A stretch of DNA of 64,000 nucleotides, taken from Fibrobacterota bacterium. Lineage in GTDB: Bacteria > Fibrobacterota > Fibrobacteria > UBA11236. Below, piece by piece: positions 1-64,000 of this stretch; position 1 is the stretch's first letter, and every line of letters starts with the position of its first letter. The notes below the pieces were generated by a model that saw nothing but the letters and a program-made list of their open reading frames with translations, ran no database searches and was not told the origin of the DNA. The position numbers and the translations under genes were made by a program. The DNA lies in the NCBI GenBank assembly GCA_028287505.1, contig JAQBPN010000006.1, forward strand, positions 62,001-126,000, in the 5' to 3' direction.

Positions 1-599
1 TGCAACAAGGGCACGCCGTCCCAGAGGATCTGGGTTTCCTCCGCCTTGCCTCCGCGCACGAAGGGCCGCACGCTGAGATCGTTCTGGTTGGTGACGCCGG
101 GCAGGGTGCTCAGCACTTTCAACGGATCGCCCTGGGACGCGGCCACGCGCTGGATGTCCTGGCGGGAAAGGCGGATGCGGCTGACTTCCTTTTCGCGATG
201 GACCTTGGCGGCGCGGGCTTTCACGGATTTCTCCCGCAGCTCCAGGGCGGAGGTGTCGCGCGCGGCGGCGGAATCCAGGGAGGCTTTTTCCCGGGCGGCG
301 GTGCGGGCCGAATCGGTCGGAGATATGTGAGAGGTCGAATCCGCCGCGGCCGCGGCGCCCGCGGAATCCTTGGGAATGTCTTTGTCCATCGTGTCCGCCG
401 GATCCACGCCGTAGGTGGGCACCGAATCGTATACCGGATCAACGGTTTTCGCGCGGGCCGAATCGGCGGGGGCAGCCGACGTCGCGGAAGCTGTCCGCGC
501 CGGTGCGGCCGAGGCCGCGAGAACCGGGGTTTGCGCCAGGGCGGCGGCCAGGAACAATGCGGCGGCGGGCAAGGCCTGGCGGGCGCGGCGGAGGCCCAT
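1..599 (-). CDS. TonB-dependent receptor, N-terminal part (runs off the window)
   Basis: Only the first 199 codons are present; the reading frame is open to base 1. The product starts with a signal peptide (Ala/Leu-rich core, residues 5-32). A long Ala/Ser/Asp/Thr-rich linker follows, then from about residue 140 a TonB-receptor plug domain. Visible plug signatures are LKVLSTLPGV followed by FVRGGKAEETQILWDGVPLL. Such proteins take up ligands through the outer membrane using TonB energy; the substrate cannot be read from this part. The ATG overlaps the stop of the upstream lipoprotein gene (TGATG), so the two are probably co-translated. The beta-barrel is outside the window. Confidence 0.8.
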   Translation of the reverse strand, partial: MGLRRARQALPAAALFLAAALAQTPVLAASAAPARTASATSAAPADSARAKTVDPVYDSVPTYGVDPADTMDKDIPKDSAGAAAAADSTSHISPTDSARTAAREKASLDSAAARDTSALELREKSVKARAAKVHREKEVSRIRLSRQDIQRVAASQGDPLKVLSTLPGVTNQNDLSVRPFVRGGKAEETQILWDGVPLL

Positions 600-1432
600 C
601 AGAAATTCCATCCGAACCCCAGATTGAAATTCACCAGCACGGGTTCCAGCCTGTCCGAAGCGATGGTGACGAAAGGCGAGACCACCGGAAAGGTGAAGTT
701 GACCTGGGGCGTGAAATAATCCGGGATGATGACCCAATCCGGCATCTTTACGTAAAGGCCCAAGGCGGCCTGATGGATGGTGCGCCGATGGGAGGTGAAT
801 TTCCAGGTGTTGAAAGAGGAATCCAGATCGCCGGGCTGGGTAGCCAGATACGTGAAGCGATAGCTGCCGTACAGGGCATGCGCCCCCAGGTTGCGGGAGG
901 CGGCGTATTCCGCGAAATAGGAATTGTCCGCCCACATGCCCACGCCCCAGCCGGCGGACAGGGAATGCTGGGCCTTGAACCTTTTGGCCATAGGCAGTCC
1001 CAGCTTGAGATCGAACTCCACCGTGCCGGGATTGGTGGGGGCTTCGATTAGCCAGCCCATTTCCACGCCGGTGAAAGGACCCCAGGGGCCGCGCACGCCC
1101 AGGCGGTAGCTGAGGCTGAATTTGGGAATGGTCTGGGATTCGATGACCGGGGCCACGGTGGCCGTGTCCGATTCGGAGAAGCGGGATCCGGGATAGCAGC
1201 GGGTGACCTGGTAGGCGTCGTGGGACCGGTAATAGCCATCCGGGCAGCCTTCCGAATAGAGCTTTTCCCGGCCCAGGCCGAAGGTCACGGCGGTTTTTCC
1301 CGGTTCCAGCAGGCGCCCGGAGTTGAAATGGTGGGTGGTGTACAGGCACCCGGTCAGCAAGAACGCGGCGAATGCGAGCGAGGCGCGCCCGGCGGTGGCG
1401 GACCCTGGGGCTTTCCCGACGTCATTGCTCAC
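599..1432 (-). CDS. Predicted outer-membrane lipoprotein, function unknown
   Basis: This 277-residue protein begins with a GTG codon and has a lipoprotein signal with lipobox LLTGC near residue 29. The rest is rich in alternating aromatic and polar residues and ends in LGFGWNF. A terminal aromatic residue is typical of outer-membrane beta-barrels, so a small lipidated barrel is plausible. I do not recognise a family. The gene directly precedes the TonB-dependent receptor with a TGATG overlap, which suggests a joint role at the outer membrane. Confidence 0.65.
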   Translation of the reverse strand: MSNDVGKAPGSATAGRASLAFAAFLLTGCLYTTHHFNSGRLLEPGKTAVTFGLGREKLYSEGCPDGYYRSHDAYQVTRCYPGSRFSESDTATVAPVIESQTIPKFSLSYRLGVRGPWGPFTGVEMGWLIEAPTNPGTVEFDLKLGLPMAKRFKAQHSLSAGWGVGMWADNSYFAEYAASRNLGAHALYGSYRFTYLATQPGDLDSSFNTWKFTSHRRTIHQAALGLYVKMPDWVIIPDYFTPQVNFTFPVVSPFVTIASDRLEPVLVNFNLGFGWNF

Positions 1433-1581
1433 GAATTGGGTCCATTGGCTGAAGACTCAGGCGATCGGTGTGGGGAGAACGGAAAATACATATCTTCCCC
1501 GCTCGGGCACGCCCAGGATGCCTTCCGCCTGCTAAACGATTGGATGAGGTCGATCTGCTACCGAAAACTAACTTTACGGCC

Positions 1582-2493
1582 ATGAGCGACCCAACCAGAG
1601 CGGGACGGGCGGATGACCGTCGCTTCCGCTCCCGCCTCGCGGCCTTCGGCCTGCTGTCGGCCCTGATTGTTTTCGGCTGCACCCAAAACCGGATCCGTCC
1701 CTTGACCGGCCCCGCGCCTACCGTCCCTTACCGCTCCGTCGAGGCCCACGGTGATCATTGGCTGCATGGTGACAGTCTTTGGGCGCTGCGATCCGATCCC
1801 GCGGCCGCCCACCGGAGCCTGAAAGAATATCGCAAGGCGGTCAAAAACCAGAAAACGGTTCCGGAGCTGTTCGCGCGCCTTTCCCATGCCTGCTATTTCG
1901 CGGCCTCTCTCGAGCCTTCCATAGAGAAACGGAACGAGCTTTTCCGGGAAGGCCAGGATGCCGCCGAAAATGGCATGCTCTTGCATCCGGGGTATCGGAA
2001 CGTGGTCCGGGAAACCGGGGATGAAATCGAAGCCGCGCAGGCATTGGATTCCTCCTTCATGGAAATCCTCTACTGGTATACCATCAATCTGGGTCGCGAA
2101 CTGAACGCAGAAAGCGTCATCATCCGGCGCGGCAACAAAGCAAGGCTGGAATCCCTCAATGAACCCATGCTGCGGTTGGATCCGGCCTGTTATTATGCGG
2201 GCCCCCATCGCATCGCCGGCGCCATTCCCGCCCGTCTGCCGGAAGGGGATTTGCGGGTCTCGAAAGCCCACTTCGACACCGCCGTGGCCATGGCGCCGCT
2301 GTATCTGACCAATCGCGTAGCGTATGCCGAATTCTACGCGATACGGGCGAAAGACAAGCAGACCTTCAGGACCCAGCTGGGCCTGGCGGTCTCCGCCAAC
2401 GCGGATACGCTGCCTGAAATCGCGCCCGAGAACCACCTGGCCCAGGCCCGGGCCAAAGCGCTCCTGGCGAAGGTGGATACCCTTTTCCCCTAA
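1582..2493 (+). CDS. TatT-like (TRAP transporter T-component family) lipoprotein
   Basis: The 303-residue product has a basic n-region and a lipobox ending IVFGC. The frame is open further upstream, but this ATG places the signal peptide correctly. The body is helical and TPR-like, with the blocks RLSHACYF, ILYWYTINLGRE, YYAGPHRIAGAIPARLPEGD and RVAYAEFYAIRAKDK. These resemble TatT, the trimeric periplasmic lipoprotein first described in Treponema (Tp0956), which works with TRAP-type transporters. No TatP or TRAP membrane subunit lies nearby, so here it is an orphan. The family assignment is from memory of the conserved blocks. Confidence 0.6.
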   Translation: MSDPTRAGRADDRRFRSRLAAFGLLSALIVFGCTQNRIRPLTGPAPTVPYRSVEAHGDHWLHGDSLWALRSDPAAAHRSLKEYRKAVKNQKTVPELFARLSHACYFAASLEPSIEKRNELFREGQDAAENGMLLHPGYRNVVRETGDEIEAAQALDSSFMEILYWYTINLGRELNAESVIIRRGNKARLESLNEPMLRLDPACYYAGPHRIAGAIPARLPEGDLRVSKAHFDTAVAMAPLYLTNRVAYAEFYAIRAKDKQTFRTQLGLAVSANADTLPEIAPENHLAQARAKALLAKVDTLFP

Positions 2494-2589
2494 TCGGACC
2501 GCAGATTTCCCTGGAATCCGGTAGGGAAATAAGCCATCTTTGGAAAGGTTTTCCAGGCCAATCGCCTCAACGCCGAAAGGGAATCCTCC

Positions 2590-4119
2590 ATGCGCTCCAG
2601 AATCCTTCCCCTCGCCTTCACCCTGTCCCTGGCCTGGCTGCCGGCACGGGCCCTCAACGTCACCGGCCATGTCATCGACAAACAGGGAACACCCCTGTGG
2701 TCCGCCAAGGTATGCGTGAAATCGGATGCGTCCGTTTGCGTCAACACCGACATGGAAGGAGCCTTCCATATCCAGACCGCGGTGGGAGTGCGCAAGACCT
2801 CGCCGGAGTCCGCGCCCTACATCATGGACATCCGCAACGGGATGCTATCCCTCACCTCCCCCGCCGCCGCCAAAGCGCGCCTGGAATGGACCCGCGCCGA
2901 CGGAAGCCTGCTCTTCAAGGCCAAGGATTTCGATTTGGCCCGGGGCCGCAACGCCATCGCCCTTCCCAAGGGGTTGCCTGATAACGGCATCTGCTTCATC
3001 CGCCTGAACACGGCGGATCTTTCCCTGACCTGGAAAGCCGTGCTGATGGGCTCCCGGGGCAATGCCGCCGCCCGCGCGGACGGCGCCGCTTCCGGCCGCA
3101 TCGTGGCGCTTTCCAAGACCGCCTCGGGGGGTACCCTGGAAGTGACCAAGCCCGGATACCGCACCCGTCTCTATGAACCCCTCAGCGATCCGGATCCGGA
3201 TGCCTTGATTTTCCTGAGCACGCCGGATGATGTGGGGATTTCCTTCGCGGGCAACTTCAAAGCCAAGGTGATCGCCATCGATCGCACCAATAAGACGCTG
3301 ATCGTGGAATCCGTCGACGCCTTCTGCGATTCGGACGTGGTGGCGCACGATACCATCCGCGACACCAGCCAATACGCCTTCAAGGACGGCAAGTTCTGGT
3401 TGTGGAGCAAAGGCGCCTGTTCCGGACAGGTTTTCACGGGAACCGGAACGGATCCGGTGGGAACCTGGACCCTGATCGACAACAGCGCGGAATTGCCGGC
3501 GGACCTGAGGGCCGGATGCATTCCGGATACCTCCTCCGGGAGCGCGCCTTTCGACAGCACCACGGCCGTCTACGCGATCACGGAAACCACCATCACCGGC
3601 AACGTCTCGGTGGAATTCTGTCCCGCGGATCTCTACGGGCCCATCGTGGCGCTTCTCTTCCAGAACGATCCGGGCGTTACCCTGGCCAAGAACACCTGCA
3701 AGCAGGTGGTTTTCAAGAACGCCAAAAAAGAGGACGGCACCCTGAACTTCACCAAGGCCGGGGATTCCCTGCACACAACCTTCACCTACAAGACCACCAC
3801 CTGCAGCTTCAACCAGGACCTCGCCCTGAGCGACAAGGATCCCACCTGCCCGGAGGACGATTCTTTCTTTCCGTTCTTCATCTGCATGGCAGGATCCGGG
3901 TTTTCCGATTCCGTGTCTTTGGGCGCGATGGGCGCGGGCGCCAAGACTTCGGCGCTGAGCGCTCCCCTGCCCATGTCCCTGGAACACCGCCTGGCCCGGA
4001 GCCTGCCGGTCTTCACGCCCGCCTTCCCGGCCATAAGGGTCCGGCAGGCACCGGCCGCCACTTCCAAGCGCGGAAGTATATTTCCCTTCCATGGATGGCG
4101 CCCCGAGTCCGCACGATAG
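2590..4119 (+). CDS. Secreted protein with carboxypeptidase-regulatory-like N-terminal domain
   Basis: The 509-residue product has a clear signal peptide (cleavage near ARA-LN, residue 22). A beta-sandwich domain of the carboxypeptidase regulatory type follows, starting LNVTGHVIDKQGTPLWSAKV. A middle segment with EWTRADGSLLFKAKDFDL resembles the C-terminal sorting-tail folds seen in many secreted proteins of this window. The remainder (residues 210-480) contains several Cys residues, probably disulfide-bonded, and is not recognised. It probably acts in the periplasm or at the cell surface. Its last 29 bases overlap the Nudix gene. Confidence 0.6.
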   Translation: MRSRILPLAFTLSLAWLPARALNVTGHVIDKQGTPLWSAKVCVKSDASVCVNTDMEGAFHIQTAVGVRKTSPESAPYIMDIRNGMLSLTSPAAAKARLEWTRADGSLLFKAKDFDLARGRNAIALPKGLPDNGICFIRLNTADLSLTWKAVLMGSRGNAAARADGAASGRIVALSKTASGGTLEVTKPGYRTRLYEPLSDPDPDALIFLSTPDDVGISFAGNFKAKVIAIDRTNKTLIVESVDAFCDSDVVAHDTIRDTSQYAFKDGKFWLWSKGACSGQVFTGTGTDPVGTWTLIDNSAELPADLRAGCIPDTSSGSAPFDSTTAVYAITETTITGNVSVEFCPADLYGPIVALLFQNDPGVTLAKNTCKQVVFKNAKKEDGTLNFTKAGDSLHTTFTYKTTTCSFNQDLALSDKDPTCPEDDSFFPFFICMAGSGFSDSVSLGAMGAGAKTSALSAPLPMSLEHRLARSLPVFTPAFPAIRVRQAPAATSKRGSIFPFHGWRPESAR

Positions 4120-4699
4120 GCGGGATAATCCCGTTGAGCGGGAAAAAATAGGCCCCTGGACCCGGATCTCCGGCCGGGAAGTCTATGACAACCCATGGAT
4201 CCGGGTGCGCGAGGACCAGGTCCTGCACCCGGACGGATCCCCCGGCATCTACGGCACCATCCACTTCAAGAACATCGCCATAGGCGTGGTCGCCCTGGAT
4301 GACCAGGGCCGCGTGATCCTGGTGGGACAGCATCGCTATCCCTTCGACCGCTACTTTTGGGAAATCCCCGAGGGCGGTTGCCCCATCGGGCTGGAGACTC
4401 CGGAAGCGGCGGCGGTACGCGAGCTGCGCGAGGAAACCGGTTACACGGCCGCGCGCTGGGATTACCTGGGCACGCTGGAATTGTCCAACTCCACCACCGA
4501 CGAAATCGCGCATATGTATCTGGCCAGGGACCTGTCCCCGGGCCCCGCCCAGCCCGATGCTTCCGAGGAAATCGCGGTGAAGGCGATGGATTTCCGGGAA
4601 GCCTACCGCATGTCGATGGAAGGCGGGATCACCGAGTCCATCACCGTGGCGGCCATCGCCCGCGCCAAACATTTCCTGGACCGGGAAGCGGCACCGTGA
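4091..4699 (+). CDS. Nudix hydrolase, ADP-ribose pyrophosphatase-like
   Basis: The 202-residue protein carries a complete Nudix box (G-x5-E-x7-RE-L-R-EE-x-G), read as GCPIGLETPE followed by AAAVRELREETGY near residues 97-119. Upstream residues IAIGVVALDDQGRVILVGQ and YPFDRYFWEIPEGG match the ADP-sugar pyrophosphatase branch, so cleavage of ADP-ribose or a related nucleotide sugar is likely. The chosen ATG overlaps the upstream gene by 29 bases, and no alternative start fits the conserved N-terminus. It is the first gene of a tightly packed operon with the methyltransferase, Kir channel and guanine deaminase. Confidence 0.85.
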   Translation: MDGAPSPHDRRDNPVEREKIGPWTRISGREVYDNPWIRVREDQVLHPDGSPGIYGTIHFKNIAIGVVALDDQGRVILVGQHRYPFDRYFWEIPEGGCPIGLETPEAAAVRELREETGYTAARWDYLGTLELSNSTTDEIAHMYLARDLSPGPAQPDASEEIAVKAMDFREAYRMSMEGGITESITVAAIARAKHFLDREAAP

Positions 4700-5475
4700 G
4701 CGGCGCGGCCGGATTCAAGGATCATTTCTCCGGCCACTCCGGCGGCTATGCCCGCGCGAGGCCCGTCTATCCGGAATCCCTGTTCACCTGGCTGGCGGGA
4801 TTGCCCCGCGGCCGCGAGGCGGCCTGGGATTGCGGCACCGGCACCGGCCAGGCCGCCCGATCGCTTGCATCCCGTTTCCGCAAAGTCATCGCCACGGACG
4901 CCAGCGCCAATCAAGTGGCGAAGGCCGACCGGACCGCCAATGCCTCGGAAGGCGGGGGTATGCTCCTGTACGCGGCCGCCCTGGCCGAGCGCGCGCCCTT
5001 GCGGAACGGCAGCGTGGATTTGATCACCGTGGCCCAGGCGCTGCATTGGTTCGACTTTCCGGCCTTCTTCGCGGAAGCGGCGCGGGTGGCGAAACCCGGG
5101 GCCGTGTTCGCGGCCTGGTGCTATGGCAACAGCCGCATCACGCCGGAAGTGGATGCCGTCTATGCCAGACTGTACAAAGACATCGTAGGGCCGTACTGGC
5201 CGCCGGAACGCGCGCATGTCGAGGACGGCTACGCAGGCATCCCCATGCCCTTCGCCCCCATCGCGGGCCCGGCCTTCGCCATCGAAGCCCGCTGGGACAT
5301 GGAGGAATTCATCGCCTACCTGGACACGTGGTCCGCGGTGCAATACTACCGCAAAGACAAGGGCGCGGATCCCATCGCATTGGTGCGGGAGGAAATGGCC
5401 CGCGCCTGGGGAAACCCGGCGGAACAAAGATTGATTACCTGGCCATTGGCCGTGAAGGCCGGAAGGGCGGGATGA
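4696..5475 (+). CDS. Class I SAM-dependent methyltransferase
   Basis: Translation most likely starts at the GTG that overlaps the Nudix stop (GTGA), giving 259 residues. The N-terminus FKDHFSGHSGGYARARPVYP is typical of methyltransferases related to YafE and trans-aconitate methyltransferases. The SAM-binding motif I is AWDCGTGTGQAA, and ITVAQALHWFDF marks the post-motif region where family members recognise substrate. The substrate is unknown. The frame is also open upstream inside the Nudix gene, but that part is a shadow. Confidence 0.8.
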   Translation: MSGAAGFKDHFSGHSGGYARARPVYPESLFTWLAGLPRGREAAWDCGTGTGQAARSLASRFRKVIATDASANQVAKADRTANASEGGGMLLYAAALAERAPLRNGSVDLITVAQALHWFDFPAFFAEAARVAKPGAVFAAWCYGNSRITPEVDAVYARLYKDIVGPYWPPERAHVEDGYAGIPMPFAPIAGPAFAIEARWDMEEFIAYLDTWSAVQYYRKDKGADPIALVREEMARAWGNPAEQRLITWPLAVKAGRAG

Positions 5476-5476
5476 A

Positions 5477-6484
5477 TTGAATTCGAACCTGCGCGCGGAA
5501 AAAGCCGGAACCGGCAAAGAGGAGTTCAAGGATCTGGGCTTCGGCACCAAGCTGTCGACCCAGCAGGCCCGCCTGCTCAATCGGGACGGCAGCTTCAACG
5601 TGGAACGCCGGGGCCTGCCCCGCCTCTACGCCATCAACTTCTATCAGGAACTGATCAACCTCAGTTGGCCGCGTTTCATCGTCACCGTGCTGTGCTTTTA
5701 CGTGGTGGTGAACCTGATCTTCTCATTCATATACCTGGCCATCGGCGTGGACCACCTGGTGGGCCTGGACAAGTCCACCATGATGAACCGCTACTGGGAA
5801 TCCTTTTTCTTCAGCGCCCAGACCCTGACCACGGTGGGTTACGGGCGCATCAGCCCGGCGGGTTTCATCACCAGCATGACGGCCGCCTTCGAATCCCTGG
5901 CGGGACTGATGGGGTTCGCCCTGGCCACGGGCCTCTTGTACGCGCGCTTCTCCCGGCCCCAGGCGCGCATGCTCTTCAGCAAGAACGCGCTCATCAGCCC
6001 CTACCGCGAAGGCACCGCCCTGATGTTCCGCGTGGCCAACGGCCGCAAGAACGAGATGATCGAAACGGAAATCCAGGTCTCCCTCTCCATCGCCCAACCC
6101 GACGGGACCCGGCGCTTTTTCGAACTTCCCCTGGAGCGCCGCAGCATCAACTTCTTTCCCCTGAGCTGGACCATCGTGCATCCCATCGACGCGGAAAGCC
6201 CCTTGTATGGAATGGGTCCGGAGGATTTCCTGCACGGCGGAGAATTCTTCATCCAGATGAAATCCTTCGACGACGTTTTTTCCCAGACCCTCTACATCCG
6301 CAGTTCCTACCGGTTCGAGGAAGTGGTCTATGGCGCCAGGTTCACCTTGATATTCGGCCGCAACGACTCCGGCGCCACCACCATCGATCTGCATAGGCTG
6401 GACGAGTTCGAGCCCGCGGACCTGCCGGCGGCGGCCAAGCCTTTAACCAACGGCAACGGAGCCAACGGAAACGGGGCCGCGTGA
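5477..6484 (+). CDS. Inward-rectifier potassium channel (Kir/KirBac type)
   Basis: The 335-residue protein begins with TTG two bases after the methyltransferase stop. A cytoplasmic N-terminus is followed by TM1 (about residues 57-85), a pore loop with selectivity filter TVGYGR near residue 120, and TM2 (AFESLAGLMGFALATGLLY). The C-terminal half is the Kir immunoglobulin-like cytoplasmic domain, with the conserved blocks FRVANGRKNEMIETEIQV and LSWTIVHPID. It should pass potassium through the inner membrane, gated by cytoplasmic ligands or lipids. It ends with a Gly/Asn tail and overlaps the guanine deaminase start (GTGA). Confidence 0.92.
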   Translation: MNSNLRAEKAGTGKEEFKDLGFGTKLSTQQARLLNRDGSFNVERRGLPRLYAINFYQELINLSWPRFIVTVLCFYVVVNLIFSFIYLAIGVDHLVGLDKSTMMNRYWESFFFSAQTLTTVGYGRISPAGFITSMTAAFESLAGLMGFALATGLLYARFSRPQARMLFSKNALISPYREGTALMFRVANGRKNEMIETEIQVSLSIAQPDGTRRFFELPLERRSINFFPLSWTIVHPIDAESPLYGMGPEDFLHGGEFFIQMKSFDDVFSQTLYIRSSYRFEEVVYGARFTLIFGRNDSGATTIDLHRLDEFEPADLPAAAKPLTNGNGANGNGAA

Positions 6485-6975
6485 AAAAGACGCCTTCGCA
6501 ATTGATGTCCCGGGCCATCGCCCTGTCCTTAAAGGGCATGCGCTCCGGCAACGGAGGCCCCTTCGGCGCCGTGGTCGCCAAGGATGGCAGGATCGTCGGG
6601 CAGGGAAACAACCAGGTTTTGTCGGACTCGGATCCCACCGCCCATGCGGAAGTGGTGGCCATCCGGAATGCGTGCAAGGCCCTGGGGAGTTTCCAGTTGG
6701 ACGGATGCGTGCTGTATACCTCTTGCGAGCCCTGCCCCATGTGCCTGGCCGCGGCCTACTGGGCGCGCGTGGACCGCATCGTCTTCGCCAACTCGCGGCG
6801 GGACGCCGCCAAGATCGGTTTCGGGGACGATTTCATCTACCGGGAAATCCCGCTTCCGGCGGGCAAGCGCGCCTTGCCCATGAAGCGCCTGTCCGGCAAG
6901 GCCGCCTTCGCCGTGTTCAGGGAATGGGATCGGAAACCCGACAAGATCCCGTACGGACCCGACCTTAAGCCTTAG
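6481..6975 (+). CDS. guaD: Guanine deaminase (cytidine/deoxycytidylate deaminase fold)
   Basis: The 164-residue protein has the zinc and catalytic motif HAEVVAIRNA and the cysteine pair in SCEPCPMCLAAAYWAR. Flanking blocks GGPFGAVVAKDGRIVGQGNN and IGFGDDFIYREI match Bacillus-type GuaD much better than TadA, which points to guanine to xanthine conversion. The GTG start overlaps the stop of the Kir gene. It is the last gene of the four-gene operon. A tRNA or other nucleoside deaminase is the main alternative. Confidence 0.82.
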   Translation: MKKTPSQLMSRAIALSLKGMRSGNGGPFGAVVAKDGRIVGQGNNQVLSDSDPTAHAEVVAIRNACKALGSFQLDGCVLYTSCEPCPMCLAAAYWARVDRIVFANSRRDAAKIGFGDDFIYREIPLPAGKRALPMKRLSGKAAFAVFREWDRKPDKIPYGPDLKP

Positions 6976-6988
6976 TACCCCGACAGCC

Positions 6989-9013
6989 TCATTCCACCCG
7001 CACCGGCAGGATGATGAAGGGAAGGCCCATGTGATACAGCTTCCGCTGCAGGGAGAACACCAGGTTGTTGTGCAGGAAGCGGGTGAGCAGGGTCTCTTCG
7101 GGAAACACCAATTGGCCCATGAAGAAAATGGCCTGGGGAAAGCGTTGCTGGATGCGGGGCGCCACCGAAGCCGCTCCGTCCACGGGATCATAGCTCAATA
7201 CCGACACCGCTTCGGCATGGTAGCCGTGGCTGCGCATGAACCCCACGTAATCCAACAGATCCTTGTCCACGTCGGATTGCAGCCGATCCACCTCGTCCAC
7301 GCCCTTGTAGTTGCCCGCGTCCAGCACGCCCACTTCCACGAACACGAAATTGCGGAACATATTCCCGAACAGCCTCAGGATGGCGAACAGGGAGTGCAGC
7401 CCCAACCCATTGAAGCCGCGCACCACCAGCACGGCGGTCTTGGCCTTGGGATCGTAGCCCATGGGCTCTGAGCTCTTGGGCGCGGGCGGCAGCAAGGGCG
7501 GCACGTCCCCCTTTTCGGCCTGGACGCGGGCCGCGCGCGCGGCCTTGACCAGGGAGTCCAGCCGACGCAACATCTTCTGCACCTTGCGGTAATGCCTCTT
7601 GATGAGCAGACACAGGCATATCAGGGCTCCCGCCGCCACCAGGGTGATCCAACCGCCTTGATCGAATTTCAGGAAAGTCATCAGCGTCAGGATAAAGGCC
7701 GAGAGCACGAAACCGGTGCCGTTGATCGATGCGCGGAGACGCCAGGAGGGCGCCTTCCGCTTCCGTTCCATCCAATACCTGATCATGCCCAATTGCGAGA
7801 GCACGAAGGTGATGAAGACGGTGATGCTGTAAAGGACCACCAGGTATTGCACCGAGCCGCGGGTGAAGATCAGGGTCCCCAGCGCGGCCGCCCCCAGGAT
7901 GAGCACGCCGTTCTGGGTCACCAGGCGATCGCTCAGGTTGATGAAGCGGGTGGGAAGCCATTGATCCGCGGCCAGATTGGACAGCACCCGCGGCCCGCCC
8001 AGGAAGCCCGCCTGCGAGGCCGCGAAGAGGATGAGCGCCTCCGACGCCAGGGCGATGGTGGTGAAACCCCGCGAGGCCGGACCGGACCAGGACGAGGTCA
8101 TGGTCCAGAACAGGGACGCGTTCAAGGTGCGTCCGGGCTCCCGGTGCAGATGGTAGAGCAGGTAGGCGAGGATGAGCCCGAATACCGCGAAGGCCAGGGA
8201 GGTGGCCATGTAGACCATGGTGCGCTTGCCGGTCCTGACCCTCGGTTCCCTGAGGATGGGCAGACCGTTGCTCACGGCTTCGATGCCGGTATAAGTGCCC
8301 GCGCCCATGCCGTAGGCCCGCATCACCAGGAAGACCATGCCCAGCGTCCCGAGCTCGCGGTGCGTGTCGCGCGCATCGGAGAGAGTCTCGGAAACGATGC
8401 GTCCGAAATCCGGGACATGCGTGAAGGCGGCGTAGAGGATGGCGAAGGCGTGGGTGAAGATGAAAACCAGGAAAACCGGGACCAGGGGCAGCACGGACTC
8501 CTTGACGCCGCGCAGGTTGAGGACGATCAGTCCGGCCAGGCACAGGTAGGCGAAATCCGCTTTGTAATGCAGCCACCCCGGCGGCAGGAAGCTGAACACG
8601 GCGTCCGCGGCGCTCGCCACGGAAATGGTGATGGTGAGGATGTAGTCGATGAGGAGCGCGCAACCGGATACCATCCCCAGGAAGGGGGACAGCAGCTTGC
8701 TGGCCACCAGGTATCCCCCTCCCCCGGCGGGAAAGGCTTCGATGATCTGCATGTAACTGGCGCTGATGACGAGCACGGTGAAGGCGGAAGCGATGGCGAC
8801 GAAGATGGCCAGGTGGGCATGCGCGCCCAAACTGACATAGGCTTCCTCAGGACCATAGGCCGAGGAGGAGAGACCATCGGATCCCAATCCCACCCAGGCG
8901 AAAAAGGCGATCAGGGATAGTTGGTGGAAGGTGCCCGGCTTGGAAGGATCGAGGGCGCCGCCGATCCAGAAATGCCGGATGCGCTTTAGGAGGACGTCAT
9001 GGGTCTTGGGCAC
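6989..9013 (-). CDS. KimA-like APC-superfamily permease (probable potassium importer)
   Basis: From the GTG at base 9013 the product has 674 residues with about 12 membrane segments and a cytoplasmic C-terminal domain. The segment LGSDGLSSSAYGPEEA aligns with the Asp- and Tyr-containing first helix of Bacillus KimA (YdaO). TGIEAVSNGLPILREPRVRT, AASQAGFLGGPRVLSNLAAD and the tail LHNNLVFSLQRKLYH also correspond. KimA imports potassium with protons, whereas general annotation would say amino acid permease. The frame stays open up to base 9214, but that part lacks transporter sequence and runs into the divergent gene, so the start is uncertain. Confidence 0.75.
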   Translation of the reverse strand: MPKTHDVLLKRIRHFWIGGALDPSKPGTFHQLSLIAFFAWVGLGSDGLSSSAYGPEEAYVSLGAHAHLAIFVAIASAFTVLVISASYMQIIEAFPAGGGGYLVASKLLSPFLGMVSGCALLIDYILTITISVASAADAVFSFLPPGWLHYKADFAYLCLAGLIVLNLRGVKESVLPLVPVFLVFIFTHAFAILYAAFTHVPDFGRIVSETLSDARDTHRELGTLGMVFLVMRAYGMGAGTYTGIEAVSNGLPILREPRVRTGKRTMVYMATSLAFAVFGLILAYLLYHLHREPGRTLNASLFWTMTSSWSGPASRGFTTIALASEALILFAASQAGFLGGPRVLSNLAADQWLPTRFINLSDRLVTQNGVLILGAAALGTLIFTRGSVQYLVVLYSITVFITFVLSQLGMIRYWMERKRKAPSWRLRASINGTGFVLSAFILTLMTFLKFDQGGWITLVAAGALICLCLLIKRHYRKVQKMLRRLDSLVKAARAARVQAEKGDVPPLLPPAPKSSEPMGYDPKAKTAVLVVRGFNGLGLHSLFAILRLFGNMFRNFVFVEVGVLDAGNYKGVDEVDRLQSDVDKDLLDYVGFMRSHGYHAEAVSVLSYDPVDGAASVAPRIQQRFPQAIFFMGQLVFPEETLLTRFLHNNLVFSLQRKLYHMGLPFIILPVRVE

Positions 9014-9201
9014 AAGTGGTCCGTAGGAATTTGGGATTAAACTAGCTTCGTGCGTCCCTGCATCAAGAAGAAGCGGAGCGGGCCTCCGGACCCCCGGATC
9101 CGGGGCCTTGCGGCCCTCCGGGAGGGATGTTCCCGACAATTCCGGGGGAAATCGCCTCCGGGGCCCATGCGCGGTCCGGTCCGGCTGAGTATCATTCTTA
9201 C

Positions 9202-9846
9202 ATGCGCATTCCATTCCTCCCGACTTTCCTCGCCTTGGCCGCGTCCCTGGCCGCCGCGGCCGACCTGCAACCCCGGAGTTACTCCTACCTGCTCTCGCAC
9301 GCTTCCGTGGTGGCGGTGGGCAAGGTGGCCAGCGTGTCCACCGGCTTCATGTCCGAAAGCCGCAAGGCGGTGGTGGAGGTGGAAGGCATCATCAAAGGCA
9401 AGTTGCGCACCCGGGAAATCGAAGTGTCCTGGAACGATAAAGAGTTCGAGGAGTCCGCCTACAAGGATGATTCCCGCGTGGTCCTGTTCGTCACCCTGGG
9501 CAAGGACTCCGCCTGGTCACAGGTCTCCCCCGGGATCTCCTGCTGGCCCGTCGAGAAAATCGCCTTGAAAGGGAAACAGGTCCGCGCCGTCGAGTACGCC
9601 TATCCCATGGACCTGCTCACGGAGGTGCCGGCGGCAAGCTTGGGGGAAACCGAAGAAGTGGAAAAGTCCATGAACTTCCAGGTGGCCAAACGCAAGAAAT
9701 GGATCCTGCCCGATCAACTGCTTCCGCCCGTCAAACCCCTGGTCCTGCCGAAGCCCCCCAAGGCCAAGCCGGTGGCCAAACATGCCCCGGCCAAACCGGC
9801 CGCCAAACCCAAGCCCTCCAAGGGCAAAGGCAAATCCCTTTTTTGA
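9202..9846 (+). CDS. Secreted protein with basic Lys/Pro/Ala tail, function unknown
   Basis: The start at MRIPFLPTF gives a 214-residue protein with a signal peptide ending near AAA-AD. The globular part is short and beta-rich (VVAVGKVASVSTGF, IEVSWNDKEFEES). The last 45 residues form a PKPPKAKPVAK-type basic, proline-rich tail that could bind peptidoglycan, nucleic acid or LPS. No family is recognised. It diverges from the permease gene and ends 24 bases before the convergent histidine kinase gene. Confidence 0.6.
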   Translation: MRIPFLPTFLALAASLAAAADLQPRSYSYLLSHASVVAVGKVASVSTGFMSESRKAVVEVEGIIKGKLRTREIEVSWNDKEFEESAYKDDSRVVLFVTLGKDSAWSQVSPGISCWPVEKIALKGKQVRAVEYAYPMDLLTEVPAASLGETEEVEKSMNFQVAKRKKWILPDQLLPPVKPLVLPKPPKAKPVAKHAPAKPAAKPKPSKGKGKSLF

Positions 9847-9870
9847 TCCCGTCCCTTCCGAACCTCCGGT

Positions 9871-11883
9871 TCACGCCGCCCGCTTGACCTCCAGAACCGA
9901 TTGCACCTTGGCGATCAAATCGGCATGGGAAAACGGCTTGCCGATGAACTCGCGGTTGCATTCCAGGATTCCCTGGCGCACCTGCTGATGGTCGATGAAT
10001 CCCGACATGAACAGGACCTTCACGTGCGGCACCAGATTCTTCAGGGTCTGGGCCAATTCCAGGCCGCCCATGCCGGGCATGATCACGTCCGCCAGCAGCA
10101 GGTCGATGGGCGAGCCCGCCCGGTTCGCAAGCTCCAGGGCCTCCTGTCCCGACGCGGCCACCAACACCGCGTAGCCCTGGCTTTCCAGGATGGAGCGCAC
10201 CAGGGCGCGTTGGGAATCCTCGTCCTCGGCGATCAGGACCAGCGGGACCGCTCCCCCCGGTAAGGCGCCGAAGCGCAGCCTTTCGGGGATCGCGGCCGTC
10301 TGGCTTACCTCGAAGCGGGGCCAATACAGGCGCAGCGCGGTGCCCTCCCCCCGGACCGAGGTAACCGTTATGTGACCCCCGCTCTGCTTGACGATGCCGT
10401 AGACGGCGGAAAGACCCAGGCCCTGGGCCCGCCCCTTGGTGGTATAGAAGGGTTCGAAAAGGTGGGACTTGGTCTCCTCGTCCATGCCCACTCCCGAGTC
10501 CCGCACGGAAAGCAGCACGTAGGGTCCCGGTCGCAGTTCCCCTTCCAGCGGATCGGGAGGGAATTCCCCGGGTAGGATTTCCGCGTTCTCGGTTTCGATG
10601 AAGAGGCGGCCGCCCTGGGGCATGGCATCCTTGGCATTGAGGGCCAGATTGAGGATCACCTGTTCCACCTGGGCCGGATCGGCCTTGATGCGCGCGAGCT
10701 GCGATCCCGGCTGAAAACAGATCTCCACCGCCGGCCCGATGAACTCGCCCAGCATCTTGCGCAGGTCCCGGACAACCATGTTCAGATCCAGAACCTTGGG
10801 GGCCAAAACCTGGCGGCGGCTGAAGGCCAGCAATTGCCGGGTCAAAGTCGCGGCCCGCTCCCCGGCGCGGAGGATCTCGCGCATGTGCGGCGCCAGATCG
10901 CTTTCTTCGTCCAGTTGGGCCAGCACCAGTTCGCTGTAGCCGTTGACGGCGGTGAGCAGATTGTTGAAATCATGGGCGATGCCGCCCGCCAGGCGCCCGA
11001 TCACCTCCAGGCGCTGGGACATGCGGCGGCGCTCTTCGCTTTTCCGGAGCATCTCCTCCGCCCGCCTGCGTTCGGTCATGTCGGTGATGAATCCGATCCA
11101 CAATAGCGGGGTCCCGTCCCTATCGCGCATGACTTTGCCGCGGTCCAGCCAGTGCAGGATTTCTCCGTCCCGGCGGGTGATGCGGTATTCCATGTGGAAG
11201 GGAGCGCGGCCTTCCAGGTGGCGGCGGCGCGCATCCAGGACCAGGGTCCGGTCATCCGGGTGCAGGGCGGTTTCCCAGGCGGGCTCGCTGCGGGCGAATC
11301 CGTAAGGCGCGAAGCCGAGCAGATCGTCCACGGGTCCGAACCAACGGCGCGCGCCCGTGGCCAGATCGCATTCGTAGAGAAGATCGCAACCGCTCTCCAG
11401 GGCCACGCGGAACCGGTCCAGGGATTGGCGCAAATCCTCTTCGGCCTCCCGGATGCCGGTGATATCCTGGTTGATTCCGATCCAGGCGACGATTTCCCCG
11501 GCCGCGTTGCGGACGGGCATTCCCCGGCTCATCAGATGGCGCGTCCGCCCGTCCCCGGCCGGTAGCCGATACTCGTGGTCCCAAGGCTTTCCCTCGCGGA
11601 CGCAAAGCCCCCACTTCTCCGAGGCGAGATGCTTCTCCTCATCAGTCATGCCCATCGGGCTTTCGGGCACGGCGGCCGGTGCGCCCTTTTCGATGATGGG
11701 AGCGGCGGCCTGTGCCTCCATGACGAAGCGGAGAAAAGCGGGATCAGCGTCGCGCTCACCGCCTTCCGCGTCGCAGACCCAGATGCCGAAAGGAAGATTA
11801 CCTTCCAATAGGCCTGGTCGGAAGCGGGGCGGCGATGAATTCAAGACAATGCGCGGATCGAATTCCACCGGGTCTGGAACCAT
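9871..11883 (-). CDS. PAS-containing hybrid sensor histidine kinase with C-terminal receiver
   Basis: From the ATG at 11883 the protein has 670 residues and no membrane segment. Two PAS domains (about 30-150 and 165-290) are followed by a dimerisation domain with the phosphoacceptor His in GGIAHDFNNLL near residue 303. The ATPase domain has N box LNLALNAKDAMPQGG, G1 box RDSGVGMDEE and F/G2 LFEPFYTTKGRAQGLGLS. The C-terminal receiver (about 545-665) has its phosphoacceptor Asp in LLLADVIMPGMGG and its Lys in IGKPFS. The frame is open for 36 codons further upstream, but these look non-coding. No cognate output regulator is adjacent. Confidence 0.9.
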   Translation of the reverse strand: MVPDPVEFDPRIVLNSSPPRFRPGLLEGNLPFGIWVCDAEGGERDADPAFLRFVMEAQAAAPIIEKGAPAAVPESPMGMTDEEKHLASEKWGLCVREGKPWDHEYRLPAGDGRTRHLMSRGMPVRNAAGEIVAWIGINQDITGIREAEEDLRQSLDRFRVALESGCDLLYECDLATGARRWFGPVDDLLGFAPYGFARSEPAWETALHPDDRTLVLDARRRHLEGRAPFHMEYRITRRDGEILHWLDRGKVMRDRDGTPLLWIGFITDMTERRRAEEMLRKSEERRRMSQRLEVIGRLAGGIAHDFNNLLTAVNGYSELVLAQLDEESDLAPHMREILRAGERAATLTRQLLAFSRRQVLAPKVLDLNMVVRDLRKMLGEFIGPAVEICFQPGSQLARIKADPAQVEQVILNLALNAKDAMPQGGRLFIETENAEILPGEFPPDPLEGELRPGPYVLLSVRDSGVGMDEETKSHLFEPFYTTKGRAQGLGLSAVYGIVKQSGGHITVTSVRGEGTALRLYWPRFEVSQTAAIPERLRFGALPGGAVPLVLIAEDEDSQRALVRSILESQGYAVLVAASGQEALELANRAGSPIDLLLADVIMPGMGGLELAQTLKNLVPHVKVLFMSGFIDHQQVRQGILECNREFIGKPFSHADLIAKVQSVLEVKRAA

Positions 11884-12072
11884 AAATCCTATCCTGCCGA
11901 TTGATCCCCTGCAATATAAAGTTCCCGAGGGGCTGACGAAAGGAAATTCTCGCCGCGAAGGATAAAACCGTGCGGGGCCGGAAAATTCCACCCGCCCTTC
12001 CGAAAAGGTATTTTGATTTATGAATGGCGTGCTATGCGCCGTATCAGGAATTGCCGGTCAAAAGGAGAACCC

Positions 12073-12606
12073 ATGGAAGAGAGCACCCTCACCGATATCA
12101 AAACCCTGCGCGAACGCGCGCGCAAACACCTGGATGGAGGTGCGGTGACCGAAGGCTATTCCGCCGACCGGGAAACGGTCCTGAAGCTTTTGAACGAAGC
12201 CCTGGCCACGGAGATAGTCTGCAACCTGCGTTACCGCAGGCACTTTTTCATGGCCAACGGCGCGAACTCGGAATCCGTCAAGGCCGAATTCAGGGAACAC
12301 GCGGACCAGGAAATGCAACATGCGGACATGATCGCGGAGCGTATCGTGCAGTTGGGCGGCGAGCCGGATTTCAGTCCGGCGGACCTTACCGCCCGCAGCC
12401 ATGCCGAGTACGTGGAAGGGGATACCCTCGAGGATATGATCCGGGAGAACCTGGTCGCCGAGCGCATCGCCATCGACAGCTATCGCGAAATGATCCGGTA
12501 TTTCGGGGAAAAGGATCCCACCACGCGGCGCCTGATGGAAACCATCCTGGCCGTGGAAGAAGAACATGCCGAGGATTTGTTCAGCCTGCTCGGCAACAAG
12601 GCCTGA
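12073..12606 (+). CDS. Ferritin-like/bacterioferritin-type di-iron protein
   Basis: The start at base 12073 is supported by an AAAGGAG ribosome site nine bases upstream. The 177-residue protein is four-helical. Ferroxidase-type ligands appear in EALATEIVCNLRYRRHFF, EHADQEMQHADMIAERI, ENLVAERIAIDSYREMI and VEEEHAEDLFSLL. It should store iron or protect against peroxide. Two small membrane-protein genes follow on the same strand within 270 bases and may belong to the same transcript. Confidence 0.85.
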   Translation: MEESTLTDIKTLRERARKHLDGGAVTEGYSADRETVLKLLNEALATEIVCNLRYRRHFFMANGANSESVKAEFREHADQEMQHADMIAERIVQLGGEPDFSPADLTARSHAEYVEGDTLEDMIRENLVAERIAIDSYREMIRYFGEKDPTTRRLMETILAVEEEHAEDLFSLLGNKA

Positions 12607-12630
12607 TCGAAATCATATCAAGGAGGATGC

Positions 12631-12858
12631 ATGGCCGAAGAGAATCCTGAAGCCCGCCTGCCGGCGCTCAACACGCCGAAGAACTGGGCCAAAATCATAG
12701 TCGTCTTCGCAGCCATCATCCTCATCAACGTGGTCGCGTTCCTGGTGTCCTTCGGAGCCGGCGTCATCGTGACCATTCCTCTCACCCTTTTCCTGGCATT
12801 CCTCCTGCTCAGGGATATAGTGCCCAGTCACCGTTTCCCGCCCGGACGGCGGCCGTAA
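12631..12858 (+). CDS. Small two-helix membrane protein
   Basis: This 75-residue protein is preceded by a strong AAGGAGG ribosome site. After a polar N-terminus of about 25 residues, two hydrophobic helices are visible (IIVVFAAIILINVVAFLVSF and VIVTIPLTLFLAFLLL), followed by a basic tail ending PPGRRP. No family is recognised. It sits 24 bases after the ferritin-like gene and 11 bases before another small membrane protein, so a small stress or envelope operon is likely. Confidence 0.65.
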   Translation: MAEENPEARLPALNTPKNWAKIIVVFAAIILINVVAFLVSFGAGVIVTIPLTLFLAFLLLRDIVPSHRFPPGRRP

Positions 12859-12869
12859 GGAACAAGACC

Positions 12870-13166
12870 ATGACTCAGAAACCCGAGATTGGACGGTACG
12901 CCGATTCCGGAGAGGGTGGGCCCGGCGGCCCTCGCCGACCCGGACTGCGGCGCGGGCCTCCCGCCGGTTGGCGCGTGGCGACGGTGGCTTCCAGCATCCT
13001 GTTGCTGTCCGCGGTGGCGGGCATGGCCTCCCTGATGGCAGGAGCGCTGCTGCTCCTGCCGTTGGCCATCCTGGCCGCTCCGTTCCTGATCAGAAGAAAG
13101 CGCTCCCGGACCGGGGGCGGACAGGGAGGATTTCCCTGGCGCCCGGCCCGGTTCCGGGGAGCCTGA
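12870..13166 (+). CDS. Small membrane protein with Gly/Pro/Arg-rich termini
   Basis: The 98-residue product has a Gly/Pro/Arg-rich N-terminus, two adjoining hydrophobic helices (VASSILLLSAVAGMASLMAG and LLLLPLAILAAPFLI), and a basic C-terminus beginning RRKRSR. The hydrophobic arrangement resembles the preceding 75-residue protein, so the pair may be distant duplicates. Function is unknown. The next gene is convergent and ends 34 bases downstream. Confidence 0.55.
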   Translation: MTQKPEIGRYADSGEGGPGGPRRPGLRRGPPAGWRVATVASSILLLSAVAGMASLMAGALLLLPLAILAAPFLIRRKRSRTGGGQGGFPWRPARFRGA

Positions 13167-13200
13167 GAAGGGGCCCCGTTACACCAAGGTTACTCCAGGA

Positions 13201-14799
13201 CTAGTCGGGCGCGCCGCGCCGCCACATTTCCATGTTGTAGGCGTGGGGGGGAAGGCGGAGCACGCGCACCGCTTCGTAGCCGGCGAAAAGCCCGTCCTCG
13301 CCCGGATAGAGCAGGCCCTCGTCCTTGGCCAATCGCAAACCCAAAATCCAATCGGGATCGAAGCGGTCCTGCATGGCCGCCATGCGGAGGAAATACCCTT
13401 GGGCCGGACCCAGATAAGGCAGGGCCTCCGGGGACAGCAATCCGTGGGTGTCCAGGATCCTGGCATGGGAGTAATACCCCAGGGCGCCCACCTCATCGAT
13501 CATGACCAGGGGCGTCCGTCCGGGTTCGGCGAGGGAATCGACGATGCGGGCCGCCTGGCGATAGCGGCCTTCGCGCGCCGCCTCCGCGAAGATATGTTTG
13601 CCGGGAAGCTGCTGCCGGAACGTCTGCGCGGGCACGTATGCCAGAAAGAGGAAGAGTCCCATCCATGCGGCTTTTTCCGGAAGCCGTTCCGCCGTCAGCC
13701 TCTGCATGCCCGCCACCAGGAAGAGGATCAGGAAGGGCAGCACGGGCAGATAATACCAGGTGAAAAGGATGTAGCTCGCGCCCGTGAGGGTGAAAAAGAG
13801 GAAATACAGGAAAGGCCAAGCCAGGAGTTCCCAGGGAATTCCGGAAGCGCGGTCCCGCCGGTATCCGGCCGCCGCCGCGGCGATGGCCGCAAGGTTCGCG
13901 AGAGTGATTGCCGTGAACCCGCCCAGACAAGGGCCCTTGTAGAAGACGTTCAGGAACCAGGAACGGAGCCCCTCCAAAAGGCCGACGTGGATCTCCAGGC
14001 GTTTGGCCAGGATGGAATGCGGAAGCCAATGCCCGTAGGCATGCAGGTTGAACCAGAAGAACGACGCCAGGCCCAGGGCCGTGGCGGCCGCGCAGGCCAG
14101 GGTGGCGCGATCGGAAAAGCCGTGATGCGATAGGCGATGCCAAGAAGATGCGGCCCCGCCATCCTTGCGCAGGGGCAGCTGAGTCCGTAGGCGGAGCAGG
14201 GTCCGCAGGCGGAGCAGGATCAACACCGCCGGCAGCAGCGCCCCCTCCGGCCGCGCCAAGGGGGCGAGAAATCCGATCAACGCCAGTCCCGGCATGGGGC
14301 TTTCCGAGTACAGGGCGAACCAGGTCCCCGCCAGCGCCAGGGCCGTGTACATGGGGGTTTCCATGCCGTAGGCGGACACCGCCAGGAAATTCACGCTCAG
14401 GGCGCAGGCGGAAAGCGCCAGCAGGGCGAAAGGTTCCGATAGGCGCAGGCCTTGTTTGGCAATCCGATACAGGAAGAACAGACCCGCCAGATCCCAGCCC
14501 AGATTGGTGAAATAGGCCAGGGAGACATAGTCGGTAGAGCGCAGGATCAATCCTTCCAGGGCCAGGATGATGGTGTGCAGGGGCGTGCTGGTGGCGCATA
14601 CCGGATTCTGCGCGGACATGATGGGGCCCAGCCCCGCGTTCCAGGAGCGCGCATGGGCCAGGGTGATGTAGGCGTCGTCGCAGATGAGGATGCCGAAGGA
14701 GTATTTGAGGAGCGCGAAGGCGCTGAGACAGAGAAGGATGCCCGGAAGGCGGAGGACCGCGGGGTTGCCCGCCGGGGAAGTAGCGTCCCCGAGCTTCAC
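13201..14799 (-). CDS. Multi-pass membrane glycosyltransferase (GT-C/ArnT-PMT-like)
   Basis: The 532-residue protein has about 11-12 membrane segments. After TM1 it has ICDDAYITLAHARSWNAGLG, where the Asp pair and the following loop (VCATSTPLHTIILA) match GT-C transferases that use polyprenyl-phosphate sugars. A soluble C-terminal periplasmic part contains VMIDEVGALGYYSHARILDT, often seen in related arabinosyl- or mannosyl-transferase-like proteins. The GTG start overlaps the stop of the PilB-like gene (GTGA), so translation is probably coupled. The acceptor is unknown; pilin or a surface glycan is possible. Confidence 0.75.
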   Translation of the reverse strand: MKLGDATSPAGNPAVLRLPGILLCLSAFALLKYSFGILICDDAYITLAHARSWNAGLGPIMSAQNPVCATSTPLHTIILALEGLILRSTDYVSLAYFTNLGWDLAGLFFLYRIAKQGLRLSEPFALLALSACALSVNFLAVSAYGMETPMYTALALAGTWFALYSESPMPGLALIGFLAPLARPEGALLPAVLILLRLRTLLRLRTQLPLRKDGGAASSWHRLSHHGFSDRATLACAAATALGLASFFWFNLHAYGHWLPHSILAKRLEIHVGLLEGLRSWFLNVFYKGPCLGGFTAITLANLAAIAAAAAGYRRDRASGIPWELLAWPFLYFLFFTLTGASYILFTWYYLPVLPFLILFLVAGMQRLTAERLPEKAAWMGLFLFLAYVPAQTFRQQLPGKHIFAEAAREGRYRQAARIVDSLAEPGRTPLVMIDEVGALGYYSHARILDTHGLLSPEALPYLGPAQGYFLRMAAMQDRFDPDWILGLRLAKDEGLLYPGEDGLFAGYEAVRVLRLPPHAYNMEMWRRGAPD

Positions 14800-16706
14800 A
14801 TTTCGGCTTGCGATACGGCCACCACCTGCTCGATGGTGGTGAGACCGGCCAGGGCCTTCTCCAGTCCGTCGCGGCGCAGGGTGGCCATGCCCAGATTGCG
14901 GATGGCGTACATCTTGATCTCTTCGCTGGATTTGCGTTCCAGGATCATCTTGTGGAGGTGTTCATCGGGCACCAACAGCTCGAAGAGCGCGAGCCGGCCC
15001 CGGTAGCCGGAATTGTTGCACGCCTGGCATCCCTTGCCCTGGAAGAAAGGCGTCCCCGGGCGGATTCCGATGCCTTCCAGCACCACGTCCGGCACCTCCA
15101 CCTGTTGCTTGCACTTTTCGCAGATGCGGCGGCACAGGCGCTGGGCCAGCACGCCTTTCACGCAAGAAGTGACCAGGAACGGCTCCACGCCCATGTCCAG
15201 CAGGCGCGTGAAAGCGCCGGCCGCATCGTTGGTGTGCAGGGTGCTGATGACCAAGTGGCCCGTAAGCGCGGCCTGGATCGCCATTTCCGACGTCTCCTTG
15301 TCGCGCATTTCGCCCAGCATGATGACGTCCGGATCCTGGCGCAGGATGGCGCGCATGCCGGCCGCGAAGGTGAAGCCGGCCAGGTTGTTGATCTGGCCCT
15401 GGGTGATGCCGGGGATGTTCTTTTCCACCGGGTCTTCCATGGTCACGACGTTCACGGAAGGCGATGCGACCTGCTTGATGAACGCATACAGGGTGCTGGA
15501 TTTTCCGCTGCCGGTGGGGCCCGTGGTGAGCAGGATGCCGTCCGGGAGCTCGATGAGCTTGCAGATGGCGGGATAGACGGACTTGGAGAACCCTATCTTG
15601 TCGATGGTGGCGATCTCGGTATTGGGATCGATGATGCGGATCACCATCTTCTCGACGACGCCGCGTGAACGCAACAGCATGGGGAAGGTCGAGAGGCGCA
15701 AGTCCACTTCCTTGCCCTTGTACTGGATATGCGCGCGGCCGTCCAAGGGTTTGCGCTTTTCGGCGATGTCCATGCCGCCCAGCACCTTGAGGCGGGAAAC
15801 GATCTGCACCATCAAACGCGCCGGGATGGGATTCTGCTCCGTCAGTTCGCCGTCGATGCGGTAGCGGATGCGCATGTTGCGCTCCTGGGGCTCCAGATGG
15901 ACGTCGGACGCGCCCAAGCGGATGGCTTCGCTCACGATCAGGTTCACGATCTTGATGATCTGGCGGCCTTCTTCGTCGCCGCCGCCCAGGCCTTCTTCCG
16001 GCTTTTCCTCTTTGCCGGCTTCCAGGACCAGATCCTTGTCCTCGTCCCCGCCGATCAGATCGCTGAGGCTGTCCTTGCCTCCCACGTAGGCGCGATCGAT
16101 GGCCGCGAGGATTTCCGCCTCGGTGCCGATCACCGGTTCCACGTCCTTGCCGGTCTTGAACTTGATATGGTCCAGGGAACGCAGATTGGTGGGATCCACC
16201 ATGGCCACGGTGAGCACGCCGTTGTTCTCGTAGAGCGGAATGACTTTGTAGGAGCGCGCCATCTCTTCGGAGACCATGCGCGTGATGTTCATGTTGAACT
16301 TGAAATTCTCGAGGTTGATGTGCTGGAGATCGAGCTGGGCGGCCAGCACGTCCAGCAGCTTGGTCTCTTCGATGAATCCCAGCTTCACCAGGCACTTGCC
16401 CAGGGGCAGGTTCATGGCCTTCTGCTTGGACAATCCGTCCGCCAACTGCGCGGCGGAAATATAGCCCTGGTCCACCAGGATTTCGCCGATGCGCTTGCGG
16501 TAGGAGAGTTCCAGCTGTTTGCCCAGCACCGCGTTGAGCGTGTCTTCGTCGATGAAGCCGAGCTTGACCAGCACCGTGCCCAGGCTGATGCCCGTGCTGG
16601 CATGCTGTTCCAAGGCATGCTCAAGCTGCTGCTGATTGATATATCCCTGCGCGAGCAGGATTTCCCCCACCTTGCGCTTGTTACGTTTGACCTGTTGGAT
16701 GCTCAT
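14796..16706 (-). CDS. pilB: Type IV pilus/type II secretion assembly ATPase (PilB/GspE)
   Basis: The 636-residue protein powers pilus extension at the inner membrane. Two tandem MshEN-like modules of about 60 residues each (KVGEILLAQGYI and RIGEILVDQGYI repeats, residues 12-130) precede the N1 domain. The ATPase core has Walker A GPTGSGKSSTLYAF, Walker B region MLGEMRDKETSEMA and the His-box STLHTNDAAGA. Four cysteines (CRRICEKC and GCQACNNSGYRGR) form the zinc site typical of this family. PilB is favoured over GspE because pilMNOPQ is close by, but no pilT or pilC is in the window. Confidence 0.9.
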   Translation of the reverse strand: MSIQQVKRNKRKVGEILLAQGYINQQQLEHALEQHASTGISLGTVLVKLGFIDEDTLNAVLGKQLELSYRKRIGEILVDQGYISAAQLADGLSKQKAMNLPLGKCLVKLGFIEETKLLDVLAAQLDLQHINLENFKFNMNITRMVSEEMARSYKVIPLYENNGVLTVAMVDPTNLRSLDHIKFKTGKDVEPVIGTEAEILAAIDRAYVGGKDSLSDLIGGDEDKDLVLEAGKEEKPEEGLGGGDEEGRQIIKIVNLIVSEAIRLGASDVHLEPQERNMRIRYRIDGELTEQNPIPARLMVQIVSRLKVLGGMDIAEKRKPLDGRAHIQYKGKEVDLRLSTFPMLLRSRGVVEKMVIRIIDPNTEIATIDKIGFSKSVYPAICKLIELPDGILLTTGPTGSGKSSTLYAFIKQVASPSVNVVTMEDPVEKNIPGITQGQINNLAGFTFAAGMRAILRQDPDVIMLGEMRDKETSEMAIQAALTGHLVISTLHTNDAAGAFTRLLDMGVEPFLVTSCVKGVLAQRLCRRICEKCKQQVEVPDVVLEGIGIRPGTPFFQGKGCQACNNSGYRGRLALFELLVPDEHLHKMILERKSSEEIKMYAIRNLGMATLRRDGLEKALAGLTTIEQVVAVSQAEM

Positions 16707-16733
16707 GGCTACCGCAAAATACCAAGGGAGCCG

Positions 16734-17717
16734 TTAATGGCTCCACCCCGCTGCTTGCAATTCCCTTTCCGTTCCGTTTTCCTCAAGAATCCCAACGCCT
16801 TCTCCGGCGGTTACCCGGCCTATTTCGCGCACTTCGGCTTCCCGCGACAGACGCGCAAGCTCCGGCTCCGAAAAATCACCGGTAAACAGAAGTTGATATT
16901 CTTCCCCTCCGTGCAAGACCCAGTCCTTCCACCCCTCCCCGCCGGGAAGAAGGCCCAAGTCGGCATCATAAGGAAGCTTACCCCATTCCACCGTCAGCCT
17001 GCAACCGGACTGCCGGGAAAGATGCCAGAGTTCCGAGGAAAGACCGTCGCTGATGTCTATCGCCGCCGCGGGATTGGCGCAGGCCGCAATGGCCGGGCCC
17101 AAGGTCAAAGGGGGCTCGGGGCGCAGATGGGCCGATAGGCAGGCCTCCCCCACCCGGACTCCACCCGCCTCCGCTTTCCGGCCGGAGGCCAGCAAAGCCA
17201 GGCCGGCGGCGGATCGGCCCAGGCGGCCGCTCACATAGATGCGCTGGCCCGGGCGCGCGTTGGCGCGCAGGAGCGGTTTCCCTTCCACCCGGCCCAGCAC
17301 GGTAAAGGTGAAAAAGCTTTCCCTGTCCTTGCGCACGGTGTCCCCGCCCGCCACCCGGAATCCCAACCGGTCTTCCAGGAGCGCCAGGACCTTGCCCAGG
17401 GAGGCGATCCGTTCGTCGTCCCAGGACTTGAGGGCGCCCAGATTCAGGAACGCCAGGGAGGTCTTCCCCCCCATGGCGTTGATGTCGGAGAGATTGGAGA
17501 GCAAAGCCTTTTCCAGGGCCGCTTCCGCGCTGGTCCAATCCAGACGGTAATGGATCCCTTCAATGCTGGTGTCCGTGGACACGGCCCAGGTTTCGCCCCC
17601 CACCTTCATCAGATAGCCGTCGTCCCCCAGGCCTTCGCCGTTGCGGGCGAAATGGGATGCGTCGAACAGGCGTTCGATCAGGGAAAATTCCCTCCCCGCG
17701 GCGAAATGCCTGTTCAT
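16734..17717 (-). CDS. thiL: Thiamine-monophosphate kinase
   Basis: The 327-residue protein phosphorylates thiamine monophosphate to thiamine diphosphate, the last step of the pathway. Visible ThiL/AIR-synthase-fold motifs are GLGDDGYLMK, STDTSIEGIHYRLDW, NLSDINAMGG and VAGGDTVRK, with the C-terminal KDWVLHGGEEYQLLFT. Length is normal. The start codon overlaps the stop of a small upstream gene (ATGA). No other thiamine gene is in the window. Confidence 0.9.
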   Translation of the reverse strand: MNRHFAAGREFSLIERLFDASHFARNGEGLGDDGYLMKVGGETWAVSTDTSIEGIHYRLDWTSAEAALEKALLSNLSDINAMGGKTSLAFLNLGALKSWDDERIASLGKVLALLEDRLGFRVAGGDTVRKDRESFFTFTVLGRVEGKPLLRANARPGQRIYVSGRLGRSAAGLALLASGRKAEAGGVRVGEACLSAHLRPEPPLTLGPAIAACANPAAAIDISDGLSSELWHLSRQSGCRLTVEWGKLPYDADLGLLPGGEGWKDWVLHGGEEYQLLFTGDFSEPELARLSREAEVREIGRVTAGEGVGILEENGTERELQAAGWSH

Positions 17718-17893
17718 GGCCCCGATCCGGCCCCGACGGAAACGGCTGCCAGGTAGATGACGGGCATGGGCGCGCGGCCGTCCTGGGGATGGATTTTTTT
17801 CTTATGCATGGTTTTCGTCGCGCATTGCATCATGCCGATGACAACGACGATCAGAACCAGAACCATGATCAACAAACGCGTGCCTCGAGTCAT
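17714..17893 (-). CDS. Small membrane-anchored protein preceding thiL
   Basis: This 59-residue protein starts at an ATG seven bases after AGGGAG. It has one N-terminal hydrophobic segment (LLIMVLVLIVVVIGMMQC) that could be a signal anchor or a weak lipobox, then a short basic stretch (KTMHKKK). Its stop overlaps the thiL start, which supports real translation. No family is recognised. Confidence 0.5.
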   Translation of the reverse strand: MTRGTRLLIMVLVLIVVVIGMMQCATKTMHKKKIHPQDGRAPMPVIYLAAVSVGAGSGP

Positions 17894-18027
17894 AGGGTTC
17901 TCCCTGGAATCTGTCCTCAAGTCCAATTATATCTAGAAACCGGGTTGACGCCCATCGGTTCCTGCCAGGTTACCGTGGAAGGCCGATCGCCGGAAAAAAC
18001 CCGGGGATCCGGCCCCAAAACCAGGGT

Positions 18028-18411
18028 TCAGATGGGCCCGTGGGCCAGGGAATCCGCGGCCGGTTCCAGATGGACGTCCAAGTGGAGGCTTTGGCCCGCG
18101 GAAATGCCGAAGCGGGTTTCATAGGCCTTGAAACCCAGCTTGCGGATGCGGATTTCATGGGCTCCCGGGGGGATGGAAATAAGCCATACATCCTGGTCGA
18201 GATAAAGACCGTCCAAGGCGATCTGGGCCTGGTCCGAATCGATGTCCAGCCACAGCAGACCATAGGCGGATCGGGGCGACGGGATCGAGGGCGAAGGGTC
18301 CGTCGGCTGGCTCCAGGAGATCTGCAGCAGGAGCGCGAAACAGGCGGACCATCGGATCGAAAGGATGCGGGAAGGCCGACGCGAAGACGGGGAGAACAAG
18401 GCTCGTATCAC
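18028..18411 (-). CDS. Secreted PEGA-domain protein
   Basis: The 127-residue product has an N-terminal signal (ACFALLLQISWS) and one PEGA-like domain: GLLWLDIDSDQAQIALDG, then LISIPPGAHEIRIRKLGFK. PEGA domains are small surface or periplasmic beta-domains often attached to S-layer or lipoproteins. The start is a GTG and the divergent ABC ATPase gene begins 25 bases away. A TATAAT-like sequence lies in the gap (minus strand, 18420-18425), unusually close to the start codon. Confidence 0.6.
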   Translation of the reverse strand: MIRALFSPSSRRPSRILSIRWSACFALLLQISWSQPTDPSPSIPSPRSAYGLLWLDIDSDQAQIALDGLYLDQDVWLISIPPGAHEIRIRKLGFKAYETRFGISAGQSLHLDVHLEPAADSLAHGPI

Positions 18412-18436
18412 TGGAGAAAATTATAACATTCTTTGC

Positions 18437-19369
18437 ATGCCCAAACTCCCGAAGCCAAGCGATTCGCCAGACGCCACCGCCCGGGGAAAAAACCGCAAGC
18501 CAATCCCGGTAGGCGAGGAAGTGGTAGGCCTCGAAGGCATCGAATTGCTCCGCGAGGAGCGCCTGGTTCTCAAGGACATCGACCTGTCCATCCGCCGCGG
18601 CCAGCATTGGGTGTTGCTGGGCCCCAACGGCAGCGGAAAAAGCTCCCTGCTGAGCGTGCTGCAGGGGCTGCTCTGGCCCATCGAAGGCGGAATCCGGGTG
18701 TTGGGCAGGCGATTCGGCGAAAGCGACCTCAGCGGGTTGCGGCGCCTGATAGGTTTCGTAGGGAATGAGATCGAACCGGAATTCCCCGCTTGGCAGACCG
18801 TGGAGGAAATCGCCTGGTCCGGAGGCGTGGGTACGGTAGGCCTGCGTTTCGACAAGCCTTCGGCGGCGGATCGCCTGCGGGCGCGGCGCCTGCTGCGGGC
18901 GGCCGGCATCGCGCATCTGACCAAGCGCCGCTTCGCGTTCCTGAGCCAGGGGCAGCGGCGCATGGCCACCATCGTCAGGGCCTTGATGGTGAAGCCCGGC
19001 ATCCTGATCCTGGACGAACCGGCCGCGGGCCTGGATCCGGTGGCGCGGGAGAACTTCCTGGCCAAGCTGGCGGCCATCATGAAAACGCCCACCGGTCCCG
19101 TCATCCTGTATGTCACCCACCACGTGGAAGAGATCATTCCCTCCTTCACCCACGTGCTCATGCTGAAGCAGGGAAGGGTGGTGAGCTACGGCGGGATCGA
19201 GGAGTGTTTGACGGCGAGGAATCTGGGGAAGGTGTTCGGGAGGGCGGTGGAATTGAAGAGGAGCGAAGGGCGGTATGTGCTGAGGTTGGCCGGCAGAGGA
19301 GCCCTTAATCGAGATCTCGTCGGGCGTCGGGCGTCGGGCGTCGGGCGAAAAGAAAAACCCCGGAATTGA
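18437..19369 (+). CDS. ABC transporter ATP-binding protein (stand-alone)
   Basis: The 310-residue protein has Walker A LGPNGSGKSSLLS, signature FLSQGQRRMATI, Walker B GILILDEPAAGLDP and switch His in VTHHVEE. It resembles ModF/YlmA-like ATPases that act without an adjacent permease; none is found here. The start at 18437 removes an upstream open stretch. The last 16 or so residues (from GRRASGVGR) are encoded by the GTCGGGC heptamer repeat and cannot be original protein sequence. The TGA stop lies in the loop of a hairpin terminator. Confidence 0.85.
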   Translation: MPKLPKPSDSPDATARGKNRKPIPVGEEVVGLEGIELLREERLVLKDIDLSIRRGQHWVLLGPNGSGKSSLLSVLQGLLWPIEGGIRVLGRRFGESDLSGLRRLIGFVGNEIEPEFPAWQTVEEIAWSGGVGTVGLRFDKPSAADRLRARRLLRAAGIAHLTKRRFAFLSQGQRRMATIVRALMVKPGILILDEPAAGLDPVARENFLAKLAAIMKTPTGPVILYVTHHVEEIIPSFTHVLMLKQGRVVSYGGIEECLTARNLGKVFGRAVELKRSEGRYVLRLAGRGALNRDLVGRRASGVGRKEKPRN

Positions 19370-19475
19370 TCCCGAGGTTTTTCCTTTTCTTTTCTCTTTA
19401 CGCCCGACGCCGAGGCGCCAAGCGAATGCCGATTATTTGCTGCGGGGGATACGCGCCGGTCGCCCGACGCCCGAC
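19319..19475 (+). repeat. GTCGGGC-heptamer inverted-repeat element A
   Basis: Four tandem GTCGGGC units (19319-19346) face three GCCCGAC units (19402-19408 and 19462-19475). The left arm lies inside the 3' end of the ABC ATPase reading frame. An inner stem (AAAAACCCCGG against CCGAGGTTTTT) forms a terminator. The right part, with GCCGAGGCGCCAAGC and ACGCGCCGGTCGCCCGAC, is nearly identical to element B. Confidence 0.85.
19353..19382. terminator. Bidirectional hairpin terminator between ABC ATPase and pilQ
   Basis: AAAAACCCCGG pairs with CCGAGGTTTTT with one mismatch, so U-runs follow the stem on both strands. It lies between two convergent genes and inside repeat element A. The ABC ATPase stop codon is in the loop. 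Confidence 0.75.
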
Positions 19476-19571
19476 GAAATCATGCCACGAACGCTGCCGC
19501 CTCAAACAAATCACTTCCCAAATCAACGACTCTTAAAATCATCCCACCGAACGGCCCAAACTCCCTGCGGC

Positions 19572-21119
19572 CTACGGATAATCCGGTCTCGCCCTGGTCG
19601 TGTCCATCGGGGTCTTTCCCTTGGAGCCTTCGCCGCCATTGGACTCCTTGGCCTTGGGAGAGTAGTCTCCGTAGACGCCATCGGCATCCTTCAGTTCCTT
19701 GGGCTCATACTTGGCCAGTTCCTCGGACCGGTTGGCCTGGGCCACGATATGGGGGGTGACGAAGATGATCAGGTCGCGCTTGCGGGATACGCTCGCGGTG
19801 TGCTTGAACAGGTAGCCGATCAGGGGGATGTCCTTCAACAGGGGAACGCCCGTTTCCGTTTCCGTCTCTTCCTTGGTCGTCAATCCGGCGATCACGACGG
19901 TCTCGCCGTCGCTGACCACCACGGTGGTCTTGGCGCTCTGCTTCTGCAGGATGGTACCCGCGCTCGGATCCACGCGGAAGGAGTTCTTCTCCGGATTCAG
20001 ATCCAACAGCACGCGGCCGTCCGCGGTCACGTGAGGGGTGACTGTCAAGGAGGTGCCCGCGTCCTGCAATTGGATGGCTTGGCGGCCATTGGCGTCCAGC
20101 ACGCGGATGGGGACCTGTTCGCCCATGAAAATGCGCGCTTCCGCGTTGTCGATGGTGGTGATTTGCGGCTTGGCGAGCACTTCGCCCTTCAGGTTCTTGA
20201 CCAGGTTGGCCACCGCCACGGCCAGGTTGCCGTTCAGCAGTCCGAATGCCAATTGCGTGGTGGCGCCGGCCACGCCGCCTACGATGCTTCCCGCGCTGGT
20301 TCCGGTGCCGGACGAACCGGAACCGGAGGAGGACGCATCGCTGCTGCTGGAGGATTGCGCGCTCTGATTGGAGGTCCCCAGCATGCTGAAGTCGGATTTG
20401 GCGGTGGGCAACTTGCCCGCATTGTCCCGCAGCGCGGTGATGGCTCCGCTCCCCACGCCGAATTGCCAGTCCACGCCGATTTCGCGCATGGCGTCCGCAT
20501 CCACCTGGATGAGCTGGGCCTGGATATTCACCTGGTAGGTCTCGATGTCCAGATCCTTGACGGCGGCGCGGATCTCATGGATGTTGGCGCGCGTGTCGAA
20601 GATGAGCAGGGCGTTGTTGCGTTCCACCACGTTGATGCGGCCGCGGGGCGAAAGCAGGCCCTTGACGGATTCTTCCAGGTCCTTGGCCTTGGCGTTCTTC
20701 AGCTTGATGATATCGCGCATCAGGGGGGCCATGGAACCGGCCTGCTGCAGCGCGGCGGCGTTCTCGACGGAAGACTTGTTGAAGTCGGCCACGTTCTGCA
20801 CGTAGAGGTAGTTGTCCTCCACCAGGTATTTCAGGCTGTACATCTGGCACAGGATGAGCATGGCTTCCTGCCAGGACTTGTCCGTGAGCTGCAGGTTCAC
20901 GTTCTGGCCGGAAACGTTGGGGGCCACCACGATGTCCACGCGGCCCGAGGCGGAAAGCGCCTTGAACGCGGAACGGATCTCCATATTGGAGAAGTTGAAG
21001 TTCTGGCGATGCGTCAGCCCTCCTACGGACTGGGCCGCGGGTCCGGACGTTTCCTCGGCCATCGCCGCGGACGCGAGGCAGGCCGCCAGGCACAGACCCC
21101 TCAAAGTCAAAGAAATCAT
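19572..21119 (-). CDS. pilQ: Type IV pilus secretin
   Basis: The 515-residue protein has a signal peptide and an STN-like domain starting FNFSNMEIRSAFKALSASG. A secretin N domain follows, with the segment ITALRDNAGKLPTAKSDFSM and a Ser/Gly-rich stretch (about residues 250-280), then the secretin barrel with FMGEQVPIRVLD, VTPHVTADGRVLLDLNPEKN and VPLLKDIPLIGYLFKH. It forms the outer-membrane channel for pili. It is shorter than usual PilQ because N-terminal AMIN domains are absent; similar domains lie on the adjacent PilP-like protein. It is the last gene of pilMNOPQ. Confidence 0.9.
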   Translation of the reverse strand: MISLTLRGLCLAACLASAAMAEETSGPAAQSVGGLTHRQNFNFSNMEIRSAFKALSASGRVDIVVAPNVSGQNVNLQLTDKSWQEAMLILCQMYSLKYLVEDNYLYVQNVADFNKSSVENAAALQQAGSMAPLMRDIIKLKNAKAKDLEESVKGLLSPRGRINVVERNNALLIFDTRANIHEIRAAVKDLDIETYQVNIQAQLIQVDADAMREIGVDWQFGVGSGAITALRDNAGKLPTAKSDFSMLGTSNQSAQSSSSSDASSSGSGSSGTGTSAGSIVGGVAGATTQLAFGLLNGNLAVAVANLVKNLKGEVLAKPQITTIDNAEARIFMGEQVPIRVLDANGRQAIQLQDAGTSLTVTPHVTADGRVLLDLNPEKNSFRVDPSAGTILQKQSAKTTVVVSDGETVVIAGLTTKEETETETGVPLLKDIPLIGYLFKHTASVSRKRDLIIFVTPHIVAQANRSEELAKYEPKELKDADGVYGDYSPKAKESNGGEGSKGKTPMDTTRARPDYP

Positions 21120-23335
21120 TTTTTAGCCCCTTCCTTCGAGGAAACCAATTTCAAGCTATAGGATCGGGAGATCCCGTATTCGCTGATGTCGAAGGTCACC
21201 GCGTCCCGAGTGATATGGGCGACCCGTCCGTTGTGCACGGGATCGCCTTCCTTGATGGTGAAGGACACGCCCGCTTCGCGGTTGTGTTCCAGCACCGCCA
21301 TCGGCTGCTGCGACTGCCAGATGATGCCCACCACTTTCATTTGATCGATGTCGATGCCGTTATCCGTCGCGCCCTGTTCCACGGGGATGAAGGGATCCCG
21401 GCGGCCGTAGCTGTTGTAGGAGATGCGGTTCTCTTCCGGTTCGATGCGTTTCTTCTCGTCCTCGGCCGCCATTTTTTCCTGGGCCAGCTTGGCCGCCAAT
21501 TCGGGGTTGTCCGCGATGGCCAGCTTGGGTGCGCCTCCGGAAGCCTGGGAGCCCGCATCCATGCCGGGTTCCGCCTTGGAGGGATTCTTTTCCGCGACCT
21601 TGGGCGCGCCGGCGGCGGAGGGGGCCTGGGATTCCTGGAGGTCCTGGGGCTGGGCGGGAGGTTGCGCTTTTGCCATGGCCTTGGCGGCCTTCGCCGAGTC
21701 GGCCGCGGCTTTCGCCATCGCCTTCGCGGCGGCGGCTGCTTCCTTCTTGTGCGCGAGTTCCTCGGCCTTGCGGGCTTTCTCTTCCTGCTTGGCCAATGCG
21801 GCGGCGGCTTTGGCGGCCGCGGCGGCGATGATGGCCTGCTTGGCTTCGATGCGGCCCTCGATGCTCTTCTCCTGCGCCTTGGTCAACTCGTCCTCATACA
21901 CCGCATCTCCGGCGCGGATGAATCCGGTATCGGCGCCGGAGACCACGCGCAGATTGCCGGCCTGGTTGTCCAGCCGCACCACCTTTTCCCCGATGGGAAT
22001 CTTGCGGATGAGCTTGCCGTTGGGGCCCGGCTCCGTCTTGAGGGAAGCCGAGTCCTTGAAGAGGACCATGGTCTTACCGCCCTGGGACAGGGAGAAAATC
22101 CGGCTGGAGGACAAACCTTTGCCGGTCTTGCCGGCCATCCCGGACTCCAGGGCCTCGCCTTCTTCATGGGCCGACTTCACGGGATCGACGGTTTCCGCCA
22201 CGCTTTCGCTTTCCTTGGCGTCCGGTTTCAGGGTGGTCCACTTGAAGGCGGGAGCGGGATCGCCCTTGACCAGGCCCGAGACGGCCAGGCCGGTTTCCTG
22301 CGGGGTGATCTGCACGGTTTCGCCGCGGGCGAGCTGGATATGCAGCACCAATTGGGTTCCCTTGACGGTGGTCTTGATGCGCTTATAGATGGGGTTCTTG
22401 GGCAAGGTGTAATCCTTCCGGGCCAGGCCCGAGGTCACGTTGTCCAGGGTCACTTCCAGCCAGGAGGAATCCTTGGCGTTCTTTTGCGGCGCGTAGTTGG
22501 GGGCCGCGGGGGGATTCAGGACCAGGAGCAGGTTGGCCTGCGCGGAGGTCACGATCATCTTCACTTCCGCGAGGGAGCCCGGGGAAACCTGGGAGTTACC
22601 CATGTCGGCGCCCGCGTCCGCGGCGGCATCGGATCGGCCGGGGATGGACGGCTCCGTGGGTACCGCGGGGGTTACCGGCTCGGGACGGGAGGTTTCCACG
22701 GCGGGCGCGGCTTCTGGGACCTGCGCGGGAACGGTGGTCCCCGCGAAAGCCGCACCGGCGGCGTCGGCGGCGGACTTCTTGGCGCCGCCCTTTTTGGCGG
22801 GGGGCGCTTCGGCCTTGGCCGAGAGGTAGGCATCCTCGGCGGTCAGGGACTTGGACAGGGACCAGGAGTATTTGCCTTTGGCTTTTCCCAGCATCACCTT
22901 CAGCACGCCTTTAGGGGCGGGTTGGAGGACGACGTCTCCCATGGGGGGCTGCTTGAATTTCATTTCCAGGCCCAGCAGGCTCTTGCCGCTGGGGGTGGTC
23001 AGCTTCTTGAGCAGGATTTCTTCCAAATCCGGACTGCTCGCTTCCAGGGGATGGCGGCCCAGCGGATAGGCCGTCTCCGTTTCCAGGAACGAGAGGACGG
23101 TGGTCCCCTTGGTCAGATCCGTCTTCTGGAAGTACAGGGGATAGTCGCCCTCGGTCCCGTTCGGGGCGAAGACCAGCTTGAGATACGTCTGCCCGCCCGC
23201 GGTAATCAGGGAAACGTCCTTGAGCTCATGCGCCGAAGCGGGAAGGGCGGATGCGAAAAACGCCCAGGCCGCCAGCAGCAAAGCGGAGCCGGAGATCTTG
23301 GCGAAGCGGTTTCTGATTGGGTTTCTCATTTTCAC
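21116..23335 (-). CDS. pilP: PilP-like pilus protein with AMIN-like and SH3-like domains
   Basis: At 739 residues this is far longer than ordinary PilP (about 180). After the signal peptide come a beta-rich AMIN-like domain (residues 35-150), a Pro/Ala linker, a second AMIN-like domain (about 255-365), an SH3-like domain (VVRLDNQAGNLRVVSGADTG), and a long Ala/Lys coiled-coil (about 495-570). At the end is a classical PilP domain (YNSYGRRDPFIPVEQ through MKVVGIIWQSQQPMAVLEHN). It should connect the PilNO inner-membrane complex with the PilQ secretin. Its stop overlaps the pilQ start. Confidence 0.82.
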   Translation of the reverse strand: MKMRNPIRNRFAKISGSALLLAAWAFFASALPASAHELKDVSLITAGGQTYLKLVFAPNGTEGDYPLYFQKTDLTKGTTVLSFLETETAYPLGRHPLEASSPDLEEILLKKLTTPSGKSLLGLEMKFKQPPMGDVVLQPAPKGVLKVMLGKAKGKYSWSLSKSLTAEDAYLSAKAEAPPAKKGGAKKSAADAAGAAFAGTTVPAQVPEAAPAVETSRPEPVTPAVPTEPSIPGRSDAAADAGADMGNSQVSPGSLAEVKMIVTSAQANLLLVLNPPAAPNYAPQKNAKDSSWLEVTLDNVTSGLARKDYTLPKNPIYKRIKTTVKGTQLVLHIQLARGETVQITPQETGLAVSGLVKGDPAPAFKWTTLKPDAKESESVAETVDPVKSAHEEGEALESGMAGKTGKGLSSSRIFSLSQGGKTMVLFKDSASLKTEPGPNGKLIRKIPIGEKVVRLDNQAGNLRVVSGADTGFIRAGDAVYEDELTKAQEKSIEGRIEAKQAIIAAAAAKAAAALAKQEEKARKAEELAHKKEAAAAAKAMAKAAADSAKAAKAMAKAQPPAQPQDLQESQAPSAAGAPKVAEKNPSKAEPGMDAGSQASGGAPKLAIADNPELAAKLAQEKMAAEDEKKRIEPEENRISYNSYGRRDPFIPVEQGATDNGIDIDQMKVVGIIWQSQQPMAVLEHNREAGVSFTIKEGDPVHNGRVAHITRDAVTFDISEYGISRSYSLKLVSSKEGAKK

Positions 23336-23928
23336 CGTTTGGAAGTGAACGTCGTCAGTTGGAAGTTGGCCACGATGGTGCGCGGCGTTTCGCCATGTTC
23401 CTTGGCGTCCTCGACTTCTTTGTCCAGATCGGGAGCCTTCTCGATCTGGAGCTTGTTGATGGCGGTGGGATACCGGAAATTCGCGACCTCGCCGAAAAGC
23501 ATCCCCAAGGCGTGGTAGCTGGAGGAGATGGTGATGGCGTAATGGTTTTCCTTGTAGAATTCCTTTTCCTCAACGCGCAGGGGCAGGAACTTGGTCGGCA
23601 CCGTCAGGGACTTCCGGGTCACCGCGGTCAGATCGATGAGGCGGCGGGGAATGAGCTCTTCGTCCGGGAACATTTCCTGGAGCTTGGTGAACTCCGCGTT
23701 GGCCAGCTCGATTTCCGATTCCAGGTCCTTGAGCCGCTGCTTCTGGGCCAGGATCTGGCGGAGTTCGCCTTTCTTCTTGCGGATGTCGGTGTCCAGACGC
23801 TCCACCTTCTGGGAATATTCCACGTACTCGGTGTCGTAAAAGGTGTATCCCATATAGACGATGGCGGCCAGCGCGGCCGCGGCGAACAGCCACAGCCTGG
23901 CGTTCATACTGAGGTTCAGGCCCTTCAC
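23332..23928 (-). CDS. pilO: Type IV pilus alignment protein PilO
   Basis: The 198-residue bitopic protein has one N-terminal membrane helix (RLWLFAAAALAAIVYMGYTF), a coiled-coil (about 35-85) and a periplasmic ferredoxin-like domain with ITISSSYHALGMLFGEVANF, the PilO hallmark. It pairs with PilN in the inner-membrane alignment complex. Start and stop overlap the neighbouring pilN and pilP-like genes. Confidence 0.88.
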   Translation of the reverse strand: MKGLNLSMNARLWLFAAAALAAIVYMGYTFYDTEYVEYSQKVERLDTDIRKKKGELRQILAQKQRLKDLESEIELANAEFTKLQEMFPDEELIPRRLIDLTAVTRKSLTVPTKFLPLRVEEKEFYKENHYAITISSSYHALGMLFGEVANFRYPTAINKLQIEKAPDLDKEVEDAKEHGETPRTIVANFQLTTFTSKR

Positions 23929-24590
23929 GCGCCCTCCTTGGCCGGCGCGGGCGGCTGCTTTGCGGGATCCGCGGCCATATGGTCGATGCCCACGTTGGGA
24001 TTCAGATTGATGCGGATGGTGAACATGAAGGAGCTTCGGTTCGATTCCTTCTGCAGCTCGATGCTGTTGAGGAACACCTTGGAGAAGTATTCGTTTTTCT
24101 CCAGCTCGAGCATGTATTCGGCAATCTCGGGGAAGATGTAAGTGCGACCCTTGAGCTCCATTTCATTGTCGTTGGCTTCCGACTGTTTCATGGTTTCGAT
24201 CCACATGTTGAGCGGCATCGACTTGTTGATCCCTTCCAGGATACGGACCCATTTCTTCTTGCTGACGCTGATGCTCTTGAGGGAGTTGTTCTTGGCGGTT
24301 TTATCGTCGCGGAGCTTTTCCAGTTCCTTGATGCGCGCGCCCACGTAGGCGTTCGCGCCGATTTCCTTCTGCACCTCGGCCAGGGCCCCGCGCTTGTTTT
24401 CCAGGTTGGCCCGGAAGAAGGACTGGCCGATCATGTAGGCCGCCCCCACCGCTATCAGGGCGGTGACGGAGATCAGGATGCGCATGTCGATCAGGAAGGA
24501 ATAATCCTTTCTGACCACCCGGTATTCGATCGGGAGCAGGTTTACGTGGATGAAATCGGGCGCTTTGATTTCGGGCAGCGAGGTTGCCAT
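23925..24590 (-). CDS. pilN: Type IV pilus alignment protein PilN
   Basis: The 221-residue protein has a short cytoplasmic N-terminus with HVNLLPIEYR, the INLLP-type motif that binds PilM. A membrane helix (ILISVTALIAVGAAYMIGQ), a coiled-coil and a periplasmic domain (MWIETMKQSEANDNEMELKG) follow. It is the PilO partner. It begins one base after the pilM stop and overlaps pilO by four bases. Confidence 0.88.
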   Translation of the reverse strand: MATSLPEIKAPDFIHVNLLPIEYRVVRKDYSFLIDMRILISVTALIAVGAAYMIGQSFFRANLENKRGALAEVQKEIGANAYVGARIKELEKLRDDKTAKNNSLKSISVSKKKWVRILEGINKSMPLNMWIETMKQSEANDNEMELKGRTYIFPEIAEYMLELEKNEYFSKVFLNSIELQKESNRSSFMFTIRINLNPNVGIDHMAADPAKQPPAPAKEGA

Positions 24591-24591
24591 G

Positions 24592-25674
24592 CTATATCCG
24601 CCTCAAGGCCAGCCCGGTCGCCACCGTCAGGATGGTGGAGATGTTCTCGGGAATGGGTCCGCTGAATTTCTTTTCGTCGTAGGCGATGTGCTGGAGCGGG
24701 TTGGTGATTTCCACTTCCACGTTGTGGCGCTTGGCCAGGATGCCCGCCAGGTCCCGGATGCAGGCGCCGCCGCCGCACAAGACCATCTTCTCAACCTTCA
24801 GATTGTTCTCCGAAGACTGGAAATAGCTGAAGGCCAGGTCGATGCCCACCGACAGTTCCTCGGCCGAGAATTCTATGCTGCGGTTAAGGGTGGCCGCATT
24901 GTACTTTTCGATGTTTTTGCCGCGCAGGATGTTGGAGGCCTCTTCGCGCTCCACCTTCAGGTTCTTCATGATCGTCTTCACGAAGAAGTCGCAGGCGGTG
25001 GCGATGTCGCGCGTGGAATGGTAGGTGCCGTTCTTGAGGAAGGTCAGATTGGTCAGGTGCTCGCCGATGTTGATCAGGGAGACCACCTTGTTGCCGTCTT
25101 CCTGGGGCGCGGACAGGAGGTAGGCGTTGGTCACCGCGAAGGCGTCCACGTCGATGACCACGGGACGCAGGCCGGCCTCGTAGAGCAGATCGATGTAGGA
25201 CTGCATCACCTGCAGCTTGGCCGCCACCAGCAGCACTTCCATCTCCTCGCCGTCATCGTTCTTGTGCAATATCTTGTAGTCGAGCGTGATGTTGTCCACG
25301 TCGAACGGGCTGCGCTGGCCCGCTTCCATCAGGATCACTTCTTCGTCGCTCTCGCCCTTGTTGGACTTGAGTTTGATGCGATCCGCGATCACGCCGTACG
25401 ACCACGACAGGGATAGGATCACGTCCTTGATTTTTCCCGTGGGATCCGTGCGATGGACCAGGGCCGTCAACGACTGCAACAGCTCGTCCCGGTTCTTGAT
25501 CTCTCCGCCCACGATGGTGTCCGGCTTCAGCACGTGGATGCCCGCGCCCAACAGCACCGGGCCTCCGGGCCTATGGGCTATGCGCGATATCTTGATGCTG
25601 TAATTGCCGATATCGATGCCCACCGTGGTGGGCTCGCCCTGGATTGCGTTTAGAATTTTTTCCTTGAAGCCCAA
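24592..25674 (-). CDS. pilM: Type IV pilus actin-like ATPase PilM
   Basis: The 360-residue cytoplasmic protein has the actin-fold phosphate loop VGIDIGNYSIKISRI, a second site VSLINIGEHLTNLTFLKNG and the adenosine motif VEKMVLCGGGACIRDLAGI. PilM binds PilN and links the pilus base to the cytoplasm. The start is a TTG because no ATG or GTG precedes the conserved first strand. It heads the pilMNOPQ operon, with a readable promoter and a repeated 14-bp site upstream. Confidence 0.88.
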   Translation of the reverse strand: MGFKEKILNAIQGEPTTVGIDIGNYSIKISRIAHRPGGPVLLGAGIHVLKPDTIVGGEIKNRDELLQSLTALVHRTDPTGKIKDVILSLSWSYGVIADRIKLKSNKGESDEEVILMEAGQRSPFDVDNITLDYKILHKNDDGEEMEVLLVAAKLQVMQSYIDLLYEAGLRPVVIDVDAFAVTNAYLLSAPQEDGNKVVSLINIGEHLTNLTFLKNGTYHSTRDIATACDFFVKTIMKNLKVEREEASNILRGKNIEKYNAATLNRSIEFSAEELSVGIDLAFSYFQSSENNLKVEKMVLCGGGACIRDLAGILAKRHNVEVEITNPLQHIAYDEKKFSGPIPENISTILTVATGLALRRI

Positions 25675-25700
25675 GTCAAAGCCCCCGGCATTGGGATATC

Positions 25701-25734
25701 CTGAATTTTCTCAATCCAGGCTGAATTTTCTCAA
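25701..25734 (-). promoter_or_regulatory. Two direct repeats upstream of pilM (candidate operator)
   Basis: The 14-mer TTGAGAAAATTCAG (minus strand) occurs exactly twice, at 25701-25714 and 25721-25734, with a 20-base period, close to two helical turns. The pair lies just downstream of the predicted -10 box and 26 bases before the pilM start codon, where a bound protein would block initiation or early elongation. Confidence 0.6.
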
Positions 25735-25741
25735 CCGATTT

Positions 25742-25771
25742 ATTATAACACCGAGGCCAAACGAATTTCAA
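25742..25771 (-). promoter_or_regulatory. Sigma-70-type promoter of pilMNOPQ
   Basis: On the minus strand TTGAAA (25766-25771) and TATAAT (25742-25747) are separated by 18 bases. The direct repeats lie over the expected transcription start. Confidence 0.7.
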
Positions 25772-25902
25772 CGAAGGAACGCGATGATTCGCAGGGACTT
25801 ATGGGGACCAGGGAGGATTGGGGTAAGAGATAGGTAAGACAAAAGAGTTGCTTTGAGAATCAGAGGTAGAGTTTGATGCGGCGGTGCCCGGGGAAACTTT
25901 TC

Positions 25903-26078
25903 GTCGGGCGACGGGCGTCGGGCGTCGGGCGAAAAACCAAAAGACTATGGAATTGGATTTTTCGCCCCAATGAACTCGAGAGGTTTTTCTCTCTCTTCTC
26001 TTTACGCCCGACGCCGAGGCGCCAAGCCTAGGTTTTTTAAATGTTGAAGTCCCACGCGCCGGTCGCCCGACGCCCGAC
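25903..26078 (+). repeat. GTCGGGC-heptamer inverted-repeat element B
   Basis: The left arm has four heptamers (one is GACGGGC) at 25903-25930. The right arm has GCCCGAC at 26006-26012 and twice at 26065-26078. An inner stem pairs GAAAAACC (25931-25938) with GGTTTTTC (25982-25989). The right side closely matches element A. It lies between pilM and the end of the PilZ gene. Confidence 0.85.
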
Positions 26079-26142
26079 GAAACGCATCTACTAGGCTTTC
26101 AAGCTTGGGATCTTCTGAAGGCCCTTCAAGCGCCTCTTAAAC

Positions 26143-27348
26143 CTACTCTATCCTAATCGGTCCGCGCATCTGCGAATCGATGCGTTGCTTTTCGAAAACA
26201 TACCGCACGATCTTTTCCTGCGCCGCCGTTTCCATGCTCATGAACTTCAGATTGTGCTCGAAATCCTCGCGGTTGCCCTTCACCACGGAGATCATCCGCA
26301 TAACTTCGCTTTGCACGCCGCGCAGGGACGTCCCGGGCAGGTCGAAATTCACGGAAAGCTTGTAGCCTTGGGGGATCGGGGAGGTAAAGCGGGCGCAGGT
26401 TCCGCCGCCGCTCAAATCCAGCATGCGGCCTTCCAGCACCATCCCCAGACCGGGCCCCGGGCCCGCGGGACCGGCCGATTCCCGCGTCCAGCCTTCCGGC
26501 TTGGCGATCACGGTGACGCGGCAGGGAATGTTCACGTCGATGCGCACCCAGTTGCGCAGCTGCTTGCGTTCGAGGGTGCGCGTATGCGGCACGAAGATGG
26601 CGCGGGATCCCAGGCGCGTGGCCGTGACGGGAAGCCGGACCACGTATTCGCCGTCCCCGGATCGCAGCAGGGACAACTCCACGGCGGCGCCCACGGCCAC
26701 GGTGGGGGGAATCTCGCTTTCCAGGACCACGGCCCAGTGCTTTTCCCTGACTTCCTGCACGCGGCCCTTGCGGACGGTTCCCTCTCCGTCGATGAGGTTC
26801 ACGGGCATGCCCTCTTCCAGCTGGCGCGTGCTGCTGATGGGGACTTCCGGGGGCAGATGGGAGTATCCCAGCTTCATGCGCAGGCCGCGCAGCAACGCGT
26901 ATTGGGTTTCGTCCCGGTCCAGCTGTTTCTGGTTGTCCTTCAGGAATTCTTCCAGCGCGTCTTCGTAGATGAAGGAGGAATCGAAGACCATGTCCGCGCT
27001 GCTGATGCCGCCATGCTCCACGATGCGGCGCAGGATGTCCGTCTCCTGGGGAGTGAGCCGTTTCTGCTCGGCCATCTCGGCGAAGTATTGCCAGCCGATG
27101 TCGATTTTCTCGCGCTGCTTGCTGTCTGTGCGGAGGATTTCAAAGACCACGAACCCGGCCAGGACGGCCACCAGGAAAATGCCGCACAGGGCCATTCCCA
27201 GGGGACTGATGCGGCCGAAGCCGCTCCCAAGTTCCTGCATCACCTCCAGGGAGGCTGCGGCATCGGCCAATTGGGGGGTTAAAAAGCCTAAAACCACGGG
27301 CAACGCCGCGGACCTCAGGGCCGGATGCAAACGGGCTGGTTTGGACAT
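26143..27348 (-). CDS. Membrane-anchored PilZ-domain (cyclic-di-GMP) protein
   Basis: From the ATG at 27348 the protein has 401 residues: an N-terminal hydrophobic segment, a second membrane helix (MALCGIFLVAVLAGFVVFEI), a helical cytoplasmic region, a beta domain like the YcgR N-terminal domain, and a C-terminal PilZ domain. The PilZ binding residues are complete: RNWVR (RxxxR) and DLSGGG (D/NxSxxG). It should change motility or pilus behaviour in response to cyclic-di-GMP. The open frame continues upstream into the divergent HDOD gene, but that part is not credible. Confidence 0.8.
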   Translation of the reverse strand: MSKPARLHPALRSAALPVVLGFLTPQLADAAASLEVMQELGSGFGRISPLGMALCGIFLVAVLAGFVVFEILRTDSKQREKIDIGWQYFAEMAEQKRLTPQETDILRRIVEHGGISSADMVFDSSFIYEDALEEFLKDNQKQLDRDETQYALLRGLRMKLGYSHLPPEVPISSTRQLEEGMPVNLIDGEGTVRKGRVQEVREKHWAVVLESEIPPTVAVGAAVELSLLRSGDGEYVVRLPVTATRLGSRAIFVPHTRTLERKQLRNWVRIDVNIPCRVTVIAKPEGWTRESAGPAGPGPGLGMVLEGRMLDLSGGGTCARFTSPIPQGYKLSVNFDLPGTSLRGVQSEVMRMISVVKGNREDFEHNLKFMSMETAAQEKIVRYVFEKQRIDSQMRGPIRIE

Positions 27349-27444
27349 AAAATTCCGATCAACCTCAATTGTCTCATATTTTCCATTGCCTGTCCTCCCC
27401 GCTGGGAGATAAAATAGAGGCTCTGGACCCCGCCGTTGGCAAAG

Positions 27445-27490
27445 CCAGCGGTACGCCGCAGGTAAGACCAGCGGTTCGCCGCTGCCGGGT
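27445..27490 (+). repeat. Two tandem hairpin units upstream of the HDOD gene
   Basis: Two 23-base units both begin CCAGCGGT and contain CGCCGC, at 27445-27467 and 27468-27490. The second forms CAGCGG-TTCG-CCGCTG, a stable UUCG-type stem-loop in RNA. They lie in the probable 5' leader of the HDOD gene, directly before its ribosome site. Confidence 0.6.
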
Positions 27491-27511
27491 GGGAACAGGA
27501 GGGGTGGTCGC

Positions 27512-28396
27512 TTGAACCCGGATTCCAATGAATTGAAGGCCCTGGTCCATAAAATCACGGACCTGCCCACCCTTCCGGCCATGATGGCCACCATCACCCG
27601 TCTCATGCAGGATCCGCGTACCTCGGCCGAAGAATTGGGGCGCGCCATCGCTTCCGACCCCGCCCTGGTTTCCAAGGTCCTGAAACTGGTCAATTCCGCA
27701 TTCTACGGATTTCCCGGCCGCATCAGCACCATCACCCAGGCCATCGTCATCCTGGGGTTCAGCACCATCCGCAACGTAGTGCTCACCACCTCCGTGCTCA
27801 AGGCCTTCAGCCGCAACGGATCCCAGAACGGGATAGACGTGGCGAAGTTCTGGGAACATTCGCTGCTGACCGGCGCCATCGCGCGCTCCCTGGCCGTGGA
27901 GCGGGAAGCCAACTTCGTCGAAGAAACCTTTATCGCCGGGCTCCTCCACGACATGGGCCGCATCGTGCTCAGCCAAAAGCTCACGGCTGAATTCGAGAAG
28001 GTGATTCTCGTCAAGGAAAAGGCCGGCATCAGCCAATTGCAGGCCGAACAGTCGGTGCTCAAACTCACCCACGGGGACATCGGCGGCTGGCTGGCCCGCA
28101 AATGGAACCTTCCCATTCCCTACGTGGACGTGATGCGCTTCCACCACACGCCCATGGAATCCCTCAAGCAGGATCCCAACACGCAAGCGGACACCACCAC
28201 TCTCATCTATATGGTGCACGCCGCGGATTCCCTCTCCAAACACCTCGTGGACGGAAAGCCGGACCTGTCGGCCATCCACGAAATAGACCCCGCCGTGCGC
28301 GCCGAATTGAAAATCGGACCCGAAGGCTGGGAACGCTTCCAGCTCAGGACCGAAGAAGAGATCGGGAAGGCGCGGGCCTTTTTGGAAATGCTTTGA
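27512..28396 (+). CDS. HDOD-domain signalling protein
   Basis: The 294-residue protein starts at TTG, supported by AGGAGGGG about eight bases upstream. The HDOD domain (residues 12-215) shows LPTLPAMMATITRLM, SDPALVSKVLKLVNSAFYGF, FWEHSLLTGAIARSLA and FIAGLLHDMGRIVLSQ. HDOD proteins act in signal transduction, often for motility and cyclic-di-GMP circuits. Next to the PilZ gene and near fliN, a motility role is likely. Confidence 0.88.
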   Translation: MNPDSNELKALVHKITDLPTLPAMMATITRLMQDPRTSAEELGRAIASDPALVSKVLKLVNSAFYGFPGRISTITQAIVILGFSTIRNVVLTTSVLKAFSRNGSQNGIDVAKFWEHSLLTGAIARSLAVEREANFVEETFIAGLLHDMGRIVLSQKLTAEFEKVILVKEKAGISQLQAEQSVLKLTHGDIGGWLARKWNLPIPYVDVMRFHHTPMESLKQDPNTQADTTTLIYMVHAADSLSKHLVDGKPDLSAIHEIDPAVRAELKIGPEGWERFQLRTEEEIGKARAFLEML

Positions 28397-28468
28397 AGGC
28401 GATGGGAAGAGGTTATATGAATTGGATGAGCCAGACACTTGAAACCTGGGAGCCTGTGGCGAAATTTC

Positions 28469-28605
28469 GTCGGGCGTCGGGCGTCGGGCGTCGGGCGAAA
28501 AGCCAAAACCCAAGGGGTTGGCTTTTCATAGAAGCAGGGGCGCCTCCATCGCTGCCCATTGCTGCTCTTTTCCCAACGCCCGACGCCCGACGCCCGACGC
28601 CCGAC
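28469..28605 (+). repeat. GTCGGGC-heptamer inverted-repeat element C
   Basis: This is a symmetric copy: four GTCGGGC units (28469-28496) and four GCCCGAC units (28578-28605), extended by TTTC/GAAA to a 32-bp stem. The inner part contains a terminator-like hairpin. It lies between the HDOD gene and fliN. Confidence 0.9.
28498..28526. terminator. Hairpin terminator inside element C
   Basis: AAAAGCCAA pairs with TTGGCTTTT around an AACCCAAGGGG loop, with a U-run on both strands. It probably terminates the HDOD transcript. Confidence 0.65.
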
Positions 28606-28687
28606 GAAACGTTTCTATTACCGCATCCGTATCTAGTCCCGTCACGCCCTATTCAAAGCCCTCTTCCTCATCCCCAAGAGGCCCACC

Positions 28688-28978
28688 ATGCCTACTGAGT
28701 ACAAACGATCCACCAAGAAACGCCTCAGCATGGAACAGCTCCAGGACATTACCTTGCCGGTGAGCCTGGAACTGGGGCACAAGCTCATGCGCGTCAAGGA
28801 CCTCCTGGAACTCACTCCGGGCCGCATCGTCAAGCTCGATCGCCTGGCCGGCGAGGCCGTGGACCTGGTCATCAACAACAAATGCATTGCCAAGGGCGAG
28901 GTGGCCGTCATCGACGAGAATTTCGCCGTCCGCATCGTCACCCTGCTGTCGCCGGAAGAGCGCCTTAAACTCCTGTAA
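28688..28978 (+). CDS. fliN: Flagellar motor switch protein FliN-like (SpoA domain)
   Basis: The 96-residue protein is essentially one SpoA/FliN C-terminal domain: MEQLQDITLPVSLELGHKLM, VKDLLELTPGRIVKLDRLAG and LVINNKCIAKGEVAVIDENF. In the flagellar C-ring FliN controls export and rotation direction. It stands alone, away from fliM or other basal-body genes. A secretion-system homologue is less likely given the flagellins in the window. Confidence 0.85.
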   Translation: MPTEYKRSTKKRLSMEQLQDITLPVSLELGHKLMRVKDLLELTPGRIVKLDRLAGEAVDLVINNKCIAKGEVAVIDENFAVRIVTLLSPEERLKLL

Positions 28979-28998
28979 ATTGCTAGTTTAGCTGGGCC

Positions 28999-31590
28999 AT
29001 GACGGCCCCCCTGCACACCCTTTCGCGCCCGGCCGTCTTCGTCGCATTCCTATTACTCATCTTCTCCCTTCCCGCGCGGGCGCAATTGCACACCCTGGAC
29101 CGGTCCGTCCAGGACAGCATCGCCGCCAAGATCCTGGCCGACTCCCTGCGCATCAAGTCCGATTCCACCAAGGCCGCCAACGATACCTCCGGATCCGCGG
29201 ACGATACCGTCTCCTATTCCGCCAACCACATCCGGTACCGGAGCGATCGCTTTTCCCTTTCCGACAAGGCGCTCCTCACCTACCGGGGATCGTCCCTGGT
29301 GGCGGACTCCATCGTGTTCTACAGCCAGGACAACGTGGTGGAAGCCATGGGCGCGCCGCTGATCCAGGATCCGGCCAACCCGCCCATCCTCGGATACCGC
29401 ATGCGCTACAACCTCAAGACCAAGGTGGGCGAGATCTATTACGGATCCTCCAAGAAGGGGAACCAGACCTTCAACGGCGTGGAGATCCGCCGCCAGAAGG
29501 ACGGCGACATCCTCATCGCCCGCGGGGATTTCTCCACCTGCGATCTCCCCGACCACAAGCACTATTTCTTCTACAGCCGACGCATGATCCTGGAGCCCAA
29601 GTCCAAGGTCCTTTCCGGCCCCATCGTCATGAACGTGGGCGACGTGCCCGTGGCCATCCTGCCCATGATGGTGATGCCCCTGGGGAGCGGCCGGCGTTCG
29701 GGCCTGCTGCAGCCCAAGTTCGGCGGCGATCAGTCCCTGGGATTCTACCTCACCGGCCTCGGCTATTACTGGGCCATCAACGACTACACGGATTTCATGA
29801 CCTCCGGGGACGTCATCGAAGGGCAGCAGGGCACCTTCGATCGCACCAACCTGAACTCCCAGTTCCGGTACAACAAACGTTACGCATTCAACGGATCGCT
29901 GGGGGGCAAGCTCTACGTCAGCGAATTCGATCTCTCCAATCCGGGATGGAGCGTCGACTACGCCCATGATCAGAACATCACGCCGGACCAGAAGCAGACC
30001 CTGAAGGGAACCGGGCGCTTCCAATCCGATCCTTCCATCGTGGACAGGAACGCCGTGAACGAAGAGGAGAAGGTGAAGCAGACCGCCAACGCCACCTTGG
30101 GTTACCGCCGGCAGTTCGACTGGAACCAGGCCACCCTGAACGCGGATTTCACCCAGGACTACAATCTTACCGACACCTTGCTCGATCGGCAAATCCCCAA
30201 CCTGGGTTTCCGCGTGAGCGGTCCCCTGTTCCCGAAGGCCGAGGATGACGGAGCCATCCAGTTCGGCGACGATCCCTGGTACCGCAAGCTCACCTACAAC
30301 TATGACAACCGGTTCAACGTGGACATGGTGAGCCGGCCCGACAAACCTTTCGCGCGGGGCGATACCAACACCTACGTGGGCTATCAGGACCACCTGAGCT
30401 TTTCCGGCAAATATCCTTTGCTCAAATATTTCAACGTCACCCCTTCCGTGAATTTCAGCCAGCTCTGGAGCCTGCAACGCCGGGGCGATTCCGCCAACCC
30501 GGTGCGCACGGCCTGGGATCCCTCAGCCGGGGATCTGGGCGAATGGTTCGGCTTTTTCAATACCGGCGCCGCCCTGGACACGCGCATTTACGGCATCGCC
30601 CAGACGGACGGCGATCCCTGGCTGGGCCGGTTCACGGGCATCCGCCATACCATCATCCCCACGGTGGCATTCACCTATGCGCCCAAGCTCGACTCCAATC
30701 CCCGCTTCCTTCCCAATCCCAAAATCGGCGGCACGGCCTTCCAGGAAGAACAGAAAACCGTGGGGTTCACCCTGGGCAACGACGTGGACCTGAGGTTGGC
30801 GCCGGAAGGCGGCGCACAAGCCGCGGCGCCGGGAGCATCTCCCGCGGGATCGACCGCGCCGGCGGGAACGACACCAGCGGGAGGAACCCCGGTCAAAAAG
30901 GGCGAGACCTACAAACTGCTCTCGGCCACTTCGTCCATCAATTACAATTTCGCCAAAGACATCAGGGAATGGTCCGATATCCCCAGCGTGTTCAGCGTCT
31001 ACCTGACCAAGAACGTGGCCTTCACTCTCAACACCCGGCACACCCTGTACGATGATTTCGCGCCCGTGGGCCAACAGAACCGGCTGGTCTCCCCCATTCT
31101 GACCAGCTACGGCTTCGGCTGGCGCAAAGGCATCCAGGTGAGCGGCAATTTCAATTCCGGCGCGCGCATCAAGGACACCCAGGGCTTCCCCACCGATCGG
31201 TTCGAGACCAGCCCCTGGTCCGGGGACATCAATTACAGTTTCGACTATTCCTCGACCCGGGTGGGCGGGGACAACAACTCCTCCCTGGAGCGGATTTTCG
31301 GGGCCAACGGCACTTTCCAGCGCACCCTCACCCACACCGCCAACGGGAGCCTCAAGCTGAATCCCACCCCCGGGTGGCAAATGTCCTACGATACCGATTA
31401 CAACTTTTCCGACGGCAAGTTCTCCCGGCACTCCTTCGCCTTCCACCGGACCCTGCATTGCTGGGTCATGGACTTCCAGTGGACCCCGCGGGGCATCTCG
31501 GAAGGATGGAATTTCAACATCCGCATCACGGATTTGCCGGACGTGAAGCTGACAACCAGCGATACGCGCACCAAGCGGCTAAATCGGTGA
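28999..31590 (+). CDS. lptD: LPS-assembly outer-membrane protein LptD
   Basis: The 863-residue protein has a signal peptide, an N-terminal OstA/LptA-like jellyroll (IRYRSDRFSLSDKALLTYRG, GNQTFNGVEIRRQKDGDI) with GDFSTCDLPDHKHYFFYSRR, and a large C-terminal beta-barrel. An Ala/Pro/Gly-rich insert (residues about 605-640) interrupts the barrel part. It should insert lipopolysaccharide or a related glycolipid in the outer leaflet with LptE. The gene starts 20 bases after fliN and may be on the same transcript. Confidence 0.88.
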   Translation: MTAPLHTLSRPAVFVAFLLLIFSLPARAQLHTLDRSVQDSIAAKILADSLRIKSDSTKAANDTSGSADDTVSYSANHIRYRSDRFSLSDKALLTYRGSSLVADSIVFYSQDNVVEAMGAPLIQDPANPPILGYRMRYNLKTKVGEIYYGSSKKGNQTFNGVEIRRQKDGDILIARGDFSTCDLPDHKHYFFYSRRMILEPKSKVLSGPIVMNVGDVPVAILPMMVMPLGSGRRSGLLQPKFGGDQSLGFYLTGLGYYWAINDYTDFMTSGDVIEGQQGTFDRTNLNSQFRYNKRYAFNGSLGGKLYVSEFDLSNPGWSVDYAHDQNITPDQKQTLKGTGRFQSDPSIVDRNAVNEEEKVKQTANATLGYRRQFDWNQATLNADFTQDYNLTDTLLDRQIPNLGFRVSGPLFPKAEDDGAIQFGDDPWYRKLTYNYDNRFNVDMVSRPDKPFARGDTNTYVGYQDHLSFSGKYPLLKYFNVTPSVNFSQLWSLQRRGDSANPVRTAWDPSAGDLGEWFGFFNTGAALDTRIYGIAQTDGDPWLGRFTGIRHTIIPTVAFTYAPKLDSNPRFLPNPKIGGTAFQEEQKTVGFTLGNDVDLRLAPEGGAQAAAPGASPAGSTAPAGTTPAGGTPVKKGETYKLLSATSSINYNFAKDIREWSDIPSVFSVYLTKNVAFTLNTRHTLYDDFAPVGQQNRLVSPILTSYGFGWRKGIQVSGNFNSGARIKDTQGFPTDRFETSPWSGDINYSFDYSSTRVGGDNNSSLERIFGANGTFQRTLTHTANGSLKLNPTPGWQMSYDTDYNFSDGKFSRHSFAFHRTLHCWVMDFQWTPRGISEGWNFNIRITDLPDVKLTTSDTRTKRLNR

Positions 31591-31625
31591 TGGAAAAAGG
31601 GAGCGCGGATTGGAACGGTTCATAT

Positions 31626-31666
31626 GGCCAATGCGCAGCATTGGCCCAAGACGGCGTTTCGCCGTC
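31626..31666. terminator. Two adjacent hairpins behind lptD
   Basis: GGCCAATGC-GCA-GCATTGGCC (31626-31646) is followed by GACGGCG-TTT-CGCCGTC (31650-31666). Both stems are perfect. There is no U-run, so factor-dependent termination or mRNA 3' protection is possible. Confidence 0.55.
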
Positions 31667-31740
31667 CGCTGACGTCTCCAACGGCTTAAACTAACTTATA
31701 GCCATGTCGGCCGGTTTTAAAATCTCCCCAAGCCTTTGGT

Positions 31741-32328
31741 ATGAAAGGCTTTATGCCGAAAGCTAAGCTGGTCCTGGCCAGCCGTTCGCCGCGGCGGGAG
31801 CAGATCCTGCGCATGCTTGGCGTGGACTTCGTCGCCAGGACGCCGGACTACGAGGAAATCAATCCGCCGGGAATGGATTCCAGACAGGTTCCGGAGCATC
31901 TGGCCCGGGGCAAAGCGGCGTCCATGACGGGATTGGGCCCCGATACCCTTGTTTTGGGATCGGATACTGTGGTATTGATAGGCGACCGGATCCTGGGCAA
32001 GCCGGCCGGATCCGAGGATGCTTTGGAAATGCTGACGGCGCTCAACGGCCGCACCCATCTGGTGGTGACCGGAGTGGCCCTGGCCCGGGAGGGCCGGGTG
32101 ATCGACTCCGGCGCGGTGCTGACGGAAGTCACTTTCGCCAAACTGCCTTTGCAGGCATTGCGCGAATACGCCGCTTCCGAGGAACCGATGGACAAGGCGG
32201 GTGCCTATGCCATCCAGGGCCATGGGGCCCGGTTGGTGGAAAAAGTGAATGGCTGCTTTTACAACGTCATGGGCCTTCCCATCCAGCTGACTTTGCGGAT
32301 GCTCGGACCTTATCTTCATCAGGAGTGA
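31741..32328 (+). CDS. maf: Maf-type nucleoside triphosphate pyrophosphatase
   Basis: The 195-residue protein has LVLASRSPRREQILRMLGVD, VLGSDTVVLIGDRILGKPA and YAIQGHGARLVEKVNGCFYN, the Maf/YhdE signature. It hydrolyses non-canonical or dTTP/UTP nucleotides and can affect septum formation. The ATG at 31753 is an equally plausible start four codons later. It is followed immediately by the rodZ-like gene (one base gap). Confidence 0.9.
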   Translation: MKGFMPKAKLVLASRSPRREQILRMLGVDFVARTPDYEEINPPGMDSRQVPEHLARGKAASMTGLGPDTLVLGSDTVVLIGDRILGKPAGSEDALEMLTALNGRTHLVVTGVALAREGRVIDSGAVLTEVTFAKLPLQALREYAASEEPMDKAGAYAIQGHGARLVEKVNGCFYNVMGLPIQLTLRMLGPYLHQE

Positions 32329-32329
32329 C

Positions 32330-33355
32330 ATGAGCGACGAATTCAACGGCAGCGCACCCGAAGGGCGCGAAAACCCTTCCAAGGGCGGAGAGAGCGGCGA
32401 GACCGGCATCGGCAAGATCCTGCGCGAGGCCCGGGCGGCCGCCAATATCGACGTGAACAAGATCTGCTCGGATCTGCGCATCGCGCCCCAGGCGCTTGAG
32501 GCGCTGGAGCAGGGGAACTACCACCTGCTCCCCGGAGATCCGTACATCCGCGCCCTGCTGGGGTCGCTGGGACGTTACCTGGGACTGGATCCCACCGCCT
32601 TGGTGCAGGGATACAACAAGGAGATCGGCGCCGTGCATGCCGCTCCCTCGATCGCTCCCTACAAGGACCGGACGCAGACCCATACCGCTACGCATAAGCA
32701 GATTTTCATCGGCATCTTCGCCGTGCTCTTCATCGTCCTGTTCCTGCTGTTCCGTAAGCTGGGCATGGATGATTCGGACGCGGGCAAGGCCGCGCCCCCA
32801 TTGGCCGGAACCTCCACCTCGGATACCCTGGCTCCGGCCCAGGATACCCTGTTGGAAAGCAAGTCCCTGGCGCCGGATTCCTCCCTGGCCAAAGCCTCTC
32901 CGGATTCCGGGGAGACCCACGGACTGGGCGGCGCCAAAGGCGGCCTCAAGCCCGTCCTTCCCCCCGCGGTCAAACCCGTCGCGCCCGGAACCGCTTCCGC
33001 TCCGGCCGGATCCGCTTCGGTGACTCCCGGCACGGCTTCCGTTCCGCCCGTCGCCCCCGTCCCCGGAACCGTCGCGGTTCCCGGCGCCGCCTCGGCCGCC
33101 ATCGATTCCTCCCACCTGATCATGGCGGTCATCAAACCCCTTATCGACAGCGTGGGCGTGAAGGTGATGCGGTTCGGCAAGGAGGACTTCGCCACCGTCC
33201 TGCGCCTGGGCAAGCAAATGCAGGTGAGCCATACGGATACCATCACGGTGATGATTTCCAAGCGCAAAGCCGTGGAAGTGACCATCGCGGGCAAGTCCGT
33301 GATTCCGGACAAGAAAAGGTTTAAAATATACGGGAACACCCTGAAAACCTTCTGA
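32330..33355 (+). CDS. rodZ: RodZ-like cytoskeletal/HTH membrane protein
   Basis: The 341-residue protein has a cytoplasmic HTH_25-type domain (IGKILREARAAANIDVNKIC through YIRALLGSLGRYLGLD), a transmembrane helix (IFIGIFAVLFIVLFLLF), a long Pro/Ala/Ser periplasmic linker, and a C-terminal DUF4115-like beta domain. RodZ connects MreB to the cell wall machinery. The next small gene starts two bases after the stop. Confidence 0.85.
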   Translation: MSDEFNGSAPEGRENPSKGGESGETGIGKILREARAAANIDVNKICSDLRIAPQALEALEQGNYHLLPGDPYIRALLGSLGRYLGLDPTALVQGYNKEIGAVHAAPSIAPYKDRTQTHTATHKQIFIGIFAVLFIVLFLLFRKLGMDDSDAGKAAPPLAGTSTSDTLAPAQDTLLESKSLAPDSSLAKASPDSGETHGLGGAKGGLKPVLPPAVKPVAPGTASAPAGSASVTPGTASVPPVAPVPGTVAVPGAASAAIDSSHLIMAVIKPLIDSVGVKVMRFGKEDFATVLRLGKQMQVSHTDTITVMISKRKAVEVTIAGKSVIPDKKRFKIYGNTLKTF

Positions 33356-33357
33356 AC

Positions 33358-33558
33358 ATGACCATCGCCATCCTCATCCTGACCGCCCTGGTGCTCCTGA
33401 TCGCCCTGCTCTATCTGACGTTGGCCACCAATGATTTCGAGAAGAGCACGCGCGAACTGGGGAGCTTCATCCAGAAGCGCTACGTGATCGAGCCGCCCAA
33501 CAAGGCCAACGATCCCAAATCCATGAAGTCCCTAGTCAAACTTCCGGGCAAGAGCTGA
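33358..33558 (+). CDS. Small single-helix membrane protein
   Basis: This 66-residue protein has an N-terminal membrane helix (MTIAILILTALVLLIALLYL) and a short basic cytoplasmic or periplasmic tail. Its ATG is two bases after the rodZ stop, which supports translation as part of the maf-rodZ-hisB run. Function is unknown. Confidence 0.55.
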   Translation: MTIAILILTALVLLIALLYLTLATNDFEKSTRELGSFIQKRYVIEPPNKANDPKSMKSLVKLPGKS

Positions 33559-33597
33559 TCCAGCCGGTCCGGAAACCCATCATCCCAGGCGGAACCC

Positions 33598-34188
33598 GTG
33601 CGTAAAGCGGACATCAAGCGCAAGACCAAGGAAACGGATATCAAGCTCTCGCTTGATCTCGACAATCCCATCGATGGACCCATCGATACGGGCTCGCCGT
33701 TCCTGGACCACATGCTGGATCTGTTCCGCAAGCACGGCGGCATCGGGCTTACCGTGGAATGCAAGGGCGATAAGGATATCGACATGCATCACTCGACCGA
33801 GGACATCGCCATATGCCTGGGCGAAGCGATCCTCAAGGCCGCCGGTGACAAGCAAGGCATCGAGCGATACGGATTCTATTACGTGACCATGGACGAAGCC
33901 CTGGCCCGCTGCTGCCTGGATCTGGCCGGCCGCATCGCGTTCGTCTACAACGCAGCCATCCCCACGGCGCGCATCGGAAACCTGGACACGGAACTGATCC
34001 AGCACTTCTTCCAGAGCGTGGCCGAGAACGCCAAGATGAACCTGCATATCGATCTGCTGCGGGGGGTCAACACCCACCATTGCATCGAAGGCATGTTCAA
34101 GGCCTTCGCCCGGGCCCTGTCCATGGCCATCTCGCCGTCCCGGCGGGTGCAAGGCGTGCCCTCCACCAAAGGCACGCTGAATGCGTGA
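33598..34188 (+). CDS. hisB: Imidazoleglycerol-phosphate dehydratase
   Basis: The 196-residue enzyme (GTG start) makes imidazole-acetol phosphate in histidine synthesis. Manganese ligands are in FLDHMLDLFRKHGG, MHHSTEDIAICLGEA, MDEALARCCLDLAGR and HHCIEGMFKAFARAL. Length is normal. No other his gene is present. The last five codons and stop are repeated in tandem downstream. Confidence 0.93.
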   Translation: MRKADIKRKTKETDIKLSLDLDNPIDGPIDTGSPFLDHMLDLFRKHGGIGLTVECKGDKDIDMHHSTEDIAICLGEAILKAAGDKQGIERYGFYYVTMDEALARCCLDLAGRIAFVYNAAIPTARIGNLDTELIQHFFQSVAENAKMNLHIDLLRGVNTHHCIEGMFKAFARALSMAISPSRRVQGVPSTKGTLNA

Positions 34189-34236
34189 CTCAGGCACGCT
34201 CAATGCGTGACTCGGGGACGCCGAACGCGTAACCGC
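34171..34236 (+). repeat. Three tandem 22-bp hairpin units containing the hisB stop codon
   Basis: Units at 34171-34192, 34193-34214 and 34215-34236 each contain an arm pair such as CACGC-TGAAT-GCGTG and a stop codon at the same place. Unit one holds the hisB end (GTLNA, stop), unit two reads GTLNA-stop with one synonymous change, and unit three GTPNA-stop (TAA). Confidence 0.8.
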
Positions 34237-35226
34237 TTCCGCTCCCCGATGGTGTTCGCGCCTGCGTGCGCGCTGGCCTGTTGTGTTTTCACCGCGTTGG
34301 CTTTGTCCATCACCCCAAGCTCCCGTTCCGCCCCGCCCGCTGCCCAAGCCACGACGACCGCCACCTCTGCGGCTACAGTTGCTTCAGCGGCTACCGCTGC
34401 TTCAGCGGCTACCTCGGGATCCCCCTGGAACGCGCAGGATTCCCTGGCCGCCGTCCGCATCGTGGACGCCCTGGTCCATCGCCCGGAATCCGTCGATTCG
34501 CTGACCGCCGGATCCTTGTCGCGCGATCACGGACTGGGATTCGGACGCCATCTGCGCGAAGTCTGGATCAACCCCGCGGGCACGCTCGGCTTCTCGTTGA
34601 AAATCGTCTACGAAGGGACCCGGCCCGTCAGCTTCGAAGCCCGGCCGGTGATGAATTACGGAGGGTTACGCGCGCGTTACCAGGCCATCCTGGCGCCCGC
34701 CTTCAAGACCTCCGCCAAGGACGCCAAGAACCTCTATGCCGAACCCTATCGCTGGAACATGGCCGCGGTGGCGGCGCCCCTGCCGGAAGACTCCCTGAAC
34801 CTGGGCGGCGATTCCCTGCCGGCTCCCGCCCTGCGGGAGGCCCTGGCCTTCTACATGACGCCTTACTCCGGAACCCTGTACGGAATCCGGGGCGGAGAAG
34901 CCGGCCAGATGCTGGAGAACCGGGACCACTTCCTGGGGCTGGCGGAAATCCTCATGGCGGACAAGCACCTGGCCCGTTACCTGCTCCGCAGCGCCAATCC
35001 GGCCACGCGTCTAACGGCGGCCGAGTTCATCATCCGCCACCGGGAAAACTTCCCCGAATACGATTCCCTGCAGCGGACCGCCTTCCGGGCCGTGTTCGCC
35101 AATCCCTCCAAGGCCGCCACCATGCGGATGGGCCGGGAAACCAGCGAGGATGCGCGCAAGCTTGTCCTGGAGTATTCGCGCCAGGACGCGCGGCGCGACG
35201 GCCGCGGCGTCTTGCGGATGTATTAG
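34207..35226 (+). CDS. Secreted protein of unknown function
   Basis: From the GTG at 34207 the protein has 339 residues with a basic N-terminus and hydrophobic core (ACALACCVFTALALS), followed by an Ala/Thr/Ser linker of tandem SAAT-type repeats. The mature part has no recognised domain, but WINPAGTLGFSLKIVYEG and FYMTPYSGTLYGIRGGEAGQ look structured. The start lies within the repeated hisB end. The ATG at 34249 is an alternative but leaves a signal peptide without positive charge. Confidence 0.5.
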   Translation: MTRGRRTRNRFRSPMVFAPACALACCVFTALALSITPSSRSAPPAAQATTTATSAATVASAATAASAATSGSPWNAQDSLAAVRIVDALVHRPESVDSLTAGSLSRDHGLGFGRHLREVWINPAGTLGFSLKIVYEGTRPVSFEARPVMNYGGLRARYQAILAPAFKTSAKDAKNLYAEPYRWNMAAVAAPLPEDSLNLGGDSLPAPALREALAFYMTPYSGTLYGIRGGEAGQMLENRDHFLGLAEILMADKHLARYLLRSANPATRLTAAEFIIRHRENFPEYDSLQRTAFRAVFANPSKAATMRMGRETSEDARKLVLEYSRQDARRDGRGVLRMY

Positions 35227-35234
35227 AACCGGTC

Positions 35235-35630
35235 TCAGGTCTGAGAGTGGATTTCGCCCGACAGGGCCCGGGCCACCTTGGCCACCAGTTCGCTGGGGGA
35301 AAATGGCTTGCGTAGGAAACCCGCCGCGCCCGACTCCACTTCCAGGGCCACGCGATCATCGTCCGCATAGGCCGACATGTAAAGCACGCGGATGTCCGGG
35401 CGCAGGACGCGCATGGCTTGGGCCAGATCGCATCCGTTCAATTCCGGATTCATGCGGATGTCGGTGAGCAAGAGGTGGATGGGGAATGGATGCTTTTCGT
35501 TGACATACAAGGCGTCTTCGCCGCTGCATCCGAATATCACCGTATAGCCTTCCATGTACAAGATGGTCTTGGCTAACTGGACAATGGACTCCTGGTCATC
35601 GACTACCAGAATGGTCTTGGAGGTTTCCAT
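35235..35630 (-). CDS. Single-domain response regulator
   Basis: The ATG at 35630 has a GAGGAG ribosome site. The 131-residue product is a bare receiver: acidic pair in ILVVDDQES, phosphoacceptor Asp in LLLTDIRMNPELNG, Thr/Ser position in VLYMSAYADD and Lys in FLRKPFS. It has no output domain. The sequence style resembles the receiver of the hybrid kinase at 9.9 kb. Confidence 0.85.
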   Translation of the reverse strand: METSKTILVVDDQESIVQLAKTILYMEGYTVIFGCSGEDALYVNEKHPFPIHLLLTDIRMNPELNGCDLAQAMRVLRPDIRVLYMSAYADDDRVALEVESGAAGFLRKPFSPSELVAKVARALSGEIHSQT

Positions 35631-35977
35631 GGGCCTTCTCCTCGGCTGGTCTGGTTCCATTGTAAGGCAACGGGCCGGTCCAAATCCAGTAGCTAGCTGT
35701 TGGAAGGGTTACAGCGTGCTTTTTTCCCCGCTGATTCGCCGGAAGAGGCTTCCCGGTTCAAAAAACGCGTAATATGGAATGTCCTGACCGGGTACTTGGG
35801 GAGTTTTAGCCGGGAAATTCCGTCACGAATTCCGACATCCTGACAAAAAAATTTCCGCGCCGGTCGATTGCACTGGCGGTCTATCGCCGGTCTCTATGGC
35901 TACCGGTCGAGCGCGGGCTCTGGGCCTAGCGGCCTATGGTGGACCTTGGGCCTAACGGCCCAGGGCGGGCACTCGGC
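35631..35977. other. Intergenic region between response regulator and bshA
   Basis: This 347-base gap carries the 5' region of the response regulator gene (no clear -35/-10 pair seen) and, from 35915, the hairpin units behind bshA. A further imperfect stem (CCGGT/ACCGG, 35888-35906) extends the structured region. No gene is visible. Confidence 0.6.
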
Positions 35978-35992
35978 CTAGCGGCCGAGCGC
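35915..35992 (-). repeat. Three tandem 26-bp hairpin units containing the bshA stop codon
   Basis: Each unit has the core GGCC-(G/T)YTA-GGCC as a short hairpin with TAG in the loop. Unit one (35967-35992) encodes the bshA end ALGR-stop, unit two (35941-35966) reads ALGR-stop with synonymous changes, and unit three (35915-35940) TIGR-stop. Stops are exactly 26 bases apart. Confidence 0.85.
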
Positions 35993-37102
35993 CTTCGCGT
36001 ACAGGGCTTCGTATTGCGGCACGATGCGATCGGGATGGAAGGAGGCCTCCGCCGATTTGCGGCCCGCCTTCCCCATGGCGGCGCGCATTTCCTTGGACTT
36101 GCCCAAGGCCACGGCATGCCTGGCCATGGTGTCCACGTCGCCCACTTCCGCCAGGAATCCGTCCACGCCGTGCGTCACCACTTCCGGGATGCCGCCCGAG
36201 CGGGTGGCCACCACGGGGATTTCGCAGGCCATGGCCTCCAGCGGCGCCAGACCGAAGCTCTCCACTTCGGAGGGAAAGAGCAGCACGTCGGAACAGCCCA
36301 GGATGCTGACGATGTCCAATTGCTTGCCCAGGTAACGCACATGTTGCTGCACGCCCAGTTTGGCCGCCAGTTCCTTGGCCTCGCGCAGCATGGGGCCTTC
36401 CCCGACCAGCACCAGCACGGCATCCACTTCCTCCCGGACCTTGGCGAAAATCTTGATCACGTCCGGGATGCGTTTGACCGGCCGGAAGTTGCTGACGTGG
36501 ATGTAGACGATCTGTTCGGGACGCGCGAAAGTGGTGCGATGGCAGCCGAATGCGGTGTGGCGGAACAGTTCCAGATCCACGAAGTTGTGCACGCGGTGGA
36601 TGGGTTTGGTCGGTTGAAAGACATCTTCCGTCATCTTCTTGAGATAATCGGATACGGCCGTCACCACCGTGCTCTCGTTGATGCTGAAGCGGGTGATGTC
36701 GAAGAAGCTCTTCTCCTGGCCTACCAGGGTGATATCGGTTCCATGCAGGGTGGTGACCACGGGGATGGACGCGGGACGCATCAATTGCGATGCCAGGTAG
36801 GCGCTGATGGCATGGGGAATGGCGTAGTGCACGTGCAGCAGGTCCAGCCCCTCCTGGACGAACACGTCTTTCATCTTGGCGGCCAGCGCCAGATCGTAGG
36901 GAGGGTGCTCGAAGAGCGGATAGGGTTCCATGTCCACGGTATGGAAATAGATGCGCTCCTGGAAATCGCGCTGCAGGCGGTAAGGAATGGTGGACGTGAT
37001 GAAATGGATTTCATGGCCGTGCTTGGCCAGGAACTTGCCCAGCTCGGAAGCCAGCACACCGCTGCCTCCGTATGTCGGGTAACAGGTGATGCCGATCTTC
37101 AT
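35978..37102 (-). CDS. bshA: N-acetyl-alpha-D-glucosaminyl L-malate synthase (bacillithiol step 1)
   Basis: The 374-residue GT4 glycosyltransferase joins UDP-GlcNAc and L-malate. The N-terminus MKIGITCYPTYGGSGVLASE is characteristic for BshA. Other signatures are HVHYAIPHAISAYLA, TTLHGTDITLVG, HVSNFRPVKRIPDV and the nucleotide-sugar site FPSEVESFGLAPLEAMACE. The ATG overlaps the bshB stop. Its own stop is in the first of three tandem hairpins. Confidence 0.93.
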   Translation of the reverse strand: MKIGITCYPTYGGSGVLASELGKFLAKHGHEIHFITSTIPYRLQRDFQERIYFHTVDMEPYPLFEHPPYDLALAAKMKDVFVQEGLDLLHVHYAIPHAISAYLASQLMRPASIPVVTTLHGTDITLVGQEKSFFDITRFSINESTVVTAVSDYLKKMTEDVFQPTKPIHRVHNFVDLELFRHTAFGCHRTTFARPEQIVYIHVSNFRPVKRIPDVIKIFAKVREEVDAVLVLVGEGPMLREAKELAAKLGVQQHVRYLGKQLDIVSILGCSDVLLFPSEVESFGLAPLEAMACEIPVVATRSGGIPEVVTHGVDGFLAEVGDVDTMARHAVALGKSKEMRAAMGKAGRKSAEASFHPDRIVPQYEALYAKALGR

Positions 37103-37851
37103 GCGAATCTTTCCCCGCCCAGGGCGGTCAGGTCGTGCACTTCCGGGAGCTCGGTGGAGACGAAAGCCTCCGCGTACCGGCGCTTGATGCGCGAACCCCA
37201 GAAACGGTTGCGGATGGTCAGGAACTCCATGAATTCCGGGCTGGCCAAATCGGTCTTGCCCTTGAATGCCTTGGCCTTGGGGTTGTGGAACTGGCTCTTG
37301 TAGCAGAGCACGGCCTTGAGCTTGGCGTCCCAGAACGGGGTGATGTCCACGCAGAAGGACGGTTCGTGCAATTCCACTCCCACGAAATAGAAAAGCCGGC
37401 CGGGACGATGGGGCGCTCCCGCCACGTCCAGCTTGGCCAGACCGGATTTGTACACCGCCTGCTTGACGATGCGTGAGGTCAATTCATGATCGGGATGTTC
37501 TTCCCGCCAATGGTGGGTGATGACGACCTTGGGACGGAAATGCCGGATCTGATCGATCAGACGCTTCTGCGCTTCCCATCCGTCCGCGAGCCTGCCGTCG
37601 GGCAGTCCCAGGTTGACGCGTTCGGCCTTCAGCACCTTGGCGGCGGCCTTGGCCTCCCGCGCGCGGATCTCCGGGGTGCCGCGCGTGCCCATGGACGCGT
37701 CCGTCATGTCGACCAGTACGCCGCGCTTGCCCAGGGAGGCCAGCCGCAGCAGCGTGCCGCCGCAGCCGAGTTCGATATCGTCCGGGTGGGCGCCGATGGC
37801 CATGAAGTCAACAGAAGAGGAGGAAGTAGATGAGGGGGAGGATTTAGACAT
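37099..37851 (-). CDS. bshB1: Bacillithiol biosynthesis deacetylase BshB1
   Basis: The 250-residue PIG-L/LmbE-fold zinc hydrolase removes the acetyl group from GlcNAc-malate. Zinc ligands appear in AIGAHPDDIELGCGG and HHWREEHPDHELTSRI; ASMGTRGTPEIRAREA is the usual substrate loop. The start has a GGAGGG site. The Ser-rich first 12 residues precede the usual family start, so translation could also begin slightly later. The frame upstream runs into repeat element D and is not protein. Confidence 0.9.
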   Translation of the reverse strand: MSKSSPSSTSSSSVDFMAIGAHPDDIELGCGGTLLRLASLGKRGVLVDMTDASMGTRGTPEIRAREAKAAAKVLKAERVNLGLPDGRLADGWEAQKRLIDQIRHFRPKVVITHHWREEHPDHELTSRIVKQAVYKSGLAKLDVAGAPHRPGRLFYFVGVELHEPSFCVDITPFWDAKLKAVLCYKSQFHNPKAKAFKGKTDLASPEFMEFLTIRNRFWGSRIKRRYAEAFVSTELPEVHDLTALGGERFA

Positions 37852-37876
37852 GCGACGGCCCTCCGAAATAGATTTC

Positions 37877-38072
37877 GTCGGGCGTCGGGCGTCGGGCGTC
37901 GGGCGTAAAGAATGGGAGTGCTGTGGAACCAGCGTGCGCTTTTTTTTGGGACGGCTGGGAAGCGGCGGCGGAACGCTCTGCCGTTGGCCCGAGCCGCCCA
38001 AAGCAAGCGGCAAGAGACCCATTCTTTACTGTCTTGGTCTTAACGCCCGACGCCCGACGCCCGACGCCCGAC
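37877..38072 (+). repeat. GTCGGGC-heptamer inverted-repeat element D
   Basis: Four GTCGGGC units (37877-37904) face four GCCCGAC units (38045-38072). A second stem pairs GTAAAGAATGGG (37905-37916) with CCCATTCTTTAC (38028-38039). Further inside, GCTTT..GGG..CGGCT pairs with AGCCG.CCCAAAGC. The whole forms a nested, long cruciform between bshC and bshB. Confidence 0.9.
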
Positions 38073-38098
38073 GAAACATTTATTAACCGTGCCATGTC

Positions 38099-39745
38099 TC
38101 AATCCCCTCCGTACTTGAATAGTTGCAACTCGGTACTCAAAGGATCGACCTCCGCCCGCAGCTTCGCCAACCCATCCCTGCCGATTTCGCTCAGCAGCGA
38201 TCCCAGGCCCAGATGGCGATCCTGTCCCATGCCGTTGCCCAGCCAGCGCAGATGATCGAAGAGAATCTGTTTGTGTTGCGCCGTGCCCGCGTAGGCGGCC
38301 TTTTCCAGGCTGCGCAGGTAGCGTTTCCAGGAGGCCGCGAGATCCCTTTCGAAGCGTTCGATGGGTCCCGCGTCCTTGAAATGGCGGGCGTGGGTCTTGC
38401 GCAAACCTTCCAGCCACTTGTCCGTATGCGCCGGAGACAAAGCTGAAGAAGCGGGATGGGTCCGCCAGACGCGTTCCGTGAGGCGCGCGCGCAGGGCGGC
38501 GGGGCCGAAGCGCACGATTTCCGGAAGGTCCATGCCTTCGCCCAGGAAATGTTCGAAAGCCGCTTCCGGCGCCACCGCGGCGGTCATGCGCGGATGGACC
38601 AGCGGCATATCCCCGGTCGCCGCCAGGAACAGCGGCGCCATCTGGGCGAAGTAGCGGAGCTCCGCCGGCCCCAGCACATGGCCGAGCACGGGAAAGACGG
38701 CGTCCGCCACCAGCGGGCGGCTGAATACATCGTGGGTCATTTCCAGGGAGGCCAGGTCGGCGCGCAAATCATGGTTGGGCCGTTCCGGCGTGTAGATGAT
38801 CTCCCCGCCGGGCTTCCGTTCCCCGAAAATCCGGTGGCGCTCGCCGCCGCGCAAGGCGAAGGCATGCACCACTCCTTCGCGGATCTCCACTTGGGCGGGA
38901 ATGCCCGCGGCGGTCGCCGAGGCGGTGCCTTTGCGCAAGGCCTCCTGCCAGGACTCCCTCTCCCCTATCGCCGACTCCAGCACAGGCCGGGACAGGGCGC
39001 GCAGGTTGCGCGAATATCCGTCCACGAACAGGATGCCTTCGCGGCCGAGCTGCGCATGGGCCAGGCGCAGGAAGCCGGTGCTCAGGCTGCTGGGAACCGG
39101 ATAAGCGCGACTGAACTGTTCGATGATTTCCGGATTCCAGATCGCGCCCAGGCGTTTGAGCAGGTTCTTGAACTGGTCCGGGTCCACGCGACGTTCGCCC
39201 ATGGCCAGGGGGCGCCCGGAGTCGGGAAAGGCGAGCCGCAACTCTCCCCGTACCTCGGCGGCGCGGCGGTCCAGGAGTTCCAGGTGGTTGCACTCGTCCA
39301 GATCCGCATCATCCCCGGCCACCCAGAATATGGGAATGACGGGACGGTCGAGGCGCGCGGCCCAATCCCTGGCCAGCGCGGCGCAGGTGAGGGCCTTGTA
39401 ATACCAGAGGATGGGCCCGCCCAGGAGTCCGGGCTGCTGGCCCGTGAGCATGAAGAGGGCGTGGCGGGAGCCGGCGGCTTCCAGGTTCGCGCGCTGCTCC
39501 GGGGCCAGCGGCGCGAAGGCATTCTCATGGCGCAGGAATTCCTGCAGACCCGGACGGGCGGGCAGGGCGTCGAGATGGGCCAGGCGCCGCGCCGCGTGGA
39601 CTTCCGATCGGAAATGACCGCCGGGATAGATGGCCGTGCTTAGGGGGACGTCGCCCAAAGTGCCCGCGCCCTGATCGGGAGAGGCGAAGAGGACCCGTTG
39701 CGCGGCATCCTCGGCGGGAAGGCGGGAATGCAGGGAGATGCGCAT
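38099..39745 (-). CDS. bshC: Putative bacillithiol cysteine ligase BshC
   Basis: The 548-residue protein adds cysteine to GlcN-malate, the last step of bacillithiol synthesis. Family signatures are VPLSTAIYPGG (N-terminal part), MLTGQQPGLLGGPILWYYKA and VIPIFWVAGDDADLDECNHL. The C-terminal coiled-coil and FKYGG end fit the family. It is five bases after the methyltransferase gene, so they should be co-transcribed. Confidence 0.92.
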   Translation of the reverse strand: MRISLHSRLPAEDAAQRVLFASPDQGAGTLGDVPLSTAIYPGGHFRSEVHAARRLAHLDALPARPGLQEFLRHENAFAPLAPEQRANLEAAGSRHALFMLTGQQPGLLGGPILWYYKALTCAALARDWAARLDRPVIPIFWVAGDDADLDECNHLELLDRRAAEVRGELRLAFPDSGRPLAMGERRVDPDQFKNLLKRLGAIWNPEIIEQFSRAYPVPSSLSTGFLRLAHAQLGREGILFVDGYSRNLRALSRPVLESAIGERESWQEALRKGTASATAAGIPAQVEIREGVVHAFALRGGERHRIFGERKPGGEIIYTPERPNHDLRADLASLEMTHDVFSRPLVADAVFPVLGHVLGPAELRYFAQMAPLFLAATGDMPLVHPRMTAAVAPEAAFEHFLGEGMDLPEIVRFGPAALRARLTERVWRTHPASSALSPAHTDKWLEGLRKTHARHFKDAGPIERFERDLAASWKRYLRSLEKAAYAGTAQHKQILFDHLRWLGNGMGQDRHLGLGSLLSEIGRDGLAKLRAEVDPLSTELQLFKYGGD

Positions 39746-39750
39746 GGTCC

Positions 39751-40533
39751 TCAGGGAGCCTTCGGGGCCGGGGCATCGGCCGCGGGCGCGGAAGCCTGCA
39801 GAAGCATTGCCATGCGCGGGGAATCGTCCGGATGATAGGGCGAGCCGGTTTCATTGCCGAAGGTGGCCACGTGGCGCAGGGAAAACCTTTCGGCCAGGGC
39901 GATCATGGTATCGAGTTCGTAGAGGCGGACCCGTTCCTGGAAATTTTCCACCTCGCCGCCGGGACGGCGGATCTCGATCTCCTTCACCACCACCGTGCCG
40001 GGACCCGATACCGGTCCCTCCAGGCTGCGCCGCTGCTCCACTTCGGAGCCTTCCACCGTGCGGCGGTCATGGGGCACGAGGTGTTTGATCAAGTGGCCTC
40101 TGTTGATGAGATCGAGGAACAGAAAGCCGCCCGGCTTGAGGACGGAGACGAATTGCGCCAGCGTTTCCACGTCTTCTTCGAAGGTAGCAAAGTACCCGAA
40201 GGAAGTAAAAAAGGAGGTTACCAGATCGAAACCTACGGGCTTGAAGGGCAGGTGGCGCATGTCTCCGCGCGCCACCGACAGGCCGGCGGCGCGCGCATCG
40301 CGCAAGAGGGGCAGGCTGTAGTCCAATCCGTAGCTTTTGGGGTATCCGCGCTTGCGCAGGATCTCAAGGTGGCGTCCGGCCCCGGATCCGATGTCGAGGA
40401 TACGCCACTCCGGTGTTACCGGTAACGCGCGCAATACAAAGCGGACCTGGACCTCCGCCTCCAGGTAGTCCCGGTGGGGATAGAGTTGCTTGTAGGTTTC
40501 GCCGAACCAGCGTTTGTACCAGGCTCTATCCAT
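39751..40533 (-). CDS. SAM-dependent methyltransferase linked to bacillithiol genes
   Basis: The 260-residue class I methyltransferase has motif I ILDIGSGAGRHLEILRKRG, motif II region LSVARGDMRHLPF and motif IV FDLVTSFFTSFGYF. A short Ala/Pro tail ends the protein. It lies directly upstream of bshC in the same direction. Because some Chlorobi make N-methyl-bacillithiol with a SAM methyltransferase, a role in bacillithiol modification is an attractive but unproven inference. Confidence 0.78.
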   Translation of the reverse strand: MDRAWYKRWFGETYKQLYPHRDYLEAEVQVRFVLRALPVTPEWRILDIGSGAGRHLEILRKRGYPKSYGLDYSLPLLRDARAAGLSVARGDMRHLPFKPVGFDLVTSFFTSFGYFATFEEDVETLAQFVSVLKPGGFLFLDLINRGHLIKHLVPHDRRTVEGSEVEQRRSLEGPVSGPGTVVVKEIEIRRPGGEVENFQERVRLYELDTMIALAERFSLRHVATFGNETGSPYHPDDSPRMAMLLQASAPAADAPAPKAP

Positions 40534-40565
40534 GGGGGCGGCCGGATTTGCGCGGGGGGGAAATC

Positions 40566-40600
40566 AAAAGGCAAAATGGAGGGTTTCCATTTTGCCTTTT
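40566..40600. terminator. Perfect 15-bp bidirectional terminator
   Basis: AAAAGGCAAAATGGA (40566-40580) pairs fully with TCCATTTTGCCTTTT (40586-40600) around GGGTT. U-runs occur on both strands. It ends the pseudo-receiver transcript on the minus strand. Confidence 0.85.
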
Positions 40601-40692
40601 TCGCGTTTCATTTTCCACTTGGCATCGGGCGGTCCGCACGGGAACCGCGGGCGCGGCCGGGAGGAAGCGCTCCAGCCGCCGCGTGGCAGTGA

Positions 40693-41061
40693 TTAAGCGG
40701 GAACCAATGCGGCCGACATCTGCTGCAAGGCTGCGTAGAAATCCTCGGTCTGGGGAGGGATGCTGCAATGGGCCGTGAGGGCCTTGGGATTGCGGAACTT
40801 CAGCGGAGGCAGTTTCTTGCTCTTGCTGAAAACGATGATGGGCTTGGGATTGATATCCTCGAGCACTCCGAAATACTTCAGCAGGGAGACGCAGCGCTGC
40901 CAGCTCTGGTGATCGACCAGCATGCCGTCGAATGCGCCCAAACGGCCGCGGGAAAGCACGGCGGCCAGGTCGAAGGTCTGAAAATTGTGGGGGGTGGAAG
41001 TAAGAAGATCCTCCAGATGTTTGCGGAGGCTGCTGTTTTCGGAAAACACCACTAATTTCAT
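40693..41061 (-). CDS. Degenerate receiver-like protein
   Basis: The 122-residue protein has a receiver-like alternating pattern (KLVVFSENSSLRKHLEDLL, GAFDGMLVDHQSW, KPIIVFSKSKKLPPL). An Asp is kept at the phosphoacceptor-like place (LVDH), but the usual acidic pair is replaced by SEN and the Lys position is unclear. It may be a pseudo-receiver that works by protein contact. No output domain is present. Confidence 0.55.
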   Translation of the reverse strand: MKLVVFSENSSLRKHLEDLLTSTPHNFQTFDLAAVLSRGRLGAFDGMLVDHQSWQRCVSLLKYFGVLEDINPKPIIVFSKSKKLPPLKFRNPKALTAHCSIPPQTEDFYAALQQMSAALVPA

Positions 41062-41164
41062 GTCCCGGCATTCCTTTCGGTCCGGGCGGATAAATGCATC
41101 CGCTACCGACCCAAGTCGTTTGAGGGCATAAATCTAACAAGACCGGGCCGAAAATGAAAATCAT

Positions 41165-41225
41165 CTCCACTTTGGGGAGGGTCCCCTCCACTTTAAAGGA
41201 GGGCCCCCTCAGCTTTAAGGGAGGG
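41165..41225 (-). repeat. Three tandem 22-bp hairpin units behind bioA
   Basis: Three units on the minus strand start CCCTCC, contain AAAG and end GAGGGG or similar. Stems are CTCC/GGAG, CCTCC/GGAGG and CCCTC/GAGGG. They begin four bases after the bioA stop and lie outside the coding sequence. Confidence 0.75.
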
Positions 41226-41228
41226 TCG

Positions 41229-42566
41229 TTATCCCAAAACGGCCTGAATGGACGCGGTTGTGATGCTTTCCAGCTCGGAAACGACCTCCGGACCCGCATT
41301 CAGGGGCAACAACCAGTAGACGGTATCGCCCAGGGTACGCAAAAGCGCTCCCCGGGACACGGCCTCCCGGTACACCTGGAAACCGGCCCGGGCATCCTGG
41401 CCCGTCTTTGTCTGGTGGCCCGTGCCCGGACCCTGCAGTTCCGCCGCCGCCACCGCCCCAAGGCAACGCACGTTTTTCAGCCTGCCCGTGGTCCGGGCCA
41501 CCCGGTCCATGGCCGCGGCCAGGATGGGCCCGTTGCGCCGCACCTGCCCCAGGATGTCTTCGTCCCGGTATACGTCCAAAGCCTCCAGCGCCACCGCGGC
41601 GGCCAGGGCGTTGCCGGCGAAGGTATTGGAATGCAGGAAGTCCCGCCCATGCCCGTAGTCCCCATAGAACAACCCGTAGATCTCGTCGGATACCAGGGTG
41701 GCGGACATGGGGAGCCAGCCCGCGGTCAGGCCCTTGGAAAGGCAGACGATATCGGCGACGATGCCGGCGTGTTCGCACGCGAGCATGGTTCCGGTGCGGC
41801 CGAAACCGGTCAGGATCTCGTCGGCGATCAGGTATACGCCCCGGGCCCGGGTCCAGGCGCGCAGGCGGCGGAGGAAATCGGCGCTGTAGAAACGCATGCC
41901 GCCGGCCCCTTGCAGAATGGGCTCGATCACCACCGCGCACAGGCCGGCCAGGTTTTCCTCCAACTGCGCTTCCAGGGCGGGCCAGACCGCGGAGCAATCC
42001 CGCCACAGGGGATGGGACTCGGAGTCCACGTAAGGAAGGCCGCGCAGAAAGGAGACGGGAGGCAGGACCTCCCGATAGGCTTCGCGATAAAGTCCCAGGT
42101 CGCCCAAAGCCAGGGTCAGGGCGGTCTCGCCATGGTATCCGTTTTCCAGGGCCAGGAAACGGCTTTCCCCCGAGCCCTGGATTTTGCGGGCGTGCAGGGC
42201 CAGTTTGGCGGCCACTTCCACCGCGGTGGATCCGTCCCCGGCATAGAATACATGGTTGAGACCCGGGGCCAGGGACGCGAGGCGTTCGGACAGGCCGACG
42301 ATCACGTCGTTGGTGGTATTGGCCAGGATCACGTGCTCGAAGCGATCCATCTGGCGCGACAGGGCGGCGCGCAGGCGCGGATGGCCGTGGCCCAGGGACT
42401 TGCACCACCAGCTGGATACGGCGTCGATGAGCTTGCGGCCGTCCTTGAGATGCAGGTGGCAGCCTTGGGCGCCCACCACTTCCAGGGGAGGAAAGGCCTC
42501 ATAGTCCCGCATCTGGGAACAGGGATGCCAGACATGCTTGAGGTCCCGGGAAACCAGATCGGACAT
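41229..42566 (-). CDS. bioA: Adenosylmethionine-8-amino-7-oxononanoate aminotransferase
   Basis: The 445-residue PLP enzyme makes diaminopelargonic acid for biotin, using SAM as amino donor. The BioA-specific start HVWHPCSQMRDYEAFPPLEV fits the ATG at 42566. The PLP Lys is in VCLSKGLTAGWLPM, with the preceding YLIADEILTGFGRTG. No other bio gene is near. The stop of the upstream gene is two bases before its ATG. Confidence 0.9.
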   Translation of the reverse strand: MSDLVSRDLKHVWHPCSQMRDYEAFPPLEVVGAQGCHLHLKDGRKLIDAVSSWWCKSLGHGHPRLRAALSRQMDRFEHVILANTTNDVIVGLSERLASLAPGLNHVFYAGDGSTAVEVAAKLALHARKIQGSGESRFLALENGYHGETALTLALGDLGLYREAYREVLPPVSFLRGLPYVDSESHPLWRDCSAVWPALEAQLEENLAGLCAVVIEPILQGAGGMRFYSADFLRRLRAWTRARGVYLIADEILTGFGRTGTMLACEHAGIVADIVCLSKGLTAGWLPMSATLVSDEIYGLFYGDYGHGRDFLHSNTFAGNALAAAVALEALDVYRDEDILGQVRRNGPILAAAMDRVARTTGRLKNVRCLGAVAAAELQGPGTGHQTKTGQDARAGFQVYREAVSRGALLRTLGDTVYWLLPLNAGPEVVSELESITTASIQAVLG

Positions 42567-42568
42567 GG

Positions 42569-43090
42569 TCAGGGGCGGACGGGAAAGACGCAGGCGCCGC
42601 GCTGGGCGGAAGGATCGACGACGCGGGTGGAATCGGAAACCTTCTCCAGCACCCACTCCGGCGAGCCCTTGCCGCGCTCGCTGTCCTCGATTTTCATGCG
42701 CATGGAACGCAATTGCGCGCCGGTCCGGAGCAGCACGGTGTACAGTCCGGGGGCCAGGTTGCGCGGGCGCAGGGTCCAGTCCCCGGCCTCCAGCTTGTAA
42801 GCGGTGCGCGCCAGGGTGCGGCCGGCGCCGTTGCGGATCTCGGCCGTAACATCCTGGTTACTGACCATCCGCAGGGCGAACCCTTCCTTGGCCGAAAAGG
42901 TGAGGCGCTTGAGGGGAGCAGGGGGCCGTTTGAAACGGCTTTTGACCTCTTCGGCGGATTTCGGGGAAGCGGCGGCGGCCGGAATGGCGGATGCGCCTGC
43001 AGGTTTCGCGTCCGCCGCTTCCGCGCGGGCGCAGACCAGAACGGAACAGAACAGGAAAGCGGATAACGGGAATCCAGTCGGCTTGGTCAT
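42569..43090 (-). CDS. Secreted protein with C-terminal beta domain, unknown
   Basis: The 173-residue product has a signal peptide (FLFCSVLVCARAEA), an Ala/Pro linker and a beta domain with VTAEIRNGAGRTLARTAYKL and NLAPGLYTVLLRTGAQLRSM. This last pattern resembles sorting-tail folds of secreted proteins. It precedes bioA with a two-base gap, so co-expression is likely although a functional link is not obvious. Confidence 0.55.
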   Translation of the reverse strand: MTKPTGFPLSAFLFCSVLVCARAEAADAKPAGASAIPAAAASPKSAEEVKSRFKRPPAPLKRLTFSAKEGFALRMVSNQDVTAEIRNGAGRTLARTAYKLEAGDWTLRPRNLAPGLYTVLLRTGAQLRSMRMKIEDSERGKGSPEWVLEKVSDSTRVVDPSAQRGACVFPVRP

Positions 43091-43201
43091 TTCCAATCCC
43101 TTCCCCACGCAGGCGTGTCGGAACAGCGGGTAAAGCTAGTCACCGGGGCGCGGCCCCGCAATATCGGGAACAATACCCCTTTAAAAAAGGAATTACCAGC
43201 G

Positions 43202-45409
43202 TCACGTGGCCCCGGAAGCCCAATTTCCGCCCCTCCCGAATTCCGCCAATTCCACGGCGGCCATGGGCGCGGCCGCTTTCAGCATGGCTTCCGCGAATTC
43301 CGATTCGGGGTCGGATTCCGCCAGAATGGCTCCGCCGCAACCCACGCGATACTCTCCGTCCGCATGCACCAAGGTGCGGATGACCATTCCCAGGTCCATG
43401 GCGCCGTCCCATCCCAGATATCCCAAAGCTCCGGAAAAGACGCCGCGCGGGCGGCGCTCGGCGGCTTCCAGCAATTCCATGGTCCGCAGCTTGGGCGCGC
43501 CGGTCATGGACCCGCCGGGAAAACAGGCGCGCACGGCATCGATGGCCGTGCGGCCCGCCGCCAGCCGTCCCGTGACGGTGGAAACCAATTGCCACACGGT
43601 GGGATGCTTTTCCACTTTCATCAATTCCGGCGCGCGCACAGTGTCCAGCTCGCAGACCTTGGCGAAATCGTTGCGGACCAGATCCACGATCATCAGGTTT
43701 TCCGATCGATCCTTCGCGTTGCCGGCGAGATCCCTTTCCAGGGCTTCATCCTCCCCGGGAGTGGCGCCGCGGCGGCGGGTTCCCTTGATGGGACGGCAGG
43801 CCAGGTTGCCTTGCGCGTCCAGCTTCAGGAAACGTTCCGGCGACGCGGACAGGATGCCGGCCCCGGGAAAGCGGAGATAGGCGGCATAGGGGGCCGGATT
43901 GGTGCGGCGCAGGCGGCGGTAGACTTCGAAGGGAGCGGCGGACGAGCGGGCCCGCAACTCGTTGGTGAGGCAGGCTTCATAGGTTTCCCCGCGCAGGATG
44001 GCCGCCTGCAGGGCGCGGATGCGCGCGAGATATTCCCCCTTGGGAGCGGAAAGCCGCCAGTCCAGCCGCGGAGAGGAACCCGGGATCGGATCCTCCTGCG
44101 CGGCGGGGCCCGAAGGAATCCGGCGCAATTCCAAATCCGAAGGGGGGATGCCGTCCCATAGCGCTTGCAGGGAATCCAGCCAGTCGCGATCGGCGGCGGA
44201 AGGTTCCGGAGCCGGACCGGATCCGGAACCGGGCCCCAGGGGCAGATAGGCGCGGACCCGGCGCGCGCCCATATCGAAGGCGATGATGCGATCGGGTTGC
44301 AGGAACAGGGCGTCCGGAAGATCGTCCCCCGCCGCGCCGGGGAACCCGGAGCCGTCCGCAAAGCGGTCTCCCTCCGCGAATCGTTTCAGCCCGTAACCGA
44401 ACCATCCCACCAGCCCGCCCAGGAAGGCCGAGGGAAACTCCAGGGTTTCCGGTAACCGGCAGGTTTCCGCCTTGCGGCGGTAGGCGTCCAGGAAAAGGAA
44501 GGGATCCGAATCCGTCCCGCTCTCCTCCCCGAATACGCCGGACCCGGGATCCGCGAGCACGCGGATGCGCGCGCCCCGGGCTTCGATCAGGCGGGAGCCC
44601 GTTCCCATATAGGTGACGCGGGGTTCTCCCGGCACCGGCTCGGACAGGGAATCCAGCCAGAACGCGGCGGGACGGTCCCGGAAAAATCGGGCGAAGACAG
44701 CCTCCGGATCGCGCCAGGGCAGTTCCCGGGCGTGCAACAGACGCGGGGCCCGCGGCCGGGAAGGACGGACCTCCAAAGCGGTGGTGGGACGGTCGACGGC
44801 GGACACGCCCCGCCCACGCAGCCATTGCGCGGAAAGGTCGCGGAAATTGGCGAGCAAGGACTTGCCGTGTTCGGTGCCGACGGATTCGGGATGGAACTGC
44901 ACGCCGTAGAACGGTTTGCCGGCGGTGCGGATAGCCATGATCTGCCCGTCGTCCAGGGCGGTGGCGGTGACGATAAGTCCGGGCGCCTCTGCGGAGGCAT
45001 CGATCACCAGGGAATGGTAGCGGACGGCCAGGAAGTCCTGGGGCAGGCCCGCGAACAGGCCTTGCCCATCATGATGGATGCGGGAATGTTTTCCGTGGCG
45101 CACGGAAGGAGCGGAAACCACGTTGGCGCCGGCGCCCAATCCCAGTCCCTGCAGGCCCAGGCACACGCCCAGGATGGGCCGATCGGGAAAGGCCGCGATG
45201 ACCTCCGCGCATACGCCGAAGTCGCGGGCGTTCCCGGGATGCCCCGGACCGGGCGAGATCACGATATTGTCGAAGCGGGCGCTGCGGATTTCCTCCAGGG
45301 TCCATTCGTCGTTGCGGATGAACAACGGCTTCTCGCCGTTCACGTCCCAGAGATACTGGAAGAGGATATGGCTGAAGGAGTCGTAGTTGTCGATCAAGAG
45401 GGATTTCAT
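43202..45409 (-). CDS. pabAB: Aminodeoxychorismate synthase, fused PabA-PabB
   Basis: The 735-residue protein combines a glutamine amidotransferase (residues 1-195; Cys in LGVCLGLQGLG, His/Glu in FHPESVGTEHG) with a chorismate-binding domain (about 235-730). CRPIKGTRRRG has the Lys typical of PabB, while anthranilate synthases have Ala there, so para-aminobenzoate for folate is indicated. Other motifs are RSENLMIVDLVRNDFAKVCE and FPGGSMTGAPKLRTMELLE. It diverges from the PAP2 gene 18 bases away. Confidence 0.9.
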   Translation of the reverse strand: MKSLLIDNYDSFSHILFQYLWDVNGEKPLFIRNDEWTLEEIRSARFDNIVISPGPGHPGNARDFGVCAEVIAAFPDRPILGVCLGLQGLGLGAGANVVSAPSVRHGKHSRIHHDGQGLFAGLPQDFLAVRYHSLVIDASAEAPGLIVTATALDDGQIMAIRTAGKPFYGVQFHPESVGTEHGKSLLANFRDLSAQWLRGRGVSAVDRPTTALEVRPSRPRAPRLLHARELPWRDPEAVFARFFRDRPAAFWLDSLSEPVPGEPRVTYMGTGSRLIEARGARIRVLADPGSGVFGEESGTDSDPFLFLDAYRRKAETCRLPETLEFPSAFLGGLVGWFGYGLKRFAEGDRFADGSGFPGAAGDDLPDALFLQPDRIIAFDMGARRVRAYLPLGPGSGSGPAPEPSAADRDWLDSLQALWDGIPPSDLELRRIPSGPAAQEDPIPGSSPRLDWRLSAPKGEYLARIRALQAAILRGETYEACLTNELRARSSAAPFEVYRRLRRTNPAPYAAYLRFPGAGILSASPERFLKLDAQGNLACRPIKGTRRRGATPGEDEALERDLAGNAKDRSENLMIVDLVRNDFAKVCELDTVRAPELMKVEKHPTVWQLVSTVTGRLAAGRTAIDAVRACFPGGSMTGAPKLRTMELLEAAERRPRGVFSGALGYLGWDGAMDLGMVIRTLVHADGEYRVGCGGAILAESDPESEFAEAMLKAAAPMAAVELAEFGRGGNWASGAT

Positions 45410-45427
45410 TTTACCTATAATTTAGGA

Positions 45428-46279
45428 ATGCTTTGCAAATGTAGGCTGAATGCGATCGGGTTGCCGCTTTTTCTGGCCCTGGCCCTTACCGGCGCCCCGC
45501 GGGCCCAGTCCGGACCGGCCCTGCAAGGGCCCTCCACCGGAGTCCTGGCCCTGGGAAAGCAGGATTTTTTCTGGATCTCCGCCGCCATCCTCGCGTCCAT
45601 CCCCGCCCAGATCCGGTACTACGACATGCCGCCTTCCGACACCGGCTCCCTGGACAGGCAGAAGGATCTGTGGCTGATGGATCGTTGGGCCGCGGGCCTA
45701 TATTCCCCCAAGATCTCGCTCGCCAGCGATTTCGCCATCCTGCCCCTGGTCGCGCTCCCCATGGCGGCCACCGGCTGGGAGAGCTATCGGGGCCGGCAAA
45801 CCTGGAAAGCCGCGTTCTCGGACGCGGTGGTATACGGTGAGGCTTTGACCCTCGTCTCCTCCCTGGACCTGCTGGTGCGATCGCTGCGCGTCCATCCCCG
45901 CCCGCTGGTGTACGGCAAGGACGTACCGGCCAAAGATCGATTGTCGGGAGAGGCCTCGGGAAGCTTTTTTTCCGGCCACGCCAGCGCGGCCTTCCTCTCC
46001 GCGGTCTATTTCTCCTACACCTATTCCCTCCGCAATCCGGATTCGGACCATCAGGCCCTGATCTGGACCGCCAGCCTGGGCGCGGCCAGCGTGGTGGCGG
46101 GCATGCGCGTGGCGGCCGGAAAGCATTATCTCTCGGATGTGCTGGTGGGGGCCGCCGCAGGATCCCTGTTCGGCTGGGGCCTGCCGTACCTGCACCGCAA
46201 AGGCGGCGAATCTGCCGCGGGCCTGCAGATGCAGATGAACGACGTCGGGATCTATCCCGTGCTGACCTGGAACTTCTGA
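45428..46279 (+). CDS. PAP2-type phosphatase, exported
   Basis: The ATG at 45428 gives 283 residues with a signal peptide (PLFLALALTGAPRAQ). The three PAP2 parts are RVHPRPLVYG, FFSGHASAAFLSAVYF and RVAAGKHYLSDVLVGAAAG. It may dephosphorylate lipids such as undecaprenyl or phosphatidyl phosphates from the periplasmic side. It ends in LTWNF, possibly outer-membrane linked. A TATAAT lies only six bases upstream of the start codon, so the mRNA may be almost leaderless. Confidence 0.82.
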   Translation: MLCKCRLNAIGLPLFLALALTGAPRAQSGPALQGPSTGVLALGKQDFFWISAAILASIPAQIRYYDMPPSDTGSLDRQKDLWLMDRWAAGLYSPKISLASDFAILPLVALPMAATGWESYRGRQTWKAAFSDAVVYGEALTLVSSLDLLVRSLRVHPRPLVYGKDVPAKDRLSGEASGSFFSGHASAAFLSAVYFSYTYSLRNPDSDHQALIWTASLGAASVVAGMRVAAGKHYLSDVLVGAAAGSLFGWGLPYLHRKGGESAAGLQMQMNDVGIYPVLTWNF

Positions 46280-46283
46280 GCGG

Positions 46284-49058
46284 CTAGCGCCCGGCCTCGG
46301 CGGGACCGCGAGAGGCGAATCCCCCCGACTCTATCAGCTTGCGGGCGGCGGTGTCTTCCAGGGGCTTGGAGAAGAAATACCCCTGGCCGTACTCGCAGGC
46401 CAAACGGTGCAACAGCGCCCACTGACCTTCGGTTTCGATGCCTTCCGCCACCACGTCCATGCCCAGGTTCTTGGCCAGTGAATTGATCACCTTCACGATT
46501 TCCGCATCCTTGTCGCCCGCTTCCAGCTTGGAGACGAAGGAGCGGTCGATCTTGAGATTGTGGAAAGGGAAGCGATGCAGGTAGCTCAGGGAGGAATACC
46601 CGGTTCCGAAATCGTCCAGGCTCAGCTGGATGCCCATGTCCCGCAGGCTGTTCAGGATGGCCGCGGCCTTTTCCGGATTCTCCATGATGGCGCTTTCGGT
46701 CACTTCCAGCTTCAGGGATGAAGCCGCCAGGCCCGATTCCTTGAGGATGGCCTGGATTTGCCGCACCAGGTCCATGTCCTGCAATTGCTTGCCGGAGAGG
46801 TTCACGCTCATGGTCAGCTTGCGGCCGTCCTGGAATATCTTCTGCCATTCCACCAGCTGTTTGCACGATTGCCAGAGCACCCAGCGCCCGATGGGGATGA
46901 TGAGGCCCGTGTCCTCCGCCAGGGGGATGAAGTCCATGGGGGGAACCATTCCCAGCTTGGGATGGATCCAGCGGATCAAAGCCTCGAAGCCCATGAGGGA
47001 GCTGTCCTCCAGGGACACGATGGGCTGGTAATGCAGCCGGAATTCCATCCGCTCCAGGGCCTTGCGGAGATCGGTCTCCAGGGTCATCATCTGCACGGCC
47101 TTGGTGTGCATGGAGTCGTCGAACACTTCGTAACGCCCTTTGCCCGCGGCCTTGGCGCGGTGCATGGCGGTGCCGGCGTCCCGCAAGAGCTCTTCCGCGC
47201 CCGGAGTCTGGGCCCCGCCCACGGCGATGCCGATGCTGGCGGCGGCGTAGATTTCCTGTCCCTCCAGATCGAATCCCATGCCCAAGGCTTCCTGGAGCCT
47301 GTCTGCCAGGATGGTGGCGTGGTTGAAATCCTTCAGATCCTCGACCAGCATGCAGAACTCATCGCCGCCCAGGCGCGCCAGGGTGGTGCCCGCGGGTACG
47401 AAGGCTTCCAGGCGGCGGGCGAAGGCGATCAGCAGGCGGTCGCCCTGCTGATGCCCCATGCTTTCGTTGATCATCTTGAAACGATCCAGATCCAGCACCA
47501 GCACGGCGCTCATGATACCCGGCTTGCGGCGCGCGCGCTCCAGGGCGCGTCCCAGCCGCTCCACCAGCAAGGTGCGATTGGGCAGGCCGGTGAGGGAATC
47601 GTGCAGGGCGCCGTGGATCAGCTGATCCTCCATGCGCTTGCGCTGCGTAACGTCCATCACGGTTCCTTCGCAATAGTCCAGGCTGCCGTCCGCCTTGCGC
47701 ACGGCGCGGGCGTTCTCGGAAATCAGGATCACGGCTCCGTCCTTGCGGCGCACTTGCGATTCGAACTCCATGACGCGCCCGCGTTCGCCCAGCAGGCGCA
47801 CGAATTCCGCGCGCCGCTCCGGATCGACATACAGCGTGGCGGCGATATCGGTCACCAAGGACATCATTTCCCTGGGATCGGCGTATCCCAGGATGCGCGC
47901 CAGGGCCGGATTCACGCCCAGGAAGCGCCCATCGGGCGTGGTCTGGAAAATCCCTTCCACCGCGTTCTCGAAAATGTTCAGGTACTTCGCCTTGGCTTCG
48001 CTGAGGGCCTGGTCGACCTTCTTGCGCTCCAGGGCGTTGATGAAGATTTCGCCGGCCATCCTCAGGACCTGGATGGTCTCGTCGGGCCAGCTCTTTTCGC
48101 GTTGCACGGAATCGAATCCCAGGTAGCCGCGCAGGGTCCCGCGATGCACCATGGGGACGACGACGATGGATTTGATCCCTTCCCGTTCGAATTCATCCTT
48201 CTCCGCGCCCGCCTCGGGGGGAAGCGCGGAAACATCGGGAACATGGATGGTCTGGAGTCCGCGGATTTTCTCCATGAACCATGGGAAACGGGAAACCTGC
48301 AGCCCCTGGAGACTTCCAATCTGAGGCTCCACGCCCCGGGAGCACCATTCGTGGGAGTTGTCCACGGTGGCCCGGTCCGGCGAGAACAGGAAGATGTAGC
48401 TGCGATCCACTTCCGCGAACTCGCCCAGGGCGTGGAGAGCATAGTTGATTCCCATGTCGATGCGATCGCTGGGAAGATGGATGAAGTGGGTGGAGATGGA
48501 AGTGATCAGGTTTTCGAAACGGATCCGGTATTGCAATTCCTCGCGGGCCTGGCGGTGCTTCGCTTCGCTTTCCCGCAGGGCTACTTCCGAAACCTTCCGC
48601 GCCGACAGATCCCGCACCAGGGTGAGCCTGAGCCCGGCCGCATTGTGCGCGAACGCGCCCTGGGACAATTCCACGGAAACCTTAGATCCATCCTTGCGGA
48701 GACCCGCCGCTTCGCGGGCCAGGGAAACCAGGACGCTTCCTTCGGCGGGAAACGGCCATCCGCCTTCCGCCAATATCGACGCTTCGCGCCCGAGGATTTC
48801 CGCGGGGGAATATCCGAACAAGGCCTCCGCGCCGCCGTTCCAGAACCGGATGATGCCGCCGGCGTCGCAGACCAGCATGGCTTCCTGGGAAGTTTGGAAA
48901 AGATCCAGGAGGCCGGATCCGTTTCCCGGATCGGCCTTCTCCATATCAGCGCCTCCGTTCAGGCCGGGACGCCAGTCCACCGGATTGTTCCGTTCCGCAT
49001 TCGGAGCGATGGCGTTTTCCGCCCGCTTCTTTTTCAAGGAATTCCCGTTTCGGGCCAT
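46284..49058 (-). CDS. PAS-GAF-PAS-GGDEF-EAL cyclic-di-GMP enzyme
   Basis: The 924-residue cytoplasmic protein has PAS (about 45-160), GAF (about 185-340), PAS (about 355-480), GGDEF (about 485-650) and EAL (about 660-915) domains. The cyclase motif is intact (ARLGGDEFCMLVED), but no RxxD inhibitory site precedes it. Phosphodiesterase residues are complete: GFEALIRW, VNLSGKQL, EVTESAIM, DDFGTGYSSLSYL, KIDRSFV and EGIETEGQ. It may switch between making and degrading cyclic-di-GMP for the flagella and pili encoded nearby. Confidence 0.92.
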   Translation of the reverse strand: MARNGNSLKKKRAENAIAPNAERNNPVDWRPGLNGGADMEKADPGNGSGLLDLFQTSQEAMLVCDAGGIIRFWNGGAEALFGYSPAEILGREASILAEGGWPFPAEGSVLVSLAREAAGLRKDGSKVSVELSQGAFAHNAAGLRLTLVRDLSARKVSEVALRESEAKHRQAREELQYRIRFENLITSISTHFIHLPSDRIDMGINYALHALGEFAEVDRSYIFLFSPDRATVDNSHEWCSRGVEPQIGSLQGLQVSRFPWFMEKIRGLQTIHVPDVSALPPEAGAEKDEFEREGIKSIVVVPMVHRGTLRGYLGFDSVQREKSWPDETIQVLRMAGEIFINALERKKVDQALSEAKAKYLNIFENAVEGIFQTTPDGRFLGVNPALARILGYADPREMMSLVTDIAATLYVDPERRAEFVRLLGERGRVMEFESQVRRKDGAVILISENARAVRKADGSLDYCEGTVMDVTQRKRMEDQLIHGALHDSLTGLPNRTLLVERLGRALERARRKPGIMSAVLVLDLDRFKMINESMGHQQGDRLLIAFARRLEAFVPAGTTLARLGGDEFCMLVEDLKDFNHATILADRLQEALGMGFDLEGQEIYAAASIGIAVGGAQTPGAEELLRDAGTAMHRAKAAGKGRYEVFDDSMHTKAVQMMTLETDLRKALERMEFRLHYQPIVSLEDSSLMGFEALIRWIHPKLGMVPPMDFIPLAEDTGLIIPIGRWVLWQSCKQLVEWQKIFQDGRKLTMSVNLSGKQLQDMDLVRQIQAILKESGLAASSLKLEVTESAIMENPEKAAAILNSLRDMGIQLSLDDFGTGYSSLSYLHRFPFHNLKIDRSFVSKLEAGDKDAEIVKVINSLAKNLGMDVVAEGIETEGQWALLHRLACEYGQGYFFSKPLEDTAARKLIESGGFASRGPAEAGR

Positions 49059-49282
49059 ATGCGACCTGTGTTAAGCATTGCCTGTCCAACCGCACCCCGC
49101 GCAGAACAGAAGTTTCTCTGATAACTATAGTGGTTGGAGGCCGGCCGCTTCAACCCGGCGTGAGCGGATATTGTGAGGAAAATGTTCCGGTCGTGATCGC
49201 GCCAAGCCCGCTCGGCTCAAAATCATCTCAAGAACCTAAAAGCGGTAGCCCGGGTCGGGGGGTAACTCCGGGCGGATTCCGA

Positions 49283-50143
49283 TCAATGGCCGCCTTGCAG
49301 GAGGCCGAGCACGCCTTGGGGCACCTGATTGGCCTGGGCCAGCATCGAGGTCGCGCTCTGGGAGAGGATCTGCGCGCGGGTGAACTCGGTGGTTTCCTGG
49401 GCGAAGTCCACGTCGCGGATGCGGCTTTCCGCGTCCTGGGTGTTATACAGCTGATTGCCCAGATTGGAAATGGCGAACTCGAGACGGTTCACGTAGGCGC
49501 CCATGTCGGCCCGCATGGTGTTCACCGAGCGGACCGCGGTATCGATCGCCGAAAGGGCGCTCAGGGCGGCGGAGGCCGTGCTGACGGAAGTCGTGACCGC
49601 GTTCATGCCCAAGGACCCCAGGGTGATGGCGGAGACGGTGATGCTGAGGCGGTCCACGGAAGCGCTGGAACCGGCGCCGATGTGCAGAACCGAAGCCGCG
49701 CCGCCGGATACGCCGAAGGAACCCGCCGCTCCGTCGAGCAGGGTCATGCCGTTGTAGGAGGCGGAACCGGATATCCGGGTGATTTCGCTCATCAACGCCG
49801 TGAATTCCTTGTTGGTATAGGCGCGTTCCGTGGTGGTCATGGTATCCGTGGAGCTCTGGATGGCGAGTTCGCGCATCCGTTGCAGGATGTTGTTGACCTC
49901 TCCGGTGGCGCCTTCCGCGATTTGCAGCAGGGCGATGCCATCCTCGGCATTCGACTTGGCGCGATCCATGCCCCGGATCCGGGAGCGCAGGGACTCGGAT
50001 ACCGACAGGCCGGCGGCATCATCGGAGGCGCGGTTGATGCGCAGGCCCGTGGACAGCTTTTCCAGGGATTTGCTCAGGGAGGCCTGCTGCATGTTCAGGG
50101 CGCCTTGTCCGATCATCGAAGATATGTTGTGATTGATACGCAT
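49283..50143 (-). CDS. Flagellin, copy 1
   Basis: The 286-residue flagellin has D0/D1 regions only: MRINHNISSMIGQGALNMQQ, LSTGLRINRASDDAAGLSVS and the C-terminal ESRIRDVDFAQETTEFTRAQ. The middle is a short Ser/Gly segment, so the filament surface should be minimal, as in FlaB-type flagellins. It is the most divergent of five copies, has its own sigma-28 promoter and a 30-base leader, and ends LLQGGH. Confidence 0.93.
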   Translation of the reverse strand: MRINHNISSMIGQGALNMQQASLSKSLEKLSTGLRINRASDDAAGLSVSESLRSRIRGMDRAKSNAEDGIALLQIAEGATGEVNNILQRMRELAIQSSTDTMTTTERAYTNKEFTALMSEITRISGSASYNGMTLLDGAAGSFGVSGGAASVLHIGAGSSASVDRLSITVSAITLGSLGMNAVTTSVSTASAALSALSAIDTAVRSVNTMRADMGAYVNRLEFAISNLGNQLYNTQDAESRIRDVDFAQETTEFTRAQILSQSATSMLAQANQVPQGVLGLLQGGH

Positions 50144-50173
50144 GGGCTTAAGCCTCCGGTTTCTCTATTCCTT

Positions 50174-50201
50174 TCATCGGGGTAATCCGGAAAAGACTTT
50201 A
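50174..50201 (-). promoter_or_regulatory. Sigma-28 promoter of flagellin 1
   Basis: TAAA (50198-50201) and CCCGATGA (50174-50181) are 16 bases apart on the minus strand, near the FliA consensus TAAA/GCCGATAA. Confidence 0.8.
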
Positions 50202-50586
50202 AGAGAGGCTGGAGCTTTGGCTTAAGCTCTTAAGGTATTTTGGGCCGGAAAGGCCGGCGGAGCGTGAGAAAGATCACATTTTCCCCCGAGCCGGGGCCCA
50301 AGGGGCCCAACTCGGGGTAACGACGCTTGGAAAGAAAACCTCCGTGTTGCGCGACTTTCCGGTGCGTCCCTGCTCCGGCCGCCCGCTTGGTCCAGGCTAT
50401 CTTAATTATCGGCAAAGCCGCCGCATTCTTGATGGGTTTACGGAAATTTTTTCTCGGGTACGCGGCAGTAATTTCCCCAGCTGCCGATTCCGGGGAAAAC
50501 GGAGCGACCCACCCGCGCGCGGCCGGGCAACAATTGCAGGGTGGACGACGGACGCGACGCGTACCGCATGGGCGGGGACAAACGGA

Positions 50587-50614
50587 AAAAGCCGGGGGAG
50601 TTCCCCCGGCTTTT
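50587..50614. terminator. Terminator of flagellin 2
   Basis: AAAAGCCGGGGGA (50587-50599) pairs perfectly with TCCCCCGGCTTTT (50602-50614), with U-runs on both strands. An identical stem follows flagellin 3. Confidence 0.85.
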
Positions 50615-50627
50615 CGGTGACGATACC

Positions 50628-50668
50628 GGACCTTAGCGTCCGAGCGTACTCGGGCCTTAGTGTCCGAG
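50628..50668 (-). repeat. Two tandem 24-bp stop-codon hairpins of flagellin 2
   Basis: The TAA of flagellin 2 (50657-50659) lies in a hairpin loop between CTCGGAC and GCCCGAG. A second unit has TAA at 50633-50635, exactly 24 bases further. They correspond to two of the three units behind flagellin 3. Confidence 0.75.
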
Positions 50669-51511
50669 CAGGGACAGCACGCCCTGAGGGACCTGGTTGG
50701 CCTGGGCCAACATCGAGGTCGCGCTCTGCGTGAGGATCTGCGCCCGGGTGAACTCGGTGGTTTCCTTGGCGAAGTCCACGTCGCGGATGCGGCTCTCGGC
50801 GTCCTGGGTGTTGTACACCTGGTTGGACAGGTTCGAGATGGCGAATTCCAGACGGTTCACGTAGGCGCCCATGTCCGAACGCATCGTGTTCACCGACTTG
50901 ATGGCCGTGTCGATGAGGGACAGGGCAGTCAATGCCGTGGCCGCGGTGCTCACCGCCGTGGTCGTCGAATTCAGGCCCAGGGCGCCCAAAGTCATCGAGT
51001 TCACGGTGATGCTCAAGCGATCCGTGGTGGCGCTGGAACCGGCGCCGATGTGCAGCACCGAGGAGGAGCCGCCGGAAACGCCGAAGGAGCTGGAGCCGCC
51101 ATCGAGCAGGGTCATGCCGTTGTAGGAAGCCGAGGAGGAAATACGGGTGATTTCCGACATCAGCTGGCCGAATTCCTTGTTGGTATAAGAACGTTCCGTG
51201 GTGGTCATGGTATCCGTGGAGCTCTGGATGGACAGTTCGCGCATCCGCTGCAGGATATTGTTGATTTCCCCGGTCGCGCCTTCCGCAATCTGAACCAGGG
51301 CGATGCCGTCTTCGGCGTTCGACTTGGCGCGGTCCATACCGCGGATTCTGGAGCGCATGGTTTCGGACACCGACAGACCGGCGGCGTCATCGGACGCGCG
51401 GTTGATGCGGAGGCCCGTGGACAGCTTTTCCAGGGATTTGCCTAATGAGACCTGTTGGGTATTGAGGGCGCTCTGGCCGATCATCGAAGAGACGTTATGA
51501 TTAATACGCAT
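50657..51511 (-). CDS. Flagellin, copy 2
   Basis: The 284-residue protein is nearly identical in the D0/D1 parts to copies 3 and 4 (IRDVDFAKETTEFTRAQILT, LAQANQVPQGVLSLLGH). The start NTQQVSLGKSLEKL differs from its neighbours in a few positions. It has a consensus sigma-28 promoter with an 80-base leader. The leader ends with AACCTCCGTG on the plus strand, a CACGGAGGTT ribosome site shared by copies 2-5. Confidence 0.95.
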   Translation of the reverse strand: MRINHNVSSMIGQSALNTQQVSLGKSLEKLSTGLRINRASDDAAGLSVSETMRSRIRGMDRAKSNAEDGIALVQIAEGATGEINNILQRMRELSIQSSTDTMTTTERSYTNKEFGQLMSEITRISSSASYNGMTLLDGGSSSFGVSGGSSSVLHIGAGSSATTDRLSITVNSMTLGALGLNSTTTAVSTAATALTALSLIDTAIKSVNTMRSDMGAYVNRLEFAISNLSNQVYNTQDAESRIRDVDFAKETTEFTRAQILTQSATSMLAQANQVPQGVLSLLGH

Positions 51512-51591
51512 TATGAAATAAACCTCCGTGTTTTTCCGTGTCGCCCCGCATCCTTGCCTGGGCAGAACCGATCATGCCGATCCGTACTTAT

Positions 51592-51619
51592 TTATCGGCT
51601 GGAATGAGGGCCTACTTTA
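51592..51619 (-). promoter_or_regulatory. Sigma-28 promoter of flagellin 2
   Basis: TAAA (51616-51619), 16 bases, then a perfect GCCGATAA (51592-51599) on the minus strand. Confidence 0.88.
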
Positions 51620-51770
51620 AGGTTCACTGGAACTTTTTTCTCGCTTCTACGGCAGGTTTTGCCCCGATTCGCTTTTCCGCCGGAAAAACGCATTTCCCGC
51701 GCCGGCGGGACGGCAAAGGTTGCCATAAAACCTGAAGCGGAACTTCCCGTGATTTTTTCCGTGACAAAGA

Positions 51771-51798
51771 AAAAGCCGGGGGAGTTCCCCCGGCTTTT
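51771..51798. terminator. Terminator of flagellin 3
   Basis: AAAAGCCGGGGGA and TCCCCCGGCTTTT form a perfect 13-bp stem with loop GT, identical to the stem behind flagellin 2. Confidence 0.85.
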
Positions 51799-51810
51799 CG
51801 GTGACGATGC

Positions 51811-51876
51811 CGGACCTTAGCGTCCGAGCGTACTCGGGCCTTAGTGTCCGAGCGAACTCGGACCTTAGTGTCCGAG
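51811..51876 (-). repeat. Three tandem 24-bp stop-codon hairpins of flagellin 3
   Basis: Three units with stems such as CTCGGAC/GTCCGAG have TAA in the loop, at 51865, 51841 and 51817. They read LGH-stop, LGH-stop and LGR-stop. The period is exactly 24 bases. Confidence 0.85.
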
Positions 51877-52719
51877 CAGGGACAGCACGCCCTGAGGGAC
51901 CTGGTTGGCCTGGGCCAACATCGAGGTCGCGCTCTGCGTGAGGATCTGCGCCCGGGTGAACTCGGTGGTTTCCTTGGCGAAGTCCACATCGCGGATGCGG
52001 CTCTCGGCGTCCTGGGTGTTGTACACCTGGTTGGACAGGTTCGAGATGGCGAATTCCAGACGGTTCACGTAGGCGCCCATGTCCGAACGCATGGTGTTCA
52101 CGGACTTGACGGCCGTATCGATGAGGGACAAAGCAGTCAATGCGGACGTCGAGGTGCTCACCGCCGTGGTGGTGGCGCTCATGCCCAAAGCGCCCAAGGT
52201 CATCGAGTTCACGGTGATGCTCAAGCGATCCGTGGTGGCGCTGGAACCGGCGCCGATGTGCAGCACCGAGGAGGAGCCGCCGGAAACGCCGAAGGAGCTG
52301 GAGCCTCCGTCGAGCAGGGTCATGCCGTTGTAGGAAGCCGAGGAGGAAATACGGGAGATTTCCGACATCAGCTGGCCGAACTCCTTGTTGGTATAAGAAC
52401 GTTCCGTGGTGGTCATGGTATCCGTGGAGCTCTGGATGGCGAGTTCGCGCATCCGCTGCAGGATATTGTTGATTTCCCCGGTCGCGCCTTCAGCGATTTG
52501 CAGCAAGGCGATGCCGTCTTCGGCGTTCGACTTGGCGCGGTCCATACCGCGGATTCTGGAGCGCATGGTTTCGGACACCGACAGGCCGGCGGCGTCATCG
52601 GAGGCGCGGTTGATGCGCAAGCCGGTGGACAGCTTTTCCAGGGATTTGCTGAGGGAGGCCTGCTGGCCGGCAAGGGCCGACTGGCCGATCATCGAAGAGA
52701 CGTTATGATTAATACGCAT
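51865..52719 (-). CDS. Flagellin, copy 3
   Basis: This 284-residue copy is very similar to copy 2, differing mainly near the N-terminus (ALAGQQASLSKSLEKL) and in the variable region (LGALGMSATTTAVSTSTSA). Only D0/D1 domains are present. The gene has a sigma-28 promoter with a 78-base leader and the CACGGAGGTT ribosome site. Its last codons and stop are triplicated downstream. Confidence 0.95.
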   Translation of the reverse strand: MRINHNVSSMIGQSALAGQQASLSKSLEKLSTGLRINRASDDAAGLSVSETMRSRIRGMDRAKSNAEDGIALLQIAEGATGEINNILQRMRELAIQSSTDTMTTTERSYTNKEFGQLMSEISRISSSASYNGMTLLDGGSSSFGVSGGSSSVLHIGAGSSATTDRLSITVNSMTLGALGMSATTTAVSTSTSALTALSLIDTAVKSVNTMRSDMGAYVNRLEFAISNLSNQVYNTQDAESRIRDVDFAKETTEFTRAQILTQSATSMLAQANQVPQGVLSLLGH

Positions 52720-52797
52720 GGTAAAAAACCTCCGTGTTGTATTTGATTCCCCGGGGCTTCCTTGCTCTGGGGTCCCGCTTGCGACGGGTCTTTCAAT

Positions 52798-52825
52798 TCA
52801 TCGGAGGGGCTCGCGAAATACTTTA
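52798..52825 (-). promoter_or_regulatory. Sigma-28 promoter of flagellin 3
   Basis: TAAA (52822-52825), 16 bases, then TCCGATGA (52798-52805) on the minus strand. Confidence 0.8.
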
Positions 52826-52917
52826 ACATTCCCGCAAACTTTAATTTGCACTGGAATCCCGGGATTGGAGGATTTTGGAGCGCCTGGCCGAAATGCGCGG
52901 AAAAGGGCCGCAAAAGA

Positions 52918-52943
52918 ACCGCGCGACCCTAGGGCCGCGCGGT
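52918..52943. terminator. Terminator of flagellin 4
   Basis: ACCGCGCG pairs with CGCGCGGT, and the interior CCCTAGGG is itself palindromic. It lies 30 bases after the flagellin 4 stop. Confidence 0.75.
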
Positions 52944-52972
52944 CGGATTAACTTGAACTTGAGGATTCCCGA

Positions 52973-53827
52973 TTACTTGCTGAGCAGGTTCAGCACGCCC
53001 TGAGGGACCTGGTTGGCCTGCGCCAACATGGCGGTCGCGCTCTGCGTGAGGATCTGCGCCCGGGTGAACTCGGTGGTTTCCTTGGCGAAGTCCACGTCGC
53101 GGATGCGGCTCTCGGCGTCCTGGGTGTTGTACACCTGGTTGGACAGATTCGAGATGGCGAATTCCAGACGGTTCACATAGGCGCCCATGTCCGAACGCAT
53201 GGTGTTCACCGACTTGATGGCCGTGTCGATGAGGGACAAGGCCGACAGCGCCGATGTCGCCGTGCTGACTGCCGTGGTGGTGGAACTCAGACCCAAAGCT
53301 CCCAAAGTCATCGAATTCACGGTGATGCTCAAGCGATCCGTGGTGGCGCTGGAACCGGAACCGATGTGCAGCACCGAGGAGGCGCCGCCGGAAACGCCGA
53401 AGGAACTGGAGCCGCCATCGAGCAGGGTCATGCCGTTGTAGGAGGCGGAATTGGAAATACGGGTGATTTCCGACATCAACTGGCCGAACTCCTTGTAGGT
53501 ATAGGAGCGTTCGGTCGTGGTCATGGTCTCCGAGGAGCTCTGGATGGACAGTTCGCGCATCCGCTGCAGGATATTGTTGATTTCCCCGGTCGCGCCTTCC
53601 GCAATCTGAACCAGGGCGATGCCGTCTTCTGCGTTCGACTTGGCACGGTCCATGCCGCGGATCTTGGAGCGCATGGTTTCGGACACCGACAGGCCGGCGG
53701 CGTCATCGGAGGCGCGGTTGATGCGGAGGCCCGTGGACAGCTTTTCCAGGGATTTGCTGAGGGACGTCTGCTGGGTATTGAGGGCGCCCTGGCCGATCAT
53801 CGAAGAAACGTTATGATTAATACGCAT
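52973..53827 (-). CDS. Flagellin, copy 4
   Basis: The 284-residue protein belongs with copies 2 and 3. It differs by ALNTQQTSLSKS, MRSKIRGMDRAKSNAEDGIA and a terminal NLLSK instead of SLLGH. It has a perfect sigma-28 promoter with an 81-base leader. Its 3' end lacks the stop-codon hairpin units. Confidence 0.95.
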   Translation of the reverse strand: MRINHNVSSMIGQGALNTQQTSLSKSLEKLSTGLRINRASDDAAGLSVSETMRSKIRGMDRAKSNAEDGIALVQIAEGATGEINNILQRMRELSIQSSSETMTTTERSYTYKEFGQLMSEITRISNSASYNGMTLLDGGSSSFGVSGGASSVLHIGSGSSATTDRLSITVNSMTLGALGLSSTTTAVSTATSALSALSLIDTAIKSVNTMRSDMGAYVNRLEFAISNLSNQVYNTQDAESRIRDVDFAKETTEFTRAQILTQSATAMLAQANQVPQGVLNLLSK

Positions 53828-53908
53828 GAGGAATACCTCCGTGTTAAGGACATAACCGCGGCATCCTTACCTCGGCCTTGAATTTGGATAGGGGCGCGCC
53901 CAGTCTAA

Positions 53909-53936
53909 TTATCGGCAGACTTCAGAGGTTACTTTA
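53909..53936 (-). promoter_or_regulatory. Sigma-28 promoter of flagellin 4
   Basis: TAAA (53933-53936), 16 bases, then a perfect GCCGATAA (53909-53916) on the minus strand. Confidence 0.88.
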
Positions 53937-54006
53937 ATTTTTTCTTCAACTTTTTTTATGGTGAGGTATCGGCATGGCCGCGGCTACCCGGCCGCAAAAA
54001 GAAAAA

Positions 54007-54029
54007 CCCCGCGTCCAATGGACGCGGGG
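54007..54029. terminator. Terminator of flagellin 5
   Basis: CCCCGCGTCC-AAT-GGACGCGGGG is a perfect 10-bp stem followed on the minus strand by TTTTTC. Confidence 0.85.
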
Positions 54030-54068
54030 CCTTCACCCGACATGGGGAGGGTTCGGGATTTGGTTCTT

Positions 54069-54923
54069 TTAGTGTCCGAGCAGGGCCAGCACGCCCTGAG
54101 GGACCTGGTTGGCCTGCGCCAACATCGAGGTCGCGCTCTGGGACAGGATTTGCGCGCGGGTGAACTCGGTGGTTTCCTGGGCGAAGTCCACGTCGCGGAT
54201 GCGGCTCTCGGCGTCCTGGGTGTTGTACACCTGGTTGGACAGGTTCGAGATGGCGAATTCCAGACGGTTCACGTAAGCGCCCATGTCCGAACGCATGGTG
54301 TTCACGGACTTGACGGCCGCATCGATGAGGGACAGGGTGGCCAAGGCCGAAGTGGCCGTACTCACCGCGGTGGTGGCGGCGTTCATGCCCAAGGCGCCCA
54401 GGGTCATGGACGTGATGGTGATGCTGATGCGGTCCACGGAGGCGCTGGAACCGGCGCCGATGTGCAGAACCGAAGCCGCGCCGCCGGAAACGCCGAAGGA
54501 GCTGGAGCCGCCATCGAGCAGCGTCATGCCGTTGTAGGAAGCGGAAAGCGAAATCCGGGTGATTTCGTTCATCAGCTGGCCGAACTCCTTGTTCGTATAG
54601 GAGCGTTCCGTGGTGGTCATGGTGTCCGTGGCGCTCTGGATGGACAATTCACGCATGCGCTGCAGGATGTTGTTGATTTCCCCCGTGGCGCCTTCAGCAA
54701 TCTGCATGAGGGCGATACCGTCTTCGGCGTTCGACTTGGCCCGGCCCATGCCGCGGATTTTGCCGCGCAGGGACTCGGACACCGACAGGCCGGCGGCGTC
54801 GTCGGAGGCGCGGTTGATGCGCAATCCGGTCGACAGTTTTTCAAGGGACTTTGAGAGCGAGGCCTGTTGGGTGTTGAGAGCTCCCTGGCCGATCATCGAG
54901 GAAATATTATGGTTGATGCGCAT
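54069..54923 (-). CDS. Flagellin, copy 5
   Basis: The 284-residue protein keeps the D0/D1 signatures (LRGKIRGMGRAKSNAEDGIA, IRDVDFAQETTEFTRAQ) and in several positions groups with copy 1 (SESLRG, FAQETTEF, SSASVDRISI). It is the first gene of the array in transcription order. It has the CACGGAGGTT ribosome site, but no sigma-28 match like the other four is found upstream, so its control may differ. Confidence 0.93.
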   Translation of the reverse strand: MRINHNISSMIGQGALNTQQASLSKSLEKLSTGLRINRASDDAAGLSVSESLRGKIRGMGRAKSNAEDGIALMQIAEGATGEINNILQRMRELSIQSATDTMTTTERSYTNKEFGQLMNEITRISLSASYNGMTLLDGGSSSFGVSGGAASVLHIGAGSSASVDRISITITSMTLGALGMNAATTAVSTATSALATLSLIDAAVKSVNTMRSDMGAYVNRLEFAISNLSNQVYNTQDAESRIRDVDFAQETTEFTRAQILSQSATSMLAQANQVPQGVLALLGH

Positions 54924-55359
54924 GGTAAGTAACCTCCGTGTTATTTATTTCGCTAGGCTACGTCCTTGCAGCTTCGCGTTGGTACTACCGGGACTCCCTC
55001 CCGGCTTATACACATTCTTCGGATTCTTTTTTGCCGGGGTTGAGGACTTTTTTTCCGGAATACCTTCCATAAGTCGAAGCTCCACCGGAACTTAACGGGA
55101 AACCTCAAGCGCGCCGCCATGGTTTCCTGAAGATTGATCCCCTCAATCCGCGAAATCATACGGTAACCGGAAAGGTACGGTGGCAAGGCTGGAGGAAAAC
55201 TTGAAGCGGAATGTAGGGTAAAATAATCGTCAGACGGGGCATTTAATTCCCCGACTCCCGGGGACTTCGGGTTGGAAACCCCGTTGGAAAGGGAAACCGG
55301 AACAAACCGCCCTATATATATAGGGGAGCGAACCCCCCAAAAGGGGGACGAAGCGGCGA
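54924..55359. other. Intergenic region between flagellin 5 and the DUF1080 gene
   Basis: In this 436-base gap I see no sigma-28 or sigma-54 promoter consensus for flagellin 5. The side near the DUF1080 gene has two hairpins. No coding sequence is visible. Confidence 0.6.
55310..55347. terminator. Two hairpins behind the DUF1080 gene
   Basis: A perfect palindrome CCCTATATATATAGGG (55310-55325) is followed by CCCCC-AAAA-GGGGG (55334-55347). They lie 12 bases after the stop codon in transcription direction. Confidence 0.6.
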
Positions 55360-56469
55360 TCAGAAGAAGGCCGCTCTCCGGGTTGAGGTTCCCAGGCCGG
55401 TCTTCACCGTGATCAGGTAGATCCCGGGGTCGCGGGGTACGAAGGCCCTGGCCCCGCGCTGCACAGGGGATCCCCCGGCCGGAGAACCGTCCACGCGGCG
55501 CACCGCATCGATGTAAGCGCCCGTACCGCGTACCCGCAGGGCGCCGCCTTCCAGGACAATCCGGAAATCCGACGCTTCCGGGACCGCCGCCACGGACGTA
55601 GCGTTGCAGGCCGCCGCATTGTTCTTCACGAAATAGGATCGGTAGGCCGGCTTGGACTTGTCCATGCATCCGACCAGATCGAGGACGTCTATCTTGCGGA
55701 ACAGAACCGGAGCGCTTTCCGACTGGATGACGATATACCCTTCTTTGAGCGGTTGGTGCTCCACGATGGGAAGGGTGTTGCCGGAAACGTTGCCTCCTCC
55801 CGTCTCCGGTTTGGTGAAGCTGAATACCGTATCCTTCCCGACCATGAACTTCAAGAGCGAGTCGCCCAGCACCAAGGCGGACACGGTGGTCCAGGCCGGG
55901 GCGGGCAGCCGGGCATTCGCGGTGGCATTGGTGCAGTGCTCGGTGACGAGTTTGCCGGCCATGTCATGGTAATTGGTTCCCGGGGTGCACAGGTTCATGG
56001 TCCCGCTGCCGTTGCCGGGTCCGAGCAATTGGGCTTCCAGGCTGATCGGGAAATCCTGATCCTTGCCGAAGCTGGCGATGGATTGGGAATGCAGCATGAA
56101 GCCGTTGTTCTCCTTGGCCCATCCCGGTCCTCCCAAAACCTGTCCGCCGGTCACGAACTGGTATTCCGACCGGAGCAGGTAATGCGAGAAGGTCCTCAGC
56201 TTGTAGCCCATATGGCCGAAGGGCTCCCCGTCGAAGTTCTTGTATTCGGAATAGTCGACGAACAGATTCCCGTTCACCACCTTGAAAGTGTGGAGGGTGT
56301 CCGCGTTCAGATCCTGGTGCCGGATCTTGAAATCCCAATCCTTCAGGTCCTTGCCGTTGAAAAGCCGGATCCATGCCGAATCCTCCGCCGCCGCGGCGGA
56401 GCCCACGCCCATAGCCGCCATCGGAACCAAACACGCCGCCAAAGTCCGTATGAACCCATGCATACCCAT
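55360..56469 (-). CDS. Secreted DUF1080 (3-keto-disaccharide hydrolase-like) protein
   Basis: From the ATG at 56469 the protein has 369 residues: a signal peptide, a DUF1080 concanavalin-like domain (WIRLFNGKDLKDWDFKI, then FGHMGYKLRTFSHYLLRSEY and GFMLHSQSI) and a C-terminal beta domain (from about residue 300) ending DPGIYLITVKTGLGTSTRRA. The last domain resembles a sorting tail of the type IX secretion kind. DUF1080 proteins include enzymes that cleave 3-keto-glycosides. An ATG six bases further in is an alternative start. Confidence 0.75.
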   Translation of the reverse strand: MGMHGFIRTLAACLVPMAAMGVGSAAAAEDSAWIRLFNGKDLKDWDFKIRHQDLNADTLHTFKVVNGNLFVDYSEYKNFDGEPFGHMGYKLRTFSHYLLRSEYQFVTGGQVLGGPGWAKENNGFMLHSQSIASFGKDQDFPISLEAQLLGPGNGSGTMNLCTPGTNYHDMAGKLVTEHCTNATANARLPAPAWTTVSALVLGDSLLKFMVGKDTVFSFTKPETGGGNVSGNTLPIVEHQPLKEGYIVIQSESAPVLFRKIDVLDLVGCMDKSKPAYRSYFVKNNAAACNATSVAAVPEASDFRIVLEGGALRVRGTGAYIDAVRRVDGSPAGGSPVQRGARAFVPRDPGIYLITVKTGLGTSTRRAAFF

Positions 56470-56633
56470 GCTACCCCCCACTCCCTGTTTCCCGATTGCC
56501 GGCACCGGCGGACGCCCCCAAGGCGGCGCCGGAATCCCCGGATGATTGAGCCAAGCTGATCTGCGCCAACAGTCCCCGGCGGCCCCGATCGCGCGCTGCC
56601 TGAAGGCGCGCGGGGGCCGCCGGCTTCCCCTTG

Positions 56634-58394
56634 CTACAGGAACCTGATGCGGAGCAGTCCGCCCGCGATGCGCGCGGGAAGTTCCACGCGGGAACCGCCC
56701 TCTGCCCTTGCGCGGACGTAGGTCCACACTTTCCGGCCATGCATATCGAAGGCCTGGAATCCGGAGGCGCCTTCCGGGAGGTCGATGGCGGAGAATCCGG
56801 CCATTACCGAAAGGCGCTCGTTGGCGGCGCGGCGCGCGGCGAAGGGCGCGATGGCCAAGGGAATGCAGGCTTCATTGCGCGCTCCCGTATAATCGATGCG
56901 GATCAGCGCGCTCTTGGTGTCCCCATATCCGGATTCGCTGTACTGCAGGATGTAAAGAGAGCCCTCCGGACCGTATTGGGCGGAAACGTCGCTCTTCAAA
57001 GTGGCGTCCGGAAAAGCGTAGATCGAATCCAATTTGCCGTCGGGCTTGAAGGACACCAGCTTGTGCACCTGCCGCGACCAGTCCCAGAAGAAAAGGCGGC
57101 CGTCATATTGGGGCGGGAATTTGGTCGCCGAGTTGAGGTTCCTGTCGTAGCGGTACATGGGACCGCCCATCGCCGTTTCGCCGCCGTTCCCCATGACCTT
57201 GAAATCCGTGTTGTTGTTGCCCGCATACCAGATGACCGGAGGCTGGGAGGGCGGCAGCTTGTTGACTCCGGTATTGTTGGGGGAATTGTTGACCGGATTG
57301 GCGCAATCGAATTTTGCCCCGGGCACTCCCGCCGCGCCGGAATAATCCACGTTGTTGTATGCGAACTGGTTGCCGTTGCAATACGGCCATCCGAAGAAGC
57401 CGGGCTTGGTCGCCACGTTCAGTTCATCGTGCCCCATGCGGCCGCGTTGCACGCTGTCGTCATTGGCGTCCGGCCCCACTTCGCCCCAGATGACCCAGCC
57501 GGTCTTGTTGTCCACGGTAAAGCGGTAGGGGTTGCGCATTCCCATGGTGTAGATTTCCGCCCGCACCTTGGCGAGTTCGGCGGCCGAATAGAAGGACGCG
57601 AAGGCTTCCTTGAAGTTTCCGGCCGGGATGGAATAGTTCTTGCCGTTCACGGGGACGGACTCGGGATGGATGCGGATGATTTTGCCGCGCAGATCGTTGG
57701 TGTTGGACGCGGACTTCTGCGCGTCCTTTCCGGGCTCCTTCCAATAGATGGGCGCGAATCCCCAGTTGGGACCGTCGTGGGGGTTGGTGTCGTCCCCGGT
57801 GGAGATGAGCAGGTTTCCCTTGTCGTCGAACACCATGCCGCCGCCGGCGTGGTAGATGCCGCCGGGCACCCGCGCGAAGCGCAGGATCTCGACCTTGGAG
57901 GCCATGTCCAGCTTGTCGCCGTTGACGGTGAAGCGCGACACCACGTGGGCGCGGTTCACCTTGTCCGGGTCGGAATAGATTACATACAGGAAGCGGCTCT
58001 GGGAGAAATCCGGCGGCGCCGCGATGCCGAGCAGGCCGTCCTCGTTCTCGAACCGGGTGGCCACGGTTCCGGCCAGGACCGGCGCGGTCGCCCCCGGCTT
58101 GTAGACCTGGATGTTGCCCGTGGTCATCTCCCCGATGAACACGCGGCCGTCGGGAACCACCGCCAGGTGAACGGGATGATCCAGCCCGGAAGAAAGCAGG
58201 ATGGTCTTCTTGAAATCCGCGGCCTTCGGCTCCGCGCAGGTTTGCGCCTTCGCCGGAGCGGCAAGCATGCAAGCGGCGGCTGCCAGCGCCCAGATGGCGC
58301 CGGTGGCACCCCTTAAGGTTCCCCGCCTTGTCTCCAGCCGCCGCTTGCGTTCAGTCCCGGGCGCATCGGCGCCCAATCCAATCTTCGCATCCAT
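56634..58394 (-). CDS. Secreted PQQ-dependent sugar dehydrogenase-like protein
   Basis: The ATG at 58394 follows GGGGGAAG and gives 586 residues. After the signal region comes a six-bladed GSDH-like propeller: LDHPVHLAVVPDGRVFIGEM, NEDGLLGIAAPPDF, VPGGIYHAGGGMVFDDKGNL, MGMRNPYRFTVDNKTGW and GPEGSLYILQYSESGYG. The C-terminus (AFDMHGRKVWTYVRARAEGG) looks like a sorting tail. It may oxidise sugars outside the inner membrane, fitting the adjacent DUF1080 gene; many relatives lack a proven PQQ cofactor. Confidence 0.78.
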   Translation of the reverse strand: MDAKIGLGADAPGTERKRRLETRRGTLRGATGAIWALAAAACMLAAPAKAQTCAEPKAADFKKTILLSSGLDHPVHLAVVPDGRVFIGEMTTGNIQVYKPGATAPVLAGTVATRFENEDGLLGIAAPPDFSQSRFLYVIYSDPDKVNRAHVVSRFTVNGDKLDMASKVEILRFARVPGGIYHAGGGMVFDDKGNLLISTGDDTNPHDGPNWGFAPIYWKEPGKDAQKSASNTNDLRGKIIRIHPESVPVNGKNYSIPAGNFKEAFASFYSAAELAKVRAEIYTMGMRNPYRFTVDNKTGWVIWGEVGPDANDDSVQRGRMGHDELNVATKPGFFGWPYCNGNQFAYNNVDYSGAAGVPGAKFDCANPVNNSPNNTGVNKLPPSQPPVIWYAGNNNTDFKVMGNGGETAMGGPMYRYDRNLNSATKFPPQYDGRLFFWDWSRQVHKLVSFKPDGKLDSIYAFPDATLKSDVSAQYGPEGSLYILQYSESGYGDTKSALIRIDYTGARNEACIPLAIAPFAARRAANERLSVMAGFSAIDLPEGASGFQAFDMHGRKVWTYVRARAEGGSRVELPARIAGGLLRIRFL

Positions 58395-58505
58395 GTTCTT
58401 CCCCCACGATTGAATCCGTCTGCCCGGGATTTCCCTGCGGGCGCATTGCCGCGCGCCCAACCTGGTTCCCGGCCGCGCTCCCGCGGCGTATATGGATCAC
58501 CCTCT

Positions 58506-60182
58506 TTAAAGCCCCGATATCGCCGGAAACACCGCTCCGGCCTTCTGGTTCGCGAAACTCATCTTGATCCAATCCGCATCCCGCACGGCCGAATGGACTT
58601 CGGCCTCGTCCAGATCGCCCTTGTACTCGTAGCCGGGCTTGCCGTTGCCGTGTTTGCCGAGCGTGACGTTGACGGGGAAAAGAAATCCCACCGGGGCCGG
58701 CGTGGCGGCATTCCCCAACTCCTCGCCGTCCCCATAAAGGCGCAGATTGGCGCCATCAAACGTCCCGAACACCTGATGCCAATTGCCGTCGGTGGCTTTC
58801 GCGTCCTTGACATTGACCTCATACCAGGGAGTGGCCAGGCCGGCGGGCTGGGTGGGAGGCCAATACCAGAGATGGATCATGCCGTCGCCGTTGACGCGGA
58901 TTCCGTAATTGTCTCCGAGGCTGATCATCTCGCCTCCGACGGGACCCATGCCTTTGCCCGAGGTCCGGAACCAGATGGAAAGCGTGAACACGGCCGAGGT
59001 CTTCGCGCCACCGTAGACCTTGGGAGCAACCATGTAATCGCCGGAATCCAGGCCGTGGCCCGCGCCGATGAGGCCGCTCCGGGAAACGTTGGCGATGCGA
59101 TCGTTGCCGTTGCCGCCCGCTCCCGTCGCGTCCCGGTACAGTCCGTTGGCGGCGGTGTCCGCGGCATCCTCTTCCAGATGCCAGACGCCGGAAAAGCCGG
59201 CCAGGGTGTCGAACACGGGGCGGCGGGCCCGGGGCGCGGCGGCATTCTGGGCGCCCCAATGCATGGTGATGAACTGGGAGGCATCGTTGGCATGCACCGT
59301 GTCCACGCGCACCCAGATTTCCGCCCGGCCCGCTTTGGCGTCCCAGGATTGGATCTCGCGGGTGAGCGGCGTGCCGTCCCGCTTGGCGAAGCGCAAATCG
59401 GCGCCTCCGGCCGCGGCCTGGGAAAAGTCGAAGGCGGGAGCGGTCAGCCGGACCAGGAGCGGGAAGTCCGTCTGATCCTTGCTGGTGGCCGCGCCGGACC
59501 CGGACGTGTTCAAAGCCAGCTTGGCGGAGTGGGACCAGACGGCATAGGCGTTCACGTAGGTGACTTCGGAAGAATGCACGGCCACGTCCGCGGCCAGCAC
59601 GATGGGGCGCGAATCCGCATCGCCTTTGCCGTAGGCCACGGAGGGCATCAGGCCCGGAGGCAGGGAATCCAGGATCACGGAGCCCACGATGCGCAATTCG
59701 GAATCGACGCGCTTGCGGTAGGTGGTTCCGGGCACGTAGACATAGCCCACTCCCGAATCCAGGGTCTCGGGAAGGGGCACGGAGATGGCCCCGGGCGCAT
59801 GCAGGGTATCCTCGGGAACGGTCACGGAATCCGCGGCCGCCAGGTCGATGTCGAAGAGGATGGACCGGGTGCGGGTTTCCGCATGCCTGGCCAGCAGATT
59901 GTATTTCCCGTCCTGCAACCTGGCGAACCGGTACCGGCCGTCGACGTCGGTGGTGTCCTTCTGCGAATCGGGAACCGCGGTTCCCCCCGCGGGATTGAAG
60001 TCTGAGGCGAGGATGGTGACTTCCGCCCCCACGACGGGAAGCCCATCCTCCCTCACGACCTGACCGGAAACGCGCGCGTTACCGGTCTCGGTGGCGTCGC
60101 CCCCCAACGCCACTTTCTGTCCGCATGCGGAAACCAGCCAGGCCGCCAGGGCGGCGGCGATCCAATGGGCGGGGCGCGTCAT
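58506..60182 (-). CDS. Lipoprotein with carboxypeptidase-regulatory, DUF2341 and LamG-like domains
   Basis: The 558-residue protein has lipobox LVSAC (residues 16-20) and a CarboxypepD_reg-like domain (about 35-125; VSGQVVREDGLPVVGAEVTI). A DUF2341 domain (about 240-315; FPLLVRLTAPAFDF, DLRFAKRDGTPLTREIQSWD) and a concanavalin/LamG domain (about 330-550; FTLSIWFRTSGKG, DEAEVHSAVRDADWIKMSFA) follow. It probably binds glycans on the surface. The ATG overlaps the stop of the TIGR02147 regulator, so the pair is translationally coupled. Confidence 0.82.
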   Translation of the reverse strand: MTRPAHWIAAALAAWLVSACGQKVALGGDATETGNARVSGQVVREDGLPVVGAEVTILASDFNPAGGTAVPDSQKDTTDVDGRYRFARLQDGKYNLLARHAETRTRSILFDIDLAAADSVTVPEDTLHAPGAISVPLPETLDSGVGYVYVPGTTYRKRVDSELRIVGSVILDSLPPGLMPSVAYGKGDADSRPIVLAADVAVHSSEVTYVNAYAVWSHSAKLALNTSGSGAATSKDQTDFPLLVRLTAPAFDFSQAAAGGADLRFAKRDGTPLTREIQSWDAKAGRAEIWVRVDTVHANDASQFITMHWGAQNAAAPRARRPVFDTLAGFSGVWHLEEDAADTAANGLYRDATGAGGNGNDRIANVSRSGLIGAGHGLDSGDYMVAPKVYGGAKTSAVFTLSIWFRTSGKGMGPVGGEMISLGDNYGIRVNGDGMIHLWYWPPTQPAGLATPWYEVNVKDAKATDGNWHQVFGTFDGANLRLYGDGEELGNAATPAPVGFLFPVNVTLGKHGNGKPGYEYKGDLDEAEVHSAVRDADWIKMSFANQKAGAVFPAISGL

Positions 60183-61018
60183 TTTTTGCCCGCCTTGCCC
60201 ACGGGAAACAGCTGGAAGTTCAATTGATAGACGCGATCGGGGGACGCCGAGGCCATGGCCATGTCCATGATTTCCTTGCGGAAAGCCTGGATGCGCGCCT
60301 TGATGCGGAGGAAATCCTCCTCGCTGATGCCCAGGGTCAGGGCGGAAATGTCCCGTTCCTCCTTGGAGGAAAGATCGTGGGCCCCTTCGGCCAGGCGCGA
60401 AACCTGCTTATGGTAATTGACGATGTTCAGGGAGGCCACCTCATCCCCGGTGGAGATGATGGCGCTGCTCTGGGTATATGCGCCGTCCTTGCCGAGCACG
60501 ATCAGGCCCAGCTTTTCCAGGAGCTGCACGGACTTCTTGGCATCCCGGGCGGAGATGGGCGGGACCAGGCAGCGGGCCAGCGCGCCGAAATCATGGCCGC
60601 GCCGGCCGTCGCGGAAGTCCACCTTGGAGACCAGGGAGCGGACCACGGGATGGTACCATTTCGTGTAATAATCGTATTGTTCCTCGCCGATCTTGGCGAT
60701 TTTGAGCTTACGCTTCTGGCCCAGCATGCGCTGGTAATAGTGATCCTTCACCCCGTTGGTGCGCGCCTGGGTGAAAGGCACCATCATCTCGAAATAATCC
60801 GCTTCCGCCTTGTTCAGCTTCAGGGCCTTGGCCACGCGGATCACGGAGTCCGCGGAAAGATTCTTGGTGCCTTTGATGAGGTGCAGAAGCCAGGACGTGG
60901 AGTTCATTCCCGTCAGGCGGGAAAAGTCGCGGTAGGTGAATCCTTCCGTGGCTTTCCGATCCTCATAGAAGTCCTTGAGGTAAAGCCTGTAATCGGTGTA
61001 TTCGTAGATGGATTTCAT
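60179..61018 (-). CDS. TIGR02147-family regulator (Fibrobacter-type)
   Basis: The start at MKSIYEYTDYRLYLKDFY gives 279 residues; a TTG eight codons earlier is possible. The N-terminal helix-turn-helix-like region (FTYRDFSRLTGMNSTSWLLH, LSADSVIRVAKALKLNKAEA) and the DUF4423-like body (EQYDYYTKWYHPVVRSLV, ARDAKKSVQLLEKLGLI, ISTGDEVASLNIVNYHKQ) match TIGR02147 proteins, expanded in Fibrobacter. The gene overlaps the lipoprotein gene that follows, which suggests that it controls or works with it. A promoter and GTAAAC sites lie upstream. Confidence 0.85.
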   Translation of the reverse strand: MKSIYEYTDYRLYLKDFYEDRKATEGFTYRDFSRLTGMNSTSWLLHLIKGTKNLSADSVIRVAKALKLNKAEADYFEMMVPFTQARTNGVKDHYYQRMLGQKRKLKIAKIGEEQYDYYTKWYHPVVRSLVSKVDFRDGRRGHDFGALARCLVPPISARDAKKSVQLLEKLGLIVLGKDGAYTQSSAIISTGDEVASLNIVNYHKQVSRLAEGAHDLSSKEERDISALTLGISEEDFLRIKARIQAFRKEIMDMAMASASPDRVYQLNFQLFPVGKAGKK

Positions 61019-61030
61019 TTTTTGCACCGG

Positions 61031-61044
61031 TTTGGTAAACAAAC
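61031..61044 (-). promoter_or_regulatory. GTAAACA half-site in the regulator leader
   Basis: GGTAAACAAAC on the plus strand lies between the predicted start point and the start codon of the TIGR02147 gene. It matches one arm of the palindrome at 61228-61245. Confidence 0.4.
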
Positions 61045-61056
61045 CCGATGCGATTC

Positions 61057-61084
61057 AAGATAGCGGGAAACAGTCGAATGTCAA
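61057..61084 (-). promoter_or_regulatory. Sigma-70-type promoter of the TIGR02147 regulator
   Basis: TTGACA (61079-61084) and TATCTT (61057-61062) are 16 bases apart on the minus strand, in an A/T-rich stretch. Confidence 0.65.
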
Positions 61085-61227
61085 GCCGATATCTCAAAGG
61101 CCAAATAAAAAAGGCTATATTGGCGATTTTAAGGCATTAATTCAGGAAAAACTAATCGGCTTGTGTTTTTTGGGCCGCTGGTTGAATAGCAAACAGGACG
61201 ACGATCGGTCTGAGTACCGGATAAAAT

Positions 61228-61245
61228 TGTTTACTATGGTAAACA
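61228..61245. promoter_or_regulatory. Perfect palindrome TGTTTAC-N4-GTAAACA
   Basis: The 7-bp arms are perfect, with TATG between. It may be an operator for the regulator or a weak terminator of the chemotaxis transcript that ends 20 bases away. Confidence 0.5.
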
Positions 61246-61264
61246 TGATTTTTCCGCCGGGCCT

Positions 61265-61501
61265 TTATATGGAAGCGGGGAAACTCCATTCCCGGGCGGG
61301 CATCCTGGACCAGGCCAGCAGCAATTCGGCTTCGGCATCCTGGGTCCTTACGGCGAGTATGACCTTGCCCTTCCTTGCGAAATATACCTTGCGGCCCAGC
61401 GGCGTCATGCGGGTGAGATGGAGCAAATCCCTCTCATCCAATCGGATGCTCCGTCCTTGATGCTCCAGAAAGGGGCCCTCCGGAGTGGTCACCAGCTTCA
61501 T
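61265..61501 (-). CDS. Small protein at the end of the chemotaxis block
   Basis: This 78-residue protein overlaps the cheY stop by ATGA. LDERDLLHLTRMTPLGRKVY and KVILAVRTQDAEAELLLAWS suggest a compact alpha/beta fold. It has no signal peptide or membrane segment. The family is not recognised; position suggests a role with CheY or CheX. Confidence 0.6.
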   Translation of the reverse strand: MKLVTTPEGPFLEHQGRSIRLDERDLLHLTRMTPLGRKVYFARKGKVILAVRTQDAEAELLLAWSRMPAREWSFPASI

Positions 61502-61869
61502 GCCGCTTTCTTGGTGACCGCGGAAATCTTTTCCTGCAAGGTCTCCGCCTGGAAAGGCTTGACCACGTAATTGGCCGCGCCGGCCTGGATGGCCTCCATG
61601 ATCCGGGTCTTTTCCGATTCCGAGGTGACCATGATGACCGGGACTCCCTTGGTGGCCGGATTGGCCTTGATGACCTTAAGCGCTTCGATGCCGGTCATGT
61701 TGGGCATGTTCCAGTCCATCAGCACCAGCTCGAAGCCGCCGGCGGTCAGTTTGCTGATCGCGTCGGCGCCGTCCACCGCCTCCTGGATGTCCGTGTAGCC
61801 CATCTTTTCCAAGGTGTTCTTTTCGATCCGGCGCATGGTGTTGGAATCGTCTACCAGTAGGATTTTCAT
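61498..61869 (-). CDS. cheY: CheY-type chemotaxis response regulator
   Basis: The 123-residue receiver has acidic pair KILLVDDSNTMRRI, phosphoacceptor LVLMDWNMPNMTG, Thr/Ser in IMVTSES and Lys in YVVKPFQAETL. It matches CheY proteins of spirochaete-like and deltaproteobacterial systems. It is followed by a small gene and preceded by two cheX genes. Confidence 0.93.
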   Translation of the reverse strand: MKILLVDDSNTMRRIEKNTLEKMGYTDIQEAVDGADAISKLTAGGFELVLMDWNMPNMTGIEALKVIKANPATKGVPVIMVTSESEKTRIMEAIQAGAANYVVKPFQAETLQEKISAVTKKAA

Positions 61870-61925
61870 GAATCATCTCCGTTTTCAGAATTGTTCCGTG
61901 TGAAAAAAACCGCGGCGCAGACCCG

Positions 61926-62402
61926 TTACTCTACGCTCTTGAGGCTGACCGCCAGATGGAATCCGCCCAATTCGGTTTCGAAAGGGACGATGAAGGAAAA
62001 GACATCCTTCGGTTCCTTGATGCGATGGTTGCTGCCCGTGATCACGCTGGGGAGGGAGATGGTGATGTTGAATTCCCCCAATCCCTTTTTGGCGTAGCCG
62101 GCCACTATGTTCGCGAGCTCGCCGATGGCGTCGATGGTATCGTCGGTCACGTCCGCGGACGAGGCGCCGATGAATTTGTTGGTGACCTTGATGGCCGTCT
62201 CCTTGGGAAAGCTCAAGGACACCATGCCCTTGGCCCCTCCCGAGATCCCGATGATCCCGGAGATGTCATAGTCGTCGGCGTTGCCCTGCTTGATGATCAG
62301 CTTCCCGGGCTTGGCTTCCAGACCCACCATTTTCCGGAAGGTCTCGATGGTGGACGTGACGAACGGGTTGATGTGTTCGACCTTGATTTTGATTTGCGAC
62401 AT
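61926..62402 (-). CDS. cheX: CheX-type CheY-P phosphatase, copy 1
   Basis: From the ATG at 62402 the protein has 158 residues. The single active helix is IGELANIVAGYAKKGL, with Glu and Asn in the CheX/CheC ExxN pattern. The body HINPFVTSTIETFRKMVGLE and GMVSLSFPKETAIKVTNKFI is typical of CheX. It should dephosphorylate CheY-P. A second copy is directly upstream. Confidence 0.88.
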   Translation of the reverse strand: MSQIKIKVEHINPFVTSTIETFRKMVGLEAKPGKLIIKQGNADDYDISGIIGISGGAKGMVSLSFPKETAIKVTNKFIGASSADVTDDTIDAIGELANIVAGYAKKGLGEFNITISLPSVITGSNHRIKEPKDVFSFIVPFETELGGFHLAVSLKSVE

Positions 62403-62413
62403 TTTTTCCGCCT

Positions 62414-62887
62414 TCAGCTTTCGCTTTTGAACCGCACCACCAGGTTGAAATTCCCTTGCGCGCACTGGAAGGGAACCACCATGGGTACGATGTGTTTGGG
62501 CCCCGCCAGCTCATGATCATCCCCGAGGATGACGGTGGGCAGGGATATCTGGATCTGGTATCGGGACAATTCGCCTTTGGCCGCCCCCGCGATGATGTTG
62601 GCCAGCTCGCCGATGGCATCGGTGGCGATATCATCCAGGGCCAGCACGCGCGCTCCCACGAAAGCGCTGCAGACCTTGAGGGCGGTGATGCGGGGGAAGC
62701 TCAGGGCCACGGTTCCCTGGGCCTTGCCGCTCAGGCCGATTATCCCGGACACGTCGAAGCGCGCTCCGGCGGAAGCGATCAGCCCCACCTTTCCCGGCTT
62801 GGCTTCCGAATAGACCATGAGAGCGAATGTCTTGATGGTCGCATCGATGAACGGAGTGATATGCTCGACCTTGATCGTCTGGCCCAT
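62414..62887 (-). CDS. cheX: CheX-type CheY-P phosphatase, copy 2
   Basis: The 157-residue protein aligns along its length with copy 1: VEHITPFIDATIKTFALMVY, ISGII-like VSGIIGLSGKAQGTVALSFP, and IGELANIIAGAAKGELSRYQ. The ExxN catalytic pattern is retained. The two copies are clearly diverged and may have different targets or form a heterodimer. It follows cheB by one base. Confidence 0.88.
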   Translation of the reverse strand: MGQTIKVEHITPFIDATIKTFALMVYSEAKPGKVGLIASAGARFDVSGIIGLSGKAQGTVALSFPRITALKVCSAFVGARVLALDDIATDAIGELANIIAGAAKGELSRYQIQISLPTVILGDDHELAGPKHIVPMVVPFQCAQGNFNLVVRFKSES

Positions 62888-62888
62888 T

Positions 62889-63998
<1,110 letters not shown>

Positions 63999-64000
63999 AG

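Follow-up and report, generated by a model that had tools for sequence, protein, structure and literature searches.

Mycobacterial intergenic variable-number tandem repeats (VNTR/MIRU-VNTR; rnc-fpg1, ETR-F) consist of tandem units that vary in number between two genes, and relatives without the array have a gap of a few bases (PMC2734929). The array at the 3' end of hisB described here shares this arrangement and has the properties of a VNTR: its copies lie head to tail, and their number differs among four congeneric species (1, 1, 3 and 4). MIRUs, in contrast, are a dispersed, mobile family of homologous elements of 40-100 bp, whereas the hisB unit is unique, 22 bp long and spans a stop codon; among the arrays found in 1.55 Mb of the genome, it has no dispersed homologous family.

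The E. coli REP/BIME elements provide a second comparison, since they too form small tandem clusters of hairpins at or just past stop codons. In E. coli, hairpins at or no more than 15 nt from stops are reported to down-regulate translation, and REPs near stops stall ribosomes (PMC12306157). REPs, however, are a dispersed homologous family with a shared palindromic consensus, whereas here the sequence is particular to each array; the hisB unit is unique among the arrays examined, and its stem is short and unconserved. The TAACTGA direct repeats of the Beggiatoaceae are also tandem, and some overlap the stop of the upstream gene and supply stops in all frames, but there a single invariant 7-bp sequence recurs across many loci, for the most part facing start codons, and it lacks a hairpin of its own (PMC4679880). 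A further comparison is with stop-spanning duplications that we found in other bacteria (38 bp x3 at locus L042, 31 bp x3 and 45 bp x2 at L045, and 17 bp x2 at L028). As at hisB, their unit includes the stop together with the final codons of the gene itself, is gene-specific and occurs in two or three copies; unlike at hisB, there is little or no hairpin in 3/4 of these arrays. The hisB array is ordinary in kind. A search of an open-access library returned no account of stop-spanning hairpin arrays that are specific to a gene.

We consider it most likely that the hisB array is a harmless copying slip and not a regulatory device. Specifically, we assign a probability of roughly 0.7 to the reading that a tandem duplication of about 22 bp across the stop codon, variable in unit number, arose by local copying errors and persists because selection hardly sees it.

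Layout of the hisB array

The window is the whole stretch of DNA analysed, 64,000 nucleotides long (contig C39:62001-126000), from a Fibrobacteria genome of 6.07 Mb in 130 contigs, here called G000. The features at the hisB end are as follows.

33598..34188, + strand: hisB, imidazoleglycerol-phosphate dehydratase (Pfam IGPD, E=3e-61; NCBIfam HisB models); its coding end is unit 1
34171..34192, + strand: unit 1, GGCACGCTGAATGCGTGACTCA, encoding GTLNA and the stop TGA at 34186-34188
34193..34214, + strand: unit 2, GGCACGCTCAATGCGTGACTCG, GTLNA-TGA, with TGA at 34208-34210 in frame +1 and a 5-bp stem CACGC/GCGTG
34215..34236, + strand: unit 3, GGGACGCCGAACGCGTAACCGC, GTPNA-TAA, with TAA at 34230-34232 in frame +2
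34185..34232, + strand: candidate mini-ORF of 15 codons, from a GTG overlapping the hisB TGA (GTGA) to the TAA of unit 3; translation VTQARSMRDSGTPNA*
34249..35226, + strand: downstream ORF with no Pfam hit, sharing the frame of hisB; alternative start GTG 34207 within unit 2

The sequence-only reading had described three 22-bp units at 34171-34236 that read GTLNA-stop, GTLNA-stop and GTPNA-stop. Tandem repeat detection (TRF: period 22, 2.8 copies) and unit alignments agree with this description, each peptide being read in its unit's own frame and ending in TGA, TGA and TAA, respectively. The further claim that every unit contains a CACGC-GCGTG stem holds for unit 1, where the 5-bp stem pairs 34173-34177 with 34183-34187, and for unit 2, but not for unit 3, whose arms GACGC/GCGTA allow only a 4-bp stem (ACGC/GCGT). 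Units 1 and 2 are identical at 20/22 positions, and unit 3 matches them at 14-15/22.

An origin of the array by chance can be excluded because no equally strong array was found in 1.55 Mb of the Markov-shuffled own genome. Among the non-coding unit copies (34171-34236 and locus L101), differences fall mainly at third codon positions; a hand count gave 4 synonymous and 2 non-synonymous differences and 1 insertion. New copies have perhaps been seeded from the coding one, and this bias counts mildly against pure neutrality.

Unit number and descent among relatives

A comparison of hisB 3' ends in relatives, which had been proposed along with the sequence-only reading, established that unit number varies between species: G000 has three units, G005 has four, G004 and G001 have one each, and G002 has none that is recognisable. 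Thus the term triplication fits G000 with its three units, but the number is not fixed, since relatives carry 1, 1 and 4. The hisB end has been duplicated and passed down, with 1, 3 or 4 units in different species. Unit 2 of G000 matches unit 2 of G005 at 20/22 positions, and unit 3 matches the last (fourth) G005 unit at 19/22. Because orthologous units can be recognised, the array is older than the split between G000 and G005, and inner units have been gained or lost since.

These alignments bear directly on whether the array is an assembly or sequencing error. The sequences of the relatives are metagenome assemblies and the window's own genome is fragmented, which would leave room for such an error. 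G005, however, was assembled separately, and at the corresponding position it carries four homologous units that have diverged; the hisB units also bear different substitutions. Since the G005 array is both independent and diverged, we regard an artefact as excluded for practical purposes.

Alignment and spacing also identify unit 3 as the ancestral hisB end. The next ATG lies 16 nt after the TAA of unit 3 in G000 and likewise 16 nt after the single TAG of G004, and the single-copy end of G004 matches unit 3 at 17/22 positions compared with 14/22 for units 1 and 2. Thus 44 bp of tandem copies were gained upstream of it with both neighbouring proteins intact. Within the comparisons made, the unit is not explained by a coding need of the downstream gene, because in G005 and G004 that gene starts past the array, and unit 3 is still followed by the ancestral spacing.

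The mechanism, slippage, and the reason for persistence, near-neutrality, are both inferred. A short segment across the stop codon would be duplicated by slippage during replication or by unequal exchange of copies. The first copy keeps the HisB C-terminus and a stop, and the last copy keeps the ancestral stop along with the 16 nt that lead up to the next ATG. Such a duplication is probably tolerated because the two copies between them supply what each neighbouring gene requires. In this sense hisB offers a clean case of tandem duplications settling where harm is least, given that a stop-spanning copy spares both flanking proteins and the start region of the next gene.

Stem pairing, reading frames and a candidate mini-ORF

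Across the five pairs of the hisB stem in 9 units from four species, compensatory changes and alternative pair types were both absent. All departures unpair the stem (8/44 cells broken), and it is broken in 3/4 of the G005 units. Compared with shuffled, re-tandemed units, the hisB stem is ordinary (stem p = 0.12; energy p = 0.25). The whole hisB stretch does fold better than dinucleotide shuffles (z = -2.5). A search for an intrinsic terminator (GC-rich hairpin and U tract) at 34171-34236 found no terminator-like site, and an Rfam scan of the window gave no match at gathering score, the only match at the hisB array being a chance one (E=0.29). Because unit differences never compensate and the stem is broken in most G005 units, a conserved hairpin function at hisB is not supported by these comparisons.

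These results weigh on the main rival explanation, a REP/BIME-like effect in which hairpins at the stop would stall ribosomes during termination or obstruct 3'-5' exonucleases, and extra units would have been selected for tuning hisB translation or mRNA half-life. The down-regulation reported in E. coli with hairpins at or near stops and the better-than-shuffled folding of the hisB stretch speak for this explanation. The uncompensated changes, the broken G005 units, the 4-bp stem of unit 3 and the unremarkable comparison with re-tandemed shuffles argue against it, as does the observation that close relatives do with one unit. Overall, we consider a REP-like effect at hisB unlikely.

The sequence-only reading had also held that a period of 22 puts the copies in different frames, so that a frameshifted ribosome would meet a stop. 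The first part is correct: the stops fall at 34186 (frame 0), 34208 (frame +1) and 34230 (frame +2), and a frameshifted ribosome would therefore stop within the array. The proposal that staggered copies serve as a back-up device, catching frameshifted or read-through ribosomes in three frames, does not follow. A ribosome that reads through the hisB TGA in frame 0 would cross the entire array unstopped and run on into the downstream ORF, whose frame is that of hisB. In sister arrays of period 24 or 21, all stops share one frame, and G004 and G001 manage without an array. Since sister periods are 21, 24 and 26, periods follow no rule outside genes and frame-0 read-through goes unstopped, the frame-guard argument is unsupported; a back-up stop device is already largely refuted, and we consider it highly improbable. 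The broader caution is that stop codons within such repeats should not be taken as a designed safety device.

A second rival draws on the mini-ORF that begins at GTG 34185. Translation of this frame might bridge the array to the ancestral stop and keep the downstream gene coupled despite the 44 bp, a mode similar to the translational bridging by which MIRUs are described as acting (PMC12548453). A MIRU has an ORF in the unit that overlaps the neighbouring stop or start codon; the candidate frame here overlaps the hisB stop through GTGA, and it is open in both G000 and G005, where the counterpart has 20 codons, the same GTGA overlap and the translation VTQARSMHDPGSLKCVTQAP*. However, in GC-rich DNA chance alone often leaves frames of 15-20 codons open, this one is common to two species only, and coupling across the 16-nt gap of G004 is itself putative. 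We therefore find this bridge improbable, and prefer a nearly neutral duplication as the account of the array.

Stop-spanning arrays elsewhere in the genome and in other bacteria

Arrays with a layout like that of hisB but an unrelated sequence are present at bshA and at genes for a flagellin and a phosphoglucomutase. The related features within the window are listed below.

35901..35986, - strand: bshA stop array, period 26, about 3 units and a relic; stem CTCGGCC-gcta-GGCCGAG
51811..51877, - strand: flagellin stop array, period 24, 3 units; stem CTCGGAC/GTCCGAG, whose loop contains the stop; a terminator-like hairpin and its T run come next
50629..50676 (approximate), - strand: 2-unit flagellin array of the neighbouring paralogue (protein 95% identical)
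41165..41227, - strand: 22-bp hairpin array beginning just past the bioA stop, the stop itself lying outside (BioA identified)

The proposal that the array was made from the gene's own 3' end, and not by spread of a mobile repeat, is supported because its units share no sequence with other arrays. Direct comparison found no shared sequence between the hisB and bshA arrays, as the sequence-only reading had stated, and the hisB unit matches no other array in the 1.55 Mb sampled from the 6.07-Mb genome, where genes were called by a home-made program.

Birth and decay of arrays are visible in the genus. The two flagellin paralogues of G000 differ by exactly one unit (3 vs 2), so unit gain or loss is at work in this genome, and the bshA array of G004 consists of two degenerate units. 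In the window, five flagellin paralogues lie in a row at 49283-54923 (- strand), with 3, 2 or 0 hairpin units at their 3' ends. The flagellin arrays of G000 and G001 have the same layout and the same TACG linker, and one stem pair differs by a double change from C-G to U-A. This single covarying pair lends the REP-like explanation some support, and it suggests maintenance for the flagellin array only. The G001 counterparts (C134:1-2600) have hairpins with the compensated stem. TTCG/TACG-linked hairpin arrays were also observed at the stops of the phosphoglucomutase gene and one other gene (L094:986-1061, which is G000:C39:146986-147061; L239:13672-13723; L197), and the phosphoglucomutase orthologue of G005 has unrelated hairpins with the same linkers.

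To compare frequencies, one method was applied to our own sample and to 72 loci from other families and phyla, including a few distant Fibrobacterota. Stop-spanning arrays were found at 8/1190 genes in the own sample and 4/715 in other bacteria (Fisher p = 1), and a lineage-specific excess was accordingly rejected. One array in the own sample spans a start codon. Compared with the intergenic array rate, about 4 stop-spanning arrays were expected and 8 observed (p = 0.06). Stop-spanning arrays thus appear to be a general kind, at most mildly enriched. Contig C39 (163 kb) holds 4/8 of those in the sample (p = 0.006), a biased figure given that the window was picked for such arrays.

Array periods differ between arrays inside genes and arrays across stops. 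Inside genes, the period was divisible by three in 52/52 arrays (44/44 in the own genome, 8/8 in G004). Across stops, periods were 22, 26, 24, 21, 58, 41, 11 and 34, with 32 in G004, and followed no rule of three. Most simply, periods are constrained by the protein inside genes and by nothing across stops, as selection on proteins alone predicts. This pattern favours a nearly neutral VNTR at hisB, as do the differing unit numbers among relatives, the uncompensated stem, the equal rate of stop-spanning arrays in other bacteria and the unequal flagellin paralogues. The roughly two-fold number of stop-spanning arrays over the intergenic prediction points the other way.

Also against near-neutrality is the coincidence of arrays with stop-centred hairpins, defined as stems of at least 6 bp with a centre within 5 nt of the stop. 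Of such hairpins in G000 and G004, 5/42 lie in a tandem array, compared with 0-4% at positions off the stop, in a comparison made post hoc; the five are at bshA, flagellin, phosphoglucomutase, a gene on contig C47 and the citrate synthase gene of G004. A general excess of stop-centred hairpins was not seen. A general tandem-hairpin element was rejected, since adjacent hairpin pairs are no commoner than in shuffled sequence, and this lack of enrichment in the sampled genome also speaks against a REP-like effect, which the coincidence itself favours. Short inverted repeats may raise the duplication rate, which could produce the association without any function.

Alternatively, in this genus a stop-centred hairpin formed from a gene's last codons and the bases after its stop might be amplified in tandem into a self-made, gene-specific counterpart of REPs that modulates termination or mRNA decay, with the hisB array young or decaying and the flagellin array maintained. 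We view this scenario as unlikely. If the association were functional, REP-like elements could be built from a gene's own end and not from mobile repeats; a wider survey is warranted solely for the coincidence of arrays and stop hairpins, which is above expectation.

Other repeats were noted in the course of the analysis. In the window, arrays of (CGTCGGG)n are followed about 70-170 bp on by inverted (CCCGACG)n.

19318-19347 and 19461-19476: heptamer array pair
25902-25932 and 26064-26079: heptamer array pair
28468-28497 and 28572-28606: heptamer array pair
37876-37906 and 38043-38073: heptamer array pair

A 16-base heptamer probe gave 283 genome matches and its reversed control gave none; the pairs resemble a dispersed element that ends in heptamer repeats and often lies close to the 3' end of a gene. 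A dispersed REP-like palindrome, GAGTTGCTTCGCAACTC, occurs in tandem units of about 56-74 bp, which lie past stop codons in the mapped cases.

G000:C16:54348-54568: REP-like palindrome GAGTTGCTTCGCAACTC
C106:18238-18366: the same palindrome
C70:35901-36065: the same palindrome
C7:35868-35943: the same palindrome
C90:6089-6172: the same palindrome

Finally, G000:C33:53892-54002 contains two 59-bp units that directly follow a stop; both are extended palindromes, GCATCGGTCC...GGACCGATGC around GAGCGCTTGAAGCGCTC.
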